Of a DNA stretch of 64,000 bases, positions 1-64,000 are shown one piece after another (within the stretch, counting starts at the first letter, position 1; every line of letters begins with the position of its first letter). The stretch covers positions 1,338,501 to 1,402,500 of the forward strand of contig NZ_BQKC01000001.1 of the NCBI RefSeq assembly GCF_022834715.1, in the 5' to 3' direction. Source of the DNA: Granulimonas faecalis. GTDB taxonomy: Bacteria > Actinomycetota > Coriobacteriia > Coriobacteriales > Atopobiaceae. A program made the translations under genes and the position numbers. Under the pieces are notes generated by a model. It searched no databases and was not told where the DNA came from. It was given only the letters and a program-made list of their open reading frames with translations.

Positions 1-1189
1 CCGGCGGCAGGTCGCAGGGCTCGGCGCCCTCCCGGGCGGCGATGGCCTCCCGGGCGGCGCGGCGGGCCTTCTTGGCCGCCATGGTGTCGATGGGCGGCTC
101 GCCGGCCATGACGCGGCCGATGCGCAGGGCCATGAGCCGGGCGCCGCGGGCCGAGGGGTGGTCGGCGTCAGCGAAGTAGCGGGCGCGGTCCTCAAGGAGC
201 TCGAGGCCGTCCACGAGGGTCACCTCAGGGTGGCGGGCGCAGGCGTCGGCGATGAGTCCTGGGACCGTGCCGTAGGCGGCGCCGCGGGCCGTGGGGTAGG
301 CGTCCTCGTCGTGAGGCGTCGGCGTGGCGCAGAAGAGGCGGGCCTCGGGCCAGAGGGAGCATACGGTGTCGATGTAGGCGGCGACCTCGCGGGCCACGAC
401 GGTGCCGGACCACCCCTCGAAGCGGTAGTTGGGGCCGAGGGCCACCCACACCGTGTCCGGGGCCTCGAGGGCCCCGAGTCCCATGAGGGCCGTGGGCTGG
501 AACACGAGACCGCCCACGCCCTGGTTCACGAGGTCGAGGCCCTTGTCGGCCGCCACGAGCGCCGGCCAGGTGCCGGCCGGGTCGCCGGCGAGGAACCCCT
601 GGGAGATGGAGTCGCCCAGCACGAGGAGGGTGGGCCGGGGCGGCACCGGGTCCACGTACGTGCCGTCGCAGAGCACCATGCCCACGGTGCAGCCCCTCAG
701 GGCCGGCAGGTAGATGCGCACGTGGCGGCGCGGGTCGAACCCCGGCAGCGTGGGGTCCCCGTCCTCGCCGGCGAGGTCCACCACGAGCTCCACGGGGCCC
801 TCCGGGGGCATGCACGGCGCCACGGGCCGGCCGTCGACCGTGGCCGAGACGCCGTCGAACGGGTCGTCCGCAGGGCCTCCGACGGCGAGCTCCACCTGGG
901 CCACGGTGGTGCGGGGCTCGGGGTCCACGTCTATCTGGAGGGCGCACTCGGAGGCGTCGGTCTCGAACTCGACCACGATCCCGGAGGTGGTGCGCGCCTG
1001 GGCCCGGTAGAGCGACGGGTGCCACGCGGCGCAGCTCCCCAGGGCCCTGAGCTGGGAGGGGAAGAACCGCAGCGGACGCACCCAGCCGGACGCGCCGCGC
1101 TCGAGCGACACGGCCCCGTGGAGCAGCCCCTCGGCGGGGACCTCCACGGGCCAGCTCCTCCCCAGCCTGTGCCAGCGGCATCTGCCCAT
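1..1189 (-). CDS. SGNH/GDSL-type esterase, 3' end cut by window edge
   Basis: Likely hydrolyses ester or acyl groups; the substrate is not predictable. The reading frame is open from an ATG preceded by a GAGAGGGGG ribosome site and continues past base 1, so the C-terminus is missing. The N-terminal half (about 170 residues) looks like the beta-sandwich domain often placed before SGNH hydrolases. The catalytic half starts with LLVLGDSISQGF (block I, nucleophile Ser), has VALGPNYRF in the place of the GxND block, and DADHPSARG (catalytic Asp and His, block V). The block III Asn is preserved as GPN. No signal peptide is visible. A second in-frame ATG lies 30 bases upstream but has no ribosome site. 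A long open frame in the wrong register covers the same DNA and is not coding. Confidence 0.8.
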   Translation of the reverse strand, partial: MGRCRWHRLGRSWPVEVPAEGLLHGAVSLERGASGWVRPLRFFPSQLRALGSCAAWHPSLYRAQARTTSGIVVEFETDASECALQIDVDPEPRTTVAQVELAVGGPADDPFDGVSATVDGRPVAPCMPPEGPVELVVDLAGEDGDPTLPGFDPRRHVRIYLPALRGCTVGMVLCDGTYVDPVPPRPTLLVLGDSISQGFLAGDPAGTWPALVAADKGLDLVNQGVGGLVFQPTALMGLGALEAPDTVWVALGPNYRFEGWSGTVVAREVAAYIDTVCSLWPEARLFCATPTPHDEDAYPTARGAAYGTVPGLIADACARHPEVTLVDGLELLEDRARYFADADHPSARGARLMALRIGRVMAGEPPIDTMAAKKARRAAREAIAAREGAEPCDLPP

Positions 1190-1330
1190 TCGGGTCCCCC
1201 TCTCGCGGTCGGCGCTCATCGGACACCGGCCATTGTCTCACAAGGCACCCAGGGCCCCTCACCCTCGCCCGATGGGTAAGAGCACCCCGGGGCGCCGTGC
1301 CCCGGACAGGATGCGTGGGAAGGGAGCCCC

Positions 1331-2050
1331 GTGACCGTCATCGCGCGCGCACTCATCGTGCTTGTGACCCTCTACGCCTGCGGGCGCATCATGTACCAGG
1401 GCGACGACCCCAAGGTGCGCTGGCGCATCTTCCACGTGGTGCTGGAGTTCTGCGTCGTCATGGTGGGCAACGCCCTGGTGATGGCCGCGCTCCTGGTGGG
1501 GGCCGCCGCGCTGCTCCGGGTCCCCGGGCCCACCGCCGCGCTCATGGGCCTCCTGGTGACCGACGACGGCCGGTTCTCGGCGGGGACGCTCATGACCGCC
1601 ATCTTCCTCCTGGTGTTTGCCACCGCCATCGTGCAGTACGAGGTGCGGCGCCTCCTGCGTGGCCGCTTCGGCTGGGTGTCCATGGGCGGCGACGAGTACC
1701 AGATCTTCGAGTACATCATCCAATGGCTGACCATCTTCTGCGTGGTCTACCAGTGCTTCTTCGAGGGGTTTGCCAGCGTGGCGCGCCTCGGGCACCCGGA
1801 GGGCCTCGGCCAGTTCTTCTCCATCGCCCTCACGCCGGCCAACATCAACCTCGTGCTGCAGCCGTTGCTCATCTCCAGCTGGGTGACCGTGGTGTTGGAA
1901 CGGTTCGCCCGCCGGAACGCCCCCAAGCGCGGGTCCGCCCGCATCAAGGGCCGCTCCCCACAAAAAAGGCGCCCCGGGCCGCATCGCGGCAGCAGGGGGC
2001 GCCGGGGCAGGGCCGATCGGGGCGCGGCTAGGCGTCGAGGCCGTCGTTGA
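1331..2050 (+). CDS. multi-pass membrane protein, unknown function
   Basis: I do not recognise a family. The 239-residue product begins at GTG after a GGGAAGGGAG ribosome site. It has about four hydrophobic segments (residues ~1-20, ~33-60, ~85-105 and ~140-200) with the loop FGWVSMGGDEYQIFEY between the third and fourth. The last ~45 residues are almost all Arg, Gly, Pro and Lys. They are read through the terminator of the convergent PTS gene and overlap its last 23 bases, so the tail may be an accidental extension without function. The body of the protein shows normal hydrophobic segments and host-like GC-rich third positions, which support real coding. Confidence 0.6.
   Translation: MTVIARALIVLVTLYACGRIMYQGDDPKVRWRIFHVVLEFCVVMVGNALVMAALLVGAAALLRVPGPTAALMGLLVTDDGRFSAGTLMTAIFLLVFATAIVQYEVRRLLRGRFGWVSMGGDEYQIFEYIIQWLTIFCVVYQCFFEGFASVARLGHPEGLGQFFSIALTPANINLVLQPLLISSWVTVVLERFARRNAPKRGSARIKGRSPQKRRPGPHRGSRGRRGRADRGAARRRGRR
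1962..2003 (-). terminator. intrinsic terminator of the PTS EIIA gene
   Basis: On the minus strand an 8-bp perfect stem (GGCGCCCC / GGGGCGCC) with a GC-rich loop is followed directly by six T residues, 25 bases after the EIIA stop codon. It lies inside the end of the convergent membrane-protein frame. Confidence 0.8.
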
Positions 2051-2483
2051 TGATGGCGGCGATCTTCTCGGCGTCGTCGGTGGCGCGCATGGCGTCGCGG
2101 AACTCCTCGCGCATGAGCATCACGGCGACGTTGGAGAGGAGCTTGATGTGGGTGGTGCCGGCCTCCCCGTCGGGGACGAGCAGGGAGATGACCACGTCGA
2201 CGGGCTTGTCGTCGAAGGACGGCCACTCGACGGGCTCCTGGAGCTTCACGACGATGACGCCGGCCTCCTTGATGGCGTCGGCCTTGGCGTGGGGGATGGC
2301 GAAGCCGTCCTGCATGCCGGTGGCACCCATGTCCTCGCGGGCGTCGTAGGCGGCGCGCACGGTGGCGGCGTCCTCGGCCATGCCCAGGGCCACGGCCTGC
2401 TCGGACAGGAGCTGGAGGACCTCCTCGCGGCTCTTGGAGGGGTTGTCCACGAAGACCTGGCTTGCCTTAACGAAATCGCTCAT
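2028..2483 (-). CDS. PTS fructose/mannitol-type EIIA protein
   Basis: Cytoplasmic phosphocarrier that passes phosphate from HPr to an EIIB domain. The 151-residue protein has the PTS_EIIA_2 signature GFAIPHAKADA, with the phosphorylated histidine at about residue 65, and the conserved end of the fold (HIKLLSNVAVML). The start at ATG is set by an AAGGAGGCAAC ribosome site; an upstream ATG gives nine extra residues without one. It stands alone, with its own terminator and no EIIB or EIIC nearby. The EIIB-EIIC pair at 53.5-55.0 kb has no EIIA beside it, so this gene may serve it; that is inference. Confidence 0.9.
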   Translation of the reverse strand: MSDFVKASQVFVDNPSKSREEVLQLLSEQAVALGMAEDAATVRAAYDAREDMGATGMQDGFAIPHAKADAIKEAGVIVVKLQEPVEWPSFDDKPVDVVISLLVPDGEAGTTHIKLLSNVAVMLMREEFRDAMRATDDAEKIAAIINDGLDA

Positions 2484-2669
2484 GTTGCCTCCTTGGGGCA
2501 TCTTGGCCACTCATCACGGTTTGGCGGGCGCGGCACCGCGCCCACCTGTCATTATAGGCAGCATGGCACAGCCCAAAACCAATGCCGGGCTTCTCCTCTT
2601 TCTTTAACAGAAAGACATCAGGAAGCCACCGCCGCGCGGCGCCTGCGCGCCCGCCGTCTTGGAGGTCCC

Positions 2670-3245
2670 ATGACCGCTCGCACCGAAGGTCCCCAGCCGT
2701 TCCGCATCGCCGCCGACACCACCCGTCAGCGCATCTTCATCGCCATCGGCGCCGTGGTGGCCGTGGCGTCGTTGTTCATCCTGGTGACGTCGGTGGGCTC
2801 CTACGGGGAGGCGCCGTGGCGCGTGTGGGCCTCCGCCACGGGCGTGGTCGTGGGCTCCGCCTGCGCCATCATCTTCATGCGCATGCTCCCCGAGCACCGC
2901 TGGGCCCTCGAGGTGGACGAACGCGGCATCACCGACAACTCCTCCTCCGCGGCCCCCGGCCTCATACCCTGGGACGACATCGCCGCCGTCTACGACTGGC
3001 AGGTGCGCCAGGGCCACACGCTGGCCATCGACCTCAAGGACCCGGAGGGCCTCCAGGGGCGCATGGCGCCCCACCCCGCGGCCAACGTCCGCGCGCGCCT
3101 CGCCCAGGGCATCCCGGCGGTCGAGGTCCGCGTGGCGGCGTTTCCCGGCTCCTACACCGTGGGCGAGGTGCTCGACGCCGCCCGGGCGTACCGCCCCAAG
3201 GCCGTGAAGCAGCCCCGCCGCTGGAAGGCGCCCAAGAAGCGCTAG
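2670..3245 (+). CDS. PH-like membrane protein, STM3941-like
   Basis: Function unknown. The 191-residue protein starts after GGAGGTCCC. Two membrane segments (residues ~20-42 and ~52-72) are followed by a soluble domain beginning EVDERGITD and containing LIPWDDIAAVYDW and AFPGSYTVGEVLDAA. This is the pattern of small bacterial PH-like membrane proteins of the STM3941 type. The gene near 55.3 kb is a clear paralogue: the segments DERGI-D, the W-D-(D/E)-(I/V) core and PG-YT-(V/C) align in the same order. The 3' end faces the phosphatase gene. Confidence 0.65.
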   Translation: MTARTEGPQPFRIAADTTRQRIFIAIGAVVAVASLFILVTSVGSYGEAPWRVWASATGVVVGSACAIIFMRMLPEHRWALEVDERGITDNSSSAAPGLIPWDDIAAVYDWQVRQGHTLAIDLKDPEGLQGRMAPHPAANVRARLAQGIPAVEVRVAAFPGSYTVGEVLDAARAYRPKAVKQPRRWKAPKKR

Positions 3246-3274
3246 GCCCCGGGCGCCAGGCCCCGGGCCCTCCC

Positions 3275-4051
3275 CTACTCGCCCTCCCGCACCGGCTCGT
3301 AGAACGTGGCCCCGTCGTCCAGGCGCACGATCCCCACCTGGCCCTCCGGGTGGCCCCCCGCCGCCGCGCAGTCGACATCGAGCTTGTCGCCGCCCACCCA
3401 GACCATGACGCCGCGGCCGTCGTCGTCGGCCACGGGGCCGTCCATGGCGTCGGTCACGTAGGGCAGGTAGGTGGAGGGCGTGTGGCCGGCCACCACCACG
3501 GGGGACGGGCCCTCCTCCGACACGAGCCCCGTGGGGCGGTCCCAGAACCCCGAGCGCACCCAGAGCAGGTCGTCAGGGCGCTGGTCCAGGAGCATGGAGA
3601 AGAGCGAGCGCTCGTCCCACACTCCGCCCTCGGGGGGCGCGGGGTCCACGATGCCGGCGTGCACGAGCACCCACGGTCGGCCGCCCGCCGTCACGACGTC
3701 GAAGAGCGGGAGGCGCCGCACCCACGAGACCGTGTGCTCGTAGGCCTCGGGCACCAGGGCCATGAGGCCCTGCGCCGTGGTGGTGCCGCCGTTGCGCATC
3801 CAGAGGTCCCAGGCCGCGCGGTCGTCGGGGTTTCCCACGCAGGAGAGCATGAGCTGCTCGTGGTTGCCGGCGAGCACGGTGGCGTTGGGCAGCCCGCGGA
3901 GCAGGCGGATGACACCCATGGGGTCCGGCCCCCGGTCGACCATGTCACCGAGCACGTAGACGCGGTCGTCGTCGGCGGGCGACGCCTGGGCGAGGGCGCC
4001 GTCGAGCGCCCGCAGGTGCCCATGGACGTCGGAGAGCACGTAGACGGCCAT
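3275..4051 (-). CDS. PPP-family metallophosphoesterase (protein phosphatase / Ap4A hydrolase type)
   Basis: A cytoplasmic phosphoesterase using two metal ions. All motifs of the PPP/calcineurin fold are present in the 258-residue protein: SDVHGH (D8, H10), GDMVDRG (D36, D39, R40), GNHEQL (N63, H64) and the later VVVAGHTPS. The length fits the prokaryotic PrpA/ApaH-like group. The motifs do not separate protein phosphatase from diadenosine tetraphosphatase activity. It is divergent from the Nudix gene and converges with the PH-like gene. The start codon is weakly supported by the distant upstream AGGG-like sequence. Confidence 0.88.
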   Translation of the reverse strand: MAVYVLSDVHGHLRALDGALAQASPADDDRVYVLGDMVDRGPDPMGVIRLLRGLPNATVLAGNHEQLMLSCVGNPDDRAAWDLWMRNGGTTTAQGLMALVPEAYEHTVSWVRRLPLFDVVTAGGRPWVLVHAGIVDPAPPEGGVWDERSLFSMLLDQRPDDLLWVRSGFWDRPTGLVSEEGPSPVVVAGHTPSTYLPYVTDAMDGPVADDDGRGVMVWVGGDKLDVDCAAAGGHPEGQVGIVRLDDGATFYEPVREGE

Positions 4052-4156
4052 GGCCCTCCCCTCCCATCACGGATCTGAAAGCAACCGGCAATCGAGCCAT
4101 CATTTTGACAGGGGTAAATGGGTAGCGCAAACCCACCGCCCCCTGTCCCGCCACCC

Positions 4157-4280
4157 GGACACTTTTGTCCCAATGGTCGGGCACTTTTGTCCCAGCACCC
4201 GGGCACTTCTGTCCCAGCGGGACCGCGCCGCCATGCCGCCCGACCGCACCCGGCCGTGCCGGGCGGCGGGACAAGGTGCC
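4157..4280 (+). repeat. three 22-bp-spaced direct repeats plus one inverted copy
   Basis: Copies of GG(A/G)CACTT(T/C)TGTCCCA begin at 4157, 4179 and 4201, an exact 22-base step. A shortened copy in the opposite orientation (GGGACAAGGTGCC) is at 4268-4280. They lie between the divergent phosphatase and Nudix genes, so they could be regulator sites or remains of a palindromic repeat. Confidence 0.7.
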
Positions 4281-4329
4281 ACAATGGGACGGAGCGACCA
4301 CCCGCAGGCACCCGGACGAGGAGGCACCC

Positions 4330-4743
4330 ATGAGGCAGGTAACCGTGGCGGCGGCGTTCATCGTCGACGGCAGCGACCGCATGCTCGCCTGCCGCCGCAG
4401 CGACGGCGACCAGGCGGGGTTCTGGGAACTGCCCGGCGGCAAGGTGGAGCCCGGCGAGACGCCCGAGCAGGCCTGCGTGCGGGAGGTGCGCGAGGAGCTC
4501 TCCTGCGACCTGGAATCCCTGTGGGCGCTCGAGCACGTGGAGCACGACTACCCCGACTTCCACCTCTCCATGGACGTCTTCTGCGCGCGCATCGCCGCGG
4601 GCCAGGAGCCCGTCTCCTCCGTGCACGACGAGCTCCGCTGGCTCTCCCGCGACGAGCTGATGGACGTCGCCTGGCTCCCCGCCGACGTGGACCTCATGAG
4701 GAACCTCCAGACCTGGTGGGGCGCCATCTTCGAGGAGCACTAG
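4330..4743 (+). CDS. Nudix hydrolase, MutT-like (8-oxo-dGTP or related NTP)
   Basis: Probably removes pyrophosphate from damaged nucleoside triphosphates. The Nudix box GGKVEPGETPEQACVREV followed by REEL is complete (residues ~37-58), and the N-terminal strand VAAAFIVDG and the FWELPGGK block are typical of MutT. The length of 137 residues is normal. The start follows GAGGAGGCACCC. Three direct repeats lie 110-170 bases upstream. Substrate preference cannot be read from the sequence. Confidence 0.88.
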   Translation: MRQVTVAAAFIVDGSDRMLACRRSDGDQAGFWELPGGKVEPGETPEQACVREVREELSCDLESLWALEHVEHDYPDFHLSMDVFCARIAAGQEPVSSVHDELRWLSRDELMDVAWLPADVDLMRNLQTWWGAIFEEH

Positions 4744-4843
4744 GGCACGCGCCCCCGACCGTACGACCGCCGTGCCGCACGGGGTCCCGCCTTTGCCTGT
4801 TAGAATCAGGCCACCTGCACCCGACCGCCCGCGAGAGGATCCC

Positions 4844-5704
4844 ATGGAGGAGAAGCACGTCGCCAACGTCCCGGACGGCGACCCCGTCGTCGAGTCGGCC
4901 TCTGCGACCACTGACCACGAGCACAACCATGCCGGCGTCGGCCCCGTCGTGGGGGTGGTGTGCGCCCTGGCGGTCCTCTGCCTCCTCGCCCTCGGCGTGG
5001 GCGGCTGCACGTCCTCGCTCCTCGTGGCGGGCGCGCCCTACTACTGGGACCTGGACGACGGCTACGGGTACGACGACTACGACGGCTACGGTTGGGACGA
5101 CGACTACGACGGCTGGGACGGCACGAGCCCCTATGACGACTGGGACGGCGGCCTCGGCTGGGACGACCGCGCCTCCGTCGACAAGCTCACGCTGGAGAGC
5201 GGGCTCGAGGCCTATGTGGAATCCTACGACGTGACCATCGACGACTACGTGGCCGCCTCGGACTACTCCGGCGTCCCCCAGGGCGTGCGCGACTGGGTCA
5301 AGGGGCTCTGCGCCCTCGACGCCACCGCCAACGGCACCGTGGTCTCCAAGCTGCGCCCCGCCCTCGCCTCCGCCGAGGACGGCGACGACGAGGCCGCCGC
5401 CAAGGCCGTCGAGGAGGCCCGCCAGACGGCCGCCGACGCCGCCGCCCAGGCGGCAGGGCTCGCCGACGCGCTCCCCGAGGGCGTAGAGGGCCGCGAGGCG
5501 AGGCTCCTCGCCAAGGCGGCCCGCGCCGTGGCCGAGCGCTGGGACGACACGGCCGACGCCCTCGCCGCGCTCGGCGAGGCGGCCGCGGGCAACGGCAGCA
5601 CCACGCTGGACGACTTCGAGGACACTTGCCGCGAGGGCCTCAACACCGTGGCCGACGACGGCTACGAGAGCCTCATGGAGGCGCTGAGCCTCTCGGCGTC
5701 CTGA
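4844..5704 (+). CDS. membrane-anchored protein with an Asp/Tyr/Trp-rich segment
   Basis: Not recognised. The start at ATG follows GAGAGGATCCC; a TGTTAGAAT extended -10 lies about 45 bases upstream. A short acidic N-terminus is followed by one membrane helix (about residues 30-52) and then roughly 40 residues built of DY, DG and DW pairs (for example YDDYDGYGWDDDYDGWDG). The rest (about 180 residues) is an Ala/Glu/Asp-rich helical domain with AAAKAVEEARQTAADAAAQAA, probably outside the cell. The D/Y/W stretch resembles metal-binding or low-complexity linker sequence rather than a known motif. A strong terminator follows. Confidence 0.7.
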   Translation: MEEKHVANVPDGDPVVESASATTDHEHNHAGVGPVVGVVCALAVLCLLALGVGGCTSSLLVAGAPYYWDLDDGYGYDDYDGYGWDDDYDGWDGTSPYDDWDGGLGWDDRASVDKLTLESGLEAYVESYDVTIDDYVAASDYSGVPQGVRDWVKGLCALDATANGTVVSKLRPALASAEDGDDEAAAKAVEEARQTAADAAAQAAGLADALPEGVEGREARLLAKAARAVAERWDDTADALAALGEAAAGNGSTTLDDFEDTCREGLNTVADDGYESLMEALSLSAS

Positions 5705-5717
5705 CCCCCGACCCACC

Positions 5718-5739
5718 GGGCCCCTCGCGGGGCCCTTTT
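5718..5739 (+). terminator. intrinsic terminator
   Basis: GGGCCCC-TCGC-GGGGCCC followed by TTTTC lies 14 bases after the stop codon of the D/Y/W-rich protein and just before thyA. Confidence 0.85.
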
Positions 5740-5769
5740 CCCATGCAACGACACCCCTAGGGAGGCACC

Positions 5770-6618
5770 ATGAGCCACGCCGACGAGCTGTTCTGCTCCA
5801 TGTGTCGCGACATCATAGACAACGGGACGACCACGGAGGGCGAGCTCGTGCGCCCGCACTGGGAGGACGGCAGCCCGGCCTACACGGTCAAGCGCTTCGG
5901 CGTGGTCAACCGCTACGACCTGCGCCGAGAGTTCCCCGCCATCACCCTGCGCCGCACCGCCCTCAAGAGCGCCATGGACGAGGTGCTCTGGATCTACCAG
6001 AGGAAGTCCAACAACGTGGGCGACCTCTCGAGCCACATCTGGGACTCCTGGGCCGACGAGAACGGGTCCATCGGCAAGGCCTACGGCTACCAGATCGGCC
6101 AGGTGACCCACTACCCCGAGGGCGACTTCGACCAGATGGACAAGGTGCTCTACGACCTCGAGCACACCCCGTTCTCCCGGCGCATCATCACGAGCACCTA
6201 CACCGTCGGCGACCTGCCGGAGATGGGCCTCTACCCCTGCGCCTGGAGCGTCACCTACAACGTGACCCAGGAGCCGGGAAACCCCCGCCCCACCCTCAAC
6301 ATGGTGCTCAACCAGCGCAGCCAGGACGTGCTGGCCGCCAACAACTGGAACGTGTGCCAGTACGCCATCCTGCTCATGATGATGGCGCAGGTGTCGGGCA
6401 TGGAGGCCGGCGAGCTGCTCCACGTCATCGCCGACGCCCACATCTACGACCGCCACGTGCCGCTGGTCGAAGAGCTCATCGAGCGCCCGCAATACCCGGC
6501 GCCCAAGGTCTCGCTCAACCCGGCGGTCACCGACTTTTACGACTTCACCGTGGACGACCTCGTCGTGGAGGGCTACGAGCACGGCCCGCAGGTCAAGAAC
6601 ATCCCCATCGCCGTCTAG
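5770..6618 (+). CDS. thyA: thymidylate synthase
   Basis: Makes dTMP from dUMP with methylenetetrahydrofolate, in the cytoplasm. The 282-residue protein has the catalytic block GLYPCAWSVTY (Cys at about residue 157), the folate/dUMP-binding region LNQRSQDVLAANNWNVCQYA, and HIYDRHVPLVEEL near the C-terminus. The Pro-Cys-Ala-Trp version replaces the more usual Pro-Cys-His but keeps the nucleophile. The start follows GGGAGGCACC. Dihydrofolate reductase starts 13 bases downstream, so the pair forms the common thyA-folA operon that regenerates tetrahydrofolate. Confidence 0.96.
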   Translation: MSHADELFCSMCRDIIDNGTTTEGELVRPHWEDGSPAYTVKRFGVVNRYDLRREFPAITLRRTALKSAMDEVLWIYQRKSNNVGDLSSHIWDSWADENGSIGKAYGYQIGQVTHYPEGDFDQMDKVLYDLEHTPFSRRIITSTYTVGDLPEMGLYPCAWSVTYNVTQEPGNPRPTLNMVLNQRSQDVLAANNWNVCQYAILLMMMAQVSGMEAGELLHVIADAHIYDRHVPLVEELIERPQYPAPKVSLNPAVTDFYDFTVDDLVVEGYEHGPQVKNIPIAV

Positions 6619-6631
6619 GGAAGGCGCTCCC

Positions 6632-7132
6632 ATGAAGCCAGAGTTCCGCACCATCGTCTCGGTCACCGACGACTGGGCCATCGGCTGCAAGGGGCGCCTC
6701 TCGGCCTCCAACCGCGCCGACATGCGCCTGTTCAAGGAAAAGACCTGGGGCCACACCGTGGTCATGGGCCGCAAGACCCTTGAGACCCTGCCCGGCGGCA
6801 GGCCGCTCCCGGGGCGCCGCAACATCGTGCTCACCCGCGACGAGTCCTTTGCCCGCGAGGGCGTGGAGGTGGCCCACCGCGTGAGCCAGATCCTGTCCAT
6901 GGTGGCCGACGACGACCTGGTGTGGGTCATCGGCGGCGAGTCGGTCTACCGCACCTTCCTACCCCTGTGCAGCGCCTGCGACGTGACGGTCAACCACACC
7001 CTCTGCCCCAAGGCCGACGCGTGGTTCCCCAACCTCGACACGCACCCCGGCTGGTGCCTCTCCAAGCGCTGCCCGGGCGGTGAGACCGACGAGGGCGTGG
7101 CCTACGAGTACCGCGTGTACCGCCAGCGCTGA
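6632..7132 (+). CDS. folA: dihydrofolate reductase
   Basis: Reduces dihydrofolate, the product of the preceding thymidylate synthase, with NADPH. The 166-residue protein carries IVSVTDDWAIGCKGRL (substrate loop), MGRKTLETLPG and RPLPGRRNIVLTRD (NADPH site) and VWVIGGESVYRTFLP (the conserved GG pair). The start follows GGGAAGGCGCTCCC. The length is normal. A very long hairpin follows the stop codon. Confidence 0.95.
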   Translation: MKPEFRTIVSVTDDWAIGCKGRLSASNRADMRLFKEKTWGHTVVMGRKTLETLPGGRPLPGRRNIVLTRDESFAREGVEVAHRVSQILSMVADDDLVWVIGGESVYRTFLPLCSACDVTVNHTLCPKADAWFPNLDTHPGWCLSKRCPGGETDEGVAYEYRVYRQR

Positions 7133-7154
7133 GCCCTCCCCCGCCCGCACTGCC

Positions 7155-7194
7155 GAGGGGGCCGGCACCCGTCGCACCGGGTGCCGGCCCCCTC
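7155..7194. terminator. 17-bp perfect hairpin between convergent genes
   Basis: GAGGGGGCCGGCACCCG pairs fully with CGGGTGCCGGCCCCCTC around a six-base loop. It lies between folA and the convergent lipoprotein gene and may end both transcripts, though neither side has a run of T. Its core, GGCCGGCACCC/GGGTGCCGGCC, returns at the hairpin near 7.9 kb. Confidence 0.7.
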
Positions 7195-7227
7195 TCGTCA
7201 GCCGGTCCTTGAAACCCCCCGCAGGGA

Positions 7228-7845
7228 TCAGGAGAACTGGCTCATGGCGCTCTGGAGGTCCTGACCGCCAAAGAGCACCTGCAGGACCTCGCCCTCGTTG
7301 ACATAGGTCCAGGAGTTGTCCGCACGCTCCATGGCCAGGTCGGTCTGGCCCGTGGCGATGGGCACGTCCTCGGCCTCGAAGGCGGCCATGAGCAGCTCCA
7401 CGACCTTGTCCTGCACGGCTTGCTGGCCACCCTCGGTCACGAGATTCTGGGCCTCGCCGCTCGTGGCGAACTCGGTGAGGCTGTCCATGTAGCTCTCGAC
7501 GACCTTCTGCAGGTCGACGTTGGAGCTCGTGATCTTGACGGTGGCGGTGTCGCCGTCCACCTCGACGGAGTCGACGGTGTAGTCGAAGTGCCCATAGAAC
7601 GCCTTGATGAGCCGCTCGGACGAGATGCCGTAGGTAGTCTCGAGCTCCTTGAGCTCGTCCATGCTGCCGAGCTCGTCGATGGCCTCCGCATCGAGGCTCT
7701 TGATCTGATCGAAGTTGGAGGTCACCACCGACTTGACCTGGTCGGCCGGGTTGCCGCCACAACCGACGAGACCGACGGCGGGGACCACGGCCAGAGCCAC
7801 GGCGAGGGCGGCCGTGGCCACCTTTTGCCAGAGTTTCTTCTCCAT
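7228..7845 (-). CDS. secreted lipoprotein, unknown function
   Basis: A 205-residue protein with a positively charged N-terminus (MEKKLWQK), a hydrophobic stretch and the lipobox VGLVGC at about residues 24-29, so it should be lipid-anchored to the outer face of the membrane. The mature part is acidic, with VDSVEVDGDTATVKITSSNVD in the style of small beta-rich domains found in many actinobacterial lipoproteins (NTF2/DUF-type). I cannot name a family. Translation starts after AGAAAGG. It sits between two related long hairpins. Confidence 0.8.
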   Translation of the reverse strand: MEKKLWQKVATAALAVALAVVPAVGLVGCGGNPADQVKSVVTSNFDQIKSLDAEAIDELGSMDELKELETTYGISSERLIKAFYGHFDYTVDSVEVDGDTATVKITSSNVDLQKVVESYMDSLTEFATSGEAQNLVTEGGQQAVQDKVVELLMAAFEAEDVPIATGQTDLAMERADNSWTYVNEGEVLQVLFGGQDLQSAMSQFS

Positions 7846-7920
7846 GGGGAACCTTTCTGAAAGTGTCCTTTAGTACGGTTCCCCCATTGTGCCACATTTC
7901 AGAAAGAAAACAGAAAAAAA

Positions 7921-7949
7921 GGGCCGGCACCCATGCGGGGTGCCGGCCC
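7921..7949 (-). terminator. intrinsic terminator of the phosphotransferase gene
   Basis: A 12-bp perfect stem (GGGCCGGCACCC / GGGTGCCGGCCC) is followed on the minus strand by TTTTTTTCTGTTTTC, 24 bases after the stop codon. The stem core is shared with the hairpin near 7.17 kb. Confidence 0.88.
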
Positions 7950-7972
7950 TTGACGTCGGCGACGCAGTGAGC

Positions 7973-8719
7973 CTACTGGTAGTCGACCACGTCGATCCAG
8001 CGGAGCAGGAAGTCCTTGGCGGACTCCTCACGGCGGCGCGAGAGCTCGGCGGCGGCCACGATGGACATCCAGTTGCGGACAACCTGCTTGGGCGTGTCGC
8101 TCTTCTTGCAGTAGAGGTCGAGGTAGCGCCTGGCCATCTCGTGGTCGTCGATCTCGAACAGGAGGTAGGAGATCGCGGCACCGGCGGCGCCGGAGCCCTG
8201 GGTGGCGTGGGCCCAGTCGCAGGCGTAGAGCTTGCCGTCGTCGCCCACGATGACGTTGGTGGGGTTGAAGTCGCCGTGGCAGACTGAGACCTCGTTGGGC
8301 ATGCCGTCGAGACGCATCTCGAGCTCGTAGCGCGTGGTGGCGTCGAGGACGTCGGTGAGCGACGCGATCATGCGAGCGTACTTGTCCTTCTGGTGCTGGA
8401 GGAGGGGCGCGCGGTGGCTGTGGATGTCGATCTGGAAGTCGACGAACATCGCGAGGTAGCGGTCGAGCTGGTCGGGGTCCTCGGCCATGAGCTCGGCCAG
8501 GGTGCGGCCGGGCACGTAGGTGGTGGTGAGGGCCCAGGAGCCGTCGACCCTGGCCACCGAGACGGGCTCGGGCGTCGAGATGCCGGCCTCGTTGACGCGG
8601 GCGAGGTTGAGCGCCTCGTTGAAGACGTCGGAGACGGGCTTGGTGTCGTTGAAGACCTTGACGATGTTCTCGCCGTCCACGAAGACGGCCTTGTTGCCGC
8701 GCTGGACTATCTGCTCCAC
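7973..8719 (-). CDS. APH/choline-kinase-like phosphotransferase
   Basis: A protein-kinase-like small-molecule kinase. The 248-residue product has a short N-lobe beginning IVQRGNKAVFVDGENIVKVFND, the catalytic loop VCHGDFNPTNVIV (Asp as base, Asn for metal) and the DFG-equivalent YACDWAHA. The start is GTG after GAGAGAGGAACGAGA. The family phosphorylates choline, aminoglycosides or sugars; the substrate is not clear here and an antibiotic-resistance role is not implied. It is 88 bases downstream of adhE in the same direction but has its own terminator. Confidence 0.8.
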   Translation of the reverse strand: MEQIVQRGNKAVFVDGENIVKVFNDTKPVSDVFNEALNLARVNEAGISTPEPVSVARVDGSWALTTTYVPGRTLAELMAEDPDQLDRYLAMFVDFQIDIHSHRAPLLQHQKDKYARMIASLTDVLDATTRYELEMRLDGMPNEVSVCHGDFNPTNVIVGDDGKLYACDWAHATQGSGAAGAAISYLLFEIDDHEMARRYLDLYCKKSDTPKQVVRNWMSIVAAAELSRRREESAKDFLLRWIDVVDYQ

Positions 8720-8807
8720 TCTCGTTCCTCTCTCTCAGGTGTATGGAACAACGGGCGGGCCGGGCGCCCCTCCCCCAAGGGGCGCCCGGCGGCCCGGTCA
8801 AGCCGTG

Positions 8808-11462
8808 TTAGTCCTCGTAGCTCTGGGGCTCGCGGCCGTAGTAGGCGTCGAGGTAGAGCTCCTTGATCTCGCTCATGAGCGGGTAGCGCGGGTTGGCGCC
8901 GGTGCACTGGTCGTTGAAGGCCTGCTCCACCATCTCGTCGAGGGTGTCGAGGAAGCCGGTGCCCTCGTCGTTGTGCTCGGGGATGCCGTAGTCGGCGATG
9001 GTCTTCTTGATACCCACGTGCTCGTTGAGCTCGTCGATGGCGGCGAGGAACTTCTCGAAGACCTCGTCGTCGTTCTTGCCGGTGATGCCCACGTAGCGGG
9101 CGGCCTCGCAGTAGCGCTCCTTGGCCTCGGGGTAGGCGTACTGCGGGAAGGTGCCCATCTTCACCGGGCGGTCGACGGCGTTGTAGCGCATGACGCGGGT
9201 GAGGATGACGGCGTTGGCCACACCGTGGGGCAGGTGGTGGAAGGCGCCGAGCTTGTGGGCCATGGAGTGGTTGACGCCCAGGAAGGCGTTGGCGAAGGCG
9301 ATGCCGGCCATGCAGGAGGCGTTGGCCATGTGCTCGCGGGCCACCGGATCGGCGGCACCCTTGTCATAGGCCGCGGGCAGGTAGTCGAAGACCAGCTTGA
9401 TGGCCTGGAGCGACGCGGGCTTGGTGTAGTCGCTGGCCATGATGGACACGAGGGACTCCAGGGCGTGGGTGAGCACGTCGATGCCGGAGGCGGAGGTGAG
9501 GCCCTTGGGCTGGTTCATCATGTTGTCGACGTCCACGATGGCCATGTTGGGCAGCAGCTGGTAGTCGGCGAGTGGCCACTTGATGCCGGTCTCGGCGTCC
9601 GTGATGATCGCGAACGGGGTGACCTCGGAGCCGGTGCCGGAGGAGGTGGGGACGGCCACGAAGTAGGCCTTGGAGCCCATCTCGGGGAAGGTGAAGATGC
9701 GCTTGCGGATGTCCATGAAGTCCATGGCCATGTCCTCGAAGCGGGCCTCGGGGTGCTCATACATGAGCCACATGATCTTGGCCGCGTCCATGGCGGAGCC
9801 GCCGCCCAGGGCGATGATGCAGTCGGGCTCGAAGGAGCGGATCTGCTTCACGCCCTCCTCGGCGCACTGGAGGGTGGGGTCGGGAGCCACGTCCCAGAAG
9901 CAGGAGTGGACGATGCCCATCTCGTCGAGCTTGTCCTCGATGGCCTTGGAGTAGCCGTTCTTGTAGAGGAACTGGTCGGTGACGATGAAGGCGCGCTTCT
10001 TGCCCATGGTGCCGAGCTCGGCGAGGGCCACCGGCATGCAGCCGCGCTTGAAGTAGATCTTGTCGGGGGTGCGGTACCACAGCATGTTGGTCTGCCTCTC
10101 TGCCACGACCTTGGTGTTGATGAGGTGCTTCACACCCACGTTCTCGGAGATGGAGTTGCCGCCCCAGGAGCCGCAGCCCAGGGTCATGGAAGGCTTGAGG
10201 CGGAAGTTGTAGAGGTCGCCGATACCGCCCTGGGAGCTGGGGGTGTTGATGACGATGCGGCAGGTCTTCATGGCCTCGGCGTGCTTGGCCATCTTCTCCT
10301 TCTCGTTCATCGTGTCGATGTAGAGGGAGCTGGTGTGCCCGTAGCCGCCGTCGGCGATGAGCTGCTCGGCCTTGGCGATGGCGTCGTCGAAGTCCTTGGC
10401 GTGGTACATGGCCAGCACCGGGGAGAGCTTCTCGTGGGCGAACTCCTCGGAGAGCTCCACGGAGTCGACCTCGCCGATGAGGACCTTGGTGTTCTTGGGC
10501 ACGTCGACGCCGGCCATCTCGGCGATGGTGTGGGCGGACTGGCCCACGATCTTGGCGTTGAGGGCGCCGTTGATGATGATGGTCTTGCGGACCTTGTCGA
10601 TCTCGTCGCCCTTGAGGAAGTAGGCGCCGCGACGCTTGAACTCGTCCTTCACGGCCTTGTAGATGTCGTCGAGGACGATGACGGACTGCTCGGAGGCGCA
10701 GATCATGCCGTTGTCGAAGGTCTTGGAGTGCAGGATCGACATGACGGCGAGCTTGATGTCGGCCGAGGAGTCGATGATGGCCGGGGTGTTGCCGGCGCCC
10801 ACGCCCAGGGCGGGCTTGCCGGAGCTGTAGGCGGCCTTGACCATGCCCGGGCCGCCGGTGGCCAGGATGATGTCGGCGTCGCGCATGAGCTCGTTGGTGA
10901 GCTCGAGGCTGGGCTGCTCGATCCAGCGGATGAGGCCCTTGGGCGCGCCCGCGGCCTCGGCGGCCTCGCGCACGACCTTGGCGGCGGCGATGGTGGACTC
11001 CTTGGCGCGGGGGTGCGGGGAGATGATGATGGCGTTGCGGGTCTTGAGAGCCAGCAGGCACTTGAAGATGGCGGTGGAGGTGGGGTTGGTGGTGGGGATC
11101 ACCGCGGCCACCACGCCGATGGGCTCGGCGACGACCTTGTAGCCGCCGGCGGCGTCCTCCTCGACGACGCCGCAGGTCTTGGTGTCCTTGTAGGCGTTGT
11201 AGATGTACTCGGAGGCGTAGTGGTTCTTGATGACCTTGTCCTCCACGACGCCCATGCCGGTCTCCTCGACCGCCTGCTTGGCCAGCGGGATGCGGGCCTT
11301 GTTCGCGGCCATGGCGGCCTCGAAGAAGATCTTGTCGACCTGCTCCTGGTTGAAGGTGGCGTACTCTGCCTCGGCGACGCGCATCTCGTCGAGGGCCGCC
11401 TTCAGGGCGTCGACGCTGTCGATGGTCTCGACGGTGTCGAGGACCTGGTCGGGATTTGCCAT
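8808..11462 (-). CDS. adhE: bifunctional acetaldehyde-CoA / alcohol dehydrogenase
   Basis: Converts acetyl-CoA to acetaldehyde and then ethanol, reoxidising NADH in fermentation; the enzyme family forms cytoplasmic spirosomes. The 884-residue protein has an N-terminal aldehyde dehydrogenase domain with GVGAGNTPAII and the catalytic Cys in DNGMICASEQSV (about residue 245), then an iron-dependent alcohol dehydrogenase domain with IALGGGSAMDAAK and the metal histidines in VNHSMAHKLGAFHHLPHG. The start follows GGAGGTCATCC. The transcript begins about 170 bases upstream from a consensus promoter, which leaves a long leader. Confidence 0.97.
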   Translation of the reverse strand: MANPDQVLDTVETIDSVDALKAALDEMRVAEAEYATFNQEQVDKIFFEAAMAANKARIPLAKQAVEETGMGVVEDKVIKNHYASEYIYNAYKDTKTCGVVEEDAAGGYKVVAEPIGVVAAVIPTTNPTSTAIFKCLLALKTRNAIIISPHPRAKESTIAAAKVVREAAEAAGAPKGLIRWIEQPSLELTNELMRDADIILATGGPGMVKAAYSSGKPALGVGAGNTPAIIDSSADIKLAVMSILHSKTFDNGMICASEQSVIVLDDIYKAVKDEFKRRGAYFLKGDEIDKVRKTIIINGALNAKIVGQSAHTIAEMAGVDVPKNTKVLIGEVDSVELSEEFAHEKLSPVLAMYHAKDFDDAIAKAEQLIADGGYGHTSSLYIDTMNEKEKMAKHAEAMKTCRIVINTPSSQGGIGDLYNFRLKPSMTLGCGSWGGNSISENVGVKHLINTKVVAERQTNMLWYRTPDKIYFKRGCMPVALAELGTMGKKRAFIVTDQFLYKNGYSKAIEDKLDEMGIVHSCFWDVAPDPTLQCAEEGVKQIRSFEPDCIIALGGGSAMDAAKIMWLMYEHPEARFEDMAMDFMDIRKRIFTFPEMGSKAYFVAVPTSSGTGSEVTPFAIITDAETGIKWPLADYQLLPNMAIVDVDNMMNQPKGLTSASGIDVLTHALESLVSIMASDYTKPASLQAIKLVFDYLPAAYDKGAADPVAREHMANASCMAGIAFANAFLGVNHSMAHKLGAFHHLPHGVANAVILTRVMRYNAVDRPVKMGTFPQYAYPEAKERYCEAARYVGITGKNDDEVFEKFLAAIDELNEHVGIKKTIADYGIPEHNDEGTGFLDTLDEMVEQAFNDQCTGANPRYPLMSEIKELYLDAYYGREPQSYED

Positions 11463-11623
11463 GGATGACCTCCATCTGACCTTGGATGTTCCTTGCGGGT
11501 CGGCGCACCCGGGACCGGGCGCAGACCGAATGCTCCCTGACAATGAGATAGTAGCGTTCGGGGAGGGGTTTCGCTACGTGAACCACTTACCGAATTGCAC
11601 TTGACAGGTATTTCTAGCTGGTT

Positions 11624-11688
11624 GAGTTTGAACTCTTATTATATATGTAGTTTCTTATATTGTCAATAAGGACCACTTGGGAATGGTC
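11624..11688 (-). promoter_or_regulatory. adhE promoter with perfect -35/-10 boxes and two dyads
   Basis: On the minus strand TTGACA (11666-11661) and TATAAT (11643-11638) are separated by exactly 17 bases. A dyad GAGTT-TG-AACTC sits just downstream (11635-11624), at the expected start of transcription, and GACCA...TGGTC arms lie upstream of the -35 (11671-11688). The first is placed as a repressor site, the second as an activator site; no protein can be assigned. Confidence 0.85.
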
Positions 11689-11754
11689 ATTTGAGTTTTC
11701 CCGCAGCAACCGGCGGGAGGCCGCGACGCCCTAAGCGGGGACGTTGCGAAAAGT

Positions 11755-11847
11755 GAGGGACCATCCCCTTGGAAACCGATGCCATCTTTTGTTTTGACAA
11801 AGGATCGTTGTTGCCGCAAAAGAATCTGAAAACCAAGGGACGGTCTC
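11755..11847. repeat. short element with imperfect terminal inverted repeats
   Basis: GAGGGACCATCCCCTTGG at the left is answered by CCAAGGGACGGTCTC at the right, about 60 bases apart, in non-coding DNA between adhE and the next gene. The size and ends resemble a small non-autonomous element, but no target duplication is obvious. The rest of the 413-base gap holds only the adhE promoter and leader. Confidence 0.45.
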
Positions 11848-11875
11848 GAGGCGGGGCGGCCCCTGCACAATTACT

Positions 11876-12778
11876 TCAAAACTCGCCGAAGGGGTCGAGG
11901 AGGCGCTCCAGCCACATGACGAGGGCGAGCGGGTCGGCGTCCCCCACCGTAAGGAGAAGCGCCTGGGGGGCGGCGCGGGCGGACGGGAGCGGCGCGAGGG
12001 CCGCGGGCGTCGGGGGCGGGGCGTCGGGGGCCGCGGCGGCGGGCCGCCGGGCGCCGGGTTCCAGGGCATCTGCCGCGGCGAGGACGGCGGCGGGCGACGA
12101 GGCGGGGACGAACGCCACGGAAAAGCCGAAGCCGTTCTCCAGGATGCGCTCGGCCGTGCCGTGGGCGGGGTCGCCCTTGAGGCCGGGGTAGGCCGTTGCG
12201 GCGACGTCGGGATGACAGGCGAGGTAGGAGGCCATGGCGGAGGCGGCGTCGGCCCGGCGGCGGCAGCGCTCCGGGAAGCCCGGCAGCGCGGCGGAGAGGG
12301 CCCGGACGGCCGCGGGCTCCATGGGGCGGGACGCCGCGAGGCGCTCGGCCGCGGAGACGGCGGCGGCATCGCGGAGGGCGTCCCGGGAGAGCGAGAGCGC
12401 GCAGATGGGAGCGGCGGCGGGGCTGGGCGCGGCGGCGGGGCCGAGGCCGAGGGACGAGAGGTCGTCCACGACCACGTCCGCGCCACGCATGGCCGCCGGG
12501 CACAGGTAGGAGCCGGTGGCCGACACGTCGCAGCCGAGAAGGGCGCCCCGGGGCCGTGCGGCCCTCTCGGCGCGGAGGTCGCGCACGGAGAAGGCAGGCA
12601 GCCCCGGGGCGTCGAGGGCGCACGAGACCACGGGGGCGCACGGCACGCCGAGGGTGGCGCCCGCCTCGGCCGGCGTCGCGGCCACGAGCCAGGTGCGGGC
12701 GCAGCGGGCGCCCAGCATCCCGGTCAGGGCCGCGGCGGGGTCGTCGGGGGCGGCAGGCTTGTCGGCGCGGACGGTCAC
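11876..12778 (-). CDS. degenerate Cys/Met-metabolism PLP-fold protein lacking the lysine
   Basis: The sequence follows the cystathionine synthase/lyase fold in its second half. RGADVVVDDLSSLGLG matches GADxVVxSxTKYxxG, LACHPDVAATAYPGLKGDP matches the conserved YPGL block, and NGFGFSVAFVPAS and LLLTVGDADPLALVMWLERLL match the C-terminal domain. In the alignment the PLP-binding lysine is replaced by Ser (about residue 109). With 300 residues it is about 80-100 shorter than family members, missing N-terminal sequence. It is therefore unlikely to be an active PLP enzyme. It starts at GTG overlapping the previous stop (GTGA), so it is translationally coupled to the 127-residue protein. Confidence 0.65.
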   Translation of the reverse strand: MTVRADKPAAPDDPAAALTGMLGARCARTWLVAATPAEAGATLGVPCAPVVSCALDAPGLPAFSVRDLRAERAARPRGALLGCDVSATGSYLCPAAMRGADVVVDDLSSLGLGPAAAPSPAAAPICALSLSRDALRDAAAVSAAERLAASRPMEPAAVRALSAALPGFPERCRRRADAASAMASYLACHPDVAATAYPGLKGDPAHGTAERILENGFGFSVAFVPASSPAAVLAAADALEPGARRPAAAAPDAPPPTPAALAPLPSARAAPQALLLTVGDADPLALVMWLERLLDPFGEF

Positions 12779-13158
12779 TCGGGGTCGGGCGTGGTGTCGT
12801 CGGCGGGGTCGTCCACGTCGCGGGTCTCCTCGAGGGCGCGCTTCTCGTTCTCTGCCACGAGGAGCTCGAGGCGGCCGTGCTGGGAGGGCATCCAGGCCTT
12901 GTAGACGTGGCCCTGGATGCCGCGGCCGAAGTCGTGGGAGGAGGCGGTGTAGCGCTTGGAGTCGCGGCCGCCCACGAGGTCGGCCTTGAGCAGCGGGCCG
13001 GGGATGCCAAAGTACGACATGCCGGACGCCGGGTCGAAGAGCGCCAGGACGTTGTCGTCGGGCGTGGCGTCGACCACGGCGGTCACGAGGGCCATGGTGT
13101 CGTCGTTGAAGGTGAAGTTGCTCTTGGGTCCAGACGTCTTCTTGGCCTTCTTGGTCAT
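12775..13158 (-). CDS. conserved-looking small protein, unknown function
   Basis: I do not recognise this 127-residue protein. It begins MTKKAKKTSG after a GGAGAGCC ribosome site and has a folded-looking core (TMALVTAVVDATPDDNVLALFDPASGMSYFGIPGPLLKADLVGG) followed by a very acidic tail ending DDPADDTTPDPE. There is no membrane segment or signal. Its stop overlaps the start of the lysine-less PLP-fold protein by four bases, which points to a two-protein unit. Confidence 0.65.
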   Translation of the reverse strand: MTKKAKKTSGPKSNFTFNDDTMALVTAVVDATPDDNVLALFDPASGMSYFGIPGPLLKADLVGGRDSKRYTASSHDFGRGIQGHVYKAWMPSQHGRLELLVAENEKRALEETRDVDDPADDTTPDPE

Positions 13159-13310
13159 GGCTCTCCAATCTGGTTGCCGCTGGGGGCGCTCGCGGTTGTC
13201 ATTGGGAGTGATTCTAGGGTTTCTTGCCCACCCGAGTGGATGGGAAGACAGGACGGCCGGCTTTCTGACCGGGAAGGTGCGGCCCGGAGAGGAGCCTCGG
13301 CCGAGGAAGG

Positions 13311-13491
13311 CACGCCAACTTTGAAGTTGGTGCGCACTGGCCGGCCGGAGTGCACGCCAACTTTGAAGTTGGTGCGTGTCGGGAGCGTCCGGCAGCCGTT
13401 TTTTCGGCCGAAACGCGCTCCAACAATGAAGTTGGTGCGTACTTGCGAGCCGGCGCCGGCCGGAGTGCACGCCAACTCTAAAGTTGGCGCG
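13311..13491. repeat. four palindromes of the CCAA-N8-TTGG type, spaced 42, 63 and 52 bp
   Basis: Copies at 13311-13334, 13353-13376, 13416-13439 and 13468-13491 have the form CGCCAA-CTTTGAAG-TTGGTGCG, with small changes. They fill the otherwise gene-free 360 bases between the small protein and the frameshifted nuclease-like gene. The spacings equal about 4, 6 and 5 helical turns. Each arm-centre-arm unit is 22-24 bases and could form a hairpin or bind a dimeric protein. Confidence 0.85.
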
Positions 13492-13519
13492 TATTGGCCG
13501 CGCCCCTATCGGCAGCCTC

Positions 13520-14538
13520 TCACCACACCAGATGCCGCCCCAAGACAAACGCCCTCAGCGCCCTGCGCTCGACCAGCCTGTTGCAGCAAGGGCCCGTCGA
13601 CACCTTTGCACCGAGCTTTCGAGCAAGCTCCCTCACTTTGAGGTCGAAGGCCACCTCGTCCGAGACCATCGGCCATGTCCACCGCACAATGTCCAGGCCC
13701 CGCTCCTTCATCAGCGCGTCGCGAAGGCGGTCTTGCTCCATGGCCTCCCGCGAGTCAAAATGCCCTCCCCCGTCGTACTCCAGCCCCGCACCGTGATCTG
13801 GCCACAAGAAGTCGATCTCGCACCGCCGCTGCCCCCTCATAGCAAACACCTCGTTGCGGCTCAGGTGAATCGGGCTGTTGAGTGCCGGCTTGGGCAGCCC
13901 GTACCCGCCGTCGCGCGCAGAAAGGCAAGCAGCACGTTGAGAGCCGTCTCCATGGGAGAGCGCGAGCCGTCGGCAACGCAGTCCAAGACGCGGCAGACGT
14001 TTGTGCGCGAGAACCACAGCCCCTCGCACGTTTTCGCAAAGGAGCGGATAGAGGCCACCGAGGCGACCGGCTCGCACTGAACGGATGTGCCGGACGGGTC
14101 GTCAAACCGCGGGCTGTACCTGCCACAGAGAAGCGACACCACCACCGCCAGAGAGGCTGGCGAGAGAATCCGGGAGCGCATGAGCACGTAGAGCTCCGGC
14201 GACACCGTGAGCACGCCTTGTTCCGTGGAGCAGAGCGAGCCCTCGGCAAGGGGCATCGCCATGCGGTGCGCAACGAGCCCCTTCGCCCGATGGCGGGCCT
14301 TGCCTTCAGAGACAGCGAGATGCACGGGCACGTCGTCCTCGGGGGCGGCACCCGCCAGCACCCGCACATGCCCGTCGAGCTCGCGGCGCCATGGAAGGTC
14401 CCGCACGAGCGCGGCGTCTGCCGTCGTGCAGGTCGCCCTCTCCAGGGCGCGGTCTGCCTCTTCCTTCGGGACGCGGCGCAAAGGTGCTCGCGAGGCAAAA
14501 AGTGTCCAAGCATCCAGGTCGCACAGGACAATGCTCAT
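13520..14538 (-). pseudogene. frameshifted DUF559/Vsr-like nuclease-fold gene
   Basis: Two overlapping frames together match the intact 345-residue protein at 61.6-62.6 kb. The N-terminal part reads MSIVLCDLDAWTLFAS... to METALNVLLAFLRA. The C-terminal part continues in another frame with RDGGYGLPKPALNSPIHLS, then RRCEIDFLWPDHGAGLEYDG and the conserved D-R-L...G-DIVR-TW end of a Vsr/DUF559 fold. At the junction (around 13.92 kb) the intact copy has LPARRGGYGLP, and the codons here are short by about four bases. The result is a truncated product lacking the nuclease-like domain. A sequencing error is possible. Palindrome repeats start 29 bases beyond its 3' end. Confidence 0.75.
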
Positions 14539-14659
14539 GGGCCCAGTGTGCACGGGCGACCTGACCGGTTTTTGACCGATACCTGACAGTTTGCTGGCCG
14601 CGTCTGTCATTTATCGAGGTAGAGCTGCTTGTTTTTGGTTATGGAGGAATATTGGACCG

Positions 14660-15085
14660 CTACTTTGTGGCCTCGGCGACCATCTGGGCCAACACCTCGG
14701 CGTGGCTGCGGCGCTTCTTGGTGGCCGTGCCGAGGATGGCGACGGAGGCGTGGGGGCCGGCGTCCCTGTCAAAGATGGCGATGCCGCCGCGACCCTCGAT
14801 GAGGGCACGGTAACCGCTGGCGTACTCGTCGAAGTCGATGTCGTGGTGCAGGTAGGGCTGGAGCAGCTCCTGGCTGGGGGCGAGTTCGACGTCGTGCAGA
14901 TAGTCGCAGTGGGCGATGACCCTGGCAAAATACGCGAGGTCGCGCTGCTTGGTGAAGCCGCAGAGCTGGTTGGTGTTGTGCAGGCGCACGTCGAGGAGCA
15001 GGTCGACCTTGTGGTCGACGAGGGTGGTGAAGAACCGCTCGGCGGTGGTCTGGTAGGCGGAAAGGGTGATGACCGATCGGGACAT
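14660..15085 (-). CDS. DUF488 family protein
   Basis: A 141-residue cytoplasmic protein of the DUF488 family, whose biochemical role is unknown. The family pattern is visible: SVITLSAYQTTAERFFTTL at the N-terminus, then VDLLLDVRLHNTNQLCGFTKQRDLAYF (the D-V-R block), and the VAILGTATKKRRSHAEVLA end, which replaces the usual Cys-containing ending. It begins after GGAGGCGCC. The gene stands alone between the broken nuclease gene and a repeat locus. Confidence 0.8.
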   Translation of the reverse strand: MSRSVITLSAYQTTAERFFTTLVDHKVDLLLDVRLHNTNQLCGFTKQRDLAYFARVIAHCDYLHDVELAPSQELLQPYLHHDIDFDEYASGYRALIEGRGGIAIFDRDAGPHASVAILGTATKKRRSHAEVLAQMVAEATK

Positions 15086-15220
15086 GGCGCCTCCTTGGCG
15101 TTGGGGCTCGCGAGGGGTTTATACCCCGCGAGGGGGTCGCCGGTGCCCGCTCCCGCGGCGTCCCCTCGGCGCCCCTCTCTCGGCACCTCTCCTCGGCAGC
15201 GCCCCCTCTCGCCCCCCCTG

Positions 15221-15359
15221 GCACCTGAACGCGGTTGAGGGCGACTCTCTACGACGAACCGCGTCGGAATCCGCCCTCAACCGCGTTCAGGGGCAGGAAA
15301 TCCGCCCTTATTCGCATTCAGGTGGAGAAGGGGGTGTACTCAATCGCGTTCAGGTGCGG
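15221..15359. repeat. repeat family CACCTGAACGCG, locus 1 (four copies)
   Basis: One copy on plus (15221-15245, GCACCTGAACGCGGTTGAGG then GCGAC) is followed by three reversed copies whose TTCAG cores lie at 15286, 15317 and 15349, that is 31 and 32 bases apart. The same family is found at 45.6-45.8 kb. It fills most of the 343 bases between DUF488 and the DegV gene. Nothing else is seen there. Confidence 0.85.
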
Positions 15360-15428
15360 AGGGTGCCAAGAAGGTGGAGGGACACTCCCCGACACCCCGC
15401 ACCCCAGCGTCCCGCGCTCCTGCCGCCC

Positions 15429-16310
15429 TTAGCGCTTCGCGATGGCCGCCGCGCCGAAGGAGCCCGGGCCGCTGTGGGAGGCGATGACGCAGCCGGTCTC
15501 CACCCACTCGACATCCCGGAAGCCCGCCTCGCGCACCCGGGCCTCGGCGTCGGCACGAATCCCGTCGGACAGCCCGTGGGAGTAGACGAAGGCCAGGCGC
15601 GAGCGGTCGAGGTCCTCCTTGGAGAGGAAGTCGTCGAGGAAGGCGCGGCACGCACGGGCCATGGAGCCGCGGTGCTTCTCGGTGGCCACGAGCAGCCCGT
15701 CGATCATCTCGATGGTGGGCTTGATGCGCAGCAGGTGCGCCCCCACGTAGGCGGCGTTGCTCAGACGGCCGCCGGCGCGGAGGAAGGCGAGGTCGCCGGG
15801 GATGAACCCCAGGCGGATACGCCCGGAGAGGTCCCGGGCGAGGTCGGCGGCCTCCCCCACCGTGGCGCCGGGGTTGGCGGCCAGGAACCGTGCCACCTCG
15901 GAGACCAGGAGGTACTGGGCGCAGGTAACGCTCTTGACGTCCACCGAGGTCACGTAGTCGCGGCCCTCGGCGGCGGTGAGGGCCGACTCGTAGGAGCAGG
16001 TGGTGGCGGCTGAGTAGGCCAGGTGCAGGATGTGGGCGTCGGGGCGCTCGGCGTGGATGCGGTCGAAGGCCACGGTGAAGTCGTGGGGCGTGCAGCCGCT
16101 GGTGGTGGGGACGGCGCCGGTCTCGGCGCAGGCGGCGAGCATCCGGGCGCAGGGGACGGAGCCGTCGTCAAAGGTCTCCCCCGCCAGCGTCACGTGCATG
16201 GGCACCACCTCGATGCCCAGGTCCTGGCGGGCGGCGGAGGGAACATCGGCACCGGACTCCACAAGGAGAACGATGGGGGCGGCGGGGCTGGTCTGGGCGG
16301 TGGCGGCCAT
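15429..16310 (-). CDS. DegV family fatty-acid-binding protein
   Basis: DegV proteins (FakB type) bind a fatty acid and present it to the FakA kinase for incorporation into phospholipid. The 293-residue product has the N-terminal VLLVESGADVP, PTTSGCTPHDFTVAFD (the conserved T-S motif), LHLAYSAATTCSYESA and the C-terminal GPGSFGAAA. AGGRLSNAAYVGAHLLRIKPTIEMIDG is the standard central block. Translation starts at ATG after GAGAGGAGCCCCC. Which fatty acid it carries is not predictable. Confidence 0.92.
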   Translation of the reverse strand: MAATAQTSPAAPIVLLVESGADVPSAARQDLGIEVVPMHVTLAGETFDDGSVPCARMLAACAETGAVPTTSGCTPHDFTVAFDRIHAERPDAHILHLAYSAATTCSYESALTAAEGRDYVTSVDVKSVTCAQYLLVSEVARFLAANPGATVGEAADLARDLSGRIRLGFIPGDLAFLRAGGRLSNAAYVGAHLLRIKPTIEMIDGLLVATEKHRGSMARACRAFLDDFLSKEDLDRSRLAFVYSHGLSDGIRADAEARVREAGFRDVEWVETGCVIASHSGPGSFGAAAIAKR

Positions 16311-16364
16311 GGGGGCTCCTCTCGTTTTCAGGCGCCGCTCATGATAAGGGGCCAAAGGATACCG

Positions 16365-16390
16365 GCACAAGGCACCTGTTACCTTTGTGC
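16365..16390. promoter_or_regulatory. inverted repeat upstream of the GH5 gene
   Basis: GCACAAGG...CCTTTGTGC, one base from perfect, with a nine-base centre, ends 23 bases before the glucanase start. It could be an operator or a hairpin in the leader. Confidence 0.5.
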
Positions 16391-16413
16391 AGAACCCTGC
16401 AGAGAGGAGCGCC

Positions 16414-17514
16414 ATGACCGTCAGGATCCCGTTGCGCGCAGTTGCCGTGGCCCTTGGGATGTGCCTCTGCCTGGGGCTGGCGGCCTGCCCCGCCCCGTCG
16501 GAGCCGCCCGTCAGCCAGGACCCCGCCGAGGATGCCCCTGCCGCCGCGCCCGCGGAAGACGGGGACGCCCACACACAGGAAGACAGGGAGACCCGGGACG
16601 CGGCGCCCTCCGTCACCGGGGAGCTCCGCGTGGAGGGGAGCCGCCTTGTGGGCGAGGACGGCCGGCCGGTGCAGCTGCGGGGCGTGAGCACCCACGGCCT
16701 GGCCTGGTACCCCGACTATGTGAACGAGACCCTTTTCAAGGAGCTCCGGAGCGACTGGGGCGCCAGCGTGGTGCGCCTGGCGATGTACACCGAGGAGAGC
16801 GGCGGCTACTGCACCGACGGCGACCAGGGGCGGCTGGAGGACCTCGTGGCGGCGGGCGTGGAGGCGGCCGCCGAGGCGGACCTCTACGCCATCGTGGACT
16901 GGCACGTGCTCTCCGAGGGCGACCCCAACGCCCACCTGGACGAGGCCAAGGACTTCTTTGGGAGGATGGCCGAGCGGCTGGGGGACCGCCCCAACGTGAT
17001 CTACGAGATCTGCAACGAGCCCAACGGCGACACCTCGTGGGACGACGTGAGGCGCTACGCCAACGAGGTGATCCCGGTCATACGCGAGCACGCGCCCGGC
17101 GCGGTGGTGATCGTGGGCACGCCCACGTGGTCCCAGGAGGTGGACAAGGCCGCCGCCGAGCCCCTGGCCTTTGACAACGTGATGTACGCGCTGCACTTCT
17201 ACGCCGCCGCCCACCAGCAGGACCTGCGCGACCGGCTGCAGACGGTCGTGGAGGCGGGGCTGCCGGTGTTTGTGAGCGAGTTCGGCGTGTGCGACGCCAG
17301 CGGGTCGGGGGCGGTGGACCTGGCGTCGGCCGACGCGTGGGTGGACCTCATGGACTCCCTCGACGTGAGCTTCGTGTGCTGGAACCTGTCGAACAAGGAC
17401 GAGTCGTCGGCGCTGTTCAAGGCGGGATGCGCCAAGACCAGCGGCTTTGAGAGGGAGGACCTCTCCGCAGAGGGCCAGTGGCTCTGGGAGGTGCTCCACG
17501 GGGAGCGGGAGTGA
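16414..17514 (+). CDS. GH5 family glycoside hydrolase, lipoprotein (endoglucanase-like)
   Basis: Likely cleaves beta-glucans or related polysaccharides outside the cell. The 366-residue protein has a lipoprotein signal ending LGLAAC (Cys about residue 25), a Pro/Ala/Asp-rich linker, then a TIM-barrel domain: VQLRGVSTHGLAWYP, VVRLAMYTEE, YAIVDWHVLSEGDPN, VIYEICNEPNGD (acid/base Glu), VMYALHFYAA and PVFVSEFGVCD (nucleophile Glu). These are the GH5 subfamily 2 hallmarks. The start follows GAGAGGAGCGCC. No carbohydrate-binding module is attached. It converges with the EcsC-like gene, only seven bases away. Confidence 0.9.
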   Translation: MTVRIPLRAVAVALGMCLCLGLAACPAPSEPPVSQDPAEDAPAAAPAEDGDAHTQEDRETRDAAPSVTGELRVEGSRLVGEDGRPVQLRGVSTHGLAWYPDYVNETLFKELRSDWGASVVRLAMYTEESGGYCTDGDQGRLEDLVAAGVEAAAEADLYAIVDWHVLSEGDPNAHLDEAKDFFGRMAERLGDRPNVIYEICNEPNGDTSWDDVRRYANEVIPVIREHAPGAVVIVGTPTWSQEVDKAAAEPLAFDNVMYALHFYAAAHQQDLRDRLQTVVEAGLPVFVSEFGVCDASGSGAVDLASADAWVDLMDSLDVSFVCWNLSNKDESSALFKAGCAKTSGFEREDLSAEGQWLWEVLHGERE

Positions 17515-17521
17515 GGGATGG

Positions 17522-18661
17522 CTACTCTTCCTCAGCCGCCTCGTCCTCCTCGACGACCACCTCGGGCACCGGCTGGGCCTGGGGGAGTTTCTTGAGCTGG
17601 TCGAGGAGCTTGCCCGACTCGTTCTTGAGCGTCACGAAGGTCATGGCGCCGCTCACCACGCCGCCCACCAAGGGGACGACATTGCCCACGGCCTTGCCCA
17701 CGCCTACCTTCGTCACCTTCACCCCGATGGCCCTCAGCACGGACTTGAGGACCGGGTACCACGTCGTCTTGGTGAGCGCGGCCCTGGCGACGTTCTTCGC
17801 CACGGCCCTGCCGGCACTGTTCGCAAAGGCCTTGAGGCCCGCGGCAGCGGAGCCGACCCCGACCATCACGCCGAAGAAGAACGCGAGCTTGGCGAGGGTC
17901 TCGTCATCGGTGTCGTCCACGTCTTCGAGGAAGTCGTCCCAACCGTAGAGATAGGCGACCTTCTGCATGATGCGGAAGGCATGCACGTAGTACTGGGTGA
18001 TGTCGGCGGGGATGGTGCCCACCATGGCAAGGCCTCCCGGCAGGCCGGCGGCAAAGGACATCCACGAAGACTTGTTGGTCTCGAGCACGATGGACTCACG
18101 AGCGATGGCGTCGAGCACCTCGGGGTCTACCCCCGCCACGGCTGGACGCTCCGCAATGGCAAGGTCCACCTGGGTCTCGGAGAGGCCCTTCTTCAGAAGC
18201 TCCTGACGGAGGAAGGCGGCGCGGTCGATCTTCACGCCGCGCAGGCGGATAGCCTTGAGCAGGAACTTCTTGGCAAACTCCTCAGCCTCGCGATCCTGCT
18301 GATCCATGGCGTCGCGAACCTCGTCGTCCACGAACGCGGGGCCCGCGGAGACTCCGGCGTCGGGGGTCTCGGCCTCGGAGGCCTCCTCGAACTCAAGCTC
18401 CTCGAGGAGGTCGGCCATCTCCTCGTTGGCCTCCTCGTACTCCACGGGGTCGGCCTCCTGATCTTGGTTGAACCCCTTGAGGAAACCCTCGGCCGCGCCC
18501 GTCACCCCCGCCCCGATACGACCGGCGGTGTCGCCGATGGCGGCACCGGCCTCACCCAGGGCGGCACCGGCGTTGTCGGCGAGCTGCTGGGCGTTGTCGA
18601 CAAGACCCTTGACGTCGATGTTCTGCAGGCTTTTGAGAAAGGACTTCATGGGATCGGCCAT
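17522..18661 (-). CDS. EcsC-like membrane-associated protein
   Basis: Function unknown. The 379-residue protein has an Ala/Gly-rich N-terminus with amphipathic repeats (DNAQQLADNAGAALGEAGAAIGDTAG), a strongly acidic stretch, and then a domain with AGLPGGLAMVGTIPADITQYYVHAFRIMQKVAYLYGW and NVVPLVGGVVSGAMTFVTLK, the pattern of EcsC-type proteins. The tail is acidic (VVVEEDEAAEEE). Two or three hydrophobic stretches fit peripheral or partial membrane insertion. The start follows AAGGAACAGCC. I am fairly unsure of the family. Confidence 0.55.
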   Translation of the reverse strand: MADPMKSFLKSLQNIDVKGLVDNAQQLADNAGAALGEAGAAIGDTAGRIGAGVTGAAEGFLKGFNQDQEADPVEYEEANEEMADLLEELEFEEASEAETPDAGVSAGPAFVDDEVRDAMDQQDREAEEFAKKFLLKAIRLRGVKIDRAAFLRQELLKKGLSETQVDLAIAERPAVAGVDPEVLDAIARESIVLETNKSSWMSFAAGLPGGLAMVGTIPADITQYYVHAFRIMQKVAYLYGWDDFLEDVDDTDDETLAKLAFFFGVMVGVGSAAAGLKAFANSAGRAVAKNVARAALTKTTWYPVLKSVLRAIGVKVTKVGVGKAVGNVVPLVGGVVSGAMTFVTLKNESGKLLDQLKKLPQAQPVPEVVVEEDEAAEEE

Positions 18662-18811
18662 GGCTGTTCCTTAACTGTTGGAGAGATATCTGAACGATGA
18701 CTGATAATTTATCACCCCTGCCCCAGACCGTTCAAGGCCGAGGAAACCTCTCCCAGCACGAACGGCCCTCGCCGATCTGACAGCAAGAGTGCCCGGCCAA
18801 GGTGACGACGG

Positions 18812-20122
18812 CTAGGCGCCCAGCGTCGCCACCGGGATCACGTACACGCCGTCGTCGCGGCGGTACGCCACGGAGCCCCGGCCCACCACCACCGCCATGA
18901 ACGCCGGCTCCAGGTTCCGGGCCGCGCCGTTGGCCAACACTTTCTTGCGCAGGCGGAGGAGGTTGCGAGCGCCGTCGTCGGCCTTGAGGTCGCTCAGCTT
19001 CACCTCGATGGCACCCCAGGCACCGGCGCTCTCCACGATGAAGTCGACCTCGAGGCCTTTCTCGTCCCGGTAGTAGGAGAGCCGGTTCCCCAGCCCGCGA
19101 TAGGTGGACAGGAAGACCAGGAGGTCTCTCGCCACCAGGTTCTCAAAGAGCAGGCCGAGCGTCTGCATGTCCCTCAGGAGGGTCGAGGGCGTGGCCCCGA
19201 GCAGCGCCGCAGGCAGGGAGGGGTCCGTGAAGTAGCGCTTAGGCTTGACCCTCACGCGCGTCTTCGCACGCAGCGGCGGCTCCCAACCCGCGACGTCGTC
19301 GAGCAGGTACAGGCGCTTGAACAGGGACACGTAGTGCTCCACCGTCGTGCGTGCGAGCCCGTCGGACCCCAGCCCGGAATCCTTGACGAGCGTGTTGACC
19401 GTCGCGGCCTGGGAGACGTTGAGGGAGAGCGCACGCAGGAGCGACTCCGCCTGCTCGACGGAACGCCCCTCTGAGAACACCCGCTCGTCCAGCACGGCCC
19501 TCAGGTACTGGGGCGCGGTCTCGAGGGCGACGTCCTCGGACAGCCCGAGGTTGGAGGGCCATCCCCCACGGCAGCACCACCGGGCGACGTCCTCGACCGA
19601 GGTGTCGCTCCTGCAGGGGTCGAGCCCCTCCCCACCGAGGAGCCTCGCAAGGCTCACCTGACCGGTGGAGTCCCCCGTCTCCACAAGGGTCATCGGCCTC
19701 ATGGCAAGCCTTGCGATGCGACCGGCACCGCTGTGGCTGATGAGTCCACGCTGCTGAGGAGAAAGGCCGCACGATCCCGTGAGCATGAACAGACCGCGCT
19801 CCCCCGCCTCGTCGTCCACGGCCCGCCGGGCGGCGTCCCAGACCTGGGGCACCTCCTGCCACTCGTCCACCAGGTGGGGCCGTTCCCCCAAGAGGGCCAA
19901 CCGGGGGTCCGTCTGCGCGGCCGCGCGCTCCCCCGGCGCGTCGAGACGAGAGGCGCTCCGGGAGCGGGTCAACGCCGTCCACGTCTTGCCGCACCATTTG
20001 GGCCCGGTGACCTCGACACATCCAAAGGACTCCAACAGTGTGTCCAGCCGCGCCTCCACGAGCCTGGGGCGATAGCCCTGCGGGACGAGGAAACCGCTTG
20101 CCGCCCGATCGTTGCTTGGCAT
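18812..20122 (-). CDS. AAA_14/DUF4143 ATPase
   Basis: An ATPase with a C-terminal nuclease-like fold, of the large group of accessory ATPases common in anaerobes. The 436-residue product has a P-loop GPKWCGKTWT (residues ~40-49), the Walker B region HLVDEWQEVPQVWD, an arginine-finger region and a winged-helix segment (VNTLVKDSGLGSDGLARTTV). The DUF4143 domain contains GLEVDFIVE and WGAIEVKLS, the E-D-ExK pattern of a PD-(D/E)XK fold. The physiological role of the family is unresolved; toxin-antitoxin and regulatory roles have been suggested. Five 23-bp repeats lie upstream. Confidence 0.85.
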   Translation of the reverse strand: MPSNDRAASGFLVPQGYRPRLVEARLDTLLESFGCVEVTGPKWCGKTWTALTRSRSASRLDAPGERAAAQTDPRLALLGERPHLVDEWQEVPQVWDAARRAVDDEAGERGLFMLTGSCGLSPQQRGLISHSGAGRIARLAMRPMTLVETGDSTGQVSLARLLGGEGLDPCRSDTSVEDVARWCCRGGWPSNLGLSEDVALETAPQYLRAVLDERVFSEGRSVEQAESLLRALSLNVSQAATVNTLVKDSGLGSDGLARTTVEHYVSLFKRLYLLDDVAGWEPPLRAKTRVRVKPKRYFTDPSLPAALLGATPSTLLRDMQTLGLLFENLVARDLLVFLSTYRGLGNRLSYYRDEKGLEVDFIVESAGAWGAIEVKLSDLKADDGARNLLRLRKKVLANGAARNLEPAFMAVVVGRGSVAYRRDDGVYVIPVATLGA

Positions 20123-20183
20123 GATGGTCGTCCCCTATCCCACACGACTTTACCGACAAAAGCGCTGTTCAGAAGTGCTATTT

Positions 20184-20292
20184 ACAAAATACGCCCTTTT
20201 CTGAATACATTTTACGCCATTTTGTTACAGCAAAATACTCCCTTCTCGCACAGCAAAATACGCCGTTTTGAGACTGCAAATTACGCCGTTTG
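20184..20292. repeat. five 23-bp iterons upstream of the AAA/DUF4143 gene
   Basis: AT-rich copies close to GCAAAATACGCCGTTTT begin at about 20184, 20207, 20230, 20253 and 20276, a steady 23-base step. The first ends up about 60 bases before the ATPase start. They stand out as AT-rich in a GC-rich genome and could be binding sites for the ATPase itself or its regulator. Confidence 0.8.
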
Positions 20293-20322
20293 CGCCTGGG
20301 GCGGCAAGCACGGGCAGCAAGA

Positions 20323-20356
20323 GAACGGGGCCCGCTCCTGAGAGCGGGCCCCGTTC
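20323..20356 (-). terminator. hairpin after the DUF499 gene
   Basis: GAACGGGGCCCGCTC pairs fully with GAGCGGGCCCCGTTC around four bases, about 48 bases beyond the stop codon of the DUF499 gene. The T tract is weak (TTCTCTT). Confidence 0.65.
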
Positions 20357-20403
20357 CCGTAGACCATGGGACAGCCAAAACACCCGGCCAAACTGGCCGG
20401 CCG

Positions 20404-23400
20404 CTACTCCTCAAACTGCCCCGAGTATCCCAGCGTGTTGCAGTTCTCACGCACCGTCCGCTGGGTGTCGCCGTCAAAGCCGGCGCCGTTCTCGGCAGAA
20501 AGGGACAGGTGCAGGCGCACCCTGGTGCCATCGGCAAGCCTCAGCGGGTCCACGATCTCTGCGAGCACGGTGTCCAGCTCCATCACACCGTTGACGGGGT
20601 CCAGCTCCATATCAAGATAGAACCCGCTGAGAAGCGTCTCCGTGGGCCCGTCCCCCTGGGAGGGCGCGTCTCCGCCCTCACCGCCGTGGGGGCCGACGGT
20701 CCCCGGCTCCACCGGCATGTCACCGGGGCCGTCATCCACCTTCTCGGCCTCGCGCTCGGCGATGACCCGACTCGCCACGTCGGGCCTCACCAGCACATCC
20801 GTCGTGTAGACGCTCCGGCGCTCCCCCAGGGTGAGATTGACGTACTCGCCGTCCTCCACGCCGCTGGCAACGCCCCAGAAGGAGTCCGCGGCGCACCCCT
20901 CCTCTATGCAGCGCAGCAGCACGTCGCGGTCGGCCAGGCGCGGCAGGTACGTGTAGCGGCAGAACATGTTCCACAGCTCGCTCACGCCCACCTCGTCCCT
21001 GCCGTCCCACAGGAGTCGGCCGAGTTCCATGGACAACAGCATGGGGGCCCAGCGCTCCACGAGGGACTCGTCGCTCCTCAGCCGCGCCAGGCAACCGGGC
21101 ACCACGCCGTCCACGGCGTTGATGCGCACGTCGTCAAACTCGAGGTCGGAGCCTCCCCCCTCCACGGTGGACGAGGGGACCAGCAGGTGGCACCACGCCT
21201 CGCGGATGGCCGACTGAAGATCCGCCTGCGACCCCTTGATGCCCTCGGCCACCTCCCGCTGCTGGCTGCGGTCCAGGTTGAGGAGCTCTGAGTCGGCCTC
21301 GATGCCCCTCCAGGCGATCAGGCGCTTGGCGCGCTCCCGCAGGTCGCTCCTTCGGCGCGACTCGCAGGCGCAGAACACCAGCATGTTGCGGTTGGTGCGC
21401 GGCGCCTCCCCGCGGTTGTAGAGGTAGTCCCGCGCGCAGGACGCCGCGTCACCGTCGAACCCGGTGGCCCCCACGCCGTGGTCCACGCCGAGCACCACCA
21501 GGCGCACCTGCTCCTCGTCGGGCACGTCCGCCGAGCGCAGCGGCCACACCTGCACGCATCCCAGGGGGTCCACACCCTTCATCTGCCGCTGCATCTGGGC
21601 CCGCAGGGCGTCGTCCGCCTCCGGGTCACCGACCTGGCCCATGCGGTCGGCCACGGTCTTTAGCAGGGACGGCCGGGTGTCAAACCAATAGCGGACGCCC
21701 TGGGTGTCCTCGTACAGGTACTGGGAGCTCCCCTTGAGCCGCACCAGGGCGTCCACGAACACGGGGACGTTGTCACCGGGCTGGATGCAGCCCAGAAGGA
21801 TCTGCTTTCGGTCGAGGCCGCGCACGTTCTGGGCCGCCACATCCGGCGCACTGCCGAGGAACACCGTACGGGCCACGCGGCGACCCGCCTGGAACTGACC
21901 GTAACGGGCCTCGCGTTGGTCGAGCAGCAGGGGCTCGGAGCCCTCGCCGTCCACCTCGGCGTCGACCACGGCATTCCAGCTGTCGGGAAGGTACCGCGTG
22001 ATCTCGTCGCGGGTGACGGCGTCGTAGAGGGGCAGGGACCCCGGCAGGATCATGGGGGACCTGTCCCCCACCAGCCACAGCTGATAGATGACGCTGGCCA
22101 TGAAGCGCAGGACGCCGCGGGTGCGCTGGAAGCCCGGGAGGGTGGTCCAGTCCTCGTAGAGACGGTCGTAGACCTCCGGGTGCACCGGGTAGCAGGCCGC
22201 AAGGCGCCGCTCGTAGTCGGCCTCCTTCGCCTCCACCGGGAACTCCCCGGCGTTGTCATGGTAGAGGGCGCCAAAGGCCTCGCATACGCGGTCCCGGGCG
22301 TCGGTGTCTTCCACCGGCAGGAAGAGCCTCCGCGACACGATCTCAAAGCCCTCGTCCTTGGTCACGGGCTTCCAGATGCTCTCCATGCGCCCAAAGGTGT
22401 GCTCGATGGCCTCGAGGGCCAGCTGGCCGGCCTCGCCGCCGATCTCGCGCTCGGACTCCGGGATGGAGGCCACCACGAGGGAGGAACGGCTGGCACGGGC
22501 CGCCTCGGTGAGCTCCTGCACGAAGGTGATGAAGTTGTCGAAGGACCCCGCCTTGAGGCCGTCCACGCCGTAGAGCTTCTTGGCATAGGCCACGAGCTCG
22601 TCGAGGAGCACGAGGCAGGAGCCGCAGTCGTCCATCACCTGGCGGAGCGCCTCGCTGCCCGGCGAGACGTGCTTCTTGTCGGCCTCCCTCACCAGGTTGT
22701 AGAGCTCGGGCTTTCCCGCGGATGAGGCCAGCTGGCAGACGATCTCGCCCCAGAGGGTGTTGACCGTGACGCCGGGCATGGTCTGCGGGCGGGAGGATTT
22801 GGCCGGGTTCAGTGCCGTGCCCACCACGCAGGCCACATGGACCTTGGGCACGCGGAAGACCCCTGCCGCCTCAAAGACCGACTCGAGCTGCTCCCTGGTG
22901 CGCGGGGTGTCCCCGAGCACCGTGCCGCTCTTCATGAGGTGGTAGAGGGCCAGCATGGAGTGGGTCTTGCCGCCGCCGAAGGCGGTCTTGAGCTGAATCA
23001 CGGGCTCGCCGCTGCCGCCGGCCACCCGGGAGAGGGCCTGGGAGAGCAGCCCCTGCATGCCGGCGGTCACGTAGGTGCGGCCGAAGAACTCCACGGGGTC
23101 CTGGTACTCGCTCTGGGCCGTACCGGCCGCCACCTGGGCGAGGTCCGCGGCAAACTCCGCCTTGCGGTAGACGCCGCGGGTGACGTCGGCCTGGGGGCTC
23201 ACCACGTCGCGCCACGAGGGAAGGGCCTCCGCCGGGAGGGTCTCGGCCAAGGCCCGCTGCTTCTTGGTGAGATGAACGTCCGCCGCCTCGACCGACCGGG
23301 CGGCCACGGACCCGTCCTCGGAGCCGTAGCGAACCACCCGCATGAGCTTGCGGATCTTCTCGGCCTCCTCGCGGTCGTCGAAGGACTCCAGCAGCAGGGC

Positions 23401-23784
23401 CATGGTCTCGAGGCCGCGGGCGGCCTGGTCGTTCGTCATGTCCTGGCGGCCGCGGTGCGTCACGGCGTTACGCAGCTCGATGAGCTCATTCACCCACGTA
23501 CGCGCACTTTTGACCAGCTGGGCCTTGAAGGCCTCCCTCCAGTTGACGTCGATGAGCCTCAGGGAGGCGGTGACGTCCAGAGAGTTCACGAGGTCCATGA
23601 ACGTGCCCTCCCGCGGCAGGTTCATGCGCTGGTTCTCAAAGAGCCGGTCGTACACGCCGGTGCGCCACCAGTCCGAGACGCCGTAGACGTCCTTGAGGCG
23701 GATGCACACGTAGTCGGCCAGGGGGTCGAGCAGGAGGTCGAAGCCCTTGTTGAGATAGTCATGGTTGCTCATGGAATCCGGCAT
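20404..23784 (-). CDS. DUF499 ATPase of the defence island
   Basis: A 1,126-residue P-loop ATPase. Walker A is FGGGKTHSM (about residue 300) and Walker B is SCLVLLDELVAYAKKLYG. An N-terminal all-alpha region contains NELIELRNAVTHRG, an R-x4-6-H-like motif of HEPN/Swt1 type. The C-terminus is a separate small domain joined by a Gly/Pro/Asp linker. DUF499 proteins are regularly next to DUF1156 methyltransferases and are associated with phage defence; the exact job is not known. The start follows AAGGAGGACGTC, ten bases after the methyltransferase stop, so they are co-transcribed. Confidence 0.88.
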   Translation of the reverse strand: MPDSMSNHDYLNKGFDLLLDPLADYVCIRLKDVYGVSDWWRTGVYDRLFENQRMNLPREGTFMDLVNSLDVTASLRLIDVNWREAFKAQLVKSARTWVNELIELRNAVTHRGRQDMTNDQAARGLETMALLLESFDDREEAEKIRKLMRVVRYGSEDGSVAARSVEAADVHLTKKQRALAETLPAEALPSWRDVVSPQADVTRGVYRKAEFAADLAQVAAGTAQSEYQDPVEFFGRTYVTAGMQGLLSQALSRVAGGSGEPVIQLKTAFGGGKTHSMLALYHLMKSGTVLGDTPRTREQLESVFEAAGVFRVPKVHVACVVGTALNPAKSSRPQTMPGVTVNTLWGEIVCQLASSAGKPELYNLVREADKKHVSPGSEALRQVMDDCGSCLVLLDELVAYAKKLYGVDGLKAGSFDNFITFVQELTEAARASRSSLVVASIPESEREIGGEAGQLALEAIEHTFGRMESIWKPVTKDEGFEIVSRRLFLPVEDTDARDRVCEAFGALYHDNAGEFPVEAKEADYERRLAACYPVHPEVYDRLYEDWTTLPGFQRTRGVLRFMASVIYQLWLVGDRSPMILPGSLPLYDAVTRDEITRYLPDSWNAVVDAEVDGEGSEPLLLDQREARYGQFQAGRRVARTVFLGSAPDVAAQNVRGLDRKQILLGCIQPGDNVPVFVDALVRLKGSSQYLYEDTQGVRYWFDTRPSLLKTVADRMGQVGDPEADDALRAQMQRQMKGVDPLGCVQVWPLRSADVPDEEQVRLVVLGVDHGVGATGFDGDAASCARDYLYNRGEAPRTNRNMLVFCACESRRRSDLRERAKRLIAWRGIEADSELLNLDRSQQREVAEGIKGSQADLQSAIREAWCHLLVPSSTVEGGGSDLEFDDVRINAVDGVVPGCLARLRSDESLVERWAPMLLSMELGRLLWDGRDEVGVSELWNMFCRYTYLPRLADRDVLLRCIEEGCAADSFWGVASGVEDGEYVNLTLGERRSVYTTDVLVRPDVASRVIAEREAEKVDDGPGDMPVEPGTVGPHGGEGGDAPSQGDGPTETLLSGFYLDMELDPVNGVMELDTVLAEIVDPLRLADGTRVRLHLSLSAENGAGFDGDTQRTVRENCNTLGYSGQFEE

Positions 23785-23794
23785 GACGTCCTCC

Positions 23795-26581
23795 TTAGAA
23801 ACCCAGGGTTGTCTGGTCGGTCTTCTCGTCGTAGCGACGGCGGGCCTCGGCCTGCCCCGCGATCTGGGGCCAGGCGGTGACGAGGTTGTTGTAGAGCAGG
23901 GCCTCCGACGCCCAGCCCTTGCGGTCCGCCAGGTTGTACAGGCGGTAGGCCAGGGCGCGGGCGTCCTCGGCCTCGACGGGCGTGCGCTGGGCAGCCAGCG
24001 CCGAGCACCCCTCGATGCCGCCCTGCTCGAGGTCGCGCACCAGGGCCTGGCAGAGGAGCCAGTCGTTGGAGAGGTCGACGCCCCGCTCGGGCAGCTCGCT
24101 GCGCCCCAGGAGGCGCACCTTGCCCCGGGCCGCCTCCACCATATGGGCGTCCACGAGCTTTTGGAGCTCCACGTTCTTGGCCCGGGCCAGCACGTCCACC
24201 TCTCCGTAGGGGGCCGCGTCAAAACCATGGGAGCCATAGAGCTCCACGCAGAAGCGCGACGGGGTATCCGTGGCGTCGCCGGCGTCGTTGAGCACGGCGT
24301 CGAGCTCCTGGTTGATGAGGGCCAGAGCCGAGCGCACACCCATCTTGGAGCCGTCGCTCTCGAGCACGGCGCCGGCGGCGGAGAAGACCGCCATGCCGGG
24401 GCCGATGGCGCACTGGGCCATGTCCACGGGGGCGAGGTTGGAGGCCTGGAGGTCGCGCACGGCCGGGGCCAGGTTGGCCCGGAGCCTGCGCACGAAGTCG
24501 CGCCGGGAGAGGGGCGCGGCGTTCTCGGGGCGCTTGCGGCATACGAGGACGATGGAGGATGCGAGGGCGTTGGTGCCGTTAGAGATGGTTCGGCCCGGTT
24601 TTTCCGATCGCATGGGCCATGTTCCCGTAATGGCAAAACCCGCCTCGATAATGGCCGAGAGCATCGTCTCCCAACCGGTAGAAGCAGTGGTGTCCTTGGC
24701 ATCGCCAACCTGCGAGTCGCTTTGCTTAAAGGCGTAATAGATGGTCACCGGCACATCATCGCGGGCGTAATCGCGAATACGCCGGCACACATCAAGCATG
24801 CCGCTTTCAAAAAACTCTTTAGCGGCCTGCGCCGAACCATCATGACGGTAGGGCGTGGCGATGAGCTCCTCCGCCTTGGGAACAAGCATGGTGGAAAAGA
24901 GCTTGGGATACGTAGATTTGAGGCTCTGGCGCAGCCACACGTAGAAATAGTCAGACAAATCCGCATAGCCGATGTTGTCATAGTAGGGTGGATCGGTTGA
25001 GACCATAATGTTTCGATATGACCCATCACTGCACGCATCACCTTGCTGCGCGTGTCCTTCTATATCCCCCACTGCTAGTCCAGAAAATGACTTAATCATT
25101 CTCGAAAATAGGTTTTCGAAACTACCAGAAGAAGAGCAGAAAGGGTTGCTCTCAGCATAATCCCAGGTCATTGGAATGGCCTGCCTAGAAAAGGTGCTTC
25201 TTAACTGAGTATTCGGGGAATTCCAGCCGCATATCGAAGAACCGTGGTTGGCCATCTGATCGACCACAAAGGCCAAGTACACCCCCACCGCCTCGCCGTA
25301 GGCGGTGGCGCCGGTGCCGCCGTCGGCGAGGCCCACGCCGTCGTCTGCCATGCCGGATGCCGCGGCGTCCAGGCGGGCTTGTTCCTGGGCATCCTTGACC
25401 AAGCCGCTGAAGGTGGTGAGGGCCGTCAGCTGGCGCGGGGTAAAAAGGTCCTGCCATTTCAGCATGCCATAAGTCTGCACCCTGAAACCCAGGGCATGTT
25501 CTGGAAGCATACTCTCTGGTGCATCTTTGGGCACTGGCAGGTCTGCCGCTTTAGCCTGAACCGTGCTTGGAGCTACGTAGGCGCGACCATGTTCACCCTC
25601 AGCCACAACGGCCATGAGGGACGAGCCCATATGCCCTTCCTGAGCCTCTTGTCTGATGTAGTCGAACTTGATCGGCTCCCCACAGTGGACGCACACGGCG
25701 CCCTTGCGGTCCACCATCCCCTTCTCGGTGGCCTTCCCAGGCTTCACCACAAAGTCCAGCTCGCCCTCCTCGTTGTAGAAGGGCTCGGCGTGCCACTCCT
25801 TCCCTTTCTTCTTGGAAAGGTCCCAGCTGCGCACCAGCGGCGTGGTGTGGCGGCACGCCGGGTTGGGGCACGTGACGGTGCGGGCCCACAGCCATGCGAT
25901 CACCGTGGCCATGCCACCGCCCTGCTCTGCAGGGAGCTCCACCTTGGGGTACAGGTGGCCTATCTTTTCCCACGCGCGCTCGCGCATCCACTGGCCGTAG
26001 TAGTCCACATCGGCGGCAAGACCGGTGTGGCCCTCCCAGACATCCACCATACGGTCCTTGCGGTCCCGCGGGTTCATGGCAGGCAACCCCTCAAAGCGCG
26101 GGGGAATCTCTATCTGGGCCTTGTTGATGGTGACGGCCACGGGGTTGAGGTCCTGGGCATAGGCCTTGAGGCCAAGGCGCTGGGCCTCAAGGGGGATGGC
26201 GCCGCCGCCGGCAAAGGGGTCGAGCAGGGCCGGCACGTCGTCCCCCATGGAGCGCCGTATCTCGGCCTTGGCGTCCTCGAGGGTCTTGGGGTCGTTGGAG
26301 TTCTCCCACACCACCAGGCGTCTGAGGATGTCAAAGAGACGCTCGCGCTCGGCGTCCTGGGCCTCGGCGGTGGGAAACTCCTCCGGGTGAGACGACGGGT
26401 CGTCCACCAGGGAGGACCAGATCACGGCCCTGGCGCAGGCCAAGGGTCGCCGGGCCCACCACAGGTGCAGCGTGGAGGGGTGGCCGTGGCGGATGGACTT
26501 CTCGCGGGCCGTCGCCGCGTTGATCTCGTCCAGGGGCAGGGCCACCTCGATGAGCTTCTTCTTGGGCGTGGACTCAGCCAT
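23795..26581 (-). CDS. DUF1156-containing DNA methyltransferase (N6-adenine type)
   Basis: Probably methylates adenine to mark self DNA. The 928-residue protein begins with the DUF1156 block (EVALPLDEINAATAREKSIRHGHPSTLHLWWARRPL), then the AdoMet motif LDPFAGGGAIPLEAQ (residues ~120-134), two Cys pairs typical of a zinc finger (CPNPAC, CVHCG) and the catalytic motif STDPPYYDNIGY (about residue 528). The D-P-P-Y form points to amino methylation. Its ATG overlaps the end of the helicase gene by eight bases. Bases ~24.58-25.26 kb, which code for the catalytic part, are much richer in A+T than both sides of the same gene. Confidence 0.92.
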   Translation of the reverse strand: MAESTPKKKLIEVALPLDEINAATAREKSIRHGHPSTLHLWWARRPLACARAVIWSSLVDDPSSHPEEFPTAEAQDAERERLFDILRRLVVWENSNDPKTLEDAKAEIRRSMGDDVPALLDPFAGGGAIPLEAQRLGLKAYAQDLNPVAVTINKAQIEIPPRFEGLPAMNPRDRKDRMVDVWEGHTGLAADVDYYGQWMRERAWEKIGHLYPKVELPAEQGGGMATVIAWLWARTVTCPNPACRHTTPLVRSWDLSKKKGKEWHAEPFYNEEGELDFVVKPGKATEKGMVDRKGAVCVHCGEPIKFDYIRQEAQEGHMGSSLMAVVAEGEHGRAYVAPSTVQAKAADLPVPKDAPESMLPEHALGFRVQTYGMLKWQDLFTPRQLTALTTFSGLVKDAQEQARLDAAASGMADDGVGLADGGTGATAYGEAVGVYLAFVVDQMANHGSSICGWNSPNTQLRSTFSRQAIPMTWDYAESNPFCSSSGSFENLFSRMIKSFSGLAVGDIEGHAQQGDACSDGSYRNIMVSTDPPYYDNIGYADLSDYFYVWLRQSLKSTYPKLFSTMLVPKAEELIATPYRHDGSAQAAKEFFESGMLDVCRRIRDYARDDVPVTIYYAFKQSDSQVGDAKDTTASTGWETMLSAIIEAGFAITGTWPMRSEKPGRTISNGTNALASSIVLVCRKRPENAAPLSRRDFVRRLRANLAPAVRDLQASNLAPVDMAQCAIGPGMAVFSAAGAVLESDGSKMGVRSALALINQELDAVLNDAGDATDTPSRFCVELYGSHGFDAAPYGEVDVLARAKNVELQKLVDAHMVEAARGKVRLLGRSELPERGVDLSNDWLLCQALVRDLEQGGIEGCSALAAQRTPVEAEDARALAYRLYNLADRKGWASEALLYNNLVTAWPQIAGQAEARRRYDEKTDQTTLGF

Positions 26582-29500
26582 AAAGGTCCTCCTCATGGAG
26601 GACCACCGTTCCGTCTTCCATGAGTTTGCTGACGTCGTAGTTGACCGAGACGACGGAACGGTCCACCTCCTCGTTGAACGGATGTTTGATATAGACGAGC
26701 CTCCCGGCCCCCACAGTGCCGCCCTCCTGGGGCACCACCTCGCAAACGGCCAGGATGAAGTTGTCGGGCGCGTTCAAGGCCTTGAGCACCTCGTTGCGGG
26801 AGAGGGTCACGGTCGTAGACCCCTGGATGCGGCCCTTCACCTCGATGAACCGTTGGACGGGCTGCCCCGGCGCGGGCACCAGGCCCTCCGGGGGCCGGGA
26901 CAGCACGTCAAAGCCGCAATGGTCTGCAGAGACGTCCACAGGCTCAAAGCCGAGGGCCCGCTCGGTGGCCATGACGGCCCCCATGGCGCAAAGCTCCACG
27001 ACGCGGCGCGCCTGGGCGTCGGCCGCGAGGCTGGCGGCCATGGCGGGCGCCTTGAGCGTCTCCACGAGGGCGCGGGGCACCACAAGGGAACACCCCACCA
27101 CCTGCGGCGACACGGGGAAGATCCGCAGCTCCTCATCTATCTCGGCAAGACGGGTCGTGCGGCGCCGCTCGAGGTCCTTGGCGCGGTCGCGCCAGAACGT
27201 GCCGTCCGCGCCACGGGAGCGCATCTCGGCGCTCTTGACGCCGCAGTAGCGGATCTCCTGCGTGAGACGGTGGTCTACGGCCGCCCGCATCTTCTCGAGG
27301 CGGGGCACGCGCAGCGCCTTGACCGCGTCCATATGGCGGGGGACCACATCGCCCATGGCACGGGCACGGACGGCCTGCTCGCTCACCGTGGCAAAGGGGC
27401 GGCGCTCCCTCAGCCATGTCTCCAGGAGCTCGAGCTCGTCCTCGGTGGGCGCGCTGCAGTCCAGGTACGGGGCATCGCCGCTGTCAAAGGTGCGGCCATC
27501 CTCCGCCATGCCCACAAAGCAGAGGTTGCAGGCCACTGCATGCTGCTCGCCCGAGGCTGTGCGCCGGCCGTCGCAGATGCGGTCCTCCACATAGAAGAGG
27601 GCGTGAGGCTCGGTCTCGCAGGACCCCTCGTCGATGAGCACGGCCCCCTTGTGGAGCAGGTTCCCATGCAGCGCGAGCATGGTGTCAATGACGGCGTCCA
27701 TGAGGGGGTGGCCCGGGTAGACGAACTCTGCATCCGGGGCACCGGGGACCTCGGCGAGCCTGCCGTCAAAGCACACCCGCGTATAACGGGGCAGCAGGGA
27801 CCGGGCACCCTTGTTGCGACGGTCGCGTTCGAGCATCACGTCGGGCGTATGGGTGACCTCAAAGCGGCCGGGTTCCCGCTCCACGACGCGTCCCCCGAGG
27901 CGCTCGACGGCATCGCAGAAAAAGCAGGCGACGTAGTGAGGCTGCAGCCGGCGGGCCTCGGCGAGCTCCATCTCCTCGCGCACGCGGGCCACCGCGGCCT
28001 GGTCCATCACGTCGTCGGTGAGGGCGTTCTCGACAAGGAGCTCCTTGAGCCTCTCCTGGTCGAGCGCCCCCTCCACGATGCGGTTGAGCTCCTCCGCCCG
28101 GGCGGGGTCCGAGCCGTAGCGCACGGCGTCCTTGAGGAGGTCGGCCAGACTCCTATCGCCAAAAGAGACCTCGCCCAGCACGTCGAAGACGCGACCGCCC
28201 AAGACGCCGCGCTCCACCTCGAGCTTGTTGAGCAGGCGCTCGTAGACCTGGCCCTCCCGGGTGCCCCCGGCCACGAGGTTCCACAGGTGGCAAACCTCGG
28301 TCTGGCCGATGCGGTGGATGCGGCCAAAGCGCTGCTCCAGCTTGTTGGGGTTCCAGGGCAGGTCGTAGGAGATCTCCAGGTGGGCCTGCTGGAGGTTGAT
28401 GCCCTCCCCCGCAGCGTCGGTGGCGAGGAGCACCTGGACGTCCTTGTCGTTCTTGAAGCGGTTCTCCGCCTGGCGTCGGGCGTTGCGGCCCATGCCTCCG
28501 CAGATGACCTCCACGGCGTCGCGACGGCCCAGGAGCTGGCGGATGTTGGAGGCCAGATAATCCAGCGTGTCCTTGTGCTCGGTGAAGATGACGAGCTTCT
28601 CGCGCGAGCCGTCTTTGGCGTACATGGCCGGCGCGTCCTGCAGCAGCCGGGAGAGCTCCTGCCATTTGCGGTCGTCCTTGCTGCGGTACACGCGGCCCGC
28701 AAGGTCCACCAGGCGGTCGAGCTCCGCTATCTCGGCCACGAGCTCGGCCTCTGTCTCGGCCGCCGTGACGCCGGAGGTGGAGTCCTCCAGGGTGTCGAGC
28801 TCCTCCTGGGAGAGGTCCTCGTCGTAGGCCGGACTGTCCCAGATATCCGCCGAGACGCCCGGGGCTTCCTTGCGGGCCCTCCCGGCCTTCATGTTGGCCA
28901 GCTCCTCCTTGAGGCGGTCGCGGCGGCGGCGCAGCGAGCTGAGGATGGCGGCCGGGGACGAGGCGAGCCGGCGCTGCAGCACGGTGAGGGCAAAGCCCAC
29001 GGAGTTGCGCTTGGCACCGTCGCCGATGGAGTCAGCGCGGTTGAAGCCCGTGCGCACGTATTCCGTGACCTCCTGGTAGAGCTCGTCCTCCAGGAGCGTG
29101 AGCTCGTAGCTCACCGTGTGGGCGATGCGCTCAGGAAAGAGCGGCCGGCCCTCGAAGGTGAGGAGCTCCTCCTTCACCAGGCGCCGCATGACGTCGGAGA
29201 CGTCGGCGATGTCGGCGATGTCGGGCTCGCCATGGGCGGCCCCCTCAAAACGGTCCGCGTCCACGAGGGCCATGAACTGCTGGAAATCCTTCGGCTTGCC
29301 GTTGTGGGGCGTCGCCGTCATGAGGAGCAGGTTCTCCGTATGCCCGGAAAGGAGCTGGGCCAGCCTGTAGCGCGCCGTGTACTTGACCTCCCTGCCGTAC
29401 ACATGGGCGGCCAGTTTGTGGGCCTCGTCGAATATCACGAGGTCCCACTGGCAATCCTCCACGAGGGACCCGATCTCCTTGTCCCGGGCCAGGCGGTCGA

Positions 29501-30110
29501 GGGAGGCAATGGCGAGGTCGTGGTCCAGGAATGCGTTGCGCCGGCCCGAGGCCTCGAAGGCGTCCCGGGTGAGGATGGCAAAGTCGAGGCCGAACTTGTC
29601 GAGGAGCTCGTCCTGCCACTGGACGCAGAGACTGCCGGGGCACACGACGAGGCACCGCTTGAGGTCGCCGCGCGCCATCATCTCCTTGACGAGAAGGCCG
29701 GCCATGACGGTCTTTCCCGCGCCAGGGTCGTCCGCGAGAACGTATCGCAGCGGCAGGCAGGGCAGCATCTTCTCGTAGACCGCGCTGATCTGGTGGGGCA
29801 GCGGCCGGATGCGGGAGGTGCGCACGGCCAGGAAGGGGTCCTGGGTGGAGGCGAGCGAGATGCGCAGGGCCTCGGACGCGAGTTTGAAGTCACCACCGTT
29901 GGCCGTGAAGCCCCAGGAGCTCTCCTCGATGGAGAGCGTCTCGACGTCCTCGGCAAAGAAGACCCGCCCCTCGATGGCGCCAGACGACAGCCTATAGGTG
30001 ATATTTGCCGATATGTCGCTGTAGGGTTCAACCGAGACGACGCTGACGGCCTGACCGGGGATGAGGCCGATAAGCCGGCAACCAGGGGTGATGTCGGCTA
30101 GGCGCACCAT
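26574..30110 (-). CDS. SNF2-like helicase with DUF3883 domain (DrmD-like)
   Basis: A large DNA translocase of superfamily 2. In 1,178 residues it carries Walker A DDPGAGKTVMAG, the DEAH box VIFDEAHK, motif III LLMTATPHN and motif VI EQRFGRIHRIGQ, then a long C-terminal region with the DUF3883 nuclease-like motif CGFDVLSRPP...QRFIEVKGR. This architecture is found in helicases of DISARM class 1 (DrmD) and in DUF1156/DUF499 cassettes. It is the first gene of the three-gene cassette, which follows a 365-base gap with a terminator. The ATG lacks an ideal ribosome site. Confidence 0.88.
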   Translation of the reverse strand: MVRLADITPGCRLIGLIPGQAVSVVSVEPYSDISANITYRLSSGAIEGRVFFAEDVETLSIEESSWGFTANGGDFKLASEALRISLASTQDPFLAVRTSRIRPLPHQISAVYEKMLPCLPLRYVLADDPGAGKTVMAGLLVKEMMARGDLKRCLVVCPGSLCVQWQDELLDKFGLDFAILTRDAFEASGRRNAFLDHDLAIASLDRLARDKEIGSLVEDCQWDLVIFDEAHKLAAHVYGREVKYTARYRLAQLLSGHTENLLLMTATPHNGKPKDFQQFMALVDADRFEGAAHGEPDIADIADVSDVMRRLVKEELLTFEGRPLFPERIAHTVSYELTLLEDELYQEVTEYVRTGFNRADSIGDGAKRNSVGFALTVLQRRLASSPAAILSSLRRRRDRLKEELANMKAGRARKEAPGVSADIWDSPAYDEDLSQEELDTLEDSTSGVTAAETEAELVAEIAELDRLVDLAGRVYRSKDDRKWQELSRLLQDAPAMYAKDGSREKLVIFTEHKDTLDYLASNIRQLLGRRDAVEVICGGMGRNARRQAENRFKNDKDVQVLLATDAAGEGINLQQAHLEISYDLPWNPNKLEQRFGRIHRIGQTEVCHLWNLVAGGTREGQVYERLLNKLEVERGVLGGRVFDVLGEVSFGDRSLADLLKDAVRYGSDPARAEELNRIVEGALDQERLKELLVENALTDDVMDQAAVARVREEMELAEARRLQPHYVACFFCDAVERLGGRVVEREPGRFEVTHTPDVMLERDRRNKGARSLLPRYTRVCFDGRLAEVPGAPDAEFVYPGHPLMDAVIDTMLALHGNLLHKGAVLIDEGSCETEPHALFYVEDRICDGRRTASGEQHAVACNLCFVGMAEDGRTFDSGDAPYLDCSAPTEDELELLETWLRERRPFATVSEQAVRARAMGDVVPRHMDAVKALRVPRLEKMRAAVDHRLTQEIRYCGVKSAEMRSRGADGTFWRDRAKDLERRRTTRLAEIDEELRIFPVSPQVVGCSLVVPRALVETLKAPAMAASLAADAQARRVVELCAMGAVMATERALGFEPVDVSADHCGFDVLSRPPEGLVPAPGQPVQRFIEVKGRIQGSTTVTLSRNEVLKALNAPDNFILAVCEVVPQEGGTVGAGRLVYIKHPFNEEVDRSVVSVNYDVSKLMEDGTVVLHEEDLYG

Positions 30111-30295
30111 TGGTACGCCCCCGCGGGAACGATCAGAGGCGCGCTAAGACTGCGACGCCCCCCCCCGTATTACATACGATCATTGAAGCCATGGCGTGTC
30201 CCCGTCTTTATTCAGGTTCGTACAATCAGCCATAATACATCGCCAAAAGCTTAATCCAGACGGCGATGCGGCATAGCCCCGCCGACCGGCCACGC

Positions 30296-30324
30296 GTGAC
30301 AATGGTACCTGGCCCATCTGTCAC
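30296..30324 (-). repeat. 29-bp palindromic element, copy 1
   Basis: On the minus strand GTGACAGATGGGCCAGG...TTGTCAC, with 6-bp perfect ends. A copy with three differences lies at 45.59-45.62 kb in opposite orientation. It occupies the gap upstream of the SNF2 helicase gene together with the Abi_2 terminator. No clear promoter was found in this gap. Confidence 0.7.
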
Positions 30325-30379
30325 TTCGTATATTGCGTTGTTGATGAATTTCTACCTGAGCGCAAACCTTTGGCAAAAG

Positions 30380-30403
30380 AAAAGCCCGACGCATCGGGCT
30401 TTT
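30380..30403 (-). terminator. intrinsic terminator after the Abi_2 gene
   Basis: AAAAGCCCGA-CGCA-TCGGGCTTTT, a 10-bp stem with T-rich flank (TCTTTTGCC) on the minus strand, about 70 bases after the Abi_2 stop. It separates the upper defence genes from the SNF2 cassette. Confidence 0.88.
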
Positions 30404-30475
30404 CCAGGTGTCAGCCGAAGCCTTCCACCGCGATTAGTGATAATTTACCACGAATAGCGGTCGACGATCCCCGAC

Positions 30476-31462
30476 TTACTTCCCGCTCACAAACTGCCGC
30501 AGGGCACGCAATTTACCTCGCGTGTTCGTCTTGATGATCTTCGAATACACGTTAAATGGCAACTCGGCACGATACTTCTCAATTGCCGCCTCATACCCCG
30601 CAATGAACTGCTTGCACTCCGTTTTGGTGAAGCACATGCACCGCATGAGATAAACCAGCAGGACGACATAGTCGGTCACATCGGTAAAATCGATCCTGTT
30701 TACGCCTGTCTCTTGTTTGAGAAACTGAAATAGTTTCAAGCTGATAGATCCGGACTGGAAACGCACGTCAAGAACCACCCCGTTGTGGGCGATTGCGTTT
30801 CGAAAATCCTTAAGTACATAAATCATCTCTTTAAGACGCAGCTCCGAATCGAGGTTCGTCGGCATGCTGAGGTCTTCGGCTATCTCCGCCTTTACGCGAG
30901 CATCGAGGCACTCATAGAAGGTGCCGAAGTTTCCCAACGTCATAACCTCAAAAATCGCCCAGATAGGAATGTCCTTATCGGAGTCGCAAAAATGACCTAT
31001 GACATCTCGCTTCCTATACCGGTATATAATTTCATCAATCTCTTGGCGGAGACGCTGGCGCCTTCCCCATGCCTCGCGGTAGTCCCGACCTGAATAGGTC
31101 CGATAGTCGGTAAGACTCTTTCCCCAGATATCTTCAAAATAGGCGGAATCCGAGTCCTTGAGCACGGCCTCCAACGTGTAGTTTTTAAGCCCGGTTTCGA
31201 TAGACATCACGCGGGGATAGAAAAGCGCTTTTAGATGAGTATCGAAATCGTATAGGGCCGCCACTTGGGAAAAGTCGGTTATTGGCAACCGATTCGACGC
31301 CTTGTGGGCAAAACGATACCCCTTGTATCCGTGGTAGTATCCGATGTTCTTCAGCTTGCGCTTCTGTGAGGAGCCCCCGATGGAGATGCCGCTGTCGCGG
31401 AGATGTTTCATGAGCGAGTTGAGTGTCTTAGGCAAGCTGGCTCTCGATTCGATGGAATTCAA
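30476..31462 (-). CDS. Abi_2 family (AbiD/AbiF-like) HEPN protein
   Basis: Abortive-infection-type protein; members are predicted HEPN RNases that stop growth on phage infection. The 328-residue product has the family start MNSIESRASLPKTLNSLMKHL...GYYHGYKGY, the block FYPRVMSIETGLKNYTLEAVL, WAIFEVMTLGNFGTFY and the catalytic motif DFRNAIAHNG, where R-N-A-I-A-H gives the HEPN Rx4H. Its DNA is clearly richer in A+T than the host average, which suggests recent transfer. The start is not well fixed; the used ATG has only a weak GAGAAG before it. It ends at a strong terminator. Confidence 0.85.
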   Translation of the reverse strand: MNSIESRASLPKTLNSLMKHLRDSGISIGGSSQKRKLKNIGYYHGYKGYRFAHKASNRLPITDFSQVAALYDFDTHLKALFYPRVMSIETGLKNYTLEAVLKDSDSAYFEDIWGKSLTDYRTYSGRDYREAWGRRQRLRQEIDEIIYRYRKRDVIGHFCDSDKDIPIWAIFEVMTLGNFGTFYECLDARVKAEIAEDLSMPTNLDSELRLKEMIYVLKDFRNAIAHNGVVLDVRFQSGSISLKLFQFLKQETGVNRIDFTDVTDYVVLLVYLMRCMCFTKTECKQFIAGYEAAIEKYRAELPFNVYSKIIKTNTRGKLRALRQFVSGK

Positions 31463-31513
31463 ACTTCTCTGCTGTACCCAAAATAGCGCATCCGTCGTCC
31501 AACATGCTTATCC

Positions 31514-33271
31514 CTACTCCACCGCCTCAATGTAGCGGCTCAGGTGCTCCCTCAGCGCAGGGTCGCACACGTAGAGGTGCGTGCCCTCGATGCCCCGGGT
31601 GAGAAGGACGTAGTAGATGTCGCGGATGAAGGCGAGGAGCTCCTCCGGGTCCATGCCCTTGGTCTGGCCGTTGGTGTCGTAGTAGTTGTCCTGCACGGCC
31701 TCGATGCGCCCGGCCTGCCGGTTGTAGACCAGGTCCTCCCCTACGATCACGTAGGCGTAGGAGAGGTCGTAGCCCTGGATGGTGTGGATGCACCCAACCT
31801 CATGGGCGACGGCCTCGCTCTCCATGCCTTTACCCACCCAGTTGTCCAGCGTGGTGTTCCAACGCTTGTCCACGCCTTCGATGGTGATGTCGTAAAGCGA
31901 CCCGTCCTTTTTGGAGGCCCACCTCCACGCGTAACCAGCCACCATGCGGGTGAGCTCGGCCTCGGCCAGGTGCTCCTCGAAGCTGCGGTCAAAACCCTCG
32001 AACGTCCGGTGCAGGCAGAGCTCGTAGTCAGGGAACGATCGCGGCTCAGGCCGCTCGTTGTTCAGAATCGCCTCGACGTAGTCCAGCAGGGCGTCCCCCG
32101 CCTTTACGCGCATCTGTCGCCCCAGGGAGATGGGGTGCGCAAGCGAATCGCCAAGCTTCTGCCGCACGACCTGCTGCGGGATGTCGGCCGGGCCGATGCT
32201 CTGGCGGTGGTCGTAGAAGAAGATGGGCAGCCGGCACGTGGCGAGGACCCAGTCGAGCTGCGTGGTGTTCTCCGCACTGCGGCCGAGCGCCGCGCAGACG
32301 TCTTTGAACGACTTGCGGGCCACGATGTTCTTGTAGCGACGCAGGCGGTGGGACTCGTCCACCAGAAGGATGTCGATGTTGGGCACCCCGTCACCGGTGA
32401 AACCGTTCTTGGGGCTCACGAGGTCGGCAGGGCCGATGACATCGGACGCCTTGAGGCCCGGCACCGTGCGAAGGGTCTTCTGGAGCGTCTTGCGAAGCGA
32501 CGTCATTGGCTCCAGCAGCTTGATCCTCGCCGTGGGGTTGCCGTTCTCGTCCACGTAGTTGTCCTTGAGCATCTTGAGGAGAAAGACCGCAAGGACCGTC
32601 TTGCCGGTGCCGGGCTTGCCGTCCACCACGATGGGTCTTACACGCTCCTCGGACCCCTCCATGGCACCGGTTACGGCCAGAAGGATCTTCTCGAGGGCCA
32701 CCTTCTGGTCAAGGTTGAGCTCCTTGTACGGGGAATACTTGAAGACCTCTGTCTCCTGGATCTGGGCGACGGTGTGGTTGGCCAGGTGCATCTGGCGGAG
32801 CTGCTCCCAGAGGTCCTCGAACATGGCCTCGTACTCGGCCCGGGAGTAGTAGTCGGACTCCGTCATGCCACCGTTGCCGTTGGTGAGCTCGTACTTGCCG
32901 TCGGCCGCCATGAGGCCGATGAGGCGGTGCTCGTAGTCGGTGACCACCGACTGGTTGAACTCCGGATGGGAGATGAGGTTGGCGCGGTTGAACAGGGACT
33001 TCTCGGGGTTCTTGCCGTGCTCGCCCATGCGTCTTGCAAAGCTCGTGGTCTGACCCACATAGGCTTGCTCGCCGTTGTCCAGGATGTAGACGGCAGGCCA
33101 GTCGTACAGGAGCTTCTCGTTGCCGATGAGGTCCTCGTCGAGCACGATGCCCTCGCCGATGACGGCGTCGGTGATGTTCTGAGCGTCGGAGAAGCTCATC
33201 TCGTAGCACCGGAACGGCTCGCCTCTATGCGGGGCGAGCGCGCTGGTGCCGGTTTCGATGGCCTGCGCCAT
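31514..33271 (-). CDS. GIY-YIG nuclease fused to DUF2075 helicase/ATPase
   Basis: A 585-residue two-domain protein. The N-terminal part has AVYILDNGEQAYVGQT and ARRMGEH, the two strands and the Arg of a GIY-YIG nuclease fold (residues ~60-85). The second part is the DUF2075 P-loop ATPase: VDGKPGTGKTVLAV (Walker A, about residue 220), DILLVDESHRLRRY (Walker B), and C-terminal SF1-like motifs VGCIHTIQGYDLSYAYVIVG and YVLLTRGIEGTHLYV. The family is recurrent in defence islands, where it may cut and unwind foreign nucleic acid. It starts two bases after the MazG-like gene. Confidence 0.85.
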   Translation of the reverse strand: MAQAIETGTSALAPHRGEPFRCYEMSFSDAQNITDAVIGEGIVLDEDLIGNEKLLYDWPAVYILDNGEQAYVGQTTSFARRMGEHGKNPEKSLFNRANLISHPEFNQSVVTDYEHRLIGLMAADGKYELTNGNGGMTESDYYSRAEYEAMFEDLWEQLRQMHLANHTVAQIQETEVFKYSPYKELNLDQKVALEKILLAVTGAMEGSEERVRPIVVDGKPGTGKTVLAVFLLKMLKDNYVDENGNPTARIKLLEPMTSLRKTLQKTLRTVPGLKASDVIGPADLVSPKNGFTGDGVPNIDILLVDESHRLRRYKNIVARKSFKDVCAALGRSAENTTQLDWVLATCRLPIFFYDHRQSIGPADIPQQVVRQKLGDSLAHPISLGRQMRVKAGDALLDYVEAILNNERPEPRSFPDYELCLHRTFEGFDRSFEEHLAEAELTRMVAGYAWRWASKKDGSLYDITIEGVDKRWNTTLDNWVGKGMESEAVAHEVGCIHTIQGYDLSYAYVIVGEDLVYNRQAGRIEAVQDNYYDTNGQTKGMDPEELLAFIRDIYYVLLTRGIEGTHLYVCDPALREHLSRYIEAVE

Positions 33272-33273
33272 GG

Positions 33274-33627
33274 CTAGAGCTCCGTGTACTTGGCCGCGCT
33301 GCCGCGGGACTTGTCTGCAGGATAGTGGCCCTCGTTGAGGGCGAGCTTGTCGGCGATGAGGGCGGCGGGGTCCTCGCCGATAGCGTCTGCCAGGTAGAGG
33401 CAGTAGATCATGACGTCGGCGAGCTCCTCACGCACCTCGTCCTCTCGGCCAGCAACGCCGGTGTCCGGACCGCTCCAGCGGAAGGCATCGAGCAGCTCGG
33501 CCGCCTCCACCGAGATGGCACAGGCCAAGTCTTTGGGAGTGTGAAAGCGGGACCAGTCGCGCTCGTCGCGGAAGGCGCGGAGCGCGGCGACCTGGTCGTC
33601 CAGGGTGGTTCTGGCCTCTGGCGGCAT
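33274..33627 (-). CDS. MazG-like nucleotide pyrophosphohydrolase
   Basis: Hydrolyses a nucleoside triphosphate to the monophosphate. The 117-residue protein has the all-alpha NTP-PPase motif: VEAAELLDAFRW (ExxE) followed by EVREELADVMIYCLYLAD (ExxD), and ends KLALNEGHYPADKSRG, as in dCTP/MazG-like enzymes. The start follows GGAAGGAGCCGGC. Lying inside a defence operon, two bases before the GIY-YIG gene and 76 after the DUF1998 gene, it may lower or proofread nucleotide pools in infection; that is inference. Confidence 0.85.
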   Translation of the reverse strand: MPPEARTTLDDQVAALRAFRDERDWSRFHTPKDLACAISVEAAELLDAFRWSGPDTGVAGREDEVREELADVMIYCLYLADAIGEDPAALIADKLALNEGHYPADKSRGSAAKYTEL

Positions 33628-33703
33628 GCCGGCTCCTTCCTTGCGGCGGGGATGCATCCGTTTGGCTACCAAGTGCGTAGCGTGACACATATCGATCGAG
33701 GGG

Positions 33704-35551
33704 TCATACAGCCGGCCCGTCATCGCCTCGAAGAATCGGCCCAAACAGACCTACAGATGGGTCGTCCAAAGTCCCCACTATGAGGGCCCGATCGAGGAAA
33801 CGGTTTCCTACCTCGCAGGAGGTCTCTGGCACAAGGGCGCAGTTGTAGCAGGCAGCCAGGTTGCAGGAATCGGGACCTTGACCTTTCGACTCTATGCATA
33901 CCGGATCGCCCGAACACCATAAAGCGTCCTCGAGCGCCCGGCGAAAAACGTCCTCGAACCTGCCTGGTCGACCCGTTCGGACAAGACCGCCGAGAGAGCC
34001 TTCACCGGTCTCGGAAGCTGTATAGATGAGCAAGCCGTGCATATCGTCATGTGTTTCCTGACCGTCTGTCAGGAACCTTTCGCAATAGACTCTCTCCCGG
34101 ATGGAGGAAGCAGAGTAACCGCAGACCTCGCTGATAGCCAAAAGAAGGAGATGGGCGAGAGTGTGGGTAATGACAAACTTGGGGTTGATAGCCCGAGCGT
34201 CCAGCCTTCTTCGACGCCTCGATCCGTCAAGTCTTTGCTGCATGATCTCGACACGCGTTTTCACCGCGGGGATGCCACACAGCCCCTCGAGTGTCTCCCC
34301 ATCAATTTCTAGGAATATTCCTTCCCCGACGTTTTGAACCGCCAACGTCCAGTCCAGTTGTTGCTTAGACAGGTCCCCCCTGCGCTCCCGCATCGACTTG
34401 TCCTCGTTTCCTTCAGGACTAAGCCTTGTGAGGCCCACAAGCGCACGAGTCACTGTGAGGGTCTCAGCAAGAGTAAAACTCGACACCTTCCCTTTCAGAA
34501 ACGGCGAGTCAAAATCCCCGATGTCCACCGCATTGCCGGAAAACTTATCATTCTTTACGACATCGGGATATTTAAGGGTCAGATACTCCTCGTAAAGATA
34601 GTCAGCCTCCGTCTGCTCGGCATCGCCCACATCCTTGAACTGCTCGTAGGCGAGAGCCAAGGCATCGGGTTCAACAGGCGCAGTTTTCGCTATGAGCTCG
34701 AAGCCTTTGCGGAGCATCCCGCTATTTTCAAACTCCTTGAGTATGTCGAGACTATTTAACAAGATTGTCTTGGCCCTTTCCTCGACGGGACCAGGTATCA
34801 GGACCGAACTGACCGTGTCGTTGTAGCAGACATTGGAAGCGCCCATGACCGCAACCCGAAGGTCGCCCGTCTCACAGTCACAGCTTTCAGATTCTTTTCC
34901 CAGCCAGGGCCTGCGACCTCTGCAGTGGTACTTGATTCCCCCTGGCCCATATGGGTCCATAGCACCTTTAAGCGTCCTCGTCTCGCCGCATGTGCATTTA
35001 TAGCGGATATCCCCCATGGTCCCGATTCCGCCACCGGTCTTTCTCGTGACGACGTGCTCTGGATCACCAGGCCAAATATGCTGACCGTGATGAACCCATT
35101 CCATCACGGGAAAATCATCCACATGGCCATGGGGGCAAACGACAATAAACCGCTCGGGGACGAGGAGGCGGTGCTTGCAATCCGGGTTATCACAGGTAAC
35201 CCGCGAGTTTTCAAATAGGCCGACATGGCGCATGCGCCCACATTTCGGGCAGTACATCCAGCCGGGGAACCTCACGACCGGAATGAACCCGTCATCTTTG
35301 TCATTCTTGAAAACCGGCGGCAAACGAAGTCCATTGACGCCGATACGCTTGCAAAGCCGAACGTCATGAACCTCTCCCAGCTTTCTTTCGTCAAACGCGT
35401 CGAGCCCTGCAACCATAACCACGGTGCTGGCGTCGCACGGGTAGATGGAGCCCACGCCGTAGGGACCGAGAAGCTGCCCCATCCGGATCTTGTGATCCGA
35501 CTTCAGTCCGGCTTTGCCTTTTCCGCTTCTTGATTTCCTCGACACTCTCAT
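33704..35551 (-). CDS. drmB: DUF1998 protein, DrmB-like
   Basis: Core DISARM-type protein. The 615-residue product has an N-terminal region GQLLGPYGVGSIYP, many Cys residues in pairs (YCPKCGRMRH, TCDNPDCKH, VCPHGHVDDFP) suggesting zinc binding, and the C-terminal DUF1998 block FVITHTLAHLLLLAISEVCGYSASSIRERVY followed by SCNLAACYNCALVPETSCE. In DISARM, DrmB works with the helicase DrmA to bind and stop incoming DNA. It starts after GAGGTGAGTCG, 36 bases beyond the DrmA stop, so the pair is co-transcribed. Third-position composition is more A+T-rich than in flanking host genes. Confidence 0.85.
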   Translation of the reverse strand: MRVSRKSRSGKGKAGLKSDHKIRMGQLLGPYGVGSIYPCDASTVVMVAGLDAFDERKLGEVHDVRLCKRIGVNGLRLPPVFKNDKDDGFIPVVRFPGWMYCPKCGRMRHVGLFENSRVTCDNPDCKHRLLVPERFIVVCPHGHVDDFPVMEWVHHGQHIWPGDPEHVVTRKTGGGIGTMGDIRYKCTCGETRTLKGAMDPYGPGGIKYHCRGRRPWLGKESESCDCETGDLRVAVMGASNVCYNDTVSSVLIPGPVEERAKTILLNSLDILKEFENSGMLRKGFELIAKTAPVEPDALALAYEQFKDVGDAEQTEADYLYEEYLTLKYPDVVKNDKFSGNAVDIGDFDSPFLKGKVSSFTLAETLTVTRALVGLTRLSPEGNEDKSMRERRGDLSKQQLDWTLAVQNVGEGIFLEIDGETLEGLCGIPAVKTRVEIMQQRLDGSRRRRRLDARAINPKFVITHTLAHLLLLAISEVCGYSASSIRERVYCERFLTDGQETHDDMHGLLIYTASETGEGSLGGLVRTGRPGRFEDVFRRALEDALWCSGDPVCIESKGQGPDSCNLAACYNCALVPETSCEVGNRFLDRALIVGTLDDPSVGLFGPILRGDDGPAV

Positions 35552-35587
35552 CGACTCACCTCACCGGGTTCATGTTCAACCAGCATC

Positions 35588-38500
35588 TCAATACGATTTG
35601 ATCATCCTCATGACACACTGCGAGTCAACGCTCCTCATCGACGTAGGGACCACGAACGAGTCCTCCCACTCATCTTTGACCTCAACCTCCGGGGAGCGCA
35701 TGAGGGGACATTCGAGCTTTTTTGACCCAGAACCGAGTTCCATCCAGCGTCCATAGTTGGCATGCCGCCACCGATCAAGAATGGCCTGGATGTCCTCCCT
35801 GGTCCCCTCGCGCTCCTCTGGGTCGACCTTAGCCACCCTCTCGATCACGGCGTTGACGGCCCTGTCGAAGGCGGGGCCGTCCGGATCTGCAGGAGGTCGC
35901 TCCATGGACCCATCTAGAGCGGAGCGATAGATTCCCTCGAGGGTCCCAAACAGGGCGCGATTTCTCACCTGCCTGCAAAACGACGTCACACTCGAAGGCT
36001 CGACATTCTGATAGAAACTCTTATGGAACATCGCGAAGTTCTCGTAGTGGGACCTATCACGAGGCCGGGTGGGGCTGTAAACGACGAACACGATTCCTTT
36101 GGCATCACCACGCCCGACACGACTCGTTGCCTGAATGTACTCCGCAGTGGACTTCGGTTGCCCGGTTACGACCATGAGTCCCAAGCGACCAACATCGAGA
36201 CCTACAGATATCATGTTCGTGGCAAAACAGAGGTCAACAGCGCCTCTCTGAGGATAGGAGACCGAGAGGCGACCTAGACCGGACCTCACCTCATCTGCGC
36301 TCTTTCGACCAGTGAGCTCGAGACCCTCGTTGAGCCACCTTATGGTGCCGTCATTTGATCTATTCCGGAGCTCCCTAAGGCGCTCCGGAATACTCCCTCC
36401 CATCCAGGTCACGGCCTGTCCGAGCTCTCTTGTGGTCCCGAAATAGCCGATGGTGGTCCAATACCGATCCCTCCACTCGTCATCCACGTCCTTCCAGGAC
36501 GCAGGCTCCCACAAGAGGTCCGAGTAGAGCTGGATACTCGCGGAGGAATCCTTGACCGTAGGGACGAAAACCCCGACATAGCGTCTGCCACGTGCCCCGG
36601 TATCCTCTACGGCAAAGAAAGAATCTCCATGGTCGATGCCAGCGGGAGGGAATTGGAAGACGTTGTCCTTCCCACAGGCATACAGTTGGTTGCACTGCTC
36701 CTTTGCCCGGCTTACCGTGGCCGTTGATGCAACAATCTTGGGCTTTACGACGCCGTGGGGACCTTCACGCTCGCAAAGGGTCGATACCAAGGTCTCATAA
36801 TGGCCGCACATCGACCCTAGAGGGCCGGAGATAAGGTGGAGTTCGTCCTGAATGATGAGCTTCGGGGCTCCCAGCATACTCCCGCCCTGAATCCCGAACA
36901 GCACCAGAGCTTCCGGGCGATATGGAAGCATAGCGAACTTGTCCACGGTACCGACCAGTAACGACGGCGGGCGTTCATATATATCTTCGTCAACGACATC
37001 GAGCGGGAGACCTTCTGCATCCGAAAACTCACACTCGCTGTTGGGGCAGGCAAAGACGATTCTCTTTTTCTTCCCATGTTCGATATAGGCCGAATCACGA
37101 ACCTCCCACTCCTCCATGTCGGCCCCGCACCATGGGCACCTCCGCACCGGAAACGGATTCTTGCATTCCTTTGAGTTCAAATACTTGTTCAACGCGTCAG
37201 AGGCGTTCTCTCTGGTGTTCGGGCTCGCTTCACCACCAACCCACAGACCGATTCTGAAAGTCCTCTCACCGAGAACTTCGCGGCGACGTCTGCGCATGGA
37301 CTCTAGTGCACAAATGAGTGACGAGGCTCGGTCGAACTGCTGAGATGTGAGCAAGCGCAAGGTGTAGCGCATGAAGACGGAAACGCCGCTCGCCGTGGTC
37401 CCGGAAAGCCTTTCATAAATCAAGGTAAAAGCAGTAAGACCGAGGTACGCCTCCGTCTTGCCACCTCCTGTAGGAAACCAGATGAGGTCGACGACTCCCC
37501 TCTCGCTGCAACCTTCGTCAACGATGGAACGAAGGTTCATGATTATAAATGCAAGCTGAAATGGCCTCCAACACCGGGGAGAATCAACGGGGGCGTCGAG
37601 GGATGCCCTCTCTCCGCTGACCACGCTGTAGTGTAGGTATTGCTCGTACATGGCCTCGTTGGTCATTACGAACGCGTCCCTTACATGTTCATCGTGTTCC
37701 AGCAGGTCGATGCCGTCCTCCATCCTGGCAAGACATGCCCTGCACTTCGATAGATTATTCGCCGCCGCATCACGATGCTCGTCAGGAAGCAGTCCGGCAT
37801 CCCTCTCGACGCCCGCGATCCAATTCTTGTACCTATGACACATCTCTCTCATTGCCAGCAGAGTCTGGCACCATTGGTCAGGGTCTCCGAACGTCTTGAG
37901 CGGAAGTGCCAACCCCTCCATAGAGGGGTGCATGGGCTTCATCGAACGGGTTTCCGCCACGGGCATGACCTCGGTCTGGGCCCAGGTAACCTTCTCCCCC
38001 TCCTCCCACCGGGTGGCACACCCATGACCCACCGCGTAGTTCCTCACATCTCGGTAGATAAGGAGGTGCGAGGCCTCCTCTTCGGTGACCCCGGACCTTG
38101 TCGAATCTGACCAGACCGGAGGGACGAGCCCGAGCTCTGACACGACTTTAACAGAGGCTTGGAAGAAGCAGTTCTCACAACTGTCTCTTTTATTTTCGAG
38201 GTTGTTGCAGAGCGCCACAGTGACAACAATTCCCTCAGGGATTCTCCTCCTAAACACGACCTGGAGGTAAAGGGAGCTATCCACAAGCCAATGCCGCGAA
38301 GACCCCCCTGGCTCCCGAGGCAAGGGGAGCTCATCAAAACCCACATCGAAGGTCAATGGGACGCGTCGGTACCTATTGCCGGAGTCGCCAGCAACGGACT
38401 CGTAGCGTGCGCAGCTCGCGACATAGGACAGGCGGTCCCCATCACGCACTGCCACCGTCATGCTCAGGGCAGACTGCCTCATGGCATTCGACAGCGCTAT

Positions 38501-38812
38501 GGGCTCGTCGCTGGCCCCCTCGATATCGTCCACGCCGGTTTCGACAATATCTAGGTGCTGCTCCTTGCCACTCGAAGTCTCTCCATAGTCACATTCTTCG
38601 GTTATTGCACTGTCGTCACCCTCGCACGCTTCTGAGGAGAGGTCGAGTCCCCGCGGGTGAAGCACACCTGCAGAATACCTAAGGGTCGGCGGGATCGTTA
38701 TGACCTCCTTGGACGCGGCATCCATAGGCCCGACGAACTCCTCGAAGACCCTCTTATAAATACGGTCCCTAAGCATATCGTCAATAGACCCACTACCAAT
38801 GATATCGGGCAC
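35588..38812 (-). CDS. drmA: DrmA-like helicase
   Basis: The core DISARM helicase in this reading. The 1,074-residue protein starts at GTG after GGAGGGATCTACA; a longer frame upstream overlaps the previous gene and is rejected. It has the DrmA-type Walker A LIWFPTGGGKTEAYLGL, an unusual D-E-L-H box (IIQDELHLISGPLG), Cys pairs of a zinc ribbon (RRCPWCGADMEEW...CPNSECEF), VASTATVSRAKEQ (motif III) and the C-terminal motifs SVGLDVGRLGLMVVTGQPKS and ATSRVGRG. The order DrmE-like, DrmA, DrmB is that of DISARM operons. No phospholipase D gene follows. Confidence 0.88.
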   Translation of the reverse strand: MPDIIGSGSIDDMLRDRIYKRVFEEFVGPMDAASKEVITIPPTLRYSAGVLHPRGLDLSSEACEGDDSAITEECDYGETSSGKEQHLDIVETGVDDIEGASDEPIALSNAMRQSALSMTVAVRDGDRLSYVASCARYESVAGDSGNRYRRVPLTFDVGFDELPLPREPGGSSRHWLVDSSLYLQVVFRRRIPEGIVVTVALCNNLENKRDSCENCFFQASVKVVSELGLVPPVWSDSTRSGVTEEEASHLLIYRDVRNYAVGHGCATRWEEGEKVTWAQTEVMPVAETRSMKPMHPSMEGLALPLKTFGDPDQWCQTLLAMREMCHRYKNWIAGVERDAGLLPDEHRDAAANNLSKCRACLARMEDGIDLLEHDEHVRDAFVMTNEAMYEQYLHYSVVSGERASLDAPVDSPRCWRPFQLAFIIMNLRSIVDEGCSERGVVDLIWFPTGGGKTEAYLGLTAFTLIYERLSGTTASGVSVFMRYTLRLLTSQQFDRASSLICALESMRRRRREVLGERTFRIGLWVGGEASPNTRENASDALNKYLNSKECKNPFPVRRCPWCGADMEEWEVRDSAYIEHGKKKRIVFACPNSECEFSDAEGLPLDVVDEDIYERPPSLLVGTVDKFAMLPYRPEALVLFGIQGGSMLGAPKLIIQDELHLISGPLGSMCGHYETLVSTLCEREGPHGVVKPKIVASTATVSRAKEQCNQLYACGKDNVFQFPPAGIDHGDSFFAVEDTGARGRRYVGVFVPTVKDSSASIQLYSDLLWEPASWKDVDDEWRDRYWTTIGYFGTTRELGQAVTWMGGSIPERLRELRNRSNDGTIRWLNEGLELTGRKSADEVRSGLGRLSVSYPQRGAVDLCFATNMISVGLDVGRLGLMVVTGQPKSTAEYIQATSRVGRGDAKGIVFVVYSPTRPRDRSHYENFAMFHKSFYQNVEPSSVTSFCRQVRNRALFGTLEGIYRSALDGSMERPPADPDGPAFDRAVNAVIERVAKVDPEEREGTREDIQAILDRWRHANYGRWMELGSGSKKLECPLMRSPEVEVKDEWEDSFVVPTSMRSVDSQCVMRMIKSY

Positions 38813-38831
38813 TGTAGATCCCTCCCTCCTC

Positions 38832-41486
38832 CTAGATGACAGCCGCATTCTCGGAAACTCGGGCCTCTTCCCCGATCGACATGACCCGCAAGAGTTCCAC
38901 GGTGCCGAGGGAGTGGCGCCGGTCAAACCCTTCCAAGGCGTCATCAAGACCGAAGGCTGCAACATCATCTAGGAAAAGATTTACGATTTCCTTCTTCACC
39001 AAGCGGCTTGTCTTGCGATGGGACCCCCTGACCCTCTCGGCCGCTTCCAGGATCTCGTCCAGTACCGGCCCGTCGACAGGCTCGCCCATAGCAACGAAAA
39101 TCGACCGAATATGCTCCTTCTTCCGTGGGCAAATCTTTCCTGCATCGGTAATCCAGGTTCTGACGGTCTGAGGCTGGACCCTATTCTTTTGATAGGAACG
39201 AATCCTACTGATGATCTCCGCGTCGGTCATCCCCCTCTCCTGCGCCCGTTTTATCGGAGCCTTCCACCTCTGAGCAGTCTCGAGATCAGCCTGATGACCG
39301 TCATCAACTGAAGCAGATGCCTCCCAGATATAGGACCTGTCTGCTTTAGTCCTCGTGACGACATCCCCTTGCAGAAGGGCCGAGGCCCCCTTCTTCACCG
39401 GCTCGCATGAGAGCCCCGCGAGACATGCAGTGATAACGGTGAGCTTTCCCCTGTGCCCCTTGTCGGTGCTCAGCCATACATGAGAGCCGTCGTCGAACAG
39501 CACCGGTCGTGCCCGGACACCATCTTCGCCCGCGCTCTCTATGTCGGATTCAAGAAGCTTCTTATCGATTTCGACAACCGTCGCTGCCGGCGAAGTGTCA
39601 CGGATCTCGCATTCCTTGCCAGAGGGCCTTTTGAGACACTTGCCTTTTGGGCGCAATGGAGGGCTGAAGCCCAGAGCAGACAGGGACTCATCGGTCTTCT
39701 TCGCGCAACGTTCAGAGGACGCCTGCCACCGGATGCGCGCATCGTTGTACCAACCCACTTCGAGGTCATGGTCCTCACCCGCGTAAAGCACAAGTGACAC
39801 ATCAGAAGAGATTCCGGAGTGAATCGCTCGGTCCATAGTTCCGCGGTCATACCAACCGCAGAACACGACGCTATCCCCCTTGTCCTTGGATGATCCTTTC
39901 TCTGCAATGAACCCGTACACGTTCACTACGTGTAAACGATCAGTCGGCAGCCCTTCATCGGAGACCCTCTTCCTCCAGTACTCGAAAGCCCGCTCCGTCC
40001 TGTCTGTATCCACGACAAGCGTGACTGATTGCCCGAACTCCCCTAGGCGACCAGACACGATCTTGAGAATCTCGTCCTCCTTTGGCAGATGACGAGTGGG
40101 GTTAAACACCGACGCGAGAATGCGGCAGGCTTCTTGCAGATCACCGCATTCTTCTTCCGTCAGAGACGAAGATTTGAGGATGGCATTGAGAGACCCTTTG
40201 ATGCTTTCGCTCCGCTCGAAGCAGTAATTCTCGTCAGGGCGCATAGTCAACCTGAGAGCTGAGGCCAGGTAGCGGAACAGATGCTGTTTCGCCACGAGAG
40301 CTTCGCTGTTGATCATCTCTGTTCGTCTAAGCACACCCTCAAAGACCGAGGCGACCCGCGAGAGACCACTGTCGCCAGAGGGCACGACGTGAAGCTTGGC
40401 TTCCCTAGAGGAACCTTCTAGACGGTTTCTTTGGGTCGCCGAGAGGACGAGCGGGCCTTGCCCTCTGATGGCCTCACAACAACCCCAATCCCAGTCCCAA
40501 TCAACGATTAGGAAGTTATATTTCTCGAGTGCCTGCAACCCGGAGACTTTATCGAGTGTCCAGCGATCGCAGAATCCGATGACAGGAACATGCTGCCTTT
40601 TCACTAGAAAGCGAATGCCAGGAAGCATCTCGGATTCGAACACATCGGAATCAGGGATGTTGATGGACACAAAGTCGAGGATGGTCCCATCGTCGCAATT
40701 CGCGAGAGAAAAGGCATCTCCGACCCCGTTCGAGCGGGGTGCCAAAAGGATTGAAGGAGTGACATCGAACGGCCAATCGAAGCCGTTCCTCTCCTTTTCC
40801 GGGGAGAGATAGGTCAATGGAAGAGCATCGGAGAGGGGCGTCTCGTGACCATCCGAGACCAAGGACCCATTCAAAATACGGGTCGGCGGTTCATCGAGGT
40901 ATTGACACGAGCTTGACACGATTCCGACAGCGGGAACGGCACTACCACATCTGTCCAGAAGTGCCCTGGCAAAAGGGGCCACGGCGTCGTACTCTTCAGC
41001 CGCTTGCCGAAGTTCCTTGGACCCCTTTTTGAGTCTTGTCAGCTCGCCTGAGGCACTGTGAACAAGCGGAAACTTGTCGCGGCGGAGACCTACCCTGTGA
41101 TTGATTCCTAACCCGTCGAACCGCACCATTTCTTCGTCGACGTCTACAACATCCACCACACAGCGACCGACTGCGACACGTTCCCCCGACACCGGCTCAC
41201 GAAGGCCACCACCCCCTTTGAATTCTATAAGGTTCTTAAATGATGCAAGGAAGGCTGTAGCAACCGACTCGCGAACAAAATCGGGACAACTGACGATTAC
41301 GCCATCGTGGCCGCCCTCAACTGCCCTCCTGAGCAATGACAGGTTCGCATGGGTCAGTGTGGTTATCCCAACTTTGCCGAGACCCTTGAACGTAAGGCCT
41401 ACGCCATCGAAGTCTCGGGGAAACGATCTAAGAAAACTTGTAACATCTATTGTCTCCCTAGGACAGGACTCTCCAAAACCGTTCAT
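38832..41486 (-). CDS. large DrmE-like defence protein
   Basis: An 884-residue protein without an obvious enzymatic motif. It starts at ATG within ATGA shared with the small gene upstream and ends 20 bases before drmA. The C-terminal part has a helix-turn-helix-like segment (MTDAEIISRIRSYQKNRVQPQTVRTWITDAGKICPRKK) followed by helices with VLDEILEAAERVRGSHRKTSRLVKKEIV, a pattern I associate with DrmE-type proteins. The middle resembles a decayed helicase core (LVLSATQRNRLEG, LVVDTDRTERAFEYW). The name rests on size, position next to drmA and the C-terminal pattern, so it is tentative. Confidence 0.6.
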   Translation of the reverse strand: MNGFGESCPRETIDVTSFLRSFPRDFDGVGLTFKGLGKVGITTLTHANLSLLRRAVEGGHDGVIVSCPDFVRESVATAFLASFKNLIEFKGGGGLREPVSGERVAVGRCVVDVVDVDEEMVRFDGLGINHRVGLRRDKFPLVHSASGELTRLKKGSKELRQAAEEYDAVAPFARALLDRCGSAVPAVGIVSSSCQYLDEPPTRILNGSLVSDGHETPLSDALPLTYLSPEKERNGFDWPFDVTPSILLAPRSNGVGDAFSLANCDDGTILDFVSINIPDSDVFESEMLPGIRFLVKRQHVPVIGFCDRWTLDKVSGLQALEKYNFLIVDWDWDWGCCEAIRGQGPLVLSATQRNRLEGSSREAKLHVVPSGDSGLSRVASVFEGVLRRTEMINSEALVAKQHLFRYLASALRLTMRPDENYCFERSESIKGSLNAILKSSSLTEEECGDLQEACRILASVFNPTRHLPKEDEILKIVSGRLGEFGQSVTLVVDTDRTERAFEYWRKRVSDEGLPTDRLHVVNVYGFIAEKGSSKDKGDSVVFCGWYDRGTMDRAIHSGISSDVSLVLYAGEDHDLEVGWYNDARIRWQASSERCAKKTDESLSALGFSPPLRPKGKCLKRPSGKECEIRDTSPAATVVEIDKKLLESDIESAGEDGVRARPVLFDDGSHVWLSTDKGHRGKLTVITACLAGLSCEPVKKGASALLQGDVVTRTKADRSYIWEASASVDDGHQADLETAQRWKAPIKRAQERGMTDAEIISRIRSYQKNRVQPQTVRTWITDAGKICPRKKEHIRSIFVAMGEPVDGPVLDEILEAAERVRGSHRKTSRLVKKEIVNLFLDDVAAFGLDDALEGFDRRHSLGTVELLRVMSIGEEARVSENAAVI

Positions 41487-41911
41487 GCTGCAACCATTTC
41501 CGACGAGTTGGGATAGACTCTGTCAAGTAGCCCCCTCCGGAATGCGGGATCATTTTGAGACCCTCTAACACAGTCGCCGGGTGCGTCAAAGACGGAAACG
41601 CGAAGTCCCCCCATCATCTCTATCCGGCCTTCGCAAAGGGCCCTTATGCGCCCCCAAACCACAACCGGAAGCCCCATGCATCTCGGAGTAGTCAGTAAAC
41701 TCCAGCAAAGAAAAGCGGCAGAGTAATGCGATATATTATCTTTATTCTCAGCGACCTCGCCGACATCCTCCTTGCCGCCGCCCCTCCCTTGCGTGGCCGG
41801 CTCATAGTGGACTAGCCGCTCTTCGGTTTCATCGATGAAGGCCATCCTCTTCTGGGTGGTCAGAGGCTTTTCACTGACCAGGTCTCTGACCTCCCGTTTT
41901 TGTTCTGTCAT
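41483..41911 (-). CDS. small first gene of the defence operon, unknown function
   Basis: A 142-residue protein that I do not recognise. It is charged and soluble, with ISHYSAAFLCWSLLTTPRCMGLPVVVWGRIRALCEG as the most structured part. It begins at ATG after AAAGGGATTTGGTC (a TTG six bases earlier is possible) and its stop overlaps the start of the DrmE-like gene (ATGA), so the two are coupled. Being first in the unit it could be a regulator or an accessory subunit. The 174 bases upstream carry no strong promoter consensus. Confidence 0.7.
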   Translation of the reverse strand: MTEQKREVRDLVSEKPLTTQKRMAFIDETEERLVHYEPATQGRGGGKEDVGEVAENKDNISHYSAAFLCWSLLTTPRCMGLPVVVWGRIRALCEGRIEMMGGLRVSVFDAPGDCVRGSQNDPAFRRGLLDRVYPNSSEMVAA

Positions 41912-42085
41912 GACCAAATCCCTTTGTTGACGCTTCTAAACCAGCTAGCAGGCGAAAGAGCATTGTTGCGTTATGGGCAGCTTCTGCTCAAATAGTTTTA
42001 TTGATCACATTTGTGCTCATGCCAGGTATGGCTTCAGCCCACATTTCCTGACGCCTAGAGCGGTCATGGGCATTTGCCCACCCCA

Positions 42086-42529
42086 TCAAACGTGGGCAGC
42101 CTGGAATCCGCCGGGCAACGTGAAGAAGCTCTCGGCCTCGGGTAGGCCCCACTTCCCGTCGCCGGCGTCGGGACACCGAACCGCGATCTGGTCCAGGTAA
42201 TGGCCGCCCACATCCATGTAGCGGAACACGGGCGAACCGTCCGAGGCTTCGCCCACAGCGGTGCACTCCACGGCGGGATCGAACAGGTAGCAATCGACTG
42301 CGGCGTGCCACGGGTCGTCGCTTGCGGCCACGATCTTCTCGGCACAAAGACCCACGGCCTCTTTGAGGGCGCCGTAGAAGTCCTCCTCGTCGAAGGGCTC
42401 GCCGAGAACGGCCCGCACGGCCTCGAACAGCTCCTTGCTGGGGCTGAGCGACAGGAGCTGGGCCCCGTAGGTCTTGGGGTCGGTGCGGACGACCTGAGCG
42501 ATGGCCTGGGCCAGAACGTTTTGGTTCAT
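42086..42529 (-). CDS. small cytoplasmic protein, unknown function
   Basis: A 147-residue acidic protein beginning MNQNVLAQAIAQVVRTD after an excellent ribosome site, GGGAGGCACA. The central part (KELFEAVRAVLGEPFDEEDFYGALKEAVGLCAEKI) is helical, and the end has VECTAVGEASDGSPVFRYMDVGGHYLDQIAV. No domain is recognised. Codon use is like the GC-rich host, unlike the neighbouring defence genes. The 245 bases upstream hold an AT-rich patch with a TATAAT but no good -35. Confidence 0.7.
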   Translation of the reverse strand: MNQNVLAQAIAQVVRTDPKTYGAQLLSLSPSKELFEAVRAVLGEPFDEEDFYGALKEAVGLCAEKIVAASDDPWHAAVDCYLFDPAVECTAVGEASDGSPVFRYMDVGGHYLDQIAVRCPDAGDGKWGLPEAESFFTLPGGFQAAHV

Positions 42530-42774
42530 TGTGCCTCCCTGTGTCTTGTTTGCCGTTCCCGGGCGCCCGGCCGCGGGCCGAAGCGCTTTCAGAAATTCTG
42601 TAACACGACGCTACCTCAAAACATTGCTTGTTGTCCAATGTTTTCATACACAGCGAGGTTATTGGTGGAATTATATAATTGTCGTATCTATAATGTATCA
42701 TAAATTTATTTAATCGCACCAGACGCCCGGAAGGCGGCGGCAGGCGCGGCCGTCCCGATACCAGCGGCGCCCCC

Positions 42775-42972
42775 TCACTCCCCCACCGCGAACCGCGCCG
42801 GGTCCACGCCCAGGCGCTCCGCGATGGAGACAAGCTCCTCGGGGCTCGCGCCGTCCACGTCGGCCACGTCCAGCAGTGCCGCGGGAAAGCCGGAGAACAT
42901 GGCCGTGCCGCAGTAGTCGAGCAGGTACGCGCGCAGGGCGTCTACGTCTACGAGAACACGGTCCGGCTCCAT
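42775..42972 (-). CDS. 65-residue acidic protein, unknown function
   Basis: A short protein, MEPDRVLVDVDALRAYLLDY followed by CGTAMFSGFPAALLDVADVDGASPEELVSIAERLG. It starts after GGGAGTCGCC and has host-like codon use and a plausible folded pattern. It appears complete, with an Asp/Val/Leu-rich core and no signal or membrane segment. No family is recognised. Confidence 0.6.
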   Translation of the reverse strand: MEPDRVLVDVDALRAYLLDYCGTAMFSGFPAALLDVADVDGASPEELVSIAERLGVDPARFAVGE

Positions 42973-43134
42973 GGCGACTCCCATCCGTCGGGGTTTGGGG
43001 GGATTGTAGCCGTCGCGGGGACATGGTGCTGGTGGGTGCCGTCCCCTACGCGCTGCGCGAGGAGTGGCACGACCGGGACGGCAGCGCCCGCCCATGGCGG
43101 CTCCCAGCCCGCGCAGTGGCATCACGCTTGACGA

Positions 43135-43172
43135 ATAGGAAAAAAAGGAAAAAATAGGAAAAAAAGGAAAAC
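43135..43172 (+). repeat. two 19-bp purine repeats before an AAA ATPase
   Basis: ATAGGAAAAAAAGGAAAAA is repeated in tandem (second copy ends AAAAC), ending 18 bases before the start codon and immediately before the GAGGAGG ribosome site. Runs of seven A in a GC-rich genome are notable and could slip. Confidence 0.75.
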
Positions 43173-43190
43173 TGCAGGTGAGGAGGATGA

Positions 43191-44300
43191 ATGACCATAG
43201 ACACGATTTTCGCCCCCTCGTTTGGCAACCGCCCGTCCCAACTGGTGGGTCGGGAACCCCAGATCGGGACGATGCTCGCCGGTCTCGACTCCGCCCCCGG
43301 CAGCAGGGAGCGTTCCATCGTCATGCTCGGCCAACGGGGCAGCGGCAAGACCGTCCTCCTCTGGGAGCTCGCCGAACGGGCCCGCGCCCGCGGCTGGACC
43401 GTCGCCAGCCCCACGATCCCCTCTGAGGGGATGCTCGACAGGATCGTCGAGAAACTGCAGGCAGACGCCGGCAGGTACGTCGAGGGTGACGACCACGCCC
43501 GCATCTCGGGCGGCAGCATCGGGGCGCTCGGCTTCTCCGTCGGGGTCCAGTTTTCCAAGGATGCTCCGACCGTGGCCAGCCCCGAGCACCGTCTCACCCA
43601 GACCGTGCAAAGGCTGAGCGAGCTCGGCAGGGGCTCCCTCATCCTCATCGACGAGCTTCAGGCCAACTCCCCGGAGGTCCGTCAGCTGGTCTCCGTGTAC
43701 CAGGAACTGGTCGGCCAGGGCCTCGACGTCGCCATCGTGATGGCGGGGCTCCCCGGCGCCGTCTCCGCGACCCTCAACGACCGCGTCCTCACCTTCCTCA
43801 ACCGCGCCCGGAAGCTCCCCCTCCCCGCCATCCCCATCGGCGACGTGGAGGCGTTCTACGAGGATGCGTTCCGCGAGCTCGGAATCGCGAGCACCGGCCC
43901 CATGACGCGCCAGGCGGCAGAGGCGTCACAGGGGTCCGCGTACCTCATGCAGCTCCTGGGGCACAACATAGCCATCCGCCTGCAGCCCGGCGGCGAGCTC
44001 ACACCGGATATCCTTGAGAGCGCGGCTGCCTCCTCGCAGGCAGACTTTGAGAACGACGTCTGCGAGACGACGCTGCGCGCCCTCTCCGACCGCGACGTCG
44101 ACTTCCTCACGGCCATGGCCCCGGACGAGGGGTCGAGCCGCATCGGCGACGTCGCCGAGCGCCTCGGGGTCACCCCCGACTACGCCCAGAAGTACCGCAG
44201 GAGGCTCCTCGACGCCGGCGTGGTGGAGCAGGCCGGACGCGGCAGGCTCACCTTTGCGGTCCCCTATCTACGCGACCACCTTCTGTCAAACGGGCTGTAA
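43191..44300 (+). CDS. AAA ATPase with C-terminal winged helix
   Basis: A 369-residue ATPase of the AAA_16/ORC-like type. It has LVGREPQIGTMLAGLD, Walker A MLGQRGSGKTVLLWEL (about residue 45), Walker B GSLILIDELQANSPEV and sensor region VAIVMAGLPGAV. The C-terminal ~80 residues form a winged helix (RIGDVAERLGVTPDYAQKYRRRLLDAGVVEQAG), likely for DNA binding. Such proteins are often encoded alone in actinobacteria and have no settled role. It starts after GAGGAGGATGA and converges with glycerate kinase. Confidence 0.82.
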   Translation: MTIDTIFAPSFGNRPSQLVGREPQIGTMLAGLDSAPGSRERSIVMLGQRGSGKTVLLWELAERARARGWTVASPTIPSEGMLDRIVEKLQADAGRYVEGDDHARISGGSIGALGFSVGVQFSKDAPTVASPEHRLTQTVQRLSELGRGSLILIDELQANSPEVRQLVSVYQELVGQGLDVAIVMAGLPGAVSATLNDRVLTFLNRARKLPLPAIPIGDVEAFYEDAFRELGIASTGPMTRQAAEASQGSAYLMQLLGHNIAIRLQPGGELTPDILESAAASSQADFENDVCETTLRALSDRDVDFLTAMAPDEGSSRIGDVAERLGVTPDYAQKYRRRLLDAGVVEQAGRGRLTFAVPYLRDHLLSNGL

Positions 44301-44333
44301 GGAGCGCGAGAGCCTGTCAAAACCCGCCCGCCG

Positions 44334-45464
44334 TCACGCGAGGTCGATGGCCAGGAGCGAGAAGAGGCGGTCCGCCGCGGCGGCAAAGTTCTCCTCGGCG
44401 TGGGCGAGCACCCGCTCCAGGGGCTCCAGCCTCGTGACGCAGGACACCGCGGCGGCAAGGCCGGGGATGTCGCCCGGACGGTAGCCCTCGTCCACCGACC
44501 CCGCCACGGCCACGCAGGGCACGCCCGCCCGCCGGGAGGCCGCTGTCACGCCCGAGACCACCTTGCCGTGGGCGGTCTGGGCGTCCAGCCGCCCCTCGCC
44601 GGTGACCACGAGGTCGGTGCCGTTGAGGAGCCCCTCGAAGCCCACGAGGTCGAGCACCGTGTCGATGCCCGGCCTGAGGGTGGCCCCCACCGCCAGGCAC
44701 GCCGCGCCCAGGCCGCCGGCCGCCCCTGCCCCCGGGACGGACGCGACGTCGCGTCCGCAGGCCTTTGAGAGCGCACGGGCGTAGACGGCCATGCCCTCCT
44801 CCACGCGCTCGACGACCTCGGGGGTGGCGCCCTTCTGCGGCCCGAAGACCCGGGTGGCGCCCTGTTCGCCCAGGAGCGGGTTGTCCACGTCGCACATCAC
44901 GGTGAGCCCCGCGGAGGCCAGGCGCCGGTCCAGCCCCGAGAGGTCCACCGCCGCCACGCGCCCGAGGTCGGCGGCGCAGGGGACGACCTCCTCGCCCCGG
45001 GCGTCCAGCAGGCGAGCACCCAGCGCCACGAGGAAACCGCTGCCGCCGTCGTTGGTGGCCGACCCGCCGATGGCCAGGGCCACGCCGCGTGCCCTGCGGT
45101 CGAGCGCGTGGGCCACGAGCTGACCGGTCCCCAGCGTGGAGGCAGCGAGGACGTCCTCCCGGCCCGCCACGAGGGGCAGCCCTGACGCGGCGGCCATCTC
45201 TATGACGGCGCCGCCGTCCGGCAGCATGCCGTAGGCGGCCTGGACAGGGTCGCCCAGGGGGCCGTCCACCCGGGCCGTCACCTTCTCGCCACCCGTGGCC
45301 GCCACGACGGCGTCCACGGTCCCCTCCCCGCCGTCGGCCATGGGGACGGCGGCCCACCCGCAGCCGGGGAAGTGCCGCTCGGCGGCCTCGGCGAGCAGCT
45401 CCGCGGTGCGGGCCGAGGAGAGCGTGCCCTTGAAGGAGTCGCAGGCAAACAGGAAGCGGGGCAT
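44334..45464 (-). CDS. glycerate kinase (GlxK/GarK family)
   Basis: Phosphorylates glycerate with ATP, feeding the glycolytic pool. The 376-residue protein shows FLFACDSFKGTLSSARTAELL at the N-terminus, VPMADGGEGTVDA, AIGGSATNDGGSG (the conserved G-G-S-A-T-x-D-G-G block) and DLVVTGEGRLDAQTAHGKV near the C-terminus. Whether the product is 2- or 3-phosphoglycerate cannot be decided here; the family contains both. The start follows GAGGAGGACCC. The upstream gap of 371 bases contains only repeats. Confidence 0.93.
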   Translation of the reverse strand: MPRFLFACDSFKGTLSSARTAELLAEAAERHFPGCGWAAVPMADGGEGTVDAVVAATGGEKVTARVDGPLGDPVQAAYGMLPDGGAVIEMAAASGLPLVAGREDVLAASTLGTGQLVAHALDRRARGVALAIGGSATNDGGSGFLVALGARLLDARGEEVVPCAADLGRVAAVDLSGLDRRLASAGLTVMCDVDNPLLGEQGATRVFGPQKGATPEVVERVEEGMAVYARALSKACGRDVASVPGAGAAGGLGAACLAVGATLRPGIDTVLDLVGFEGLLNGTDLVVTGEGRLDAQTAHGKVVSGVTAASRRAGVPCVAVAGSVDEGYRPGDIPGLAAAVSCVTRLEPLERVLAHAEENFAAAADRLFSLLAIDLA

Positions 45465-45530
45465 GGGTCCTCCTCGGTTTGGGAGCTGGCGGGATATCAA
45501 GCGTAACGGCTACGAGGCCGGGCCGAGCGG

Positions 45531-45560
45531 GCGGTTATCGGCGGTTGTCGGCGGTTGTCG
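45531..45560 (+). repeat. three 10-bp tandem repeats
   Basis: GCGGTTATCG, GCGGTTGTCG, GCGGTTGTCG in tandem, in the gap upstream of glycerate kinase. Confidence 0.7.
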
Positions 45561-45589
45561 GCGATTTCATCAAACACGAAATAGGACAA

Positions 45590-45618
45590 GTGACAGATGG
45601 GCCAGGCACCTTTGTCAC
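45590..45618 (+). repeat. 29-bp palindromic element, copy 2
   Basis: GTGACAGATGGGCCAGGCACC...TTGTCAC matches the element near 30.3 kb in 26 of 29 bases, in opposite orientation. It lies between glycerate kinase and the second CACCTGAACGCG repeat locus. Confidence 0.7.
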
Positions 45619-45637
45619 ACGTCTACATCGCGCATCG

Positions 45638-45775
45638 GCACCTGAACGCGAATGGGGGCGACCTCCTCGGCACCTGAACGCGACTGGGGGCGGATTTCGC
45701 CCTCCTGAACGCAGCTGAGGGCGACTTTGGCGGCTGGACCGCGCCGCGAGTCGCCCTCAACCGCATTCAGGTGCC
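45638..45775. repeat. repeat family CACCTGAACGCG, locus 2 (four copies)
   Basis: Three plus copies have their CTGAAC cores at 45642, 45674 and 45705 (steps of 32 and 31), followed by one reversed copy at 45751-45775. The unit reads CACCTGAACGCG-N2-TG(A/G)GGGCGA, as at 15.2-15.4 kb. Together with the two entries above it accounts for the gap between glycerate kinase and the Fe-dehydrogenase gene. Confidence 0.85.
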
Positions 45776-45835
45776 GAGGGGTGCCGAGAGGACCCCGGGT
45801 GCCGAGAGGTGCGGCGCACCCGGGGGCCGGCTCCC

Positions 45836-47023
45836 CTACCGGGCCGCCTCCAGGATGGCCACCACGTCGCTGGCCTCCAGGTGGCAGAAGCCGCCCAGGT
45901 TGCCGCCGCGGGCCTCCACGGCCCCCTCGGCCATCTCGCGCATCTGCTCGGGGGTGGGGTCGATGCCCAGCTCGGTGAGGGTCGTGGGCAGGCCGATCTT
46001 GTGGCACCAGTCGTCCCAGGCCTCGATGCCGCGGAGACCCGTGGCCACCGGGTCGTCGAAGTCGTTCTCCACGCCAAAGACGTTCACGCCAAACTGGGCG
46101 AAGCGCTCGGGCTTGGTGTGCAGCACGTACCTGGCCCAGGCGGACCAGATGGCCGTGAGGCCGGCCCCGTGAGCCACGTCGAACATGGCGCCGATCTCGT
46201 GCTCGATGGCGTGGCAGGCGAAGTCGCCCACGTTGCCGGTACCGGTGAGGCCGTTGTGGGAGAGCGAGCCGGCCCACAGCAGGTTGGAGCGGGCGGCGTA
46301 GTCGCCGGGGTTGGCCAGGGCCTCGGGCACCGCGGTCCTCACGGTGCGCATGAGCCCCTCGGCCATGGCGTCGATGAGCTCGGTGTGCTCCACGGTGGTG
46401 AAGTAGCGCTCCATGGTGTGCATCATGATGTCGGCGCCGGGGGCCGCGGTCTGGAAGGCCGGCAGCGAGTAGGTGAGCTCGGGGTTCATGATGGCAAAGA
46501 GCGGGCGGGCGCACTCGTGGTTGTAGGAGCGCTTGAGCATGGGGCCGTCGAGGGTGTCGATGTTGATCACCGTGGAGTTGGAGGTCTCCGAGCCGGTGCC
46601 GGCCAGGGTGGAGATGGCGGCCAGGGGGGCGATCCTGTCGGTGGCCACCTTGCCGAGGAAGAGGTCCTCCAGCTCGAAGTCGTTGGTCAGGCCGTAGGCG
46701 ATGGCCTTGGAGGAGTCGATGGCGCTGCCGCCGCCGATGGCGAGCACGAAGTCCACGCCCTCCTTGCGGGCGAGCTCCACGCCCTCCTTCACGAGGGAGA
46801 GGCGCGGGTTGGGCACCACGCCGTCCAGCTCCACGTACTCGACGCCGGCCTCGGCGAGGCCCTTCTCCACGCGGTCGAGCAGGCCCGTGGTGCGTACGTA
46901 GTCGCCGCCCCAGTGGATGAGGGCCTTGGTGCCGCCGTACTCCTTGACGAGGCGGCCGGCCTCGCTCTCGGTGTCCTTGCCGAACACGACCTTGGTGGGA
47001 ACGAGGAACTCGAAATTGACCAT
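45836..47023 (-). CDS. iron-dependent alcohol dehydrogenase (butanol dehydrogenase / YqhD type)
   Basis: Reduces aldehydes to alcohols. The 395-residue protein starts MVNFEFLVPTKVVFGKD after AGGAGTTGCGCGTC; a TTG three codons earlier is too close to the ribosome site. It has FVLAIGGGSAIDSSKAIA (nucleotide site), TLAGTGSETSNSTVI, and the metal ligands in DIMMHTMERYF and NVGDFACHAIEHEIGAMFDVAHG. NADPH preference is expected for the BdhA/YqhD group but is not shown by the motifs. It ends the acyl-CoA gene cluster and could reduce butyraldehyde or hydroxy-aldehydes. Confidence 0.9.
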   Translation of the reverse strand: MVNFEFLVPTKVVFGKDTESEAGRLVKEYGGTKALIHWGGDYVRTTGLLDRVEKGLAEAGVEYVELDGVVPNPRLSLVKEGVELARKEGVDFVLAIGGGSAIDSSKAIAYGLTNDFELEDLFLGKVATDRIAPLAAISTLAGTGSETSNSTVINIDTLDGPMLKRSYNHECARPLFAIMNPELTYSLPAFQTAAPGADIMMHTMERYFTTVEHTELIDAMAEGLMRTVRTAVPEALANPGDYAARSNLLWAGSLSHNGLTGTGNVGDFACHAIEHEIGAMFDVAHGAGLTAIWSAWARYVLHTKPERFAQFGVNVFGVENDFDDPVATGLRGIEAWDDWCHKIGLPTTLTELGIDPTPEQMREMAEGAVEARGGNLGGFCHLEASDVVAILEAAR

Positions 47024-47106
47024 GACGCGCAACTCCTATCCATAGGGATCTTTGAACGGTGGGAAAACCCGGTGACAAACAGTGGCCCGGTACCGGGCCG
47101 GCGGGA

Positions 47107-48321
47107 TCAGCCGGCGGTGAAGTACATAGAGATGCCCTGGCCGCCGCCGATGCACATGGACACCATGGCGTCGCCCTTCTCCGGGTGGCGGCGCCCGAGC
47201 TCATAGGCGCACTTGAGGGCGAGCACGGCGCCGGTGGCCCCGATGGGGTGGCCGAGGGAGATGCCGCCGCCGTAGACGTTCACGCGCTCCGGGTCGAGGC
47301 CGAGGTCGCGGCTCACGGCCACGACCTGGCTGGCAAAGGCCTCGTTGAGCTCGAAGAACCCCACCTCGGCCGGGTCGATGTCCAGCTGCTCGGCGAGCTT
47401 CTTGGTGGAGAGGAAGGGCGAGTAGCCCATGAGGGCGGCGTCGTAGCCGGCCACGGCCCAGCCGCGGATGGTGGCCATGGGCTCGCAGCCCAGCTCGGCG
47501 GCCTTGGCGCGGGTCATGACCACCACGGCCGCGGCGGCGTCGTTCAGGGAGCTGGAGTTGGCCGCGGTCACGGTGCCGGTGCCGTCGAAGACGAAGCACG
47601 GCTTGAGCCGGGCCAGGCCCTCGGCAGTGACGCCGTCGCGGGGGTTCTCGTCGGTGTCCACCACGGTGACGGCACCCTTGCGGCCCGGCACGTTGACGGC
47701 CACGATCTCGTCGGCGAAGACGCCGTCCGCCACGGCCTTCACGGCGCGCTGCTGGCTGCGGGCGGCAAACTCGTCCTGCTCCTCGCGGGTGACGTTGAAC
47801 TCCCGGGCCACGTTCTCGGCGGTCACGCCGTTGTGGGACTCGTCCAGGGGCCAGGTGAGGATGTCGATGACGCCGTCCTCGAAGCGCTTGTGACCCATGC
47901 GGGCGCCCCAGCGGGCGTCGGTGACGTAGTAGGGCAGCTGCGACAGGTTCTCGGTGCCGCCGGCCACCACGACCTCGCTGGCGCCGCACCGGATCTCCAT
48001 CACGGCCTCCACGATGGCCTGGAGGCCGCTGCCGCACTGGCGGTTGACCGAGTAGGCGCAGGTCTCGTTAGGCAGGCCCGCCTTGAGGCCCACGGCGCGG
48101 GCCACGAAGCCGTTGGGGCCCCAGCCGCCCACCTGGCCCACCACGAGCTCGTCCACCTCGGCCGGGTCGATGCCGGCGCGCTCCACGGCCTCGGCCACCA
48201 CGGTGGCGCCGAGGTCGATGGCCGAGATGTCCTTGAGGCTGCCGCCGAAGCGGCCGATGGCGGTGCGGGCGCCGGCCACGATGACGATGTCGTCGTCGTG
48301 CTTCTCGAAGGTCCTGTTCAA
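47107..48321 (-). CDS. acetyl-CoA C-acetyltransferase (thiolase)
   Basis: Condenses two acetyl-CoA to acetoacetyl-CoA or runs in reverse. In the 404-residue protein the nucleophile is in VNRQCGSGLQA, and the other catalytic residues are in NEAFA, GHPIGATGA and SMCIGGGQG. The N-terminus ARTAIGRFGGSL is typical. The best start is TTG after GGGAAGAGCT; there is no ATG at a suitable place. It lies 34 bases after the hydroxyacyl-CoA dehydrogenase gene, in one transcription unit with it. Confidence 0.93.
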   Translation of the reverse strand: MNRTFEKHDDDIVIVAGARTAIGRFGGSLKDISAIDLGATVVAEAVERAGIDPAEVDELVVGQVGGWGPNGFVARAVGLKAGLPNETCAYSVNRQCGSGLQAIVEAVMEIRCGASEVVVAGGTENLSQLPYYVTDARWGARMGHKRFEDGVIDILTWPLDESHNGVTAENVAREFNVTREEQDEFAARSQQRAVKAVADGVFADEIVAVNVPGRKGAVTVVDTDENPRDGVTAEGLARLKPCFVFDGTGTVTAANSSSLNDAAAAVVVMTRAKAAELGCEPMATIRGWAVAGYDAALMGYSPFLSTKKLAEQLDIDPAEVGFFELNEAFASQVVAVSRDLGLDPERVNVYGGGISLGHPIGATGAVLALKCAYELGRRHPEKGDAMVSMCIGGGQGISMYFTAG

Positions 48322-48355
48322 AGCTCTTCCCTCTCTCTTCTCTCTCGGGCTACGG

Positions 48356-49207
48356 TCACTTGGTGTAGTCGTAGAAGCCGCGGCCGGTCTTGCGGCCCAG
48401 GCGGCCGGCGTCGACCATGGTCTGCAGAATGGGCGCGGGGCGGTACTTGGAGTCGCCGAACTGCTCGTAGAGGCCGCGCATGGTGGCGAGCACCACGTCG
48501 ATGCCGGTGAAGTCCATGAGCTCACAGGGGCCCATGGGGTGGTTGCAGCCGAGCTTCATGCCGCGGTCCACGTCCTCGGGGGCCACGCCCTCCATGACGA
48601 GGAAGGCGCCCTCGTTCTGGTAGGGCACGATGAGGCGGTTCACCACGAAGCCCGGCAGCTCCGGGGCGTCGATGGCCTCCTTGCCGATGGCCTCGGCGAA
48701 GGCGACGGCACGGTCGTAGGTGTCGTCGGTGGTGGCGATGCCTCGGACAAGCTCCACGAGCCTCATGACCGGCGCCGGATAGAAGAAGTGCATGCCCATG
48801 ACCGAGCCGGGGCGCGCCGTGGCGGCGGCGATGGCCGACACCGAGAGGCCCGAGGTGTTGGTCAGCAGGACGGCCTCGGGGTCGGCGTGCTCGTCGATGG
48901 AGGCGAAGGTGGCCTTCTTGATATCCAGGCGCTCGGGCACGGCCTCCACCACCACGGCGGCGTCGGCGATGTCGGCGAAGTCGCAGCTGTAGGTGAGGCG
49001 CCCCATGACGGCGTCCTTCTCGGCCTGGTCCATCTTGCCCTTGGCCACCTTGCCGGAGAGCAGCTTCTCGACGAGGGCCTGGGCGCGCTCCAGGGGCTCC
49101 GGGGCGATGTCCACGTTGACCGTCTCGAAGCCCGACTGGGCGCAGAGCTGGGCGATGCCGCCGCCCATGAGACCGGAGCCGATGACCGCGACCTTCTTCT
49201 CGTTCAT
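48356..49207 (-). CDS. hbd: 3-hydroxybutyryl-CoA dehydrogenase
   Basis: Reduces acetoacetyl-CoA to 3-hydroxybutyryl-CoA with NAD(P)H. The 283-residue protein begins VAVIGSGLMGGGIAQLCAQSG (Rossmann site), followed by VVEAVPERLDIK, MGMHFFYPAPVMRLVELVRG with the catalytic His, and PGFVVNRLIVPYQNEGAFLVMEG. The length matches the short Hbd type used in butyrate formation rather than the large beta-oxidation fusion. Translation starts after AAGGAAGCACACCTC. Its product has no crotonase in this window to accept it. Confidence 0.93.
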   Translation of the reverse strand: MNEKKVAVIGSGLMGGGIAQLCAQSGFETVNVDIAPEPLERAQALVEKLLSGKVAKGKMDQAEKDAVMGRLTYSCDFADIADAAVVVEAVPERLDIKKATFASIDEHADPEAVLLTNTSGLSVSAIAAATARPGSVMGMHFFYPAPVMRLVELVRGIATTDDTYDRAVAFAEAIGKEAIDAPELPGFVVNRLIVPYQNEGAFLVMEGVAPEDVDRGMKLGCNHPMGPCELMDFTGIDVVLATMRGLYEQFGDSKYRPAPILQTMVDAGRLGRKTGRGFYDYTK

Positions 49208-49285
49208 GAGGTGTGCTTCCTTTCCTTAATTAATGTGTCCGCTATGGTTAATCCGATGATTCAATGCTGCCGGGAGGGCCGTCTC

Positions 49286-50876
49286 TCAGCGCCCCTCCGG
49301 GCGCGGGCCCAAGGCGATGCCGGCGGGGCCGTCCACGGTGAAGAGCGCCGGGTCCATGACCTTGAGGTTCGGGCTCACGATGGGCGTGAAGCCCATAAGG
49401 TCGAGCACCTGGGTCTGGAGGTCGATGCCCGGGGCGACCTCCACGAGCTCCACACCCTCCGGCACCAGGCGGAACACGGCGCGCTCGGTGACCACGAGCA
49501 CCTCCTGGCCGGCGCGGCGGGCGGCGGGCCCGTTGAAGGAGAGCTGGCCCACCTGGGGGACCATCTTGCGCACCTCCCCCTCCCGCTCTATCACCAGGCG
49601 GCCGTCCTCGAAGCGGTACCGGCCGCCCTTGGCGGTGAAGGTGCCGAGGAACACCACCTTCTTGGCGTTCTGGGTGATGTCGATGAACCCGCCGGCGCCG
49701 GCGCAGCGGTCCCCCATCTTGGTGGAGTTGACGTTGCCCTGGCCGTCGAGCTCGCCGAGGCCCATGAACGTGACGTCCACGCCGGCGCCGTCGTAGTAGT
49801 CGAACTGCTCGTGGTGGGCCACCATGGCCGTGAGGTTCTGGCCTATGCCAAAGTCCACGCCGCCCAGCTGCACGCCGCCGTAGATGCCGCTCTCGACGGT
49901 GATCATGACGTCGTCGGACAGTCCCTCCTCGGCGGCCACGCGGCCCACCATGTCGTTGGGGATGCCCGTGCCCAGGTTCACCACGGCCCCGGGGTAGAGC
50001 TCGCAGACGCCGCGGCGGGCGATGAGCTTGCGCTCGTTCATGGGGGCCGGCTCGATGGCCTCCTCGGGCACCCGGGCCTGGCCGCAGAACGACGGGTCGA
50101 AGTAGAACGACGAGGTCATGCGGTGGTCGGTCTCGGGGTCGGGGCAGACCACCACGGAGTCGATGAAGACGCCGGGGACGGTGACGTCCTTGGGGTCGAG
50201 GGTGCCGGTCTCCACCCGCTCGCGCACCTGGGCCACCACCTTGCCGCCCCAGCGCTTGCAGGCGAGCACCGCCGGCAGCACCTCGAGCTTCATGGCCTCG
50301 TCGGTGGTGGTGAGGTTGCCCTGGCCGTCGGCGGCGGTGCCGCGGATGAGGAGCCAGTCGATGGGGAGCGCCCGGTAGAACAGGAACTCCCGGCCGTCGA
50401 GCTCCACCACCTCCACGAGGTCCTCGCAGGCCCGGGTGCGCTCGTTCATCTTGCCGCCCTCCACGCGCGGGTCGATGAAGGTGCCCAGGCCCACCTGGCT
50501 CACCTTGCCGGGCAGCCCCGAGGCGGCCTCGCGGTAGAGCTGGGCCATCTGACCCTGGGGCAGGCAGTAGGCCTCCACCTTGTTTGAGGCGATGAGCTCC
50601 ATCCACCTGGGCTGCAGCCCCCAGTGGGCGCCGACGATGCGGCGCACCATGCCCTCGTGGGCCAGGTGCTGGATGCCGCGCTCGCGGTCCGACTGGCCGC
50701 AGGAGTGGATGAGGGTGAGGTCCCGGGGGTGCCCGGTCTCGAGGAACCGGCGCTCCAGGGCCTTGAGGTTTGACTCCGAGGCCGACACCAGGGTCATGGC
50801 CACGGTGGCCACGGTCTGGCCGTCCCGGATCTGTGCCATGGCCTCGTCGGGGGTGCAGAAGTGGGCGTCGAGGGCG

Positions 50877-50884
<8 letters not shown>
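49286..50884 (-). CDS. acyl-CoA:acetate CoA-transferase, fused alpha-beta subunits
   Basis: Moves CoA between acids such as acetate, butyrate or acetoacetate. The single 532-residue chain joins both halves of the family I transferase: the first half has GQTVATVAMTLVSAS and EVVELDGREFLFY, and the second has YPGAVVNLGTGIPNDM and MITVESGIYGGVQLGG with the catalytic Glu. This arrangement is the YdiF/Pct type. The start overlaps the end of the acyl-CoA ligase gene by eight bases, showing coupling. Substrate pair is not predictable from motifs. Confidence 0.9.
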
Positions 50885-52475
<1,591 letters not shown>

Positions 52476-52571
52476 GCCCACCACTCCCCTCTCTTCCCGC
52501 CGCCTTCGCCGCCTTCGAGGCCGTCTGCCGGCCGCGCGCCCCCGGGAGCTCCCGGGCCGCCGCGGGGCCAT

Positions 52572-53453
52572 CTAGTCCAGCTCCTCCCCGGAGCCGTCGA
52601 AGGCGTAGGTGCCGGAGCAGCCGATCATGCGCATGTAGTCGCGGATGAAGCCGATGGCGGCCTCCTCGCCCACCATCTGGATGTCCATGTAGTCGATGCC
52701 GGGCTCGGCGTTGAGGCGCTCGTGCATGGCGCCGCGCTGGAACTTGAAGAGGTCGGTGCAGACGTTGATCTTGTTGATGCCCAGCTCCACGCAGCGGCGG
52801 ATGTTCTCCTCTCCGGCGCCGGAGCCGCCGTGGAGGACGAGGGGCATCTTGAGGGCGGCCTTGAGCTCGGCCAGGCGGTCGAAGTCGAGGCTGGGCACGA
52901 AGTCGTCGGGGTAGGAGCCGTGGGCGGTGCCGATGGCCACGGCCAGGCAGTCGCAGTGGGTGCGCTCCACGAACTCCACCGCCTGCTCCACGTTGGTGTA
53001 CATGTCGGCCGAGCGTCCGTCGCCGGCGGCCGCGACGCCCACGTGGCCGAGCTCGGCCTCGCAGGAGGCGCCGTGGGCGTGGGCGATGGAGGCCACGAGC
53101 TGGGCGCGGCGCACGTTCTCCTCGAAGGGGAAGCTCGAGGAGTCGATCATGACGCTGGAGAAGCCCGCCTGGATGCAGCGGACGATGTCGGCGTACTCGC
53201 CGCCGTGGTCGAGGTTGAGGGCCACGGGCACCGCCAGGGGCTCGGCGATGGCGCGGATCATGGGCACCATGACCTCGGGGGTGGCGTGGGCCTTCATCTG
53301 GCGCGGGGAGATGTCGATGATCACCGGGGCGTGCTCGGCAGCCGCGGCGTGGCAGATGGCCCGGGCCTGCTCCATGTCGGTGCAGTTGATGGCCATGACG
53401 GCGTAGGAGTTCTCGCTGGCGTGCCAGAGCATTTCCTTCATGGAGGTGTACAT
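52572..53453 (-). CDS. class II ketose-bisphosphate aldolase
   Basis: A zinc-dependent aldolase that cleaves fructose- or tagatose-type bisphosphates. The 293-residue product has VALNLDHGGEYADIVRCIQAG and the other zinc ligands in VAIGTAHGSYPD and PLVLHGGSGAG, and ends with a NKINVCTDLFKF block. Translation starts after AAGGGAGAAGCCCCACC. It follows the PTS permease gene after a hairpin that could lower its expression, so the pair would import and split one sugar phosphate. KbaY/GatY-like or FbaA-like is not settled. Confidence 0.92.
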   Translation of the reverse strand: MYTSMKEMLWHASENSYAVMAINCTDMEQARAICHAAAAEHAPVIIDISPRQMKAHATPEVMVPMIRAIAEPLAVPVALNLDHGGEYADIVRCIQAGFSSVMIDSSSFPFEENVRRAQLVASIAHAHGASCEAELGHVGVAAAGDGRSADMYTNVEQAVEFVERTHCDCLAVAIGTAHGSYPDDFVPSLDFDRLAELKAALKMPLVLHGGSGAGEENIRRCVELGINKINVCTDLFKFQRGAMHERLNAEPGIDYMDIQMVGEEAAIGFIRDYMRMIGCSGTYAFDGSGEELD

Positions 53454-53498
53454 GGTGGGGCTTCTCCCTTTGCTCACGGTGGGGCGCTGATACGGAAA

Positions 53499-53531
53499 AG
53501 GGCCGGGGATGCTTCTCGCACCCCCGGCCCT
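53499..53531 (-). terminator. terminator or attenuator between EIIC and aldolase
   Basis: On the minus strand AGGGCCGGGG-N13-CCCCGGCCCT is followed by TTTTCC, 15 bases after the EIIC stop. It would end most EIIC transcripts and permit reduced read-through to the aldolase gene. Confidence 0.82.
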
Positions 53532-53545
53532 GCGGGGGACCGTTC

Positions 53546-54685
53546 CTAGACGAGGTTGTCGAGGATGGGGTTGCCCGTGTCGGTCTCGGTGGCGCTGATG
53601 GGGGCCTTGACCAGGGCGTAGGAGACGCCGGTGACCAGGGCGCCGGCGAGCCAGCAGAGCAGGAACATGACCGGGCCGGCGAAGGGGGCGTCGGCGGAGG
53701 CGGTCATCAGGGGCACGACGAAGACGCCGCCGTGGGTGGCCATGGACTCCAGGCCGAAGGTCATGGCGAGGCCGCCGGAGACGGCGCCGCCGCACATGCA
53801 GCAGACGAGGACGCGGATGGGGTCCTTGACCAGGAAGGGGATCACGTACTCCTGGATGTAGCAGCAGCCGAGGATGAGACCGGAGACGATGGTCTGACGC
53901 TCGTTCTCGGCGAACTTCTTCTTGCCGCCGAGGAGCATGGCGATGCAGATGCCGATGGGGTTCTGCATGCCGCCGCACATCTTGGAGGCGGTGGGGCCGA
54001 AGACGCCGTCGGCGTTGAGGCCGTTGGTGAAGAGCGCGGTGGCCTTGCCGATGGGGCCGCCCTGGTCGATGGACATCATGGCGCCGATGGCGGCACCGAA
54101 GATGAAGCGGCTGCCGCCCTCGAGGCCGGTGAGGAACGTGGTGAGGGCGCCCATGAACCAGGCGATGGGCACACCGATGACGTACCACATGGCCAGGCAG
54201 ACGATGAGGGTGGCGCACACGGGGATGAGCAGGATCGGGAAGACCGACTGCAGGTCCTTGGGCGCCTTCTTCATCAGGTCCTTCATCCAGTTGACGAGGT
54301 AGCCTGCGAGGATGCCGCCCACGAGGGCGCCCAGGAAGCCCGTCTGGGTGGTGACGGAGATGAAGCCGACGGCGAAGCCGGGGGCAAGGCCGGGCTTCTC
54401 GGCGATGGCGTAGGCCGAGTAGGCGCCGATGATGGGCACCGAGAGGTTCATGATGGCGGCGCCGATGGCGTTGAGCACCATGGCGAAGGTGAACTGCGTG
54501 TAGGCGAGCTCGGCGGCCTGCTGGGCGATGTCGTAGCCGCCCATGGCCTTGGCGATGCCCTGGAGCACGCCGCCGCCCACGATGACGGGGATCATGTACG
54601 AGACGCCGGTGAAGATGGCTTCCTTGATGACGGCGCCCTGGGACTTCTTGGCGCTCTTGGCGCCCTTGCGTGCGAGCTCGGCCAT
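53546..54685 (-). CDS. PTS fructose-type EIIC permease
   Basis: Membrane channel of a fructose-family phosphotransferase system. The 379-residue protein has about nine or ten membrane segments and the family signatures FTGVSYMIPVIVGGGVLQGIA, PGFAVGFISVTTQTGFLGALVGGILAGYLV and MSIDQGGPIGKAT, then THGGVFVVP. It has no EIIA or EIIB attached, and EIIB is the preceding gene with its stop directly before this start. Ribosome site GGAGGCGATC lies in the end of EIIB. The sugar is probably fructose-like or a related hexose, from the family and the adjacent aldolase. Confidence 0.92.
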   Translation of the reverse strand: MAELARKGAKSAKKSQGAVIKEAIFTGVSYMIPVIVGGGVLQGIAKAMGGYDIAQQAAELAYTQFTFAMVLNAIGAAIMNLSVPIIGAYSAYAIAEKPGLAPGFAVGFISVTTQTGFLGALVGGILAGYLVNWMKDLMKKAPKDLQSVFPILLIPVCATLIVCLAMWYVIGVPIAWFMGALTTFLTGLEGGSRFIFGAAIGAMMSIDQGGPIGKATALFTNGLNADGVFGPTASKMCGGMQNPIGICIAMLLGGKKKFAENERQTIVSGLILGCCYIQEYVIPFLVKDPIRVLVCCMCGGAVSGGLAMTFGLESMATHGGVFVVPLMTASADAPFAGPVMFLLCWLAGALVTGVSYALVKAPISATETDTGNPILDNLV

Positions 54686-55003
54686 TTATCCGATCGCCTC
54701 CAAAAGCTCGGCCACCACGGAGGGGGCGTCCTTGATGACTTCTTCGGTGGGGCAGGAGATGTAGGGAACCGGCTCGAAGCGCTCGAGACCCTTGATCTTG
54801 AGGTCGGCGGCGATGATGGCCGCGTCGGCGCGGGCGAGGTCCTCCTCGGTGATGGCGTTCTCGGATCCGTCGGCACCCTGGGTCTCCACCTTGGCCTCGC
54901 AGCCCGCGGCCTCGATGGCCCGCTTGAGGGCGTCGGCGGCCATGTAGGTGTGGGCGATGCCCACGATGCACGACGTGACGCCCACGATGTACTTCTTGGC
55001 CAT
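54686..55003 (-). CDS. PTS fructose-type EIIB protein
   Basis: A 105-residue phosphocarrier. The phosphorylated Cys is in GVTSCIVGIAHTYMAADAL (Cys about residue 12); compared with the usual T-A-C-P-T-G-I-A-H-T, the Pro-Thr after the Cys is Ile-Val, an unusual change. The end has KIKGLERFEPVPYI. It starts after GAGGAAGGAC and is the first gene of the PTS-aldolase unit. It likely receives phosphate from an EIIA elsewhere, perhaps the orphan near 2.0-2.5 kb. The 306 bases upstream are AT-richer and hold promoters for both directions without a clear consensus. Confidence 0.92.
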   Translation of the reverse strand: MAKKYIVGVTSCIVGIAHTYMAADALKRAIEAAGCEAKVETQGADGSENAITEEDLARADAAIIAADLKIKGLERFEPVPYISCPTEEVIKDAPSVVAELLEAIG

Positions 55004-55309
55004 GTCCTTCCTCTCTCTGTCGAAGGTCGTGAGGGGTCGGACTGCCCCCTCTTTCCACGGCCCCATCGTATGTCTCCATTTTTCTGAGTGGTTCCCAAAT
55101 GGTGTATTTGTTGTCTCTCCACTTTTCCTTCACAAATGTACGGGGCGTATAGCTGGTATTTCTTGGTCCCATCGCTTTATATGGATTCAGATAGGGTTAA
55201 GACTCTATCTACTACACATTTCCTACACATATTCTGGCTCTGCATCCGTGGAGAAGGTGTCCCTCCATATACTGGAGTCAACGCAGGCGGCGACCCCTGG
55301 GGGCAGACC

Positions 55310-55915
55310 ATGCCATCTTCTAAGAAACGCAACTGTGGACCCACCGAGCTCGTGATCATGCGCGACCGCGTCAAGTGCGCCCTCACCGCGTTCATGGGCG
55401 CATGCGTGGCCGTGGCCGGCGCCCTGGCCCTGTTCGCCCCCCTGGCCCCGGGCCAGGACGAGCTGTCCATCCGCCTGTGGATGGGGGCGGCGGGCCTTCC
55501 CCTGGGCCTGGGCGTCCTGGCGTGGAGCGTCGACCGCCTGGTGCGCCGCCCGGAGCTGCTGGCCATCGACGAACGCGGCATCCGCGACCGCTCCAACTGG
55601 ATGAGCCCGGGCGAGGTCGCCTGGGACGAGGTCTCGGCCGCCTACATCCTGGAGATGGGCGCCAACAGCTACCTGTGCCTGGAGCTCGCCGACGTCGAGG
55701 GCTTCTCGGCGCGCCTCAACGGGCGCCAGCGCAAGCTACTCGAGGCCAATCTGACCACGGGCTTCGCCCCCGTGCGCATCCAGCTGGCGAGCGTGCCGGG
55801 CGGGTACACCTGCGAGGACGCCCTTGCCGTGGTGCGCCGGCTGCACCCCGGGCTCGTGCGCGGCAAGAAGAAGGTCAAGACCCGCGCCCAGGGCCGCAGC
55901 GTAGCCGCCGCCTAG
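55310..55915 (+). CDS. PH-like membrane protein, STM3941-like (paralogue)
   Basis: Function unknown. A 201-residue protein with two membrane segments (residues ~25-45 and ~55-75) followed by LAIDERGIRDRSNWMSPGEVAWDEVSAAYIL, VEGFSARLNGRQRK and SVPGGYTCEDALAVVRRL. It parallels the gene near 2.7 kb in block order and length, with about one third identity in the soluble domain by eye. The start is uncertain: the chosen ATG is preceded by a weak GGGGG, and an ATG 14 codons later (MRDRVK) also has no strong ribosome site. Confidence 0.65.
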   Translation: MPSSKKRNCGPTELVIMRDRVKCALTAFMGACVAVAGALALFAPLAPGQDELSIRLWMGAAGLPLGLGVLAWSVDRLVRRPELLAIDERGIRDRSNWMSPGEVAWDEVSAAYILEMGANSYLCLELADVEGFSARLNGRQRKLLEANLTTGFAPVRIQLASVPGGYTCEDALAVVRRLHPGLVRGKKKVKTRAQGRSVAAA

Positions 55916-55992
55916 GGCCTCCGGGCGGGCGGTCCCCGGCCGCCCCCTCCCCCACATCAGGACGTCGTACAAGAAAGAAAGGCCCCTCCCCC

Positions 55993-57240
55993 ATGGCTTC
56001 CCTCCGCGGAAGGCGCGGCATCCTCGCCGCGTCCACCCTCCTGCTGCTCTTCCTCGGTCTCATCTACGCCTACTCGGTGGTCCTCGCGCCCATGAAGGAG
56101 CTCTGGGGGTGGTCCGTCTCGCAGATGACCCTCGTGTTCGCGCTCTCCATAGGGATGTTCACCCTCGGCGGCGTGGCCGGGGCCAGGATGAGCGGGCGCT
56201 GGGGCACCCGGGCCACGTTCATGGCGGCGGGCGTGCTGCTCGCCGCGGGGTTCGTGGGCTGCTCCGTCGCCGACGGGCCGCTGGCGTTCCCGATCACCTG
56301 CCTCTGCTACTGCGCGCTCTGCGCCCTGGGGATCGGCCTGGCCTACGACGTGCTCATCGCTGCCGTGACCGAGTGGTTCCCCGACCGCTGCGGGCTCGCC
56401 CAGGGCATCTGCCTCATGGGCTTTGGGATCGGCGGGTTCCTGCTGGGGCCGGCCGTGAGCTGGGTCTACGGCGTCGTGGAGTGGCGCGTGGTGCTGAGGG
56501 TGCTCGGCGCGGCGTTCCTCTGCATGCTTTGGGCCGCCTCCGCCGTGGTGGTGGAGCCGGCGGGCGCGGGGGCCGGCGCGGCCGATGAGGGCGGCGCAGA
56601 CGGCGGGCCCCTCGTGGCCGACCGCCGCTTCAGGCTTCTCTACCTGTGGCTCTTCCTGGTGTGCGGCGCCGGCATGGCCGTGACGGGCCTCGGGCGCGAG
56701 CTGCCGGCGAGCCTGGGGGCGGACGCCGTGACGGCGGCCTTCGTCATCGGGTTCGTGAACGTGGGGTCGGGCCTCGGGCGCCTTGTGGGCGGCGGGCTGG
56801 CGGACCGCTTCGGCGCGCCGGCGACCATCCGCGCCACGTCGGCCGCCATGGTGGCCTCGATCCTGGCGCTGCTCGGGTCCCTTGGCGCCGGAAGCCTTCC
56901 GATGCAGGCCGTGGCCCTTCTGGCCTGCGGGTTCTCTTGGGGCGTGGCCGTCATCATGATGACGTACGTGTGCGCCAAGGTGTGGGGGGCCGCCGCCATG
57001 GCAAAGAACCTGGCCGCCGTGAACACCTACAGCATCTTCGCCTCCCTGGCGGGCAGCTTTGGCGCCGGGCTCCTCGCCCAGGCGACGTCGTTCTCCGTGG
57101 CGCTGGGCACCGTATGCGCGCTGTGCGTGGTGGGGGTGGCCGTGGGCCGGCCCCTAGGCGCGGCCGTGGAGGGGCGCGACGGCTCGCGAGAGGCCGGGGC
57201 CGTGGGCGCCGGCGACCTCGTCGGTCGGCTCGACGGGTAG
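55993..57240 (+). CDS. MFS transporter, oxalate/formate antiporter-like
   Basis: A 415-residue major facilitator protein with twelve predicted membrane segments. It has LGLIYAYSVVLAPMKELWGWSVSQMTLVFALS at the N-terminus (typical of the OFA group), GLAYDVLIAAVTEWFPDRCGLAQGICLMGFGIGGFLL and GLGRLVGGGLADRFG. The substrate is a small organic anion at best; it is not certain. Translation begins with ATG after GAAAGGCCCC..., with spacing a little long. The gene ends 14 bases before the palindrome array. Confidence 0.85.
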   Translation: MASLRGRRGILAASTLLLLFLGLIYAYSVVLAPMKELWGWSVSQMTLVFALSIGMFTLGGVAGARMSGRWGTRATFMAAGVLLAAGFVGCSVADGPLAFPITCLCYCALCALGIGLAYDVLIAAVTEWFPDRCGLAQGICLMGFGIGGFLLGPAVSWVYGVVEWRVVLRVLGAAFLCMLWAASAVVVEPAGAGAGAADEGGADGGPLVADRRFRLLYLWLFLVCGAGMAVTGLGRELPASLGADAVTAAFVIGFVNVGSGLGRLVGGGLADRFGAPATIRATSAAMVASILALLGSLGAGSLPMQAVALLACGFSWGVAVIMMTYVCAKVWGAAAMAKNLAAVNTYSIFASLAGSFGAGLLAQATSFSVALGTVCALCVVGVAVGRPLGAAVEGRDGSREAGAVGAGDLVGRLDG

Positions 57241-57254
57241 GTGGGCGGTCCGAC

Positions 57255-57859
57255 CTGCAGCGGGTGGCCGGTTGGCGCAGGTCTCGGCCGGCAGGGGGCG
57301 CCGCGGCCTGCAGCAGGTAGCCAGTTAGCGCGCCTATCAACCGGCTGGGGCCGCTCCGAACTGCACCAGGTGGCTACTTGGCGCACCTATCGACCAGCAG
57401 GAGCCCCCCCGACCTGCACCAAGTAGCCAGTTGGTGCACCTCCCAGCCCGAAAAGCGCCCCCAACCTGCACCAAGTAGCTAGTTGGCGCACCTCTCGACC
57501 GGCAGGGACCATCGCGACCTGCACCAAGTAGCCAGTTGGTGCACTTTCCTACCGACGGAAGCCCCCCGACCTGCACCAGATAGCTAGTTGGTGCACCTCC
57601 CTACCGGCAAGAGCCGCCCCCACCTGCACCAAGTAGCCAGGTGGTGCACCTATCGACCGGAAAAGCGCATCCGACCTGCACCAAGTAGCCAGTTGGTGCA
57701 CCCATCGACCGGCAGGGGCCTCCGCGACCTGCGCCAGGTAGCTACTTGGTGCACCTATCGGCCCGAAAAGCGCCTCCAACATGCACCAGGTAGCTAGTTG
57801 GTGCACATCCCGACCGGCAGAAGCCTCCGCGACCTGCACCAGGTGGCTACTTGGCGCAC
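57255..57859. repeat. twelve palindromes at 52-53 bp intervals
   Basis: 26-base units of the form CTGCACCAA-GTAGC(C/T)AG-TTGGTGCAC start at 57255, 57308, 57361, 57414, 57466, 57519, 57571, 57624, 57676, 57729, 57781 and 57834. The first two and the last are more diverged. Between units, 26-27 bases are partly conserved (CGACCGGCAGG...GCC). It fills the 636 bases between the convergent MFS and PfkB genes. Outer arms are the same as in the 13.3-13.5 kb array. Confidence 0.95.
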
Positions 57860-57876
57860 CTCTCAACCGGCGGCCG

Positions 57877-58875
57877 CTAGCGGATGATGGAGCCGCGGGC
57901 GTCGCCGGTGACGATCCGCTCGATGGTGGCCTCGTCGGCCCAGGAGAGCTCTCCCTCCACGGTGGCCTTGTAGGCGGCGTGCGCCACGGCATAGTCCAGC
58001 GTGTGCTGGGCGTCCCAGCGGTTGAGCAGCCCGTGGACGATGGAGGCCGAGAAGGCGTCGCCGCAACCGGACTGCTCCATGGGCGCCACGTCGCGGGAGC
58101 GCGAGCGGAACAGGCCCTTCTCGGAGAGCAGCATGCCCCGCACCGAGAGGAGCCCCCCGGCGTCCACGTCGCGGCGGTTCATGGCCAGCGACTGGATGCC
58201 GTTGGCCGTCATGAGCCGGTCGGCGGCCGCGGCGCACTGGTCGCCGTCGCCCTCAAAGCCCTCCCGCTCCCAGATGCCCACGTAGTCCTCGTCGGAGCCG
58301 CACACCACGTCCACATAGGGCAGCAGCCGCCCCCAAAGCTCGCGGGCGGCTGCAGGCGTGATCATGCCGCGGCGGAAGTTGAGGTCGCAGAAGGTGCGGA
58401 TGCCCCGTCCCTTGGAGGCCACGAGGGCGTCTTCCACCACGTCGCCGAGGGTGGACGTGATGGAGGCCACGACCCCGGAGAAGTAGAACGACCCTACGCC
58501 GTTGAGCAGGCCGTCCCAGTCAAAATCGTCCCGTCCCACGTCGCGCATGGCGGTGCCGTCGCGGTCGTAGAGGACGCGGTCGGGGCGCACGGTGCCGCCG
58601 CGCTCCACGTAATAGACGCCCAGGCGGCAGTCGGCCCGCTGCACGCGGCTGACGTCCACGCCAAACCGGCGGAGCTCCATGAGGGAGCGCTCCCCCAGCG
58701 TGTTGGACGACACCACCGAGGCCAGGGCCACGTCGTCGCCCTGGAGGGCCAGGGACTTGGCCACGGTGACCTCGGAGCCGGCAAAGGCCATGGAGAGCTG
58801 GTCGGTCTGATGGAGCATGAGGGGCGGACGCGGGGAGAGGCGCAGGACCGGCTCGCCCAGGCACAGGACCTTCAA
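57877..58875 (-). CDS. PfkB family sugar kinase (2-keto-3-deoxygluconate kinase-like)
   Basis: Phosphorylates a sugar or sugar acid with ATP. The 332-residue protein has the N-terminal MKVLCLGEPVLRLSP, FAGSEVTVAKSLALQGDDVALASVV, the C-terminal signature EQSGCGDAFSASIVHGLL with the catalytic Asp, and the FCDLNFR block. The Cys in G-C-G-D replaces the more common Ala. KdgK-like assignment rests on overall pattern. Ribosome site AAGGAAAACGTTG. It is encoded alone, next to the palindrome array. Confidence 0.88.
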   Translation of the reverse strand: MKVLCLGEPVLRLSPRPPLMLHQTDQLSMAFAGSEVTVAKSLALQGDDVALASVVSSNTLGERSLMELRRFGVDVSRVQRADCRLGVYYVERGGTVRPDRVLYDRDGTAMRDVGRDDFDWDGLLNGVGSFYFSGVVASITSTLGDVVEDALVASKGRGIRTFCDLNFRRGMITPAAARELWGRLLPYVDVVCGSDEDYVGIWEREGFEGDGDQCAAAADRLMTANGIQSLAMNRRDVDAGGLLSVRGMLLSEKGLFRSRSRDVAPMEQSGCGDAFSASIVHGLLNRWDAQHTLDYAVAHAAYKATVEGELSWADEATIERIVTGDARGSIIR

Positions 58876-59017
58876 CGTTTTCCTTCTTCCGACGGGATCG
58901 CCGAAAATGGTATCAGGTTCCTTGCAGTGGCCCTGGCTCCATGGCCATCAAGCACAAAAGCGGTAAAGCGGCGGCCCCGGCCGGCCCGGGGTCGCCCACC
59001 GCGATGAGAACACCGAG

Positions 59018-59054
59018 AAAGGGCCGACCGTATCACCAGATACGGCCGGCCCTT
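59018..59054 (-). terminator. intrinsic terminator of thrS
   Basis: AAGGGCCGGCCGTA and TACGGTCGGCCCTT form a 14-bp stem with one mismatch, followed on the minus strand by TTTCTCGG, about 57 bases after the thrS stop. Confidence 0.82.
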
Positions 59055-59110
59055 CCAGTTGCCCCGATGATGCAAAAGCCCGGGCCCCTGGGGGGAAGGC
59101 CCCACGGCGG

Positions 59111-61042
59111 CTACACCTGGGCGTCGGCGATGACCTTCACGAACTCGTCCACGGCCATGGAGCCCTGGTCGCCTTCGGAGCGCTCGCGCACGGAGACGGT
59201 GCCCTCCTCGGCCTCCTTGTCGCCCACCACGAGCATGTAGGGGATCTTCTGCTCCTGGGCGCGGGCGATCTTGGCGCGCATGGGCTCGGAGTGGGTATCC
59301 ACCTCCACGCGGCCGCCCACGGCGCGCAGGCGCTTGGCCACGTCCTCGGCGTAGTCGAGGTGACGGTCGGCGATGGGCACGATCTCGGCCTGGACCGGAG
59401 CCAGCCACAGGGGCAGGGCGCCGGCGTAGTTCTCGATGAGGATGCCCAGGAAGCGCTCGATGGAGCCGAAGATGGCGCGGTGCAGCATCCAGGGGCGCTC
59501 CTGGGTGTTGTCGGCCGTGCGGTAGGTGATGTCGAAACGCTCGGGCAGGTTGAAGTCCACCTGGATGGTGGAGCACTGCCACGTGCGGCCGATGGAGTCC
59601 TTCACCTTGACGTCGATCTTGGGGCCGTAGAAGGCGCCGTCGCCCTCGTTGATGTCGTAGGGCACGCCGCGCTTCTCGAGGGCCTCCTTGAGGAAGCTCT
59701 CGGCCTTCTCCCACATCTCGTCGGTGCCGATGGAGTGGGCCGGGCGCGTGGAGATCTCGCACTCGTAGGTGAGGTCGAAGGTGCCCATGATCTGGTCGAC
59801 AAGGTCCATGATGCTCTCGACCTCGTCCACCACCTGGTCCTCGCGGCAGAACACGTGGGCGTCGTCCTGGGTGAAGCCGCGGGCGCGGAACAGGCCGTTG
59901 ACGGCGCCGGAGAGCTCGTGGCGGTACACCGTGCCAAACTCGAAGTAGCGCAGCGGGAGGTCGCGGTAGCTGTGAAGGTTGCTCTTGTAGAGCAGCACGT
60001 GGCCCGGGCAGTTCATGGGCTTCACGCCGAACTCCGAGAGGCGCGGCTCCTCGTCGGTGCCCTCGTTGATGTTGAAGAAGTACATGTTCTCTTTATAGAA
60101 GTCGTAATGGCCGGAGGTCTTCCAGACATCGGACTTGTAGACGTGCGGGGTGATGACCTCCTCGTAGCCGCGGCGGTACAGCTCCTTGCGCAGCCACTCC
60201 TGCATCGTGCGCACGATGCGCGCGCCCTTGGGGAAGAACAGCGGCAGGCCCGGGCCCACCTCGTCGAGCGTCTCGAAGATGCCGAGCTTGGGGCCGAGGA
60301 CGCGGTGGTCGCGCTTGCGGGCCTCCTCCATCATGTGGTTGTAGGCCTTGAGCTCCTTCTTGGTGGCGAACTCGACGCCGTAGACGCGCTGCAGCATCTC
60401 GTTCTCGGCGTTGCCGCGCCAGTAGGCGCCGGCCACCTTCTGCAGCTCGAAGGAGTCGGCCGGGATCTTGCCGGCGCTCGCCACGTGCGGGCCGCGGCAG
60501 AGCTCGAGGTGGTCGCCGTGACGATAGACCGTGACGTCCTCGGAGGCGTCGATGTCGTCGAGGAGCTCGAGCTTGAGGGGCTGGTCGGCGAACATCTCCT
60601 GGGCCTGCTCGCGGCTGACGACCTCCCGCACGAAGGGCTTGTCCTCGCGGATGATGGCGCGCATGCGCTCCTCGATGCGCTCGAAGTCGTTGGACGAGAT
60701 CTGGTCCGGCGTCTGGAAGTCGTAGTAGAAGCCGTTCTCGACGTCGGGGCCGATGCCCAGGGCCACGTTGGAGAAGAGCTCGCTCACGGCCTCGGCCATG
60801 ACGTGGGCGCAGGAGTGGCGCACGATGGGCAGGGCGTCGGGGCTCTTGATGGTGAGGATCTCGACGGTGTCGCCGTCGCGCAGGGGCGCGGCGAGGTCCT
60901 GGGGCACGCCGTTGACCTTGGCGGCGAGGGCGGCCTTGGCCAGGCCGGCGCCGATGGAGGCGGCGAGGTCGGCCGCGGTGGCGCCGGCCTCGAGCTCGCG
61001 GGCGGAGCCGTCGGGCAGGTTGACGGAGATGGGGTTGGACAT
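59111..61042 (-). CDS. thrS: threonyl-tRNA synthetase
   Basis: Charges tRNA-Thr with threonine in the cytoplasm. In 643 residues it shows the TGS domain (VNLPDGSARELEAGATAADL), the editing domain with HSCAHVMAEAV (HxxxH zinc-like motif) and a later Cys-His in CRGPH, the class II catalytic core with motif 2 RYFEFGTVYRHELSG and motif 3 RAIFGSIERFLGILIEN, and MNCPGHVLLY with the catalytic Cys. The C-terminal anticodon domain is complete. Start after AAGAAGGAGTCAGCACC. A short leader frame ends 139 bases upstream and ends in threonine codons. Confidence 0.98.
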   Translation of the reverse strand: MSNPISVNLPDGSARELEAGATAADLAASIGAGLAKAALAAKVNGVPQDLAAPLRDGDTVEILTIKSPDALPIVRHSCAHVMAEAVSELFSNVALGIGPDVENGFYYDFQTPDQISSNDFERIEERMRAIIREDKPFVREVVSREQAQEMFADQPLKLELLDDIDASEDVTVYRHGDHLELCRGPHVASAGKIPADSFELQKVAGAYWRGNAENEMLQRVYGVEFATKKELKAYNHMMEEARKRDHRVLGPKLGIFETLDEVGPGLPLFFPKGARIVRTMQEWLRKELYRRGYEEVITPHVYKSDVWKTSGHYDFYKENMYFFNINEGTDEEPRLSEFGVKPMNCPGHVLLYKSNLHSYRDLPLRYFEFGTVYRHELSGAVNGLFRARGFTQDDAHVFCREDQVVDEVESIMDLVDQIMGTFDLTYECEISTRPAHSIGTDEMWEKAESFLKEALEKRGVPYDINEGDGAFYGPKIDVKVKDSIGRTWQCSTIQVDFNLPERFDITYRTADNTQERPWMLHRAIFGSIERFLGILIENYAGALPLWLAPVQAEIVPIADRHLDYAEDVAKRLRAVGGRVEVDTHSEPMRAKIARAQEQKIPYMLVVGDKEAEEGTVSVRERSEGDQGSMAVDEFVKVIADAQV

Positions 61043-61181
61043 GGTGCTGACTCCTTCTTGTTTTCTCGGCCTCACGATGGCCGTTTGACGACAACGGGCA
61101 GGGGCCGGCCCGCCTGGCGGCAGGGACGTCCCCGTACAGGAGGCGGCGCTCACCGGGCGGCCGAGGCCGCTCGCCAAGCGC

Positions 61182-61274
61182 CTAGATAGTCTGGGTGAGG
61201 GTGAGGGTGCCGCACGCAGCGAGGACGCCCTTGACGGGCCGCATGGCTGCGGGCTGTGGGACGCGCTGGTTCAT
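61182..61274 (-). CDS. threonine-rich leader peptide of thrS
   Basis: A 30-residue frame upstream of thrS on the same strand, starting at ATG after GGAGGGTGCACCCC. It ends CGTLTLTQTI and stop, with four threonine codons (ACC, ACC, ACC, ACT) in the last eight positions. Bases after the stop can form GC-rich hairpins (for example GCGGCC-TC-GGCCGC), but I see no T run of a clear terminator. By analogy with thrL, ribosomes stalled for charged tRNA-Thr would alter folding of the leader and raise thrS expression. The peptide is far too short to be an enzyme. Confidence 0.7.
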   Translation of the reverse strand: MNQRVPQPAAMRPVKGVLAACGTLTLTQTI

Positions 61275-61602
61275 GGGGTGCACCCTCCGGATACGAGCCG
61301 GCCCGATGCCGGCGCACGGGGTCAAGGATACCCCTCTTGGCGCGGGCGTGTCGCGAGGGCGGGCGCGGGGCGGAGCGCGGGCAAGGGGCGGGGCGCACGC
61401 GGGCGCGGGCAAGGGGCGCTCCTCGCCGGCTGCGCCCCTGCCGCCCCCCCCTGACGGCCGCCGTCGGAAAGGCGTCAGGCGGGAGGCGTCTTCACAGGGC
61501 GCCACCCGTTAGGTATGCTCGGAGAACATCCATCATCATCGCAACGTGGACACCCTTGTCGTATGGGTCGGCCGACCCACGGAGACGACCAAGGGAGGAT
61601 CC

Positions 61603-62640
61603 ATGGCACTCATCGTCCACGACTGGTGCGCCCGCGCGGCGTACCTCTCGGGAATCACCCTCGCCCCCGTCCCGGACGAGGAGGCGGCCATCGCCCTGGC
61701 ATCCGCGACGGCCAACATGCGCGACATGGACGGGGCACCGGCCCTGGACGCCCTCTCCCGCTGGGAGCCGTCGTTCAGGCCGGTGGTGAACGGGGCCCGC
61801 AGGCGCCCCGAGAACGAGCCCCTCCCCATACCGTGCCTCGTGGGCACCGACGCCGCCCGTCGGCACGGCGGCAGCATCGGCTGCAGGCGCTGGGGCGTGG
61901 GGCTGCCCCACGGGGCGCTCGTGCGCCTCGACGACCCGTCCGACCCGCCCGAACTGGGCGTCTTCGCCCCCTCCCCCGCATTTCACTGGCTGCTCCGCAC
62001 GCGTGGCCTCGGCTTCGGGCAGGCCCTCCTCCTGGGATGCGAGCTGTGCGGCACCTACTCCATGGCGCCCCAAGGCATGAGGAGGCGGCCGGGCCCGCTG
62101 ACGACGCCCGGCGAGGTGGCAGATCTCCTCGCCTCCGTGCCGGACGGCGCGAGGCACGTCTCCACGGCCCGCTCGGCCGCCCCGCACCTGCTCGACGGAT
62201 GCGCCTCCCCGCGTGAGGCGGCGACCGTCCTCTACGCCTCGCTCCCCGCGCGCCGCGGCGGTTACGGTCTCCCCGAGCCGCAGCGCAACCACCCGGTGGC
62301 CCTCAACGCTCGGGCGCGGGCCCTGCTCCCCGCAAAGCGGGCGATCTACCTCGACCTCGCATGGCCCGAGAGCCACCTGGCCGTCGAGTACGACTCCCAC
62401 GGCCACGAGGAGGGCATGCGCCCCCTCGAGGACAAGGACCGCCTGGTGGCCGCCGCCCACATGGGCTTTGAGATCCTGCCCCTGACACCCAACATGGCAG
62501 ACCGCCGGGAGCGCCTGGACGCCTTCATGGAAGAGGTGGCGGACAGGCTCGGCGTGAGGCAGCGGCCGCTCTGCCGCTCGACCCTCGAGAGGCGCGCCCG
62601 CCTGCATCGGGAGCTCTTCACCCCGTGGAACCTTTGGTGA
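61603..62640 (+). CDS. DUF559/Vsr-like nuclease-fold protein (intact paralogue)
   Basis: A 345-residue protein not recognised as a named family. The N-terminal 250 residues are poorly characterised. The C-terminal ~100 residues have GGYGLPEPQRNHPVALN, RAIYLDLAWPESHLAVEYDSHGH and EDKDRLVAAAHMGFEILPLTPNM, matching the restriction-endonuclease-like fold of DUF559/Vsr (D-x-W-P...E-Y-D...D-R...L...G). The start follows GGGAGGATCC. The frameshifted copy at 13.5-14.5 kb is a paralogue with identical block order. A defence or DNA-repair role is guesswork. Confidence 0.75.
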   Translation: MALIVHDWCARAAYLSGITLAPVPDEEAAIALASATANMRDMDGAPALDALSRWEPSFRPVVNGARRRPENEPLPIPCLVGTDAARRHGGSIGCRRWGVGLPHGALVRLDDPSDPPELGVFAPSPAFHWLLRTRGLGFGQALLLGCELCGTYSMAPQGMRRRPGPLTTPGEVADLLASVPDGARHVSTARSAAPHLLDGCASPREAATVLYASLPARRGGYGLPEPQRNHPVALNARARALLPAKRAIYLDLAWPESHLAVEYDSHGHEEGMRPLEDKDRLVAAAHMGFEILPLTPNMADRRERLDAFMEEVADRLGVRQRPLCRSTLERRARLHRELFTPWNLW

Positions 62641-63279
62641 GGCGAGGGTCTGGGCGGCCGGCGGGGCTTGGGCGTGGCGGCGGGGCTTGGGCGGCCGGCG
62701 CGCGGGAAGCCGCAAGACCCCCCTCTAGGGGCACCCTGCGGAGGGGGCTTGCGGCAAAGGACCCTTGGAGGGTGGCGGGGCGCCCTCTAAGGGCGTCCAG
62801 TGCACGAAAAGTCCCCCTCCAAAGCCCTTTTGGAGCGAGACGAGCCTAGCGTGCGCCCTGCAACCCACCCTTGGGACAAGCCACCGGCATAGGGGGCCGT
62901 TGAAGGGGGTTTTCCGCCCCCACCCGTCTGCGGGAGGCGGTCGCGGCCACCTACCGGGCGCATCATCCCCCTCTAGGGCGCGGAGATGTGCCGCCAAAAG
63001 ACGGAAGGGCCCCTGCAGGGCGCCTTGGGGACAAGGTCACCCTGCAGGGGCCGCACTGAAGAATCGGGGGGCTTGTCAGAGGGGCCGCTCGTCGGGGGCG
63101 TCGCGCCAAATGGCCCCTCGCAAGGGGGACGCACCTAAGAACCAGGGGGCGCTTGCCAGGGGGCGCGCCGGGGAGAGGCCGCACCATGTTGGCCCCACCA
63201 CAGGACCCCGCCGTGTGGCCCCGCAGCGCGACCGGTCGCCTTGGGATGGGTTGCGGGCCGCGACCCAGAGCCCCTCCCC
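62641..63279. other. 639-base intergenic region rich in G/C hairpins
   Basis: No convincing coding frame: the open frames here are low-complexity Gly/Pro/Arg. Hairpins visible are CCGCAAG-A-CCCCC / GGGGG-CTTGCGG (62710-62754), GCCCT-CTA-AGGGC near 62.78 kb, and a perfect 13-bp pair GGCCCCTGCAGGG / CCCTGCAGGGGCC around 19 bases (63008-63052). Copies of CCCCTCTAGGG occur near 62.72 and 62.97 kb. No tRNA-like T-loop sequence was found. Confidence 0.6.
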
Positions 63280-63681
63280 CTACGCTGCGGCGGCCTCCCC
63301 GTCCTCCTCGCGGTGCCTCACGCCAAAGGCGAAGTACAGCATGTGGCCCAGCCACACGGCGAACAGGACGGTGCACGGCACCACGAGGCCCTTCAGCGCC
63401 ATGAGGGTGAAGCCCACGGCCATGACCAGCGTGACGGCGCCCATGACGCGGCGGCGCGCCGCACGGGTCATGCCTCGGCCGCCCACGAGGTCCTCCAGGT
63501 TGTCGCAGTAGAGGCGCGTGCCGCGGAACCAGCGGTCAAGACGCTCGGAGCAACGGGCGAACGAGTACGCCGCCAGCATGAGGAACGGGAACGCGGGGAT
63601 GAGCGGCAGCACCGCCCCCACGAACCCCAGGCCGAGCCCGACGAACCCGAGCACGAGGAACGGCAGTTTCTTAACGATCAT
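63280..63681 (-). CDS. DUF454 (YbaN-like) inner-membrane protein
   Basis: A 133-residue membrane protein of unknown role. The family pattern is clear: GLGLGFVGAVLPLIPAFPFLMLAAYSFARCSERLDRWF at the N-terminus, then a soluble link and two further membrane helices (GAVTLVMAVGFTLMALKGLVVPCTVLFAVW). The ATG overlaps the end of the upstream YgbA-like gene by 11 bases, so the two are co-translated. Confidence 0.9.
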   Translation of the reverse strand: MIVKKLPFLVLGFVGLGLGFVGAVLPLIPAFPFLMLAAYSFARCSERLDRWFRGTRLYCDNLEDLVGGRGMTRAARRRVMGAVTLVMAVGFTLMALKGLVVPCTVLFAVWLGHMLYFAFGVRHREEDGEAAAA

Positions 63682-64000
63682 CTCTCATCTCCCTCTCGAT
63701 TACCCTCTTCTCCCTGCGGGACTCGACCACGTGGCGGCAGGCCATGACCGGCCTGTGCAGGAGCATGCGGGGTCCCGAGAACCGCATGACCTCCCGGATG
63801 CGCTCGCGCATCTCCGCCCGGTAGCAGTGGACGTGGCAGTTGGAGCAGAACGTCTTGGTCTCCATGAAGGGGCACCGCTCGCTCCGGGCGCGGGCGTAGG
63901 CCTCCAGCTCGGCACACTCGTCGCAGAGCTCGCCGCGGGCGGTGCCGTGCCTGGCGTGGCACCAGATGCCGATCATCTGCGAGACGACCTCCTGCTCCCG
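63671..64000 (-). CDS. YgbA-like (nitrous-oxide-stimulated-promoter family) protein, 5' end outside window
   Basis: A small cysteine-rich protein. The part seen has the family blocks EVVSQMIGIWCHARHG, LCDECAELEAYARARSERCPFMETKTFCSNCHVHCY, RIREVMRFSGPRMLLHRPVMACRHVVE. The family contains E. coli YgbA, which is induced under nitrosative stress and is thought to take part in Fe-S repair or protection. The frame stays open to the right edge (REQEVVSQM...), so the first residues are missing. The gene is translated with DUF454. Confidence 0.85.
   Translation of the reverse strand, partial: REQEVVSQMIGIWCHARHGTARGELCDECAELEAYARARSERCPFMETKTFCSNCHVHCYRAEMRERIREVMRFSGPRMLLHRPVMACRHVVESRREKRVIEREMRDDR

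Follow-up and report, generated by a model that had tools for sequence, protein, structure and literature searches.

A nuclease gene family of Coriobacteriia that adjoins cognate palindromic repeats, with a likeness to REPtrons

In a 64,000-nucleotide stretch of the Granulimonas faecalis genome (the window, analysed at its full length), a broken nuclease-like gene lies beside an array of short palindromes. This raises the question of whether genes of this family are regularly paired with palindromes, and whether the encoded proteins act on them. The features of the window that bear on the question are given in Table 1.

Table 1. Nuclease-family genes and repeats in the window (positions are those of the window unless C1 is given)
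Feature	Position	Strand	Basis or description
Four imperfect palindromes, ACGCCAACTTTGAAGTTGGTGCG type	13313-13334, 13355-13376, 13418-13439, 13470-13491		Motif matching
Broken nuclease-family member	13523..14538	-	Profile match in two frames, with translations
Second solo L025-family unit	15220..15360 (C1:1353720-1353860)	-	Opposite orientation to 45635..45778
Solo 144-bp L025-family unit	45635..45778	+	Three direct copies about 31 nt apart and one inverted
Orphan palindrome array, TGCACCAAGTAGCCAGTTGGTGCA type	57363..57857		Nine motif matches, 52-53 nt period
Intact paralogue, 345 aa	61603..62637	+	Predicted AbiEi-like N-terminal and Vsr/EDxHD-like nuclease domains
Irregular short inverted and direct repeats	62709..63060		Downstream of the intact paralogue

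The broken gene has its N-terminal half in frame 14538-13882 (model positions 1-224) and its C-terminal half in a second frame, 13930-13523 (positions 209-343), according to a profile (A1) of seven intact members from the same genome, to which L025 contributes an additional residue at the front. The two frames overlap at 13882-13930, near 13.9 kb, and together they cover the whole model, which bears out the original prediction of one gene split over two frames. Apart from this single break the gene is stop-free, and the EDxHD-set residues of the family (see below) are still legible in the translations of both halves. The break could be a real lesion or an error of sequencing. The palindromes, spaced at 42, 63 and 52, do begin 29 bases past the gene's stop (13520), as had been claimed, and four matches at no more than three mismatches compare with an average of 0.00 over 100 shuffled sequences. 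The array lies on one side only, downstream. Nothing among the results obtained hinted at a retron, and the window gave zero RNA families when scanned with Rfam at gathering thresholds. The gene and its one-sided array are best seen as a decaying family member. The orphan array consists of related palindromes, and no family gene adjoins it; short arrays resembling the orphan array also occur at C1:410.0 kb and C1:1878.0 kb.

The intact paralogue is a true relative of the broken gene and is free of stops over its 345 codons, so that its presence in the same window was predicted correctly. It does not serve as support for a gene-palindrome pairing, since its own flanks have no clear palindromes and its flank-alignment score (10.5) is under the control median. 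The irregular repeats downstream of it, which have no matching upstream copy, may be a decayed unit or a chance occurrence in G+C-rich DNA.

The protein encoded by the intact paralogue was modelled together with 52 relatives (mean pLDDT 89.5, pTM 0.88), and is predicted to have an AbiEi-like N-terminal domain (about residues 1-197) and a Vsr/EDxHD-like nuclease domain (about 202-318). Residues 202-318 resemble the catalytic domain of the homing endonuclease I-Bth0305I (3r3p; Z 8.6, rmsd 2.4 over 96), followed by 3hrl (Z 7.7) and Vsr (Z 6.5), and a profile search also matched the nuclease to 3r3p (E 4.8e-4). The predicted likeness is significant by profile and modest by fold (Foldseek E above 0.1); at E 0.001 Foldseek gave zero matches for the full-length and N-terminal models. 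Five residues are conserved in an alignment (A3) of 53 members: E205 and D251 in all 53, E262 and H268 in 50, and D277 in 52. These five residues form the EDxHD set, which is nearly invariant in the family. The alignment holds the window protein and 52 of the 66 named loci described below, 14 being excluded for bad or partial frames or as near duplicates.

In Pfam scans of the 53 members, only MTES_1575 (14 members) and DUF559 (11 members) were matched at E 0.01 or better, and the intact paralogue matched neither. The C-terminal half of the broken gene scores 17.5 bits against MTES_1575, below the cut-off of 38.2, and the label "DUF559-like" first given to the gene is thus weakly supported. 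The own-genome member L024:5836-6825, in which EYQ replaces EYDS, is nearer to canonical DUF559 and lacks flanking palindromes. No HuH/Y1 domain was found by Pfam in the 53 members and the nuclease resembles Vsr/EDxHD, which rules out a REP-associated transposase.

The N-terminal domain, modelled alone, is most similar to 6y8q (Z 6.5, rmsd 4.5 over 119), and the next best matches are 8an5 (Z 4.7) and 1zel (Z 4.6). All three are antitoxin-related, which suggests an AbiEi-antitoxin-like fold and goes no further. The antitoxin-like part is where the model starts, so that AbiEi's DNA-binding half is apparently missing. The binding sites of AbiEi antitoxins are inverted repeats in the promoters of their own genes, according to excerpts of PMC7319586, and the N-terminal domain is therefore a natural candidate for recognising the repeats; the same property also strengthens the possibility, taken up below, that the palindromes are operators.

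The family has about nine matching places in its own genome (2.23 Mb, with the intact paralogue as query), and a profile search found it in 31 of 40 related genomes, with up to 15 copies in one. Named relatives comprise 66 loci, nearly all from Coriobacteriia, including Olsenella, Collinsella, Gordonibacter, Paraeggerthella, Slackia and Raoultibacter as well as many MAGs; four of the 66 come from MAGs that carry the label Lachnospiraceae or Clostridiales. Searches of viral contigs and of phage records found no relative, and plasmid records gave one, on a Collinsella record of 900 kb.

At six of the nine own-genome members the gene lies between copies of a palindromic repeat, and the repeat is a different one for each member: CACCCGTAGAAGCTTCTGCGGGTG at L022, CCATGCCAAAGGC and its reverse at L021, CCGTTTGGTACTTTTCGG and AACCACCAAACGG at L023, CCTTCAGTGAGTG at L020, the G+C-rich GCGCACT/GGCGAAGGGCG at L019, and CACCTGAACGCGGTTGAGGGCG at L025. 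The intact window paralogue and L024 have no flanking repeat that stands out.

Family genes adjoin palindromic repeats above chance, as the pair at 13.5 kb had suggested, and three comparisons are positive. In the first, the 700-bp flanks on either side of 49 genes (nine from the own genome and 40 from other genomes) were aligned locally with each other, and the best scores of 25 genes exceed the 95th percentile of 369 control intervals of the same geometry. The number is 24 without L095, whose flanking unit was rejected because its flanks have a tRNA in common. The single highest control scored 186 and is exceeded by no family score. In the second comparison, a score of 16 is reached by 16 of the 59 testable named loci and by two of the 98 control ORFs that were taken from these loci (Fisher P 2.9e-6). 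In the third, a long inverted repeat with near-perfect arms (16-32 bp, span of 73-182 bp, no more than 260 bp upstream) precedes 15 of 64 genes, mostly within 40 nt of the gene start, and none of 141 control pieces. The arms pair within a gene and vary between genes (32/32 at L133, 27/27 at L136). The union of the named-loci flank test and the inverted-repeat test gives 29 of the 66 named loci. Members below threshold number 24 of 49 and 43 of 59 in the two flank tests, and many are negative in both the flank and the inverted-repeat tests. Flank limits are rough at L135, L154, L160 and L165, where gene starts are uncertain, and the pairs L137/L141 and L163/L165 overlap in part. L131 duplicates L058; it was kept in the named-loci flank test, in which it is negative, and left out of the helical-phasing and 10-mer analyses. 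Five loci of the congener G040 were scored without controls and are part of no count.

The repeat unit is about 70-200 bp long, and within it a motif of 10-20 nt recurs two to five times, in both orientations. At L061, L068, L069, L080, L081, L091, L094, L153, L184 and others, the internal layout is identical in both flanks, and the two units at L081 are 100% identical over 118 bp. The flanking pairs that score at least 25 are mostly in direct orientation (19 of 24, P 0.007; 18 of 23 without L095). The best 10-mer is present at least seven times in 23 of 114 family flanks and in 4 of 111 controls, and two control excesses are repeat arrays themselves, namely the 57 kb array of the window and one in L159; at 4-6 copies family flanks equal the controls. 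Related Eggerthellaceae genes have a related outer motif. A role as an RNA or single-strand hairpin is not supported, since 30 units show little covariation (7 of 28 pairs with any double change, covariation term -0.7). Helical phasing was dropped as a feature of the units: the family spacings peak near 10.4 bp, and the control pieces peak as well. Long tandem arrays lie downstream of the genes at L159 (about 31-nt repeats) and L169 (22-nt repeats).

The family might instead be a defence nuclease, the palindromes being incidental and both gathering in intergenic hot spots. PADLOC gives weak matches to a methyl-directed REase model (8 of 53 members) and to a homing endonuclease model (2 of 53), and in two genomes a family gene adjoins a tRNA and a kinase-like gene. 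The repeats are gene-specific, and control genes and pieces from the same loci are mostly without flanking repeats, which leaves this explanation very improbable. The two genes beside the tRNA, L021 and L069, come from two genera and have different units and a similar kinase-like neighbour; this is perhaps a common insertion spot.

The 144-bp L025-family unit, represented twice in the window, belongs to a gene at C1:1990.97 kb. It occurs at 34 places in its own genome; two of these flank its gene and 32 are solo. Identity to the query copy is mostly 71-84% among the 30 that were scored as near-full; with 12 of them inverted for alignment, these 30 have three direct motif copies and one inverted, the first being degenerate in a few. 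Solo copies are clustered near the gene, with 14 of 32 no more than 150 kb away against 4.6 expected (P 6e-5), for which other causes of regional bias are possible. The units are intergenic and mostly avoid promoters: by rough gene calls, the 28 solo copies with neighbours that could be estimated lie between 17 tandem, 10 convergent and one divergent pair of neighbours. Merging of matches gave further solo-type sites for three other units (4 for L081, 13 for L061, 22 for L069). The unit of L133, one of five searched genome-wide, has no copy beyond its own gene, and a 400-kb sample of the own genome did not contain the L022 motif, which in the DNA scanned is confined to its gene.

The distribution of the units bears on the possibility that the palindromes are operators, through which the protein regulates its own gene, with the solo copies as a regulon or as decoys. 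This would fit the resemblance of the N-terminal domain to the AbiEi-family antitoxins 6y8q, 8an5 and 1zel and the position of the upstream inverted repeats close to gene starts. Units are found downstream of genes as well, and the array of the broken gene is downstream only; in addition, solo copies are frequent between convergent genes and nearly absent between divergent ones, and the protein seems to lack the DNA-binding half of AbiEi. An operator system is accordingly considered unlikely, and ranks next after a repeat system driven by the nuclease.

The units could also be MITE- or REP-like repeats of the ordinary sort, serving as terminators or 3'-end stabilisers and spread by another enzyme, in which the nuclease genes hitch-hike. 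Like REPs, solo units are often near 3' ends and between convergent genes, and some families consist of one gene and dozens of solo copies. Many paralogues of one genome each have their own unit, and the outer motif is kept in related Eggerthellaceae genes, which makes hitch-hiking hard to invoke; it appears improbable.

A nuclease-driven repeat system, REPtron-like in its gene and palindromes and built on an unrelated nuclease, is the explanation that we favour, at somewhat better than even probability. Family genes are associated with repeats, each gene with a repeat of its own, and the repeats are dispersed; the protein, in turn, probably acts on the palindromes. In the full form of the element a gene lies between two copies of a unit, mostly direct, with a different cognate unit for each gene, and the AbiEi-antitoxin-like N-terminal domain is probably the DNA-recognising part. 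The protein may bind the motif copies of its cognate unit and nick or cut there, and host repair and recombination could then copy the unit, at times as unit-gene-unit, to new sites. Recombination between direct flanking units would remove the gene and leave a solo unit, and decay of the gene would result in a disrupted frame next to an array, which may have happened at 13.5 kb. We infer cognate-unit binding, cleavage, mobilisation, copying by repair and gene loss from the arrangement of genes and units.

The related genomes offer a few sites for comparison. At the L081 locus, the congener G040 retains both neighbours at about 70% identity with neither gene nor unit between them. This empty site fits insertion and deletion alike, and no target-site duplication is readable in it at that level of identity. 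At the L080 locus G040 lacks the gene and has other DNA in its place, and L211 aligns with G012 on one side only.

The analogy to REP-associated transposases made in the original prediction holds for the architecture, given the positive flank tests and the palindrome of its own beside each gene, and fails for the enzyme, which is Vsr/EDxHD-like. As in REP/RAYT systems (REPtrons, REPINs), a nuclease gene adjoins cognate short palindromes that also have solo intergenic copies. Unlike in REPtrons, paralogues are numerous within a genome and have a separate unit each, and the units are composite and mostly direct around the gene; tnpA-REP genes are mostly single copy according to excerpts of PMC8266576. 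The aligned L025-family units do not begin with the GTAG tag of REPs. Dispersed units of about 120-160 bp with inverted ends resemble MITEs with terminal inverted repeats, from which they differ in that no transposase end or target duplication was seen. The predicted nuclease shares its fold and the conserved E, D, E, H, D residues with I-Bth0305I (3r3p) and Vsr, from which the family differs by its extra AbiEi-like domain and flanking repeats and by genes that were not seen in introns. AbiEi-family antitoxins (6y8q, 8an5 and Rv2827c, 1zel) may share the fold of the N-terminal domain, and they too have inverted repeats near the gene; here the domain is fused to a nuclease, and the protein seems to lack the customary DNA-binding part at its N terminus. 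MTES_1575 (PF18741) and DUF559 (PF04480) are matched by some members and not by the intact window protein, and the literature searched contained no report of palindromic units for either.

No such nuclease with cognate palindromes was found in the literature searched (excerpts of PMC8266576, PMC8049555, PMC10969869 and PMC7319586), and the searches made for palindromic repeats in Coriobacteriia also found none. The family looks like an enzyme-plus-repeat partnership of a so far undescribed kind. A more specific possibility, whose chances we place somewhat short of even, is that the protein is a homing-type nuclease whose own target forms the flanking units. It would then represent a new class, either a genomic parasite or a domesticated system, that spreads its units, and at times itself, by cutting and repair; each paralogue would have been re-targeted to a different palindrome, and Coriobacteria would be a natural library of nucleases with their recognition sites. 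If the favoured explanation is true, the combination of dispersed palindromes and a nuclease devoted to them has evolved on two or more occasions, starting from unrelated enzymes, and the palindromic repeats of Coriobacteriia would be explained. With dozens of matched nucleases and sites available from a single class of bacteria, it would also become visible how such an enzyme switches to another target.

Two further loci have unusual surroundings. At L095, tRNA matches of equal score (2391-2463 and 4314-4386) stand on either side of the family gene, as if a joint duplication or insertion of gene and tRNA had taken place. L077 has a C-terminal-only family match in a short open frame between two long, near-identical direct repeats, and is possibly a second decayed copy.

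What the first reader, a model, noticed from the sequence alone, without database searches (positions are those of the whole stretch)
57255..57859. Array of twelve 26-bp palindromes with 52-53 bp steps, five helical turns
Twelve copies of a unit with GCACCAA and TTGGTGC arms and an 8-base centre occur at alternating 53 and 52 base steps (mean about 52.6), so all dyads face the same side of the helix. Spacers are partly conserved, unlike CRISPR. It lies between convergent genes, so a simple promoter role is unlikely. It may nucleate a protein filament, a chromosome-organisation site, or hairpins at transcript ends.
Basis: seen in the sequence. Interest (0 to 1): 0.85.

Follow-up and report, generated by a model that had tools for sequence, protein, structure and literature searches.

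The report
Helically phased palindrome arrays between genes
This bacterium carries tandem arrays of short palindromes between its genes, spaced a whole number of DNA turns apart (four, five or six), and unrelated palindromes in the same genome and in a sister genus follow the same rule, which suggests docking platforms for proteins that must sit on one face of the DNA.

Summary
The array is real: 12 imperfect 24-bp palindromes (TGCACCAA-N8-TTGGTGCA, family 'P1'), window 57256-57858, steps 53,53,53,52,53,52,53,52,53,52,53, between convergent MFS and PfkB genes. The 53/52 alternation largely reflects a 105-bp two-unit duplication, so this array alone is weak evidence for helical phasing.

The wider genome supports it. 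P1 occurs at seven other loci with steps of 42, 52/53, 62/63 (one 50). An unrelated family, P3 (CCATGCC-N12-GGCATGG, 12 loci), gives 52/53, 42, 62, 75, although its spacers are near-random between loci. A third array has 42-43 bp steps. A different palindrome in the sister genus occurs as pairs 53-54 bp apart. Outside the main array, 30 P1/P3 steps fit a 10.5-bp period best; the eight non-five-turn steps give p = 5e-5.

P1 is absent from 139 family genomes and 84,980 species genomes; the syntenic site in the nearest relative is empty. P1/P3 loci avoid a 0.94-Mb Ter-containing arc (p = 0.002, post hoc).

Best reading: tandem operators for dimeric proteins that contact across looped DNA, following the whole-turn rule known for Tn3 res sites. 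The protein is unidentified. Nearest known kind: REP/BIME-type extragenic palindromes.

The parts
57256..57279 (.). P1 palindrome 1 (degenerate)
   Evidence: 4 mismatches to the arms; register kept (+53 to next)
57309..57332 (.). P1 palindrome 2 (degenerate)
   Evidence: 4 mismatches to the arms; +53
57362..57385 (.). P1 palindrome 3
   Evidence: +53
57415..57438 (.). P1 palindrome 4
   Evidence: exact arms; +52
57467..57490 (.). P1 palindrome 5
   Evidence: +53
57520..57543 (.). P1 palindrome 6
   Evidence: exact arms; +52
57572..57595 (.). P1 palindrome 7
   Evidence: +53
57625..57648 (.). P1 palindrome 8
   Evidence: +52
57677..57700 (.). P1 palindrome 9
   Evidence: exact arms; +53
57730..57753 (.). 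P1 palindrome 10
   Evidence: +52
57782..57805 (.). P1 palindrome 11
   Evidence: +53
57835..57858 (.). P1 palindrome 12 (last)
57355..57873 (.). four overlapping 204-nt repeats offset by 105 bp: the two-unit higher-order repeat that explains the 53/52 alternation
   Evidence: family D1 (77-81% identity)
13311..13334 (.). second P1 array in the window (C1:1351.8k), palindrome 1
   Evidence: +42 to next
13353..13376 (.). second P1 array, palindrome 2
   Evidence: +63
13416..13439 (.). second P1 array, palindrome 3
   Evidence: +52
13468..13491 (.). second P1 array, palindrome 4; the spacers of the 42- and 52-step intervals can be aligned with a single 10-bp gap
   Evidence: by eye
55993..57240 (+). 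MFS transporter (PF07690), left flanking gene; stop codon about 15 bp before palindrome 1
57877..58875 (-). PfkB-family sugar kinase (PF00294), right flanking gene; 3' end 18 bp after palindrome 12

Best explanation
The feature is one member of a class of extragenic tandem palindrome arrays in this genome. SHOWN: the palindromes are sequence-conserved dyads, their neighbours sit at whole-turn distances (five turns preferred, four and six tolerated, one possible seven), and the rule is shared by unrelated palindrome families and by a sister genus. INFERRED: each palindrome is a double-stranded-DNA site for a symmetric, sequence-specific protein (a different protein, or diverged paralogue, per family). 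Dimers on successive palindromes touch each other by bending or looping the roughly 20-40 bp between them, which works only if they face the same side of the helix. This is the same geometric rule as the site I - site II spacing of Tn3-family res sites. An array of 12 would nucleate a compact multi-dimer complex at gene ends, most likely with an architectural role in the chromosome, or as part of a mobile-repeat system, rather than acting as a promoter operator.
For: Main array geometry. Other P1 arrays: 53,52 / 53,42 / 42,63,52 / 50,53,52 / 52,62. Unrelated family P3, found in a scan open to any step of about 20-110 bp and then listed genome-wide: 53,52 / 52,52 / 53,42 / 52,52 / 53 / 52,53,53 / 53 / 52,53 / 62,53,75. 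P3 spacers between loci are barely above random in their middle (33.0% against 30.1 +/- 1.1% shuffled), so the length is kept while the sequence is not. Over 30 steps outside the main array the best period in a 0.25-bp scan is 10.50 bp (mean cosine 0.91; 0.68 at 10.25 and 0.65 at 10.75); the eight steps that are not five-turn lie on average 0.75 bp from a whole turn, p = 5e-5 against uniform lengths. A third array (C1:966.1k) has steps 43,42,42 and then 84 between palindromes passing the hairpin filter, consistent with an intervening degraded unit. Sister genus: palindrome ACGTGAATTCACGT in pairs at 53,53,53,54 (G027) and 53,54,53 (G028); one pair is orthologous, with the same spacing in both genomes. 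Mismatches show no consistent strand bias (G.T 33 against A.C 22 in P1; 18 against 25 in P3), as expected for duplex DNA and not for a one-strand RNA hairpin. In the literature the Tn3-family res site I-II distance is generally 5 helical turns and varies from 4 to 7, with phasing important (PMC12217951).
Against: No protein has been identified. One P1 step (50) is 2.5 bp out of phase and one P3 step (75) 1.5 bp. Steps within an array are not independent, and the main array grew by dimer duplication. P1 and P3 spacers share a loose T-tract plus CGGC motif (by eye), so the two families may not be wholly independent. Outer arms in the G027/G028 family change on both sides together, which would also fit hairpin selection.
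Confidence: 0.5

Rival explanations
1. REP/BIME-type mobile repeat: the palindromes are non-autonomous elements spread by a Y1 (RAYT-like) transposase; the fixed step comes from the geometry or ancestry of the moving unit, not from a function of the array.
For: Extragenic, mostly at gene 3' ends. Two RAYT-like genes are present. Five of nine multi-unit P3 arrays sit beside a copy of the repeat that flanks RAYT L147 (by eye). Empty syntenic site in G028. Pseudomonas REP doublets also have preferred distances and ordered tandem arrays (PMC3116915).
Against: Each RAYT-like gene is flanked by its own, different inverted repeat, not by P1 or P3. P3 spacers do not share clear ancestry between loci yet keep their length. 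Y1 transposition uses single strands (general knowledge), so a 10.5-bp rule is not expected. P1/P3 avoid the Ter arc while the RAYT repeats do not (14 of 46 loci inside).
Confidence: 0.25
2. Transcript-end hairpins: the palindromes act in RNA as tandem (bidirectional) terminators or stabilisers at gene 3' ends.
For: 20 of 22 arrays or sites have at least one neighbouring gene ending towards them, and convergent position is enriched (7/22 against 13%). P3 often reads AAAACCC-palindrome-GGGTTTT. Hairpins are stable, and the main array folds better than block shuffles (-298 and -338 against -237 +/- 7 kcal/mol).
Against: RNA hairpins have no reason to be spaced by 10.5 bp. The main array has no T-tract after its palindromes and P1 T-tracts do not match gene direction at 1651k. 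No consistent G.U bias. In P3, re-dealing right arms among sites costs no pairs (279 re-dealt against 274 observed), so sequence rather than pairing is what is conserved.
Confidence: 0.15
3. Neutral satellite: an ancestral two-unit element amplified by slippage; spacing is just ancestry.
For: 105-bp higher-order period in the main array with two spacer classes.
Against: Explains only the main array. It does not explain whole-turn length changes elsewhere (42, 62, 63), the same rule in unrelated families, or P3 spacers that have lost similarity but kept length.
Confidence: 0.1

Closest known systems
REP / BIME elements (repetitive extragenic palindromes)
   Same: 20-40 bp palindromes, extragenic, tandem clusters with regular spacing and alternating spacer types; P3 arrays often adjoin RAYT-flanking repeats
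   Different: about 30 sites per family rather than >100; no end tag seen; cognate RAYT not found for P1; whole-turn quantisation not mentioned in the passages of the REP papers searched
Tn3-family res sites (serine resolvase)
   Same: dyads of about 25-30 bp; neighbour distance 5 turns, tolerated 4-7, phase-dependent (PMC12217951). In the three G027/G028 loci read, a CTACGTG half-site lies 34-35 bp before the 53-bp pair (counted by hand), which recalls a tripartite site
   Different: no linked recombinase; up to 12 units; no tripartite layout in P1/P3; no serine-recombinase motif in the sampled 45% of the genome
Noc / SlmA binding sites (nucleoid occlusion)
   Same: sequence-specific sites (Noc sites palindromic) avoiding the terminus region (PMC4331003); multi-protein complexes on DNA
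   Different: here in phased arrays, two families, arc not centred on Ter; no Noc or SlmA homologue searched for
CRISPR arrays
   Same: regular repeat-spacer appearance
   Different: spacers are similar to each other, the repeats are dyads with variable centres, flanking genes are MFS and PfkB

Membership tests
REP/BIME | short extragenic palindromes of 20-40 bp | tested here: met
REP/BIME | high copy number (usually >100 per genome) | tested here: not met
   31 P1 sites and about 30 P3 sites
REP/BIME | GTAG- or CGTC-type tag at one end of the palindrome | tested here: not met
   by inspection of aligned units with flanks; GTAG occurs only in the centre of P1
REP/BIME | a RAYT gene flanked by the same palindrome | tested here: not met
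   both RAYT-like genes of the genome carry other flanking repeats
Tn3-family res site | dyads at 5 turns centre to centre, 4-7 allowed, in phase | tested here: met
Tn3-family res site | about 120-bp site of three subsites I, II, III | tested here: not met
   P1 arrays show no consistent extra half-site within 90 bp of their ends; only the G027/G028 elements resemble it
Tn3-family res site | adjacent serine resolvase gene | tested here: inconclusive
   none among flanking genes; motif scan of about 45% of the genome negative; whole genome not searched
Noc/SlmA-type sites | sites excluded from the terminus region | tested here: inconclusive
   0 of 16 independent P1/P3 loci in a 942-kb arc holding the GC-skew switch, p = 0.002, post hoc
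Noc/SlmA-type sites | bound by a ParB-like or TetR-like division inhibitor | not tested
   no whole-genome search was left
CRISPR | unrelated equal-length spacers with cas genes nearby | tested here: not met
   spacers 63-74% alike; neighbours MFS and PfkB
intrinsic terminator | GC-rich hairpin followed by a T-tract | tested here: not met
   no T-tract after the main-array palindromes; present beside many P3 units

The most novel reading that the evidence does not exclude
A previously undescribed chromosome-organising element: lineage-specific palindromes whose sequence turns over between genera while the geometry (dyads at 4, 5 or 6 whole turns, five preferred) is conserved. They would be bound by co-evolving dimeric proteins that build multi-dimer complexes at gene ends and are excluded from the terminus arc, as nucleoid-occlusion sites are in Bacillus and E. 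coli.
Probability: 0.25. Interest if true: 0.9.

Novelty: new variant of a known kind. Interest (0 to 1): 0.72.

Why it matters
Extragenic palindromes have been catalogued for decades with little agreement on what they do. A strict whole-turn spacing rule that survives complete change of the palindrome sequence points to a protein-on-duplex-DNA function and makes it testable with simple half-turn against full-turn insertions. If the Ter avoidance holds, it would offer a handle on chromosome organisation or nucleoid occlusion in a lineage where, to my knowledge, no factor is known.

Tried and rejected
(1) Coding repeat: the 105-bp period equals 35 codons, but all frames have stops or shift within the array. 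(2) Known RNA family: none in Rfam. (3) Phage or plasmid origin: no similarity in phage or plasmid collections, no P1 hit in viral contigs, no P3 or G027-type pairs in viral contigs. (4) Wide occurrence of the P1 sequence: 0 hits in 84,980 species genomes and none recognisable in 139 family genomes. A looser two-site pattern returned 66 stretches, none titled as a coriobacterium and none read as the same family. (5) A second palindrome in the middle of the spacer: no consistent symmetry peak. (6) A nuclease-fold (DUF559/Vsr-like by motif, no Pfam hit) gene family as the cognate protein. P3 sites flank one such gene, a P1 array abuts a frameshifted copy, and the G027/G028 pair abuts one, but the family is multi-copy in almost every genome and flanks of 27 further members show no clear arrays, so it is only a lead. 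(7) RAYT as the P1 mobiliser: own RAYTs have other repeats. (8) Serine recombinase near the sites: none by motif in the sampled sequence.

Full report
OBSERVATION. The window holds twelve copies of an imperfect 24-bp palindrome, TGCACCAA-N8-TTGGTGCA (called P1 here), from 57256 to 57858, with steps 53,53,53,52,53,52,53,52,53,52,53. Ten are good and the first two are worn. The core CCARST-N4-ASYTGG occurs 22 times in the whole 2.23-Mb genome and never in the reversed control, and every hit is one of these sites. The array lies between convergent MFS and PfkB genes, with 15-20 bp to spare on each side. No reading frame runs through it and no Rfam family matches.

WHAT THE REGULARITY OF THIS ARRAY PROVES. 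The array has a 105-bp higher-order period: spacers two steps apart are 70-74% alike, neighbouring ones 63-64%. It therefore grew at least in part by duplication of a two-unit block, and the 52/53 alternation is inherited. The palindromes (83-87% alike) are better kept than the spacers, and spacer length shows no net change beyond the 52/53 difference despite about 30% divergence. That suggests, but does not prove, a length constraint.

OTHER ARRAYS OF THE SAME FAMILY. P1 occurs at seven more loci, five of them arrays: C1:410k (53,52), 414k (53,42), 1351k, also inside this window at 13311-13491 (42,63,52), 1651k (50,53,52) and 1878k (52,62); 425k and 1700k are single sites. At 1351k the 42- and 52-step spacers can be aligned with one clean 10-bp gap (by eye). 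These arrays have partly different arms (GCACCAA, GCTCCAA, ACGCCAA).

AN UNRELATED FAMILY WITH THE SAME RULE. A de novo scan for neighbouring similar dyads, open to any step between about 20 and 110 bp, in up to 925 kb of this genome turned up further arrays. A genome-wide pattern search made without regard to spacing then listed the second family, P3 = CCATGCC-N12-GGCATGG: 24 exact sites here, and at most a few scattered hits in some of the other 139 family genomes, read as background. Its steps are 53,52 / 52,52 / 53,42 / 52,52 / 53 / 52,53,53 / 53 / 52,53 / 62,53,75. Between loci the middle of the P3 spacers is 33.0% identical against 30.1 +/- 1.1% for shuffles: nearly unrelated sequence of constant length. 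This is the strongest single argument that the length is imposed. A third array (966.1k, GTGMGGAG..CTCCKCAC) has steps 43,42,42 and 84 between units passing the filter.

STATISTICS. Outside the main array there are 30 P1/P3 steps: 52 (11), 53 (11), 42 (3), 62 (2), 63, 50, 75. In a scan from 8.5 to 13 bp in 0.25-bp steps the mean cosine peaks at 10.50 bp (0.91). The eight steps that are not five turns lie on average 0.75 bp from a whole turn, p = 5e-5 against uniform lengths of 36-80 bp. This assumes independence of steps, which is only approximate; the 50 step is clearly out of phase.

RELATIVES. P1 is absent from 139 other genomes of the family, from 84,980 species genomes and from viral contigs. 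In the nearest relative found (G028, PfkB 67% identical, same MFS-PfkB-ThrRS order) the intergenic site is empty. But G028 and G027 (one sister genus) carry a different palindrome, ACGTGAATTCACGT, in tandem pairs at 53,53,53,54 (G027) and 53,54,53 (G028) bp. One pair is orthologous and keeps its spacing in both. Copies at other loci change arms on both sides together (GCTACGTG..CACGTAGC, CACTCCGTG..CACGGAGTG). In the loci read, a CTACGTG half-site lies 34-35 bp before the pair (hand count). So the sequence turns over between genera while the geometry stays.

CONTEXT. Of 22 arrays or single sites, 7 are convergent, 13 tandem and 2 divergent; the background is 13%, 69% and 18% (simple gene caller). 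Contig C1 begins at dnaA (by motif), and the GC skew switches at about 1.05-1.10 Mb. All 16 independent P1/P3 loci lie outside 0.41-1.35 Mb; the chance of so large a gap is 0.002. This was noticed afterwards and the arc is not centred on Ter. Two other extragenic repeats of the same genome, those flanking its RAYT-like genes, do occur there (14 of 46 sampled loci). The 966k array lies inside the arc but belongs to a third family.

MECHANISM. Whole-turn spacing in duplex DNA is the signature of proteins that must face the same side. Adjacent dyads 42-63 bp apart leave roughly 20-40 bp between them, too far for simple side-by-side contact, so contact by looping or wrapping is inferred. The closest documented geometry is the site I to site II distance in Tn3-family res sites, generally 5 turns and 4 to 7 tolerated with phase important (PMC12217951). 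The absence of a consistent strand bias in mismatches, and the conservation of P3 arm sequence rather than pairing, argue for sequence-specific binding to duplex DNA over RNA hairpins; the G027/G028 arms, which do covary, keep the hairpin reading alive there. I therefore favour arrays of operators for dimeric proteins forming a multi-dimer complex; which protein, and to what end, is not known.

COMPARISON WITH THE KNOWN. As a kind, these are extragenic palindrome clusters, nearest to REP/BIME elements. They fail three defining features of REPs that I could test (copy number, end tag, cognate RAYT), so I do not file them there, although five of nine multi-unit P3 arrays adjoin a repeat that flanks one of the RAYT genes and BIME-2 elements do bind gyrase (PMC6379681). 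They share the spacing rule but not the layout or a linked recombinase with res sites. They share terminus avoidance with Noc and SlmA sites (PMC4331003).

LIMITS. Literature was limited to open-access full text; no paper found there reports whole-turn spacing of extragenic palindromes.

Noticed in passing
G000 C1 0.41-1.35 Mb (window lies at C1:1338501-1402500): P1 and P3 loci are missing from a 942-kb arc containing the GC-skew switch (Ter), while RAYT-linked repeats are present there.
   Followed up: partly
L146 (C1:2023.7k) and L147 (C1:1621.5k): Two RAYT-like Y1 transposase genes, each flanked by its own inverted repeat (GGACAAAAGTGTCC; GTGACAGATGGxCCAGGCACC) that is dispersed through the genome; the first repeat often comes as a 22-bp tandem pair, e.g. 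window 4170/4192; the second is at window 45589.
   Followed up: partly
window 61603-62637 and about 13500-14600; L296; L194 10177-11187: A multi-copy family of about 340-aa proteins with a DxxW..VEYDS..H motif (nuclease-fold-like by motif, no Pfam hit), 10 in this genome and present in 132 of 140 family genomes; the copy at window 13.5-14.6k is frameshifted. Several sit beside palindrome arrays.
   Followed up: partly
L162 6096-6332 (C1:966.1k): Array of 28-bp palindromes GTGMGGAG..CTCCKCAC with 42-43 bp steps between an HTH gene and the peptide deformylase gene.
   Followed up: partly
L201 13440-13600 (C1:373.4k): Cluster of CCCGCAG..CTGCGGG palindromes with steps 30 and 41, next to the RAYT-type repeat.
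   Followed up: no
L198 12800-12930 and 14250-14390 (C1:192.8k, 194.2k); L231 10595 in G027: A palindrome family TCGGTGAGTG..CACTCACCGA with about 30-bp steps shared between this genome and the sister genus.
   Followed up: no
L126 around 2900-3130 (G028, between PfkB and ThrRS): Inverted set of half-sites and a palindrome GCCTACTAAGTACTTAGTAGGC with repeated half-sites about 29 bp apart.
   Followed up: no
L206 469-620 (C1:1460.5k): Tandem 36-bp and 24-bp repeats GAAGGTACCTCCATAGGTACC / TACCAACGATAGGTGCCGCG.
   Followed up: no
L173 12380-12600 (C2:72.4k): CRISPR-like array (GTCGCACCCCGCAGGGGTGCGTGTGTTGAAAC) on the second contig, about 2 kb from an IS200-type transposase.
   Followed up: no
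L001 1840-2060 (C1:410.3k): Cluster of AAGGGGCCCTT / AGTAAGGGGGCCTT inverted repeats just downstream of the 410k P1 array.
   Followed up: no
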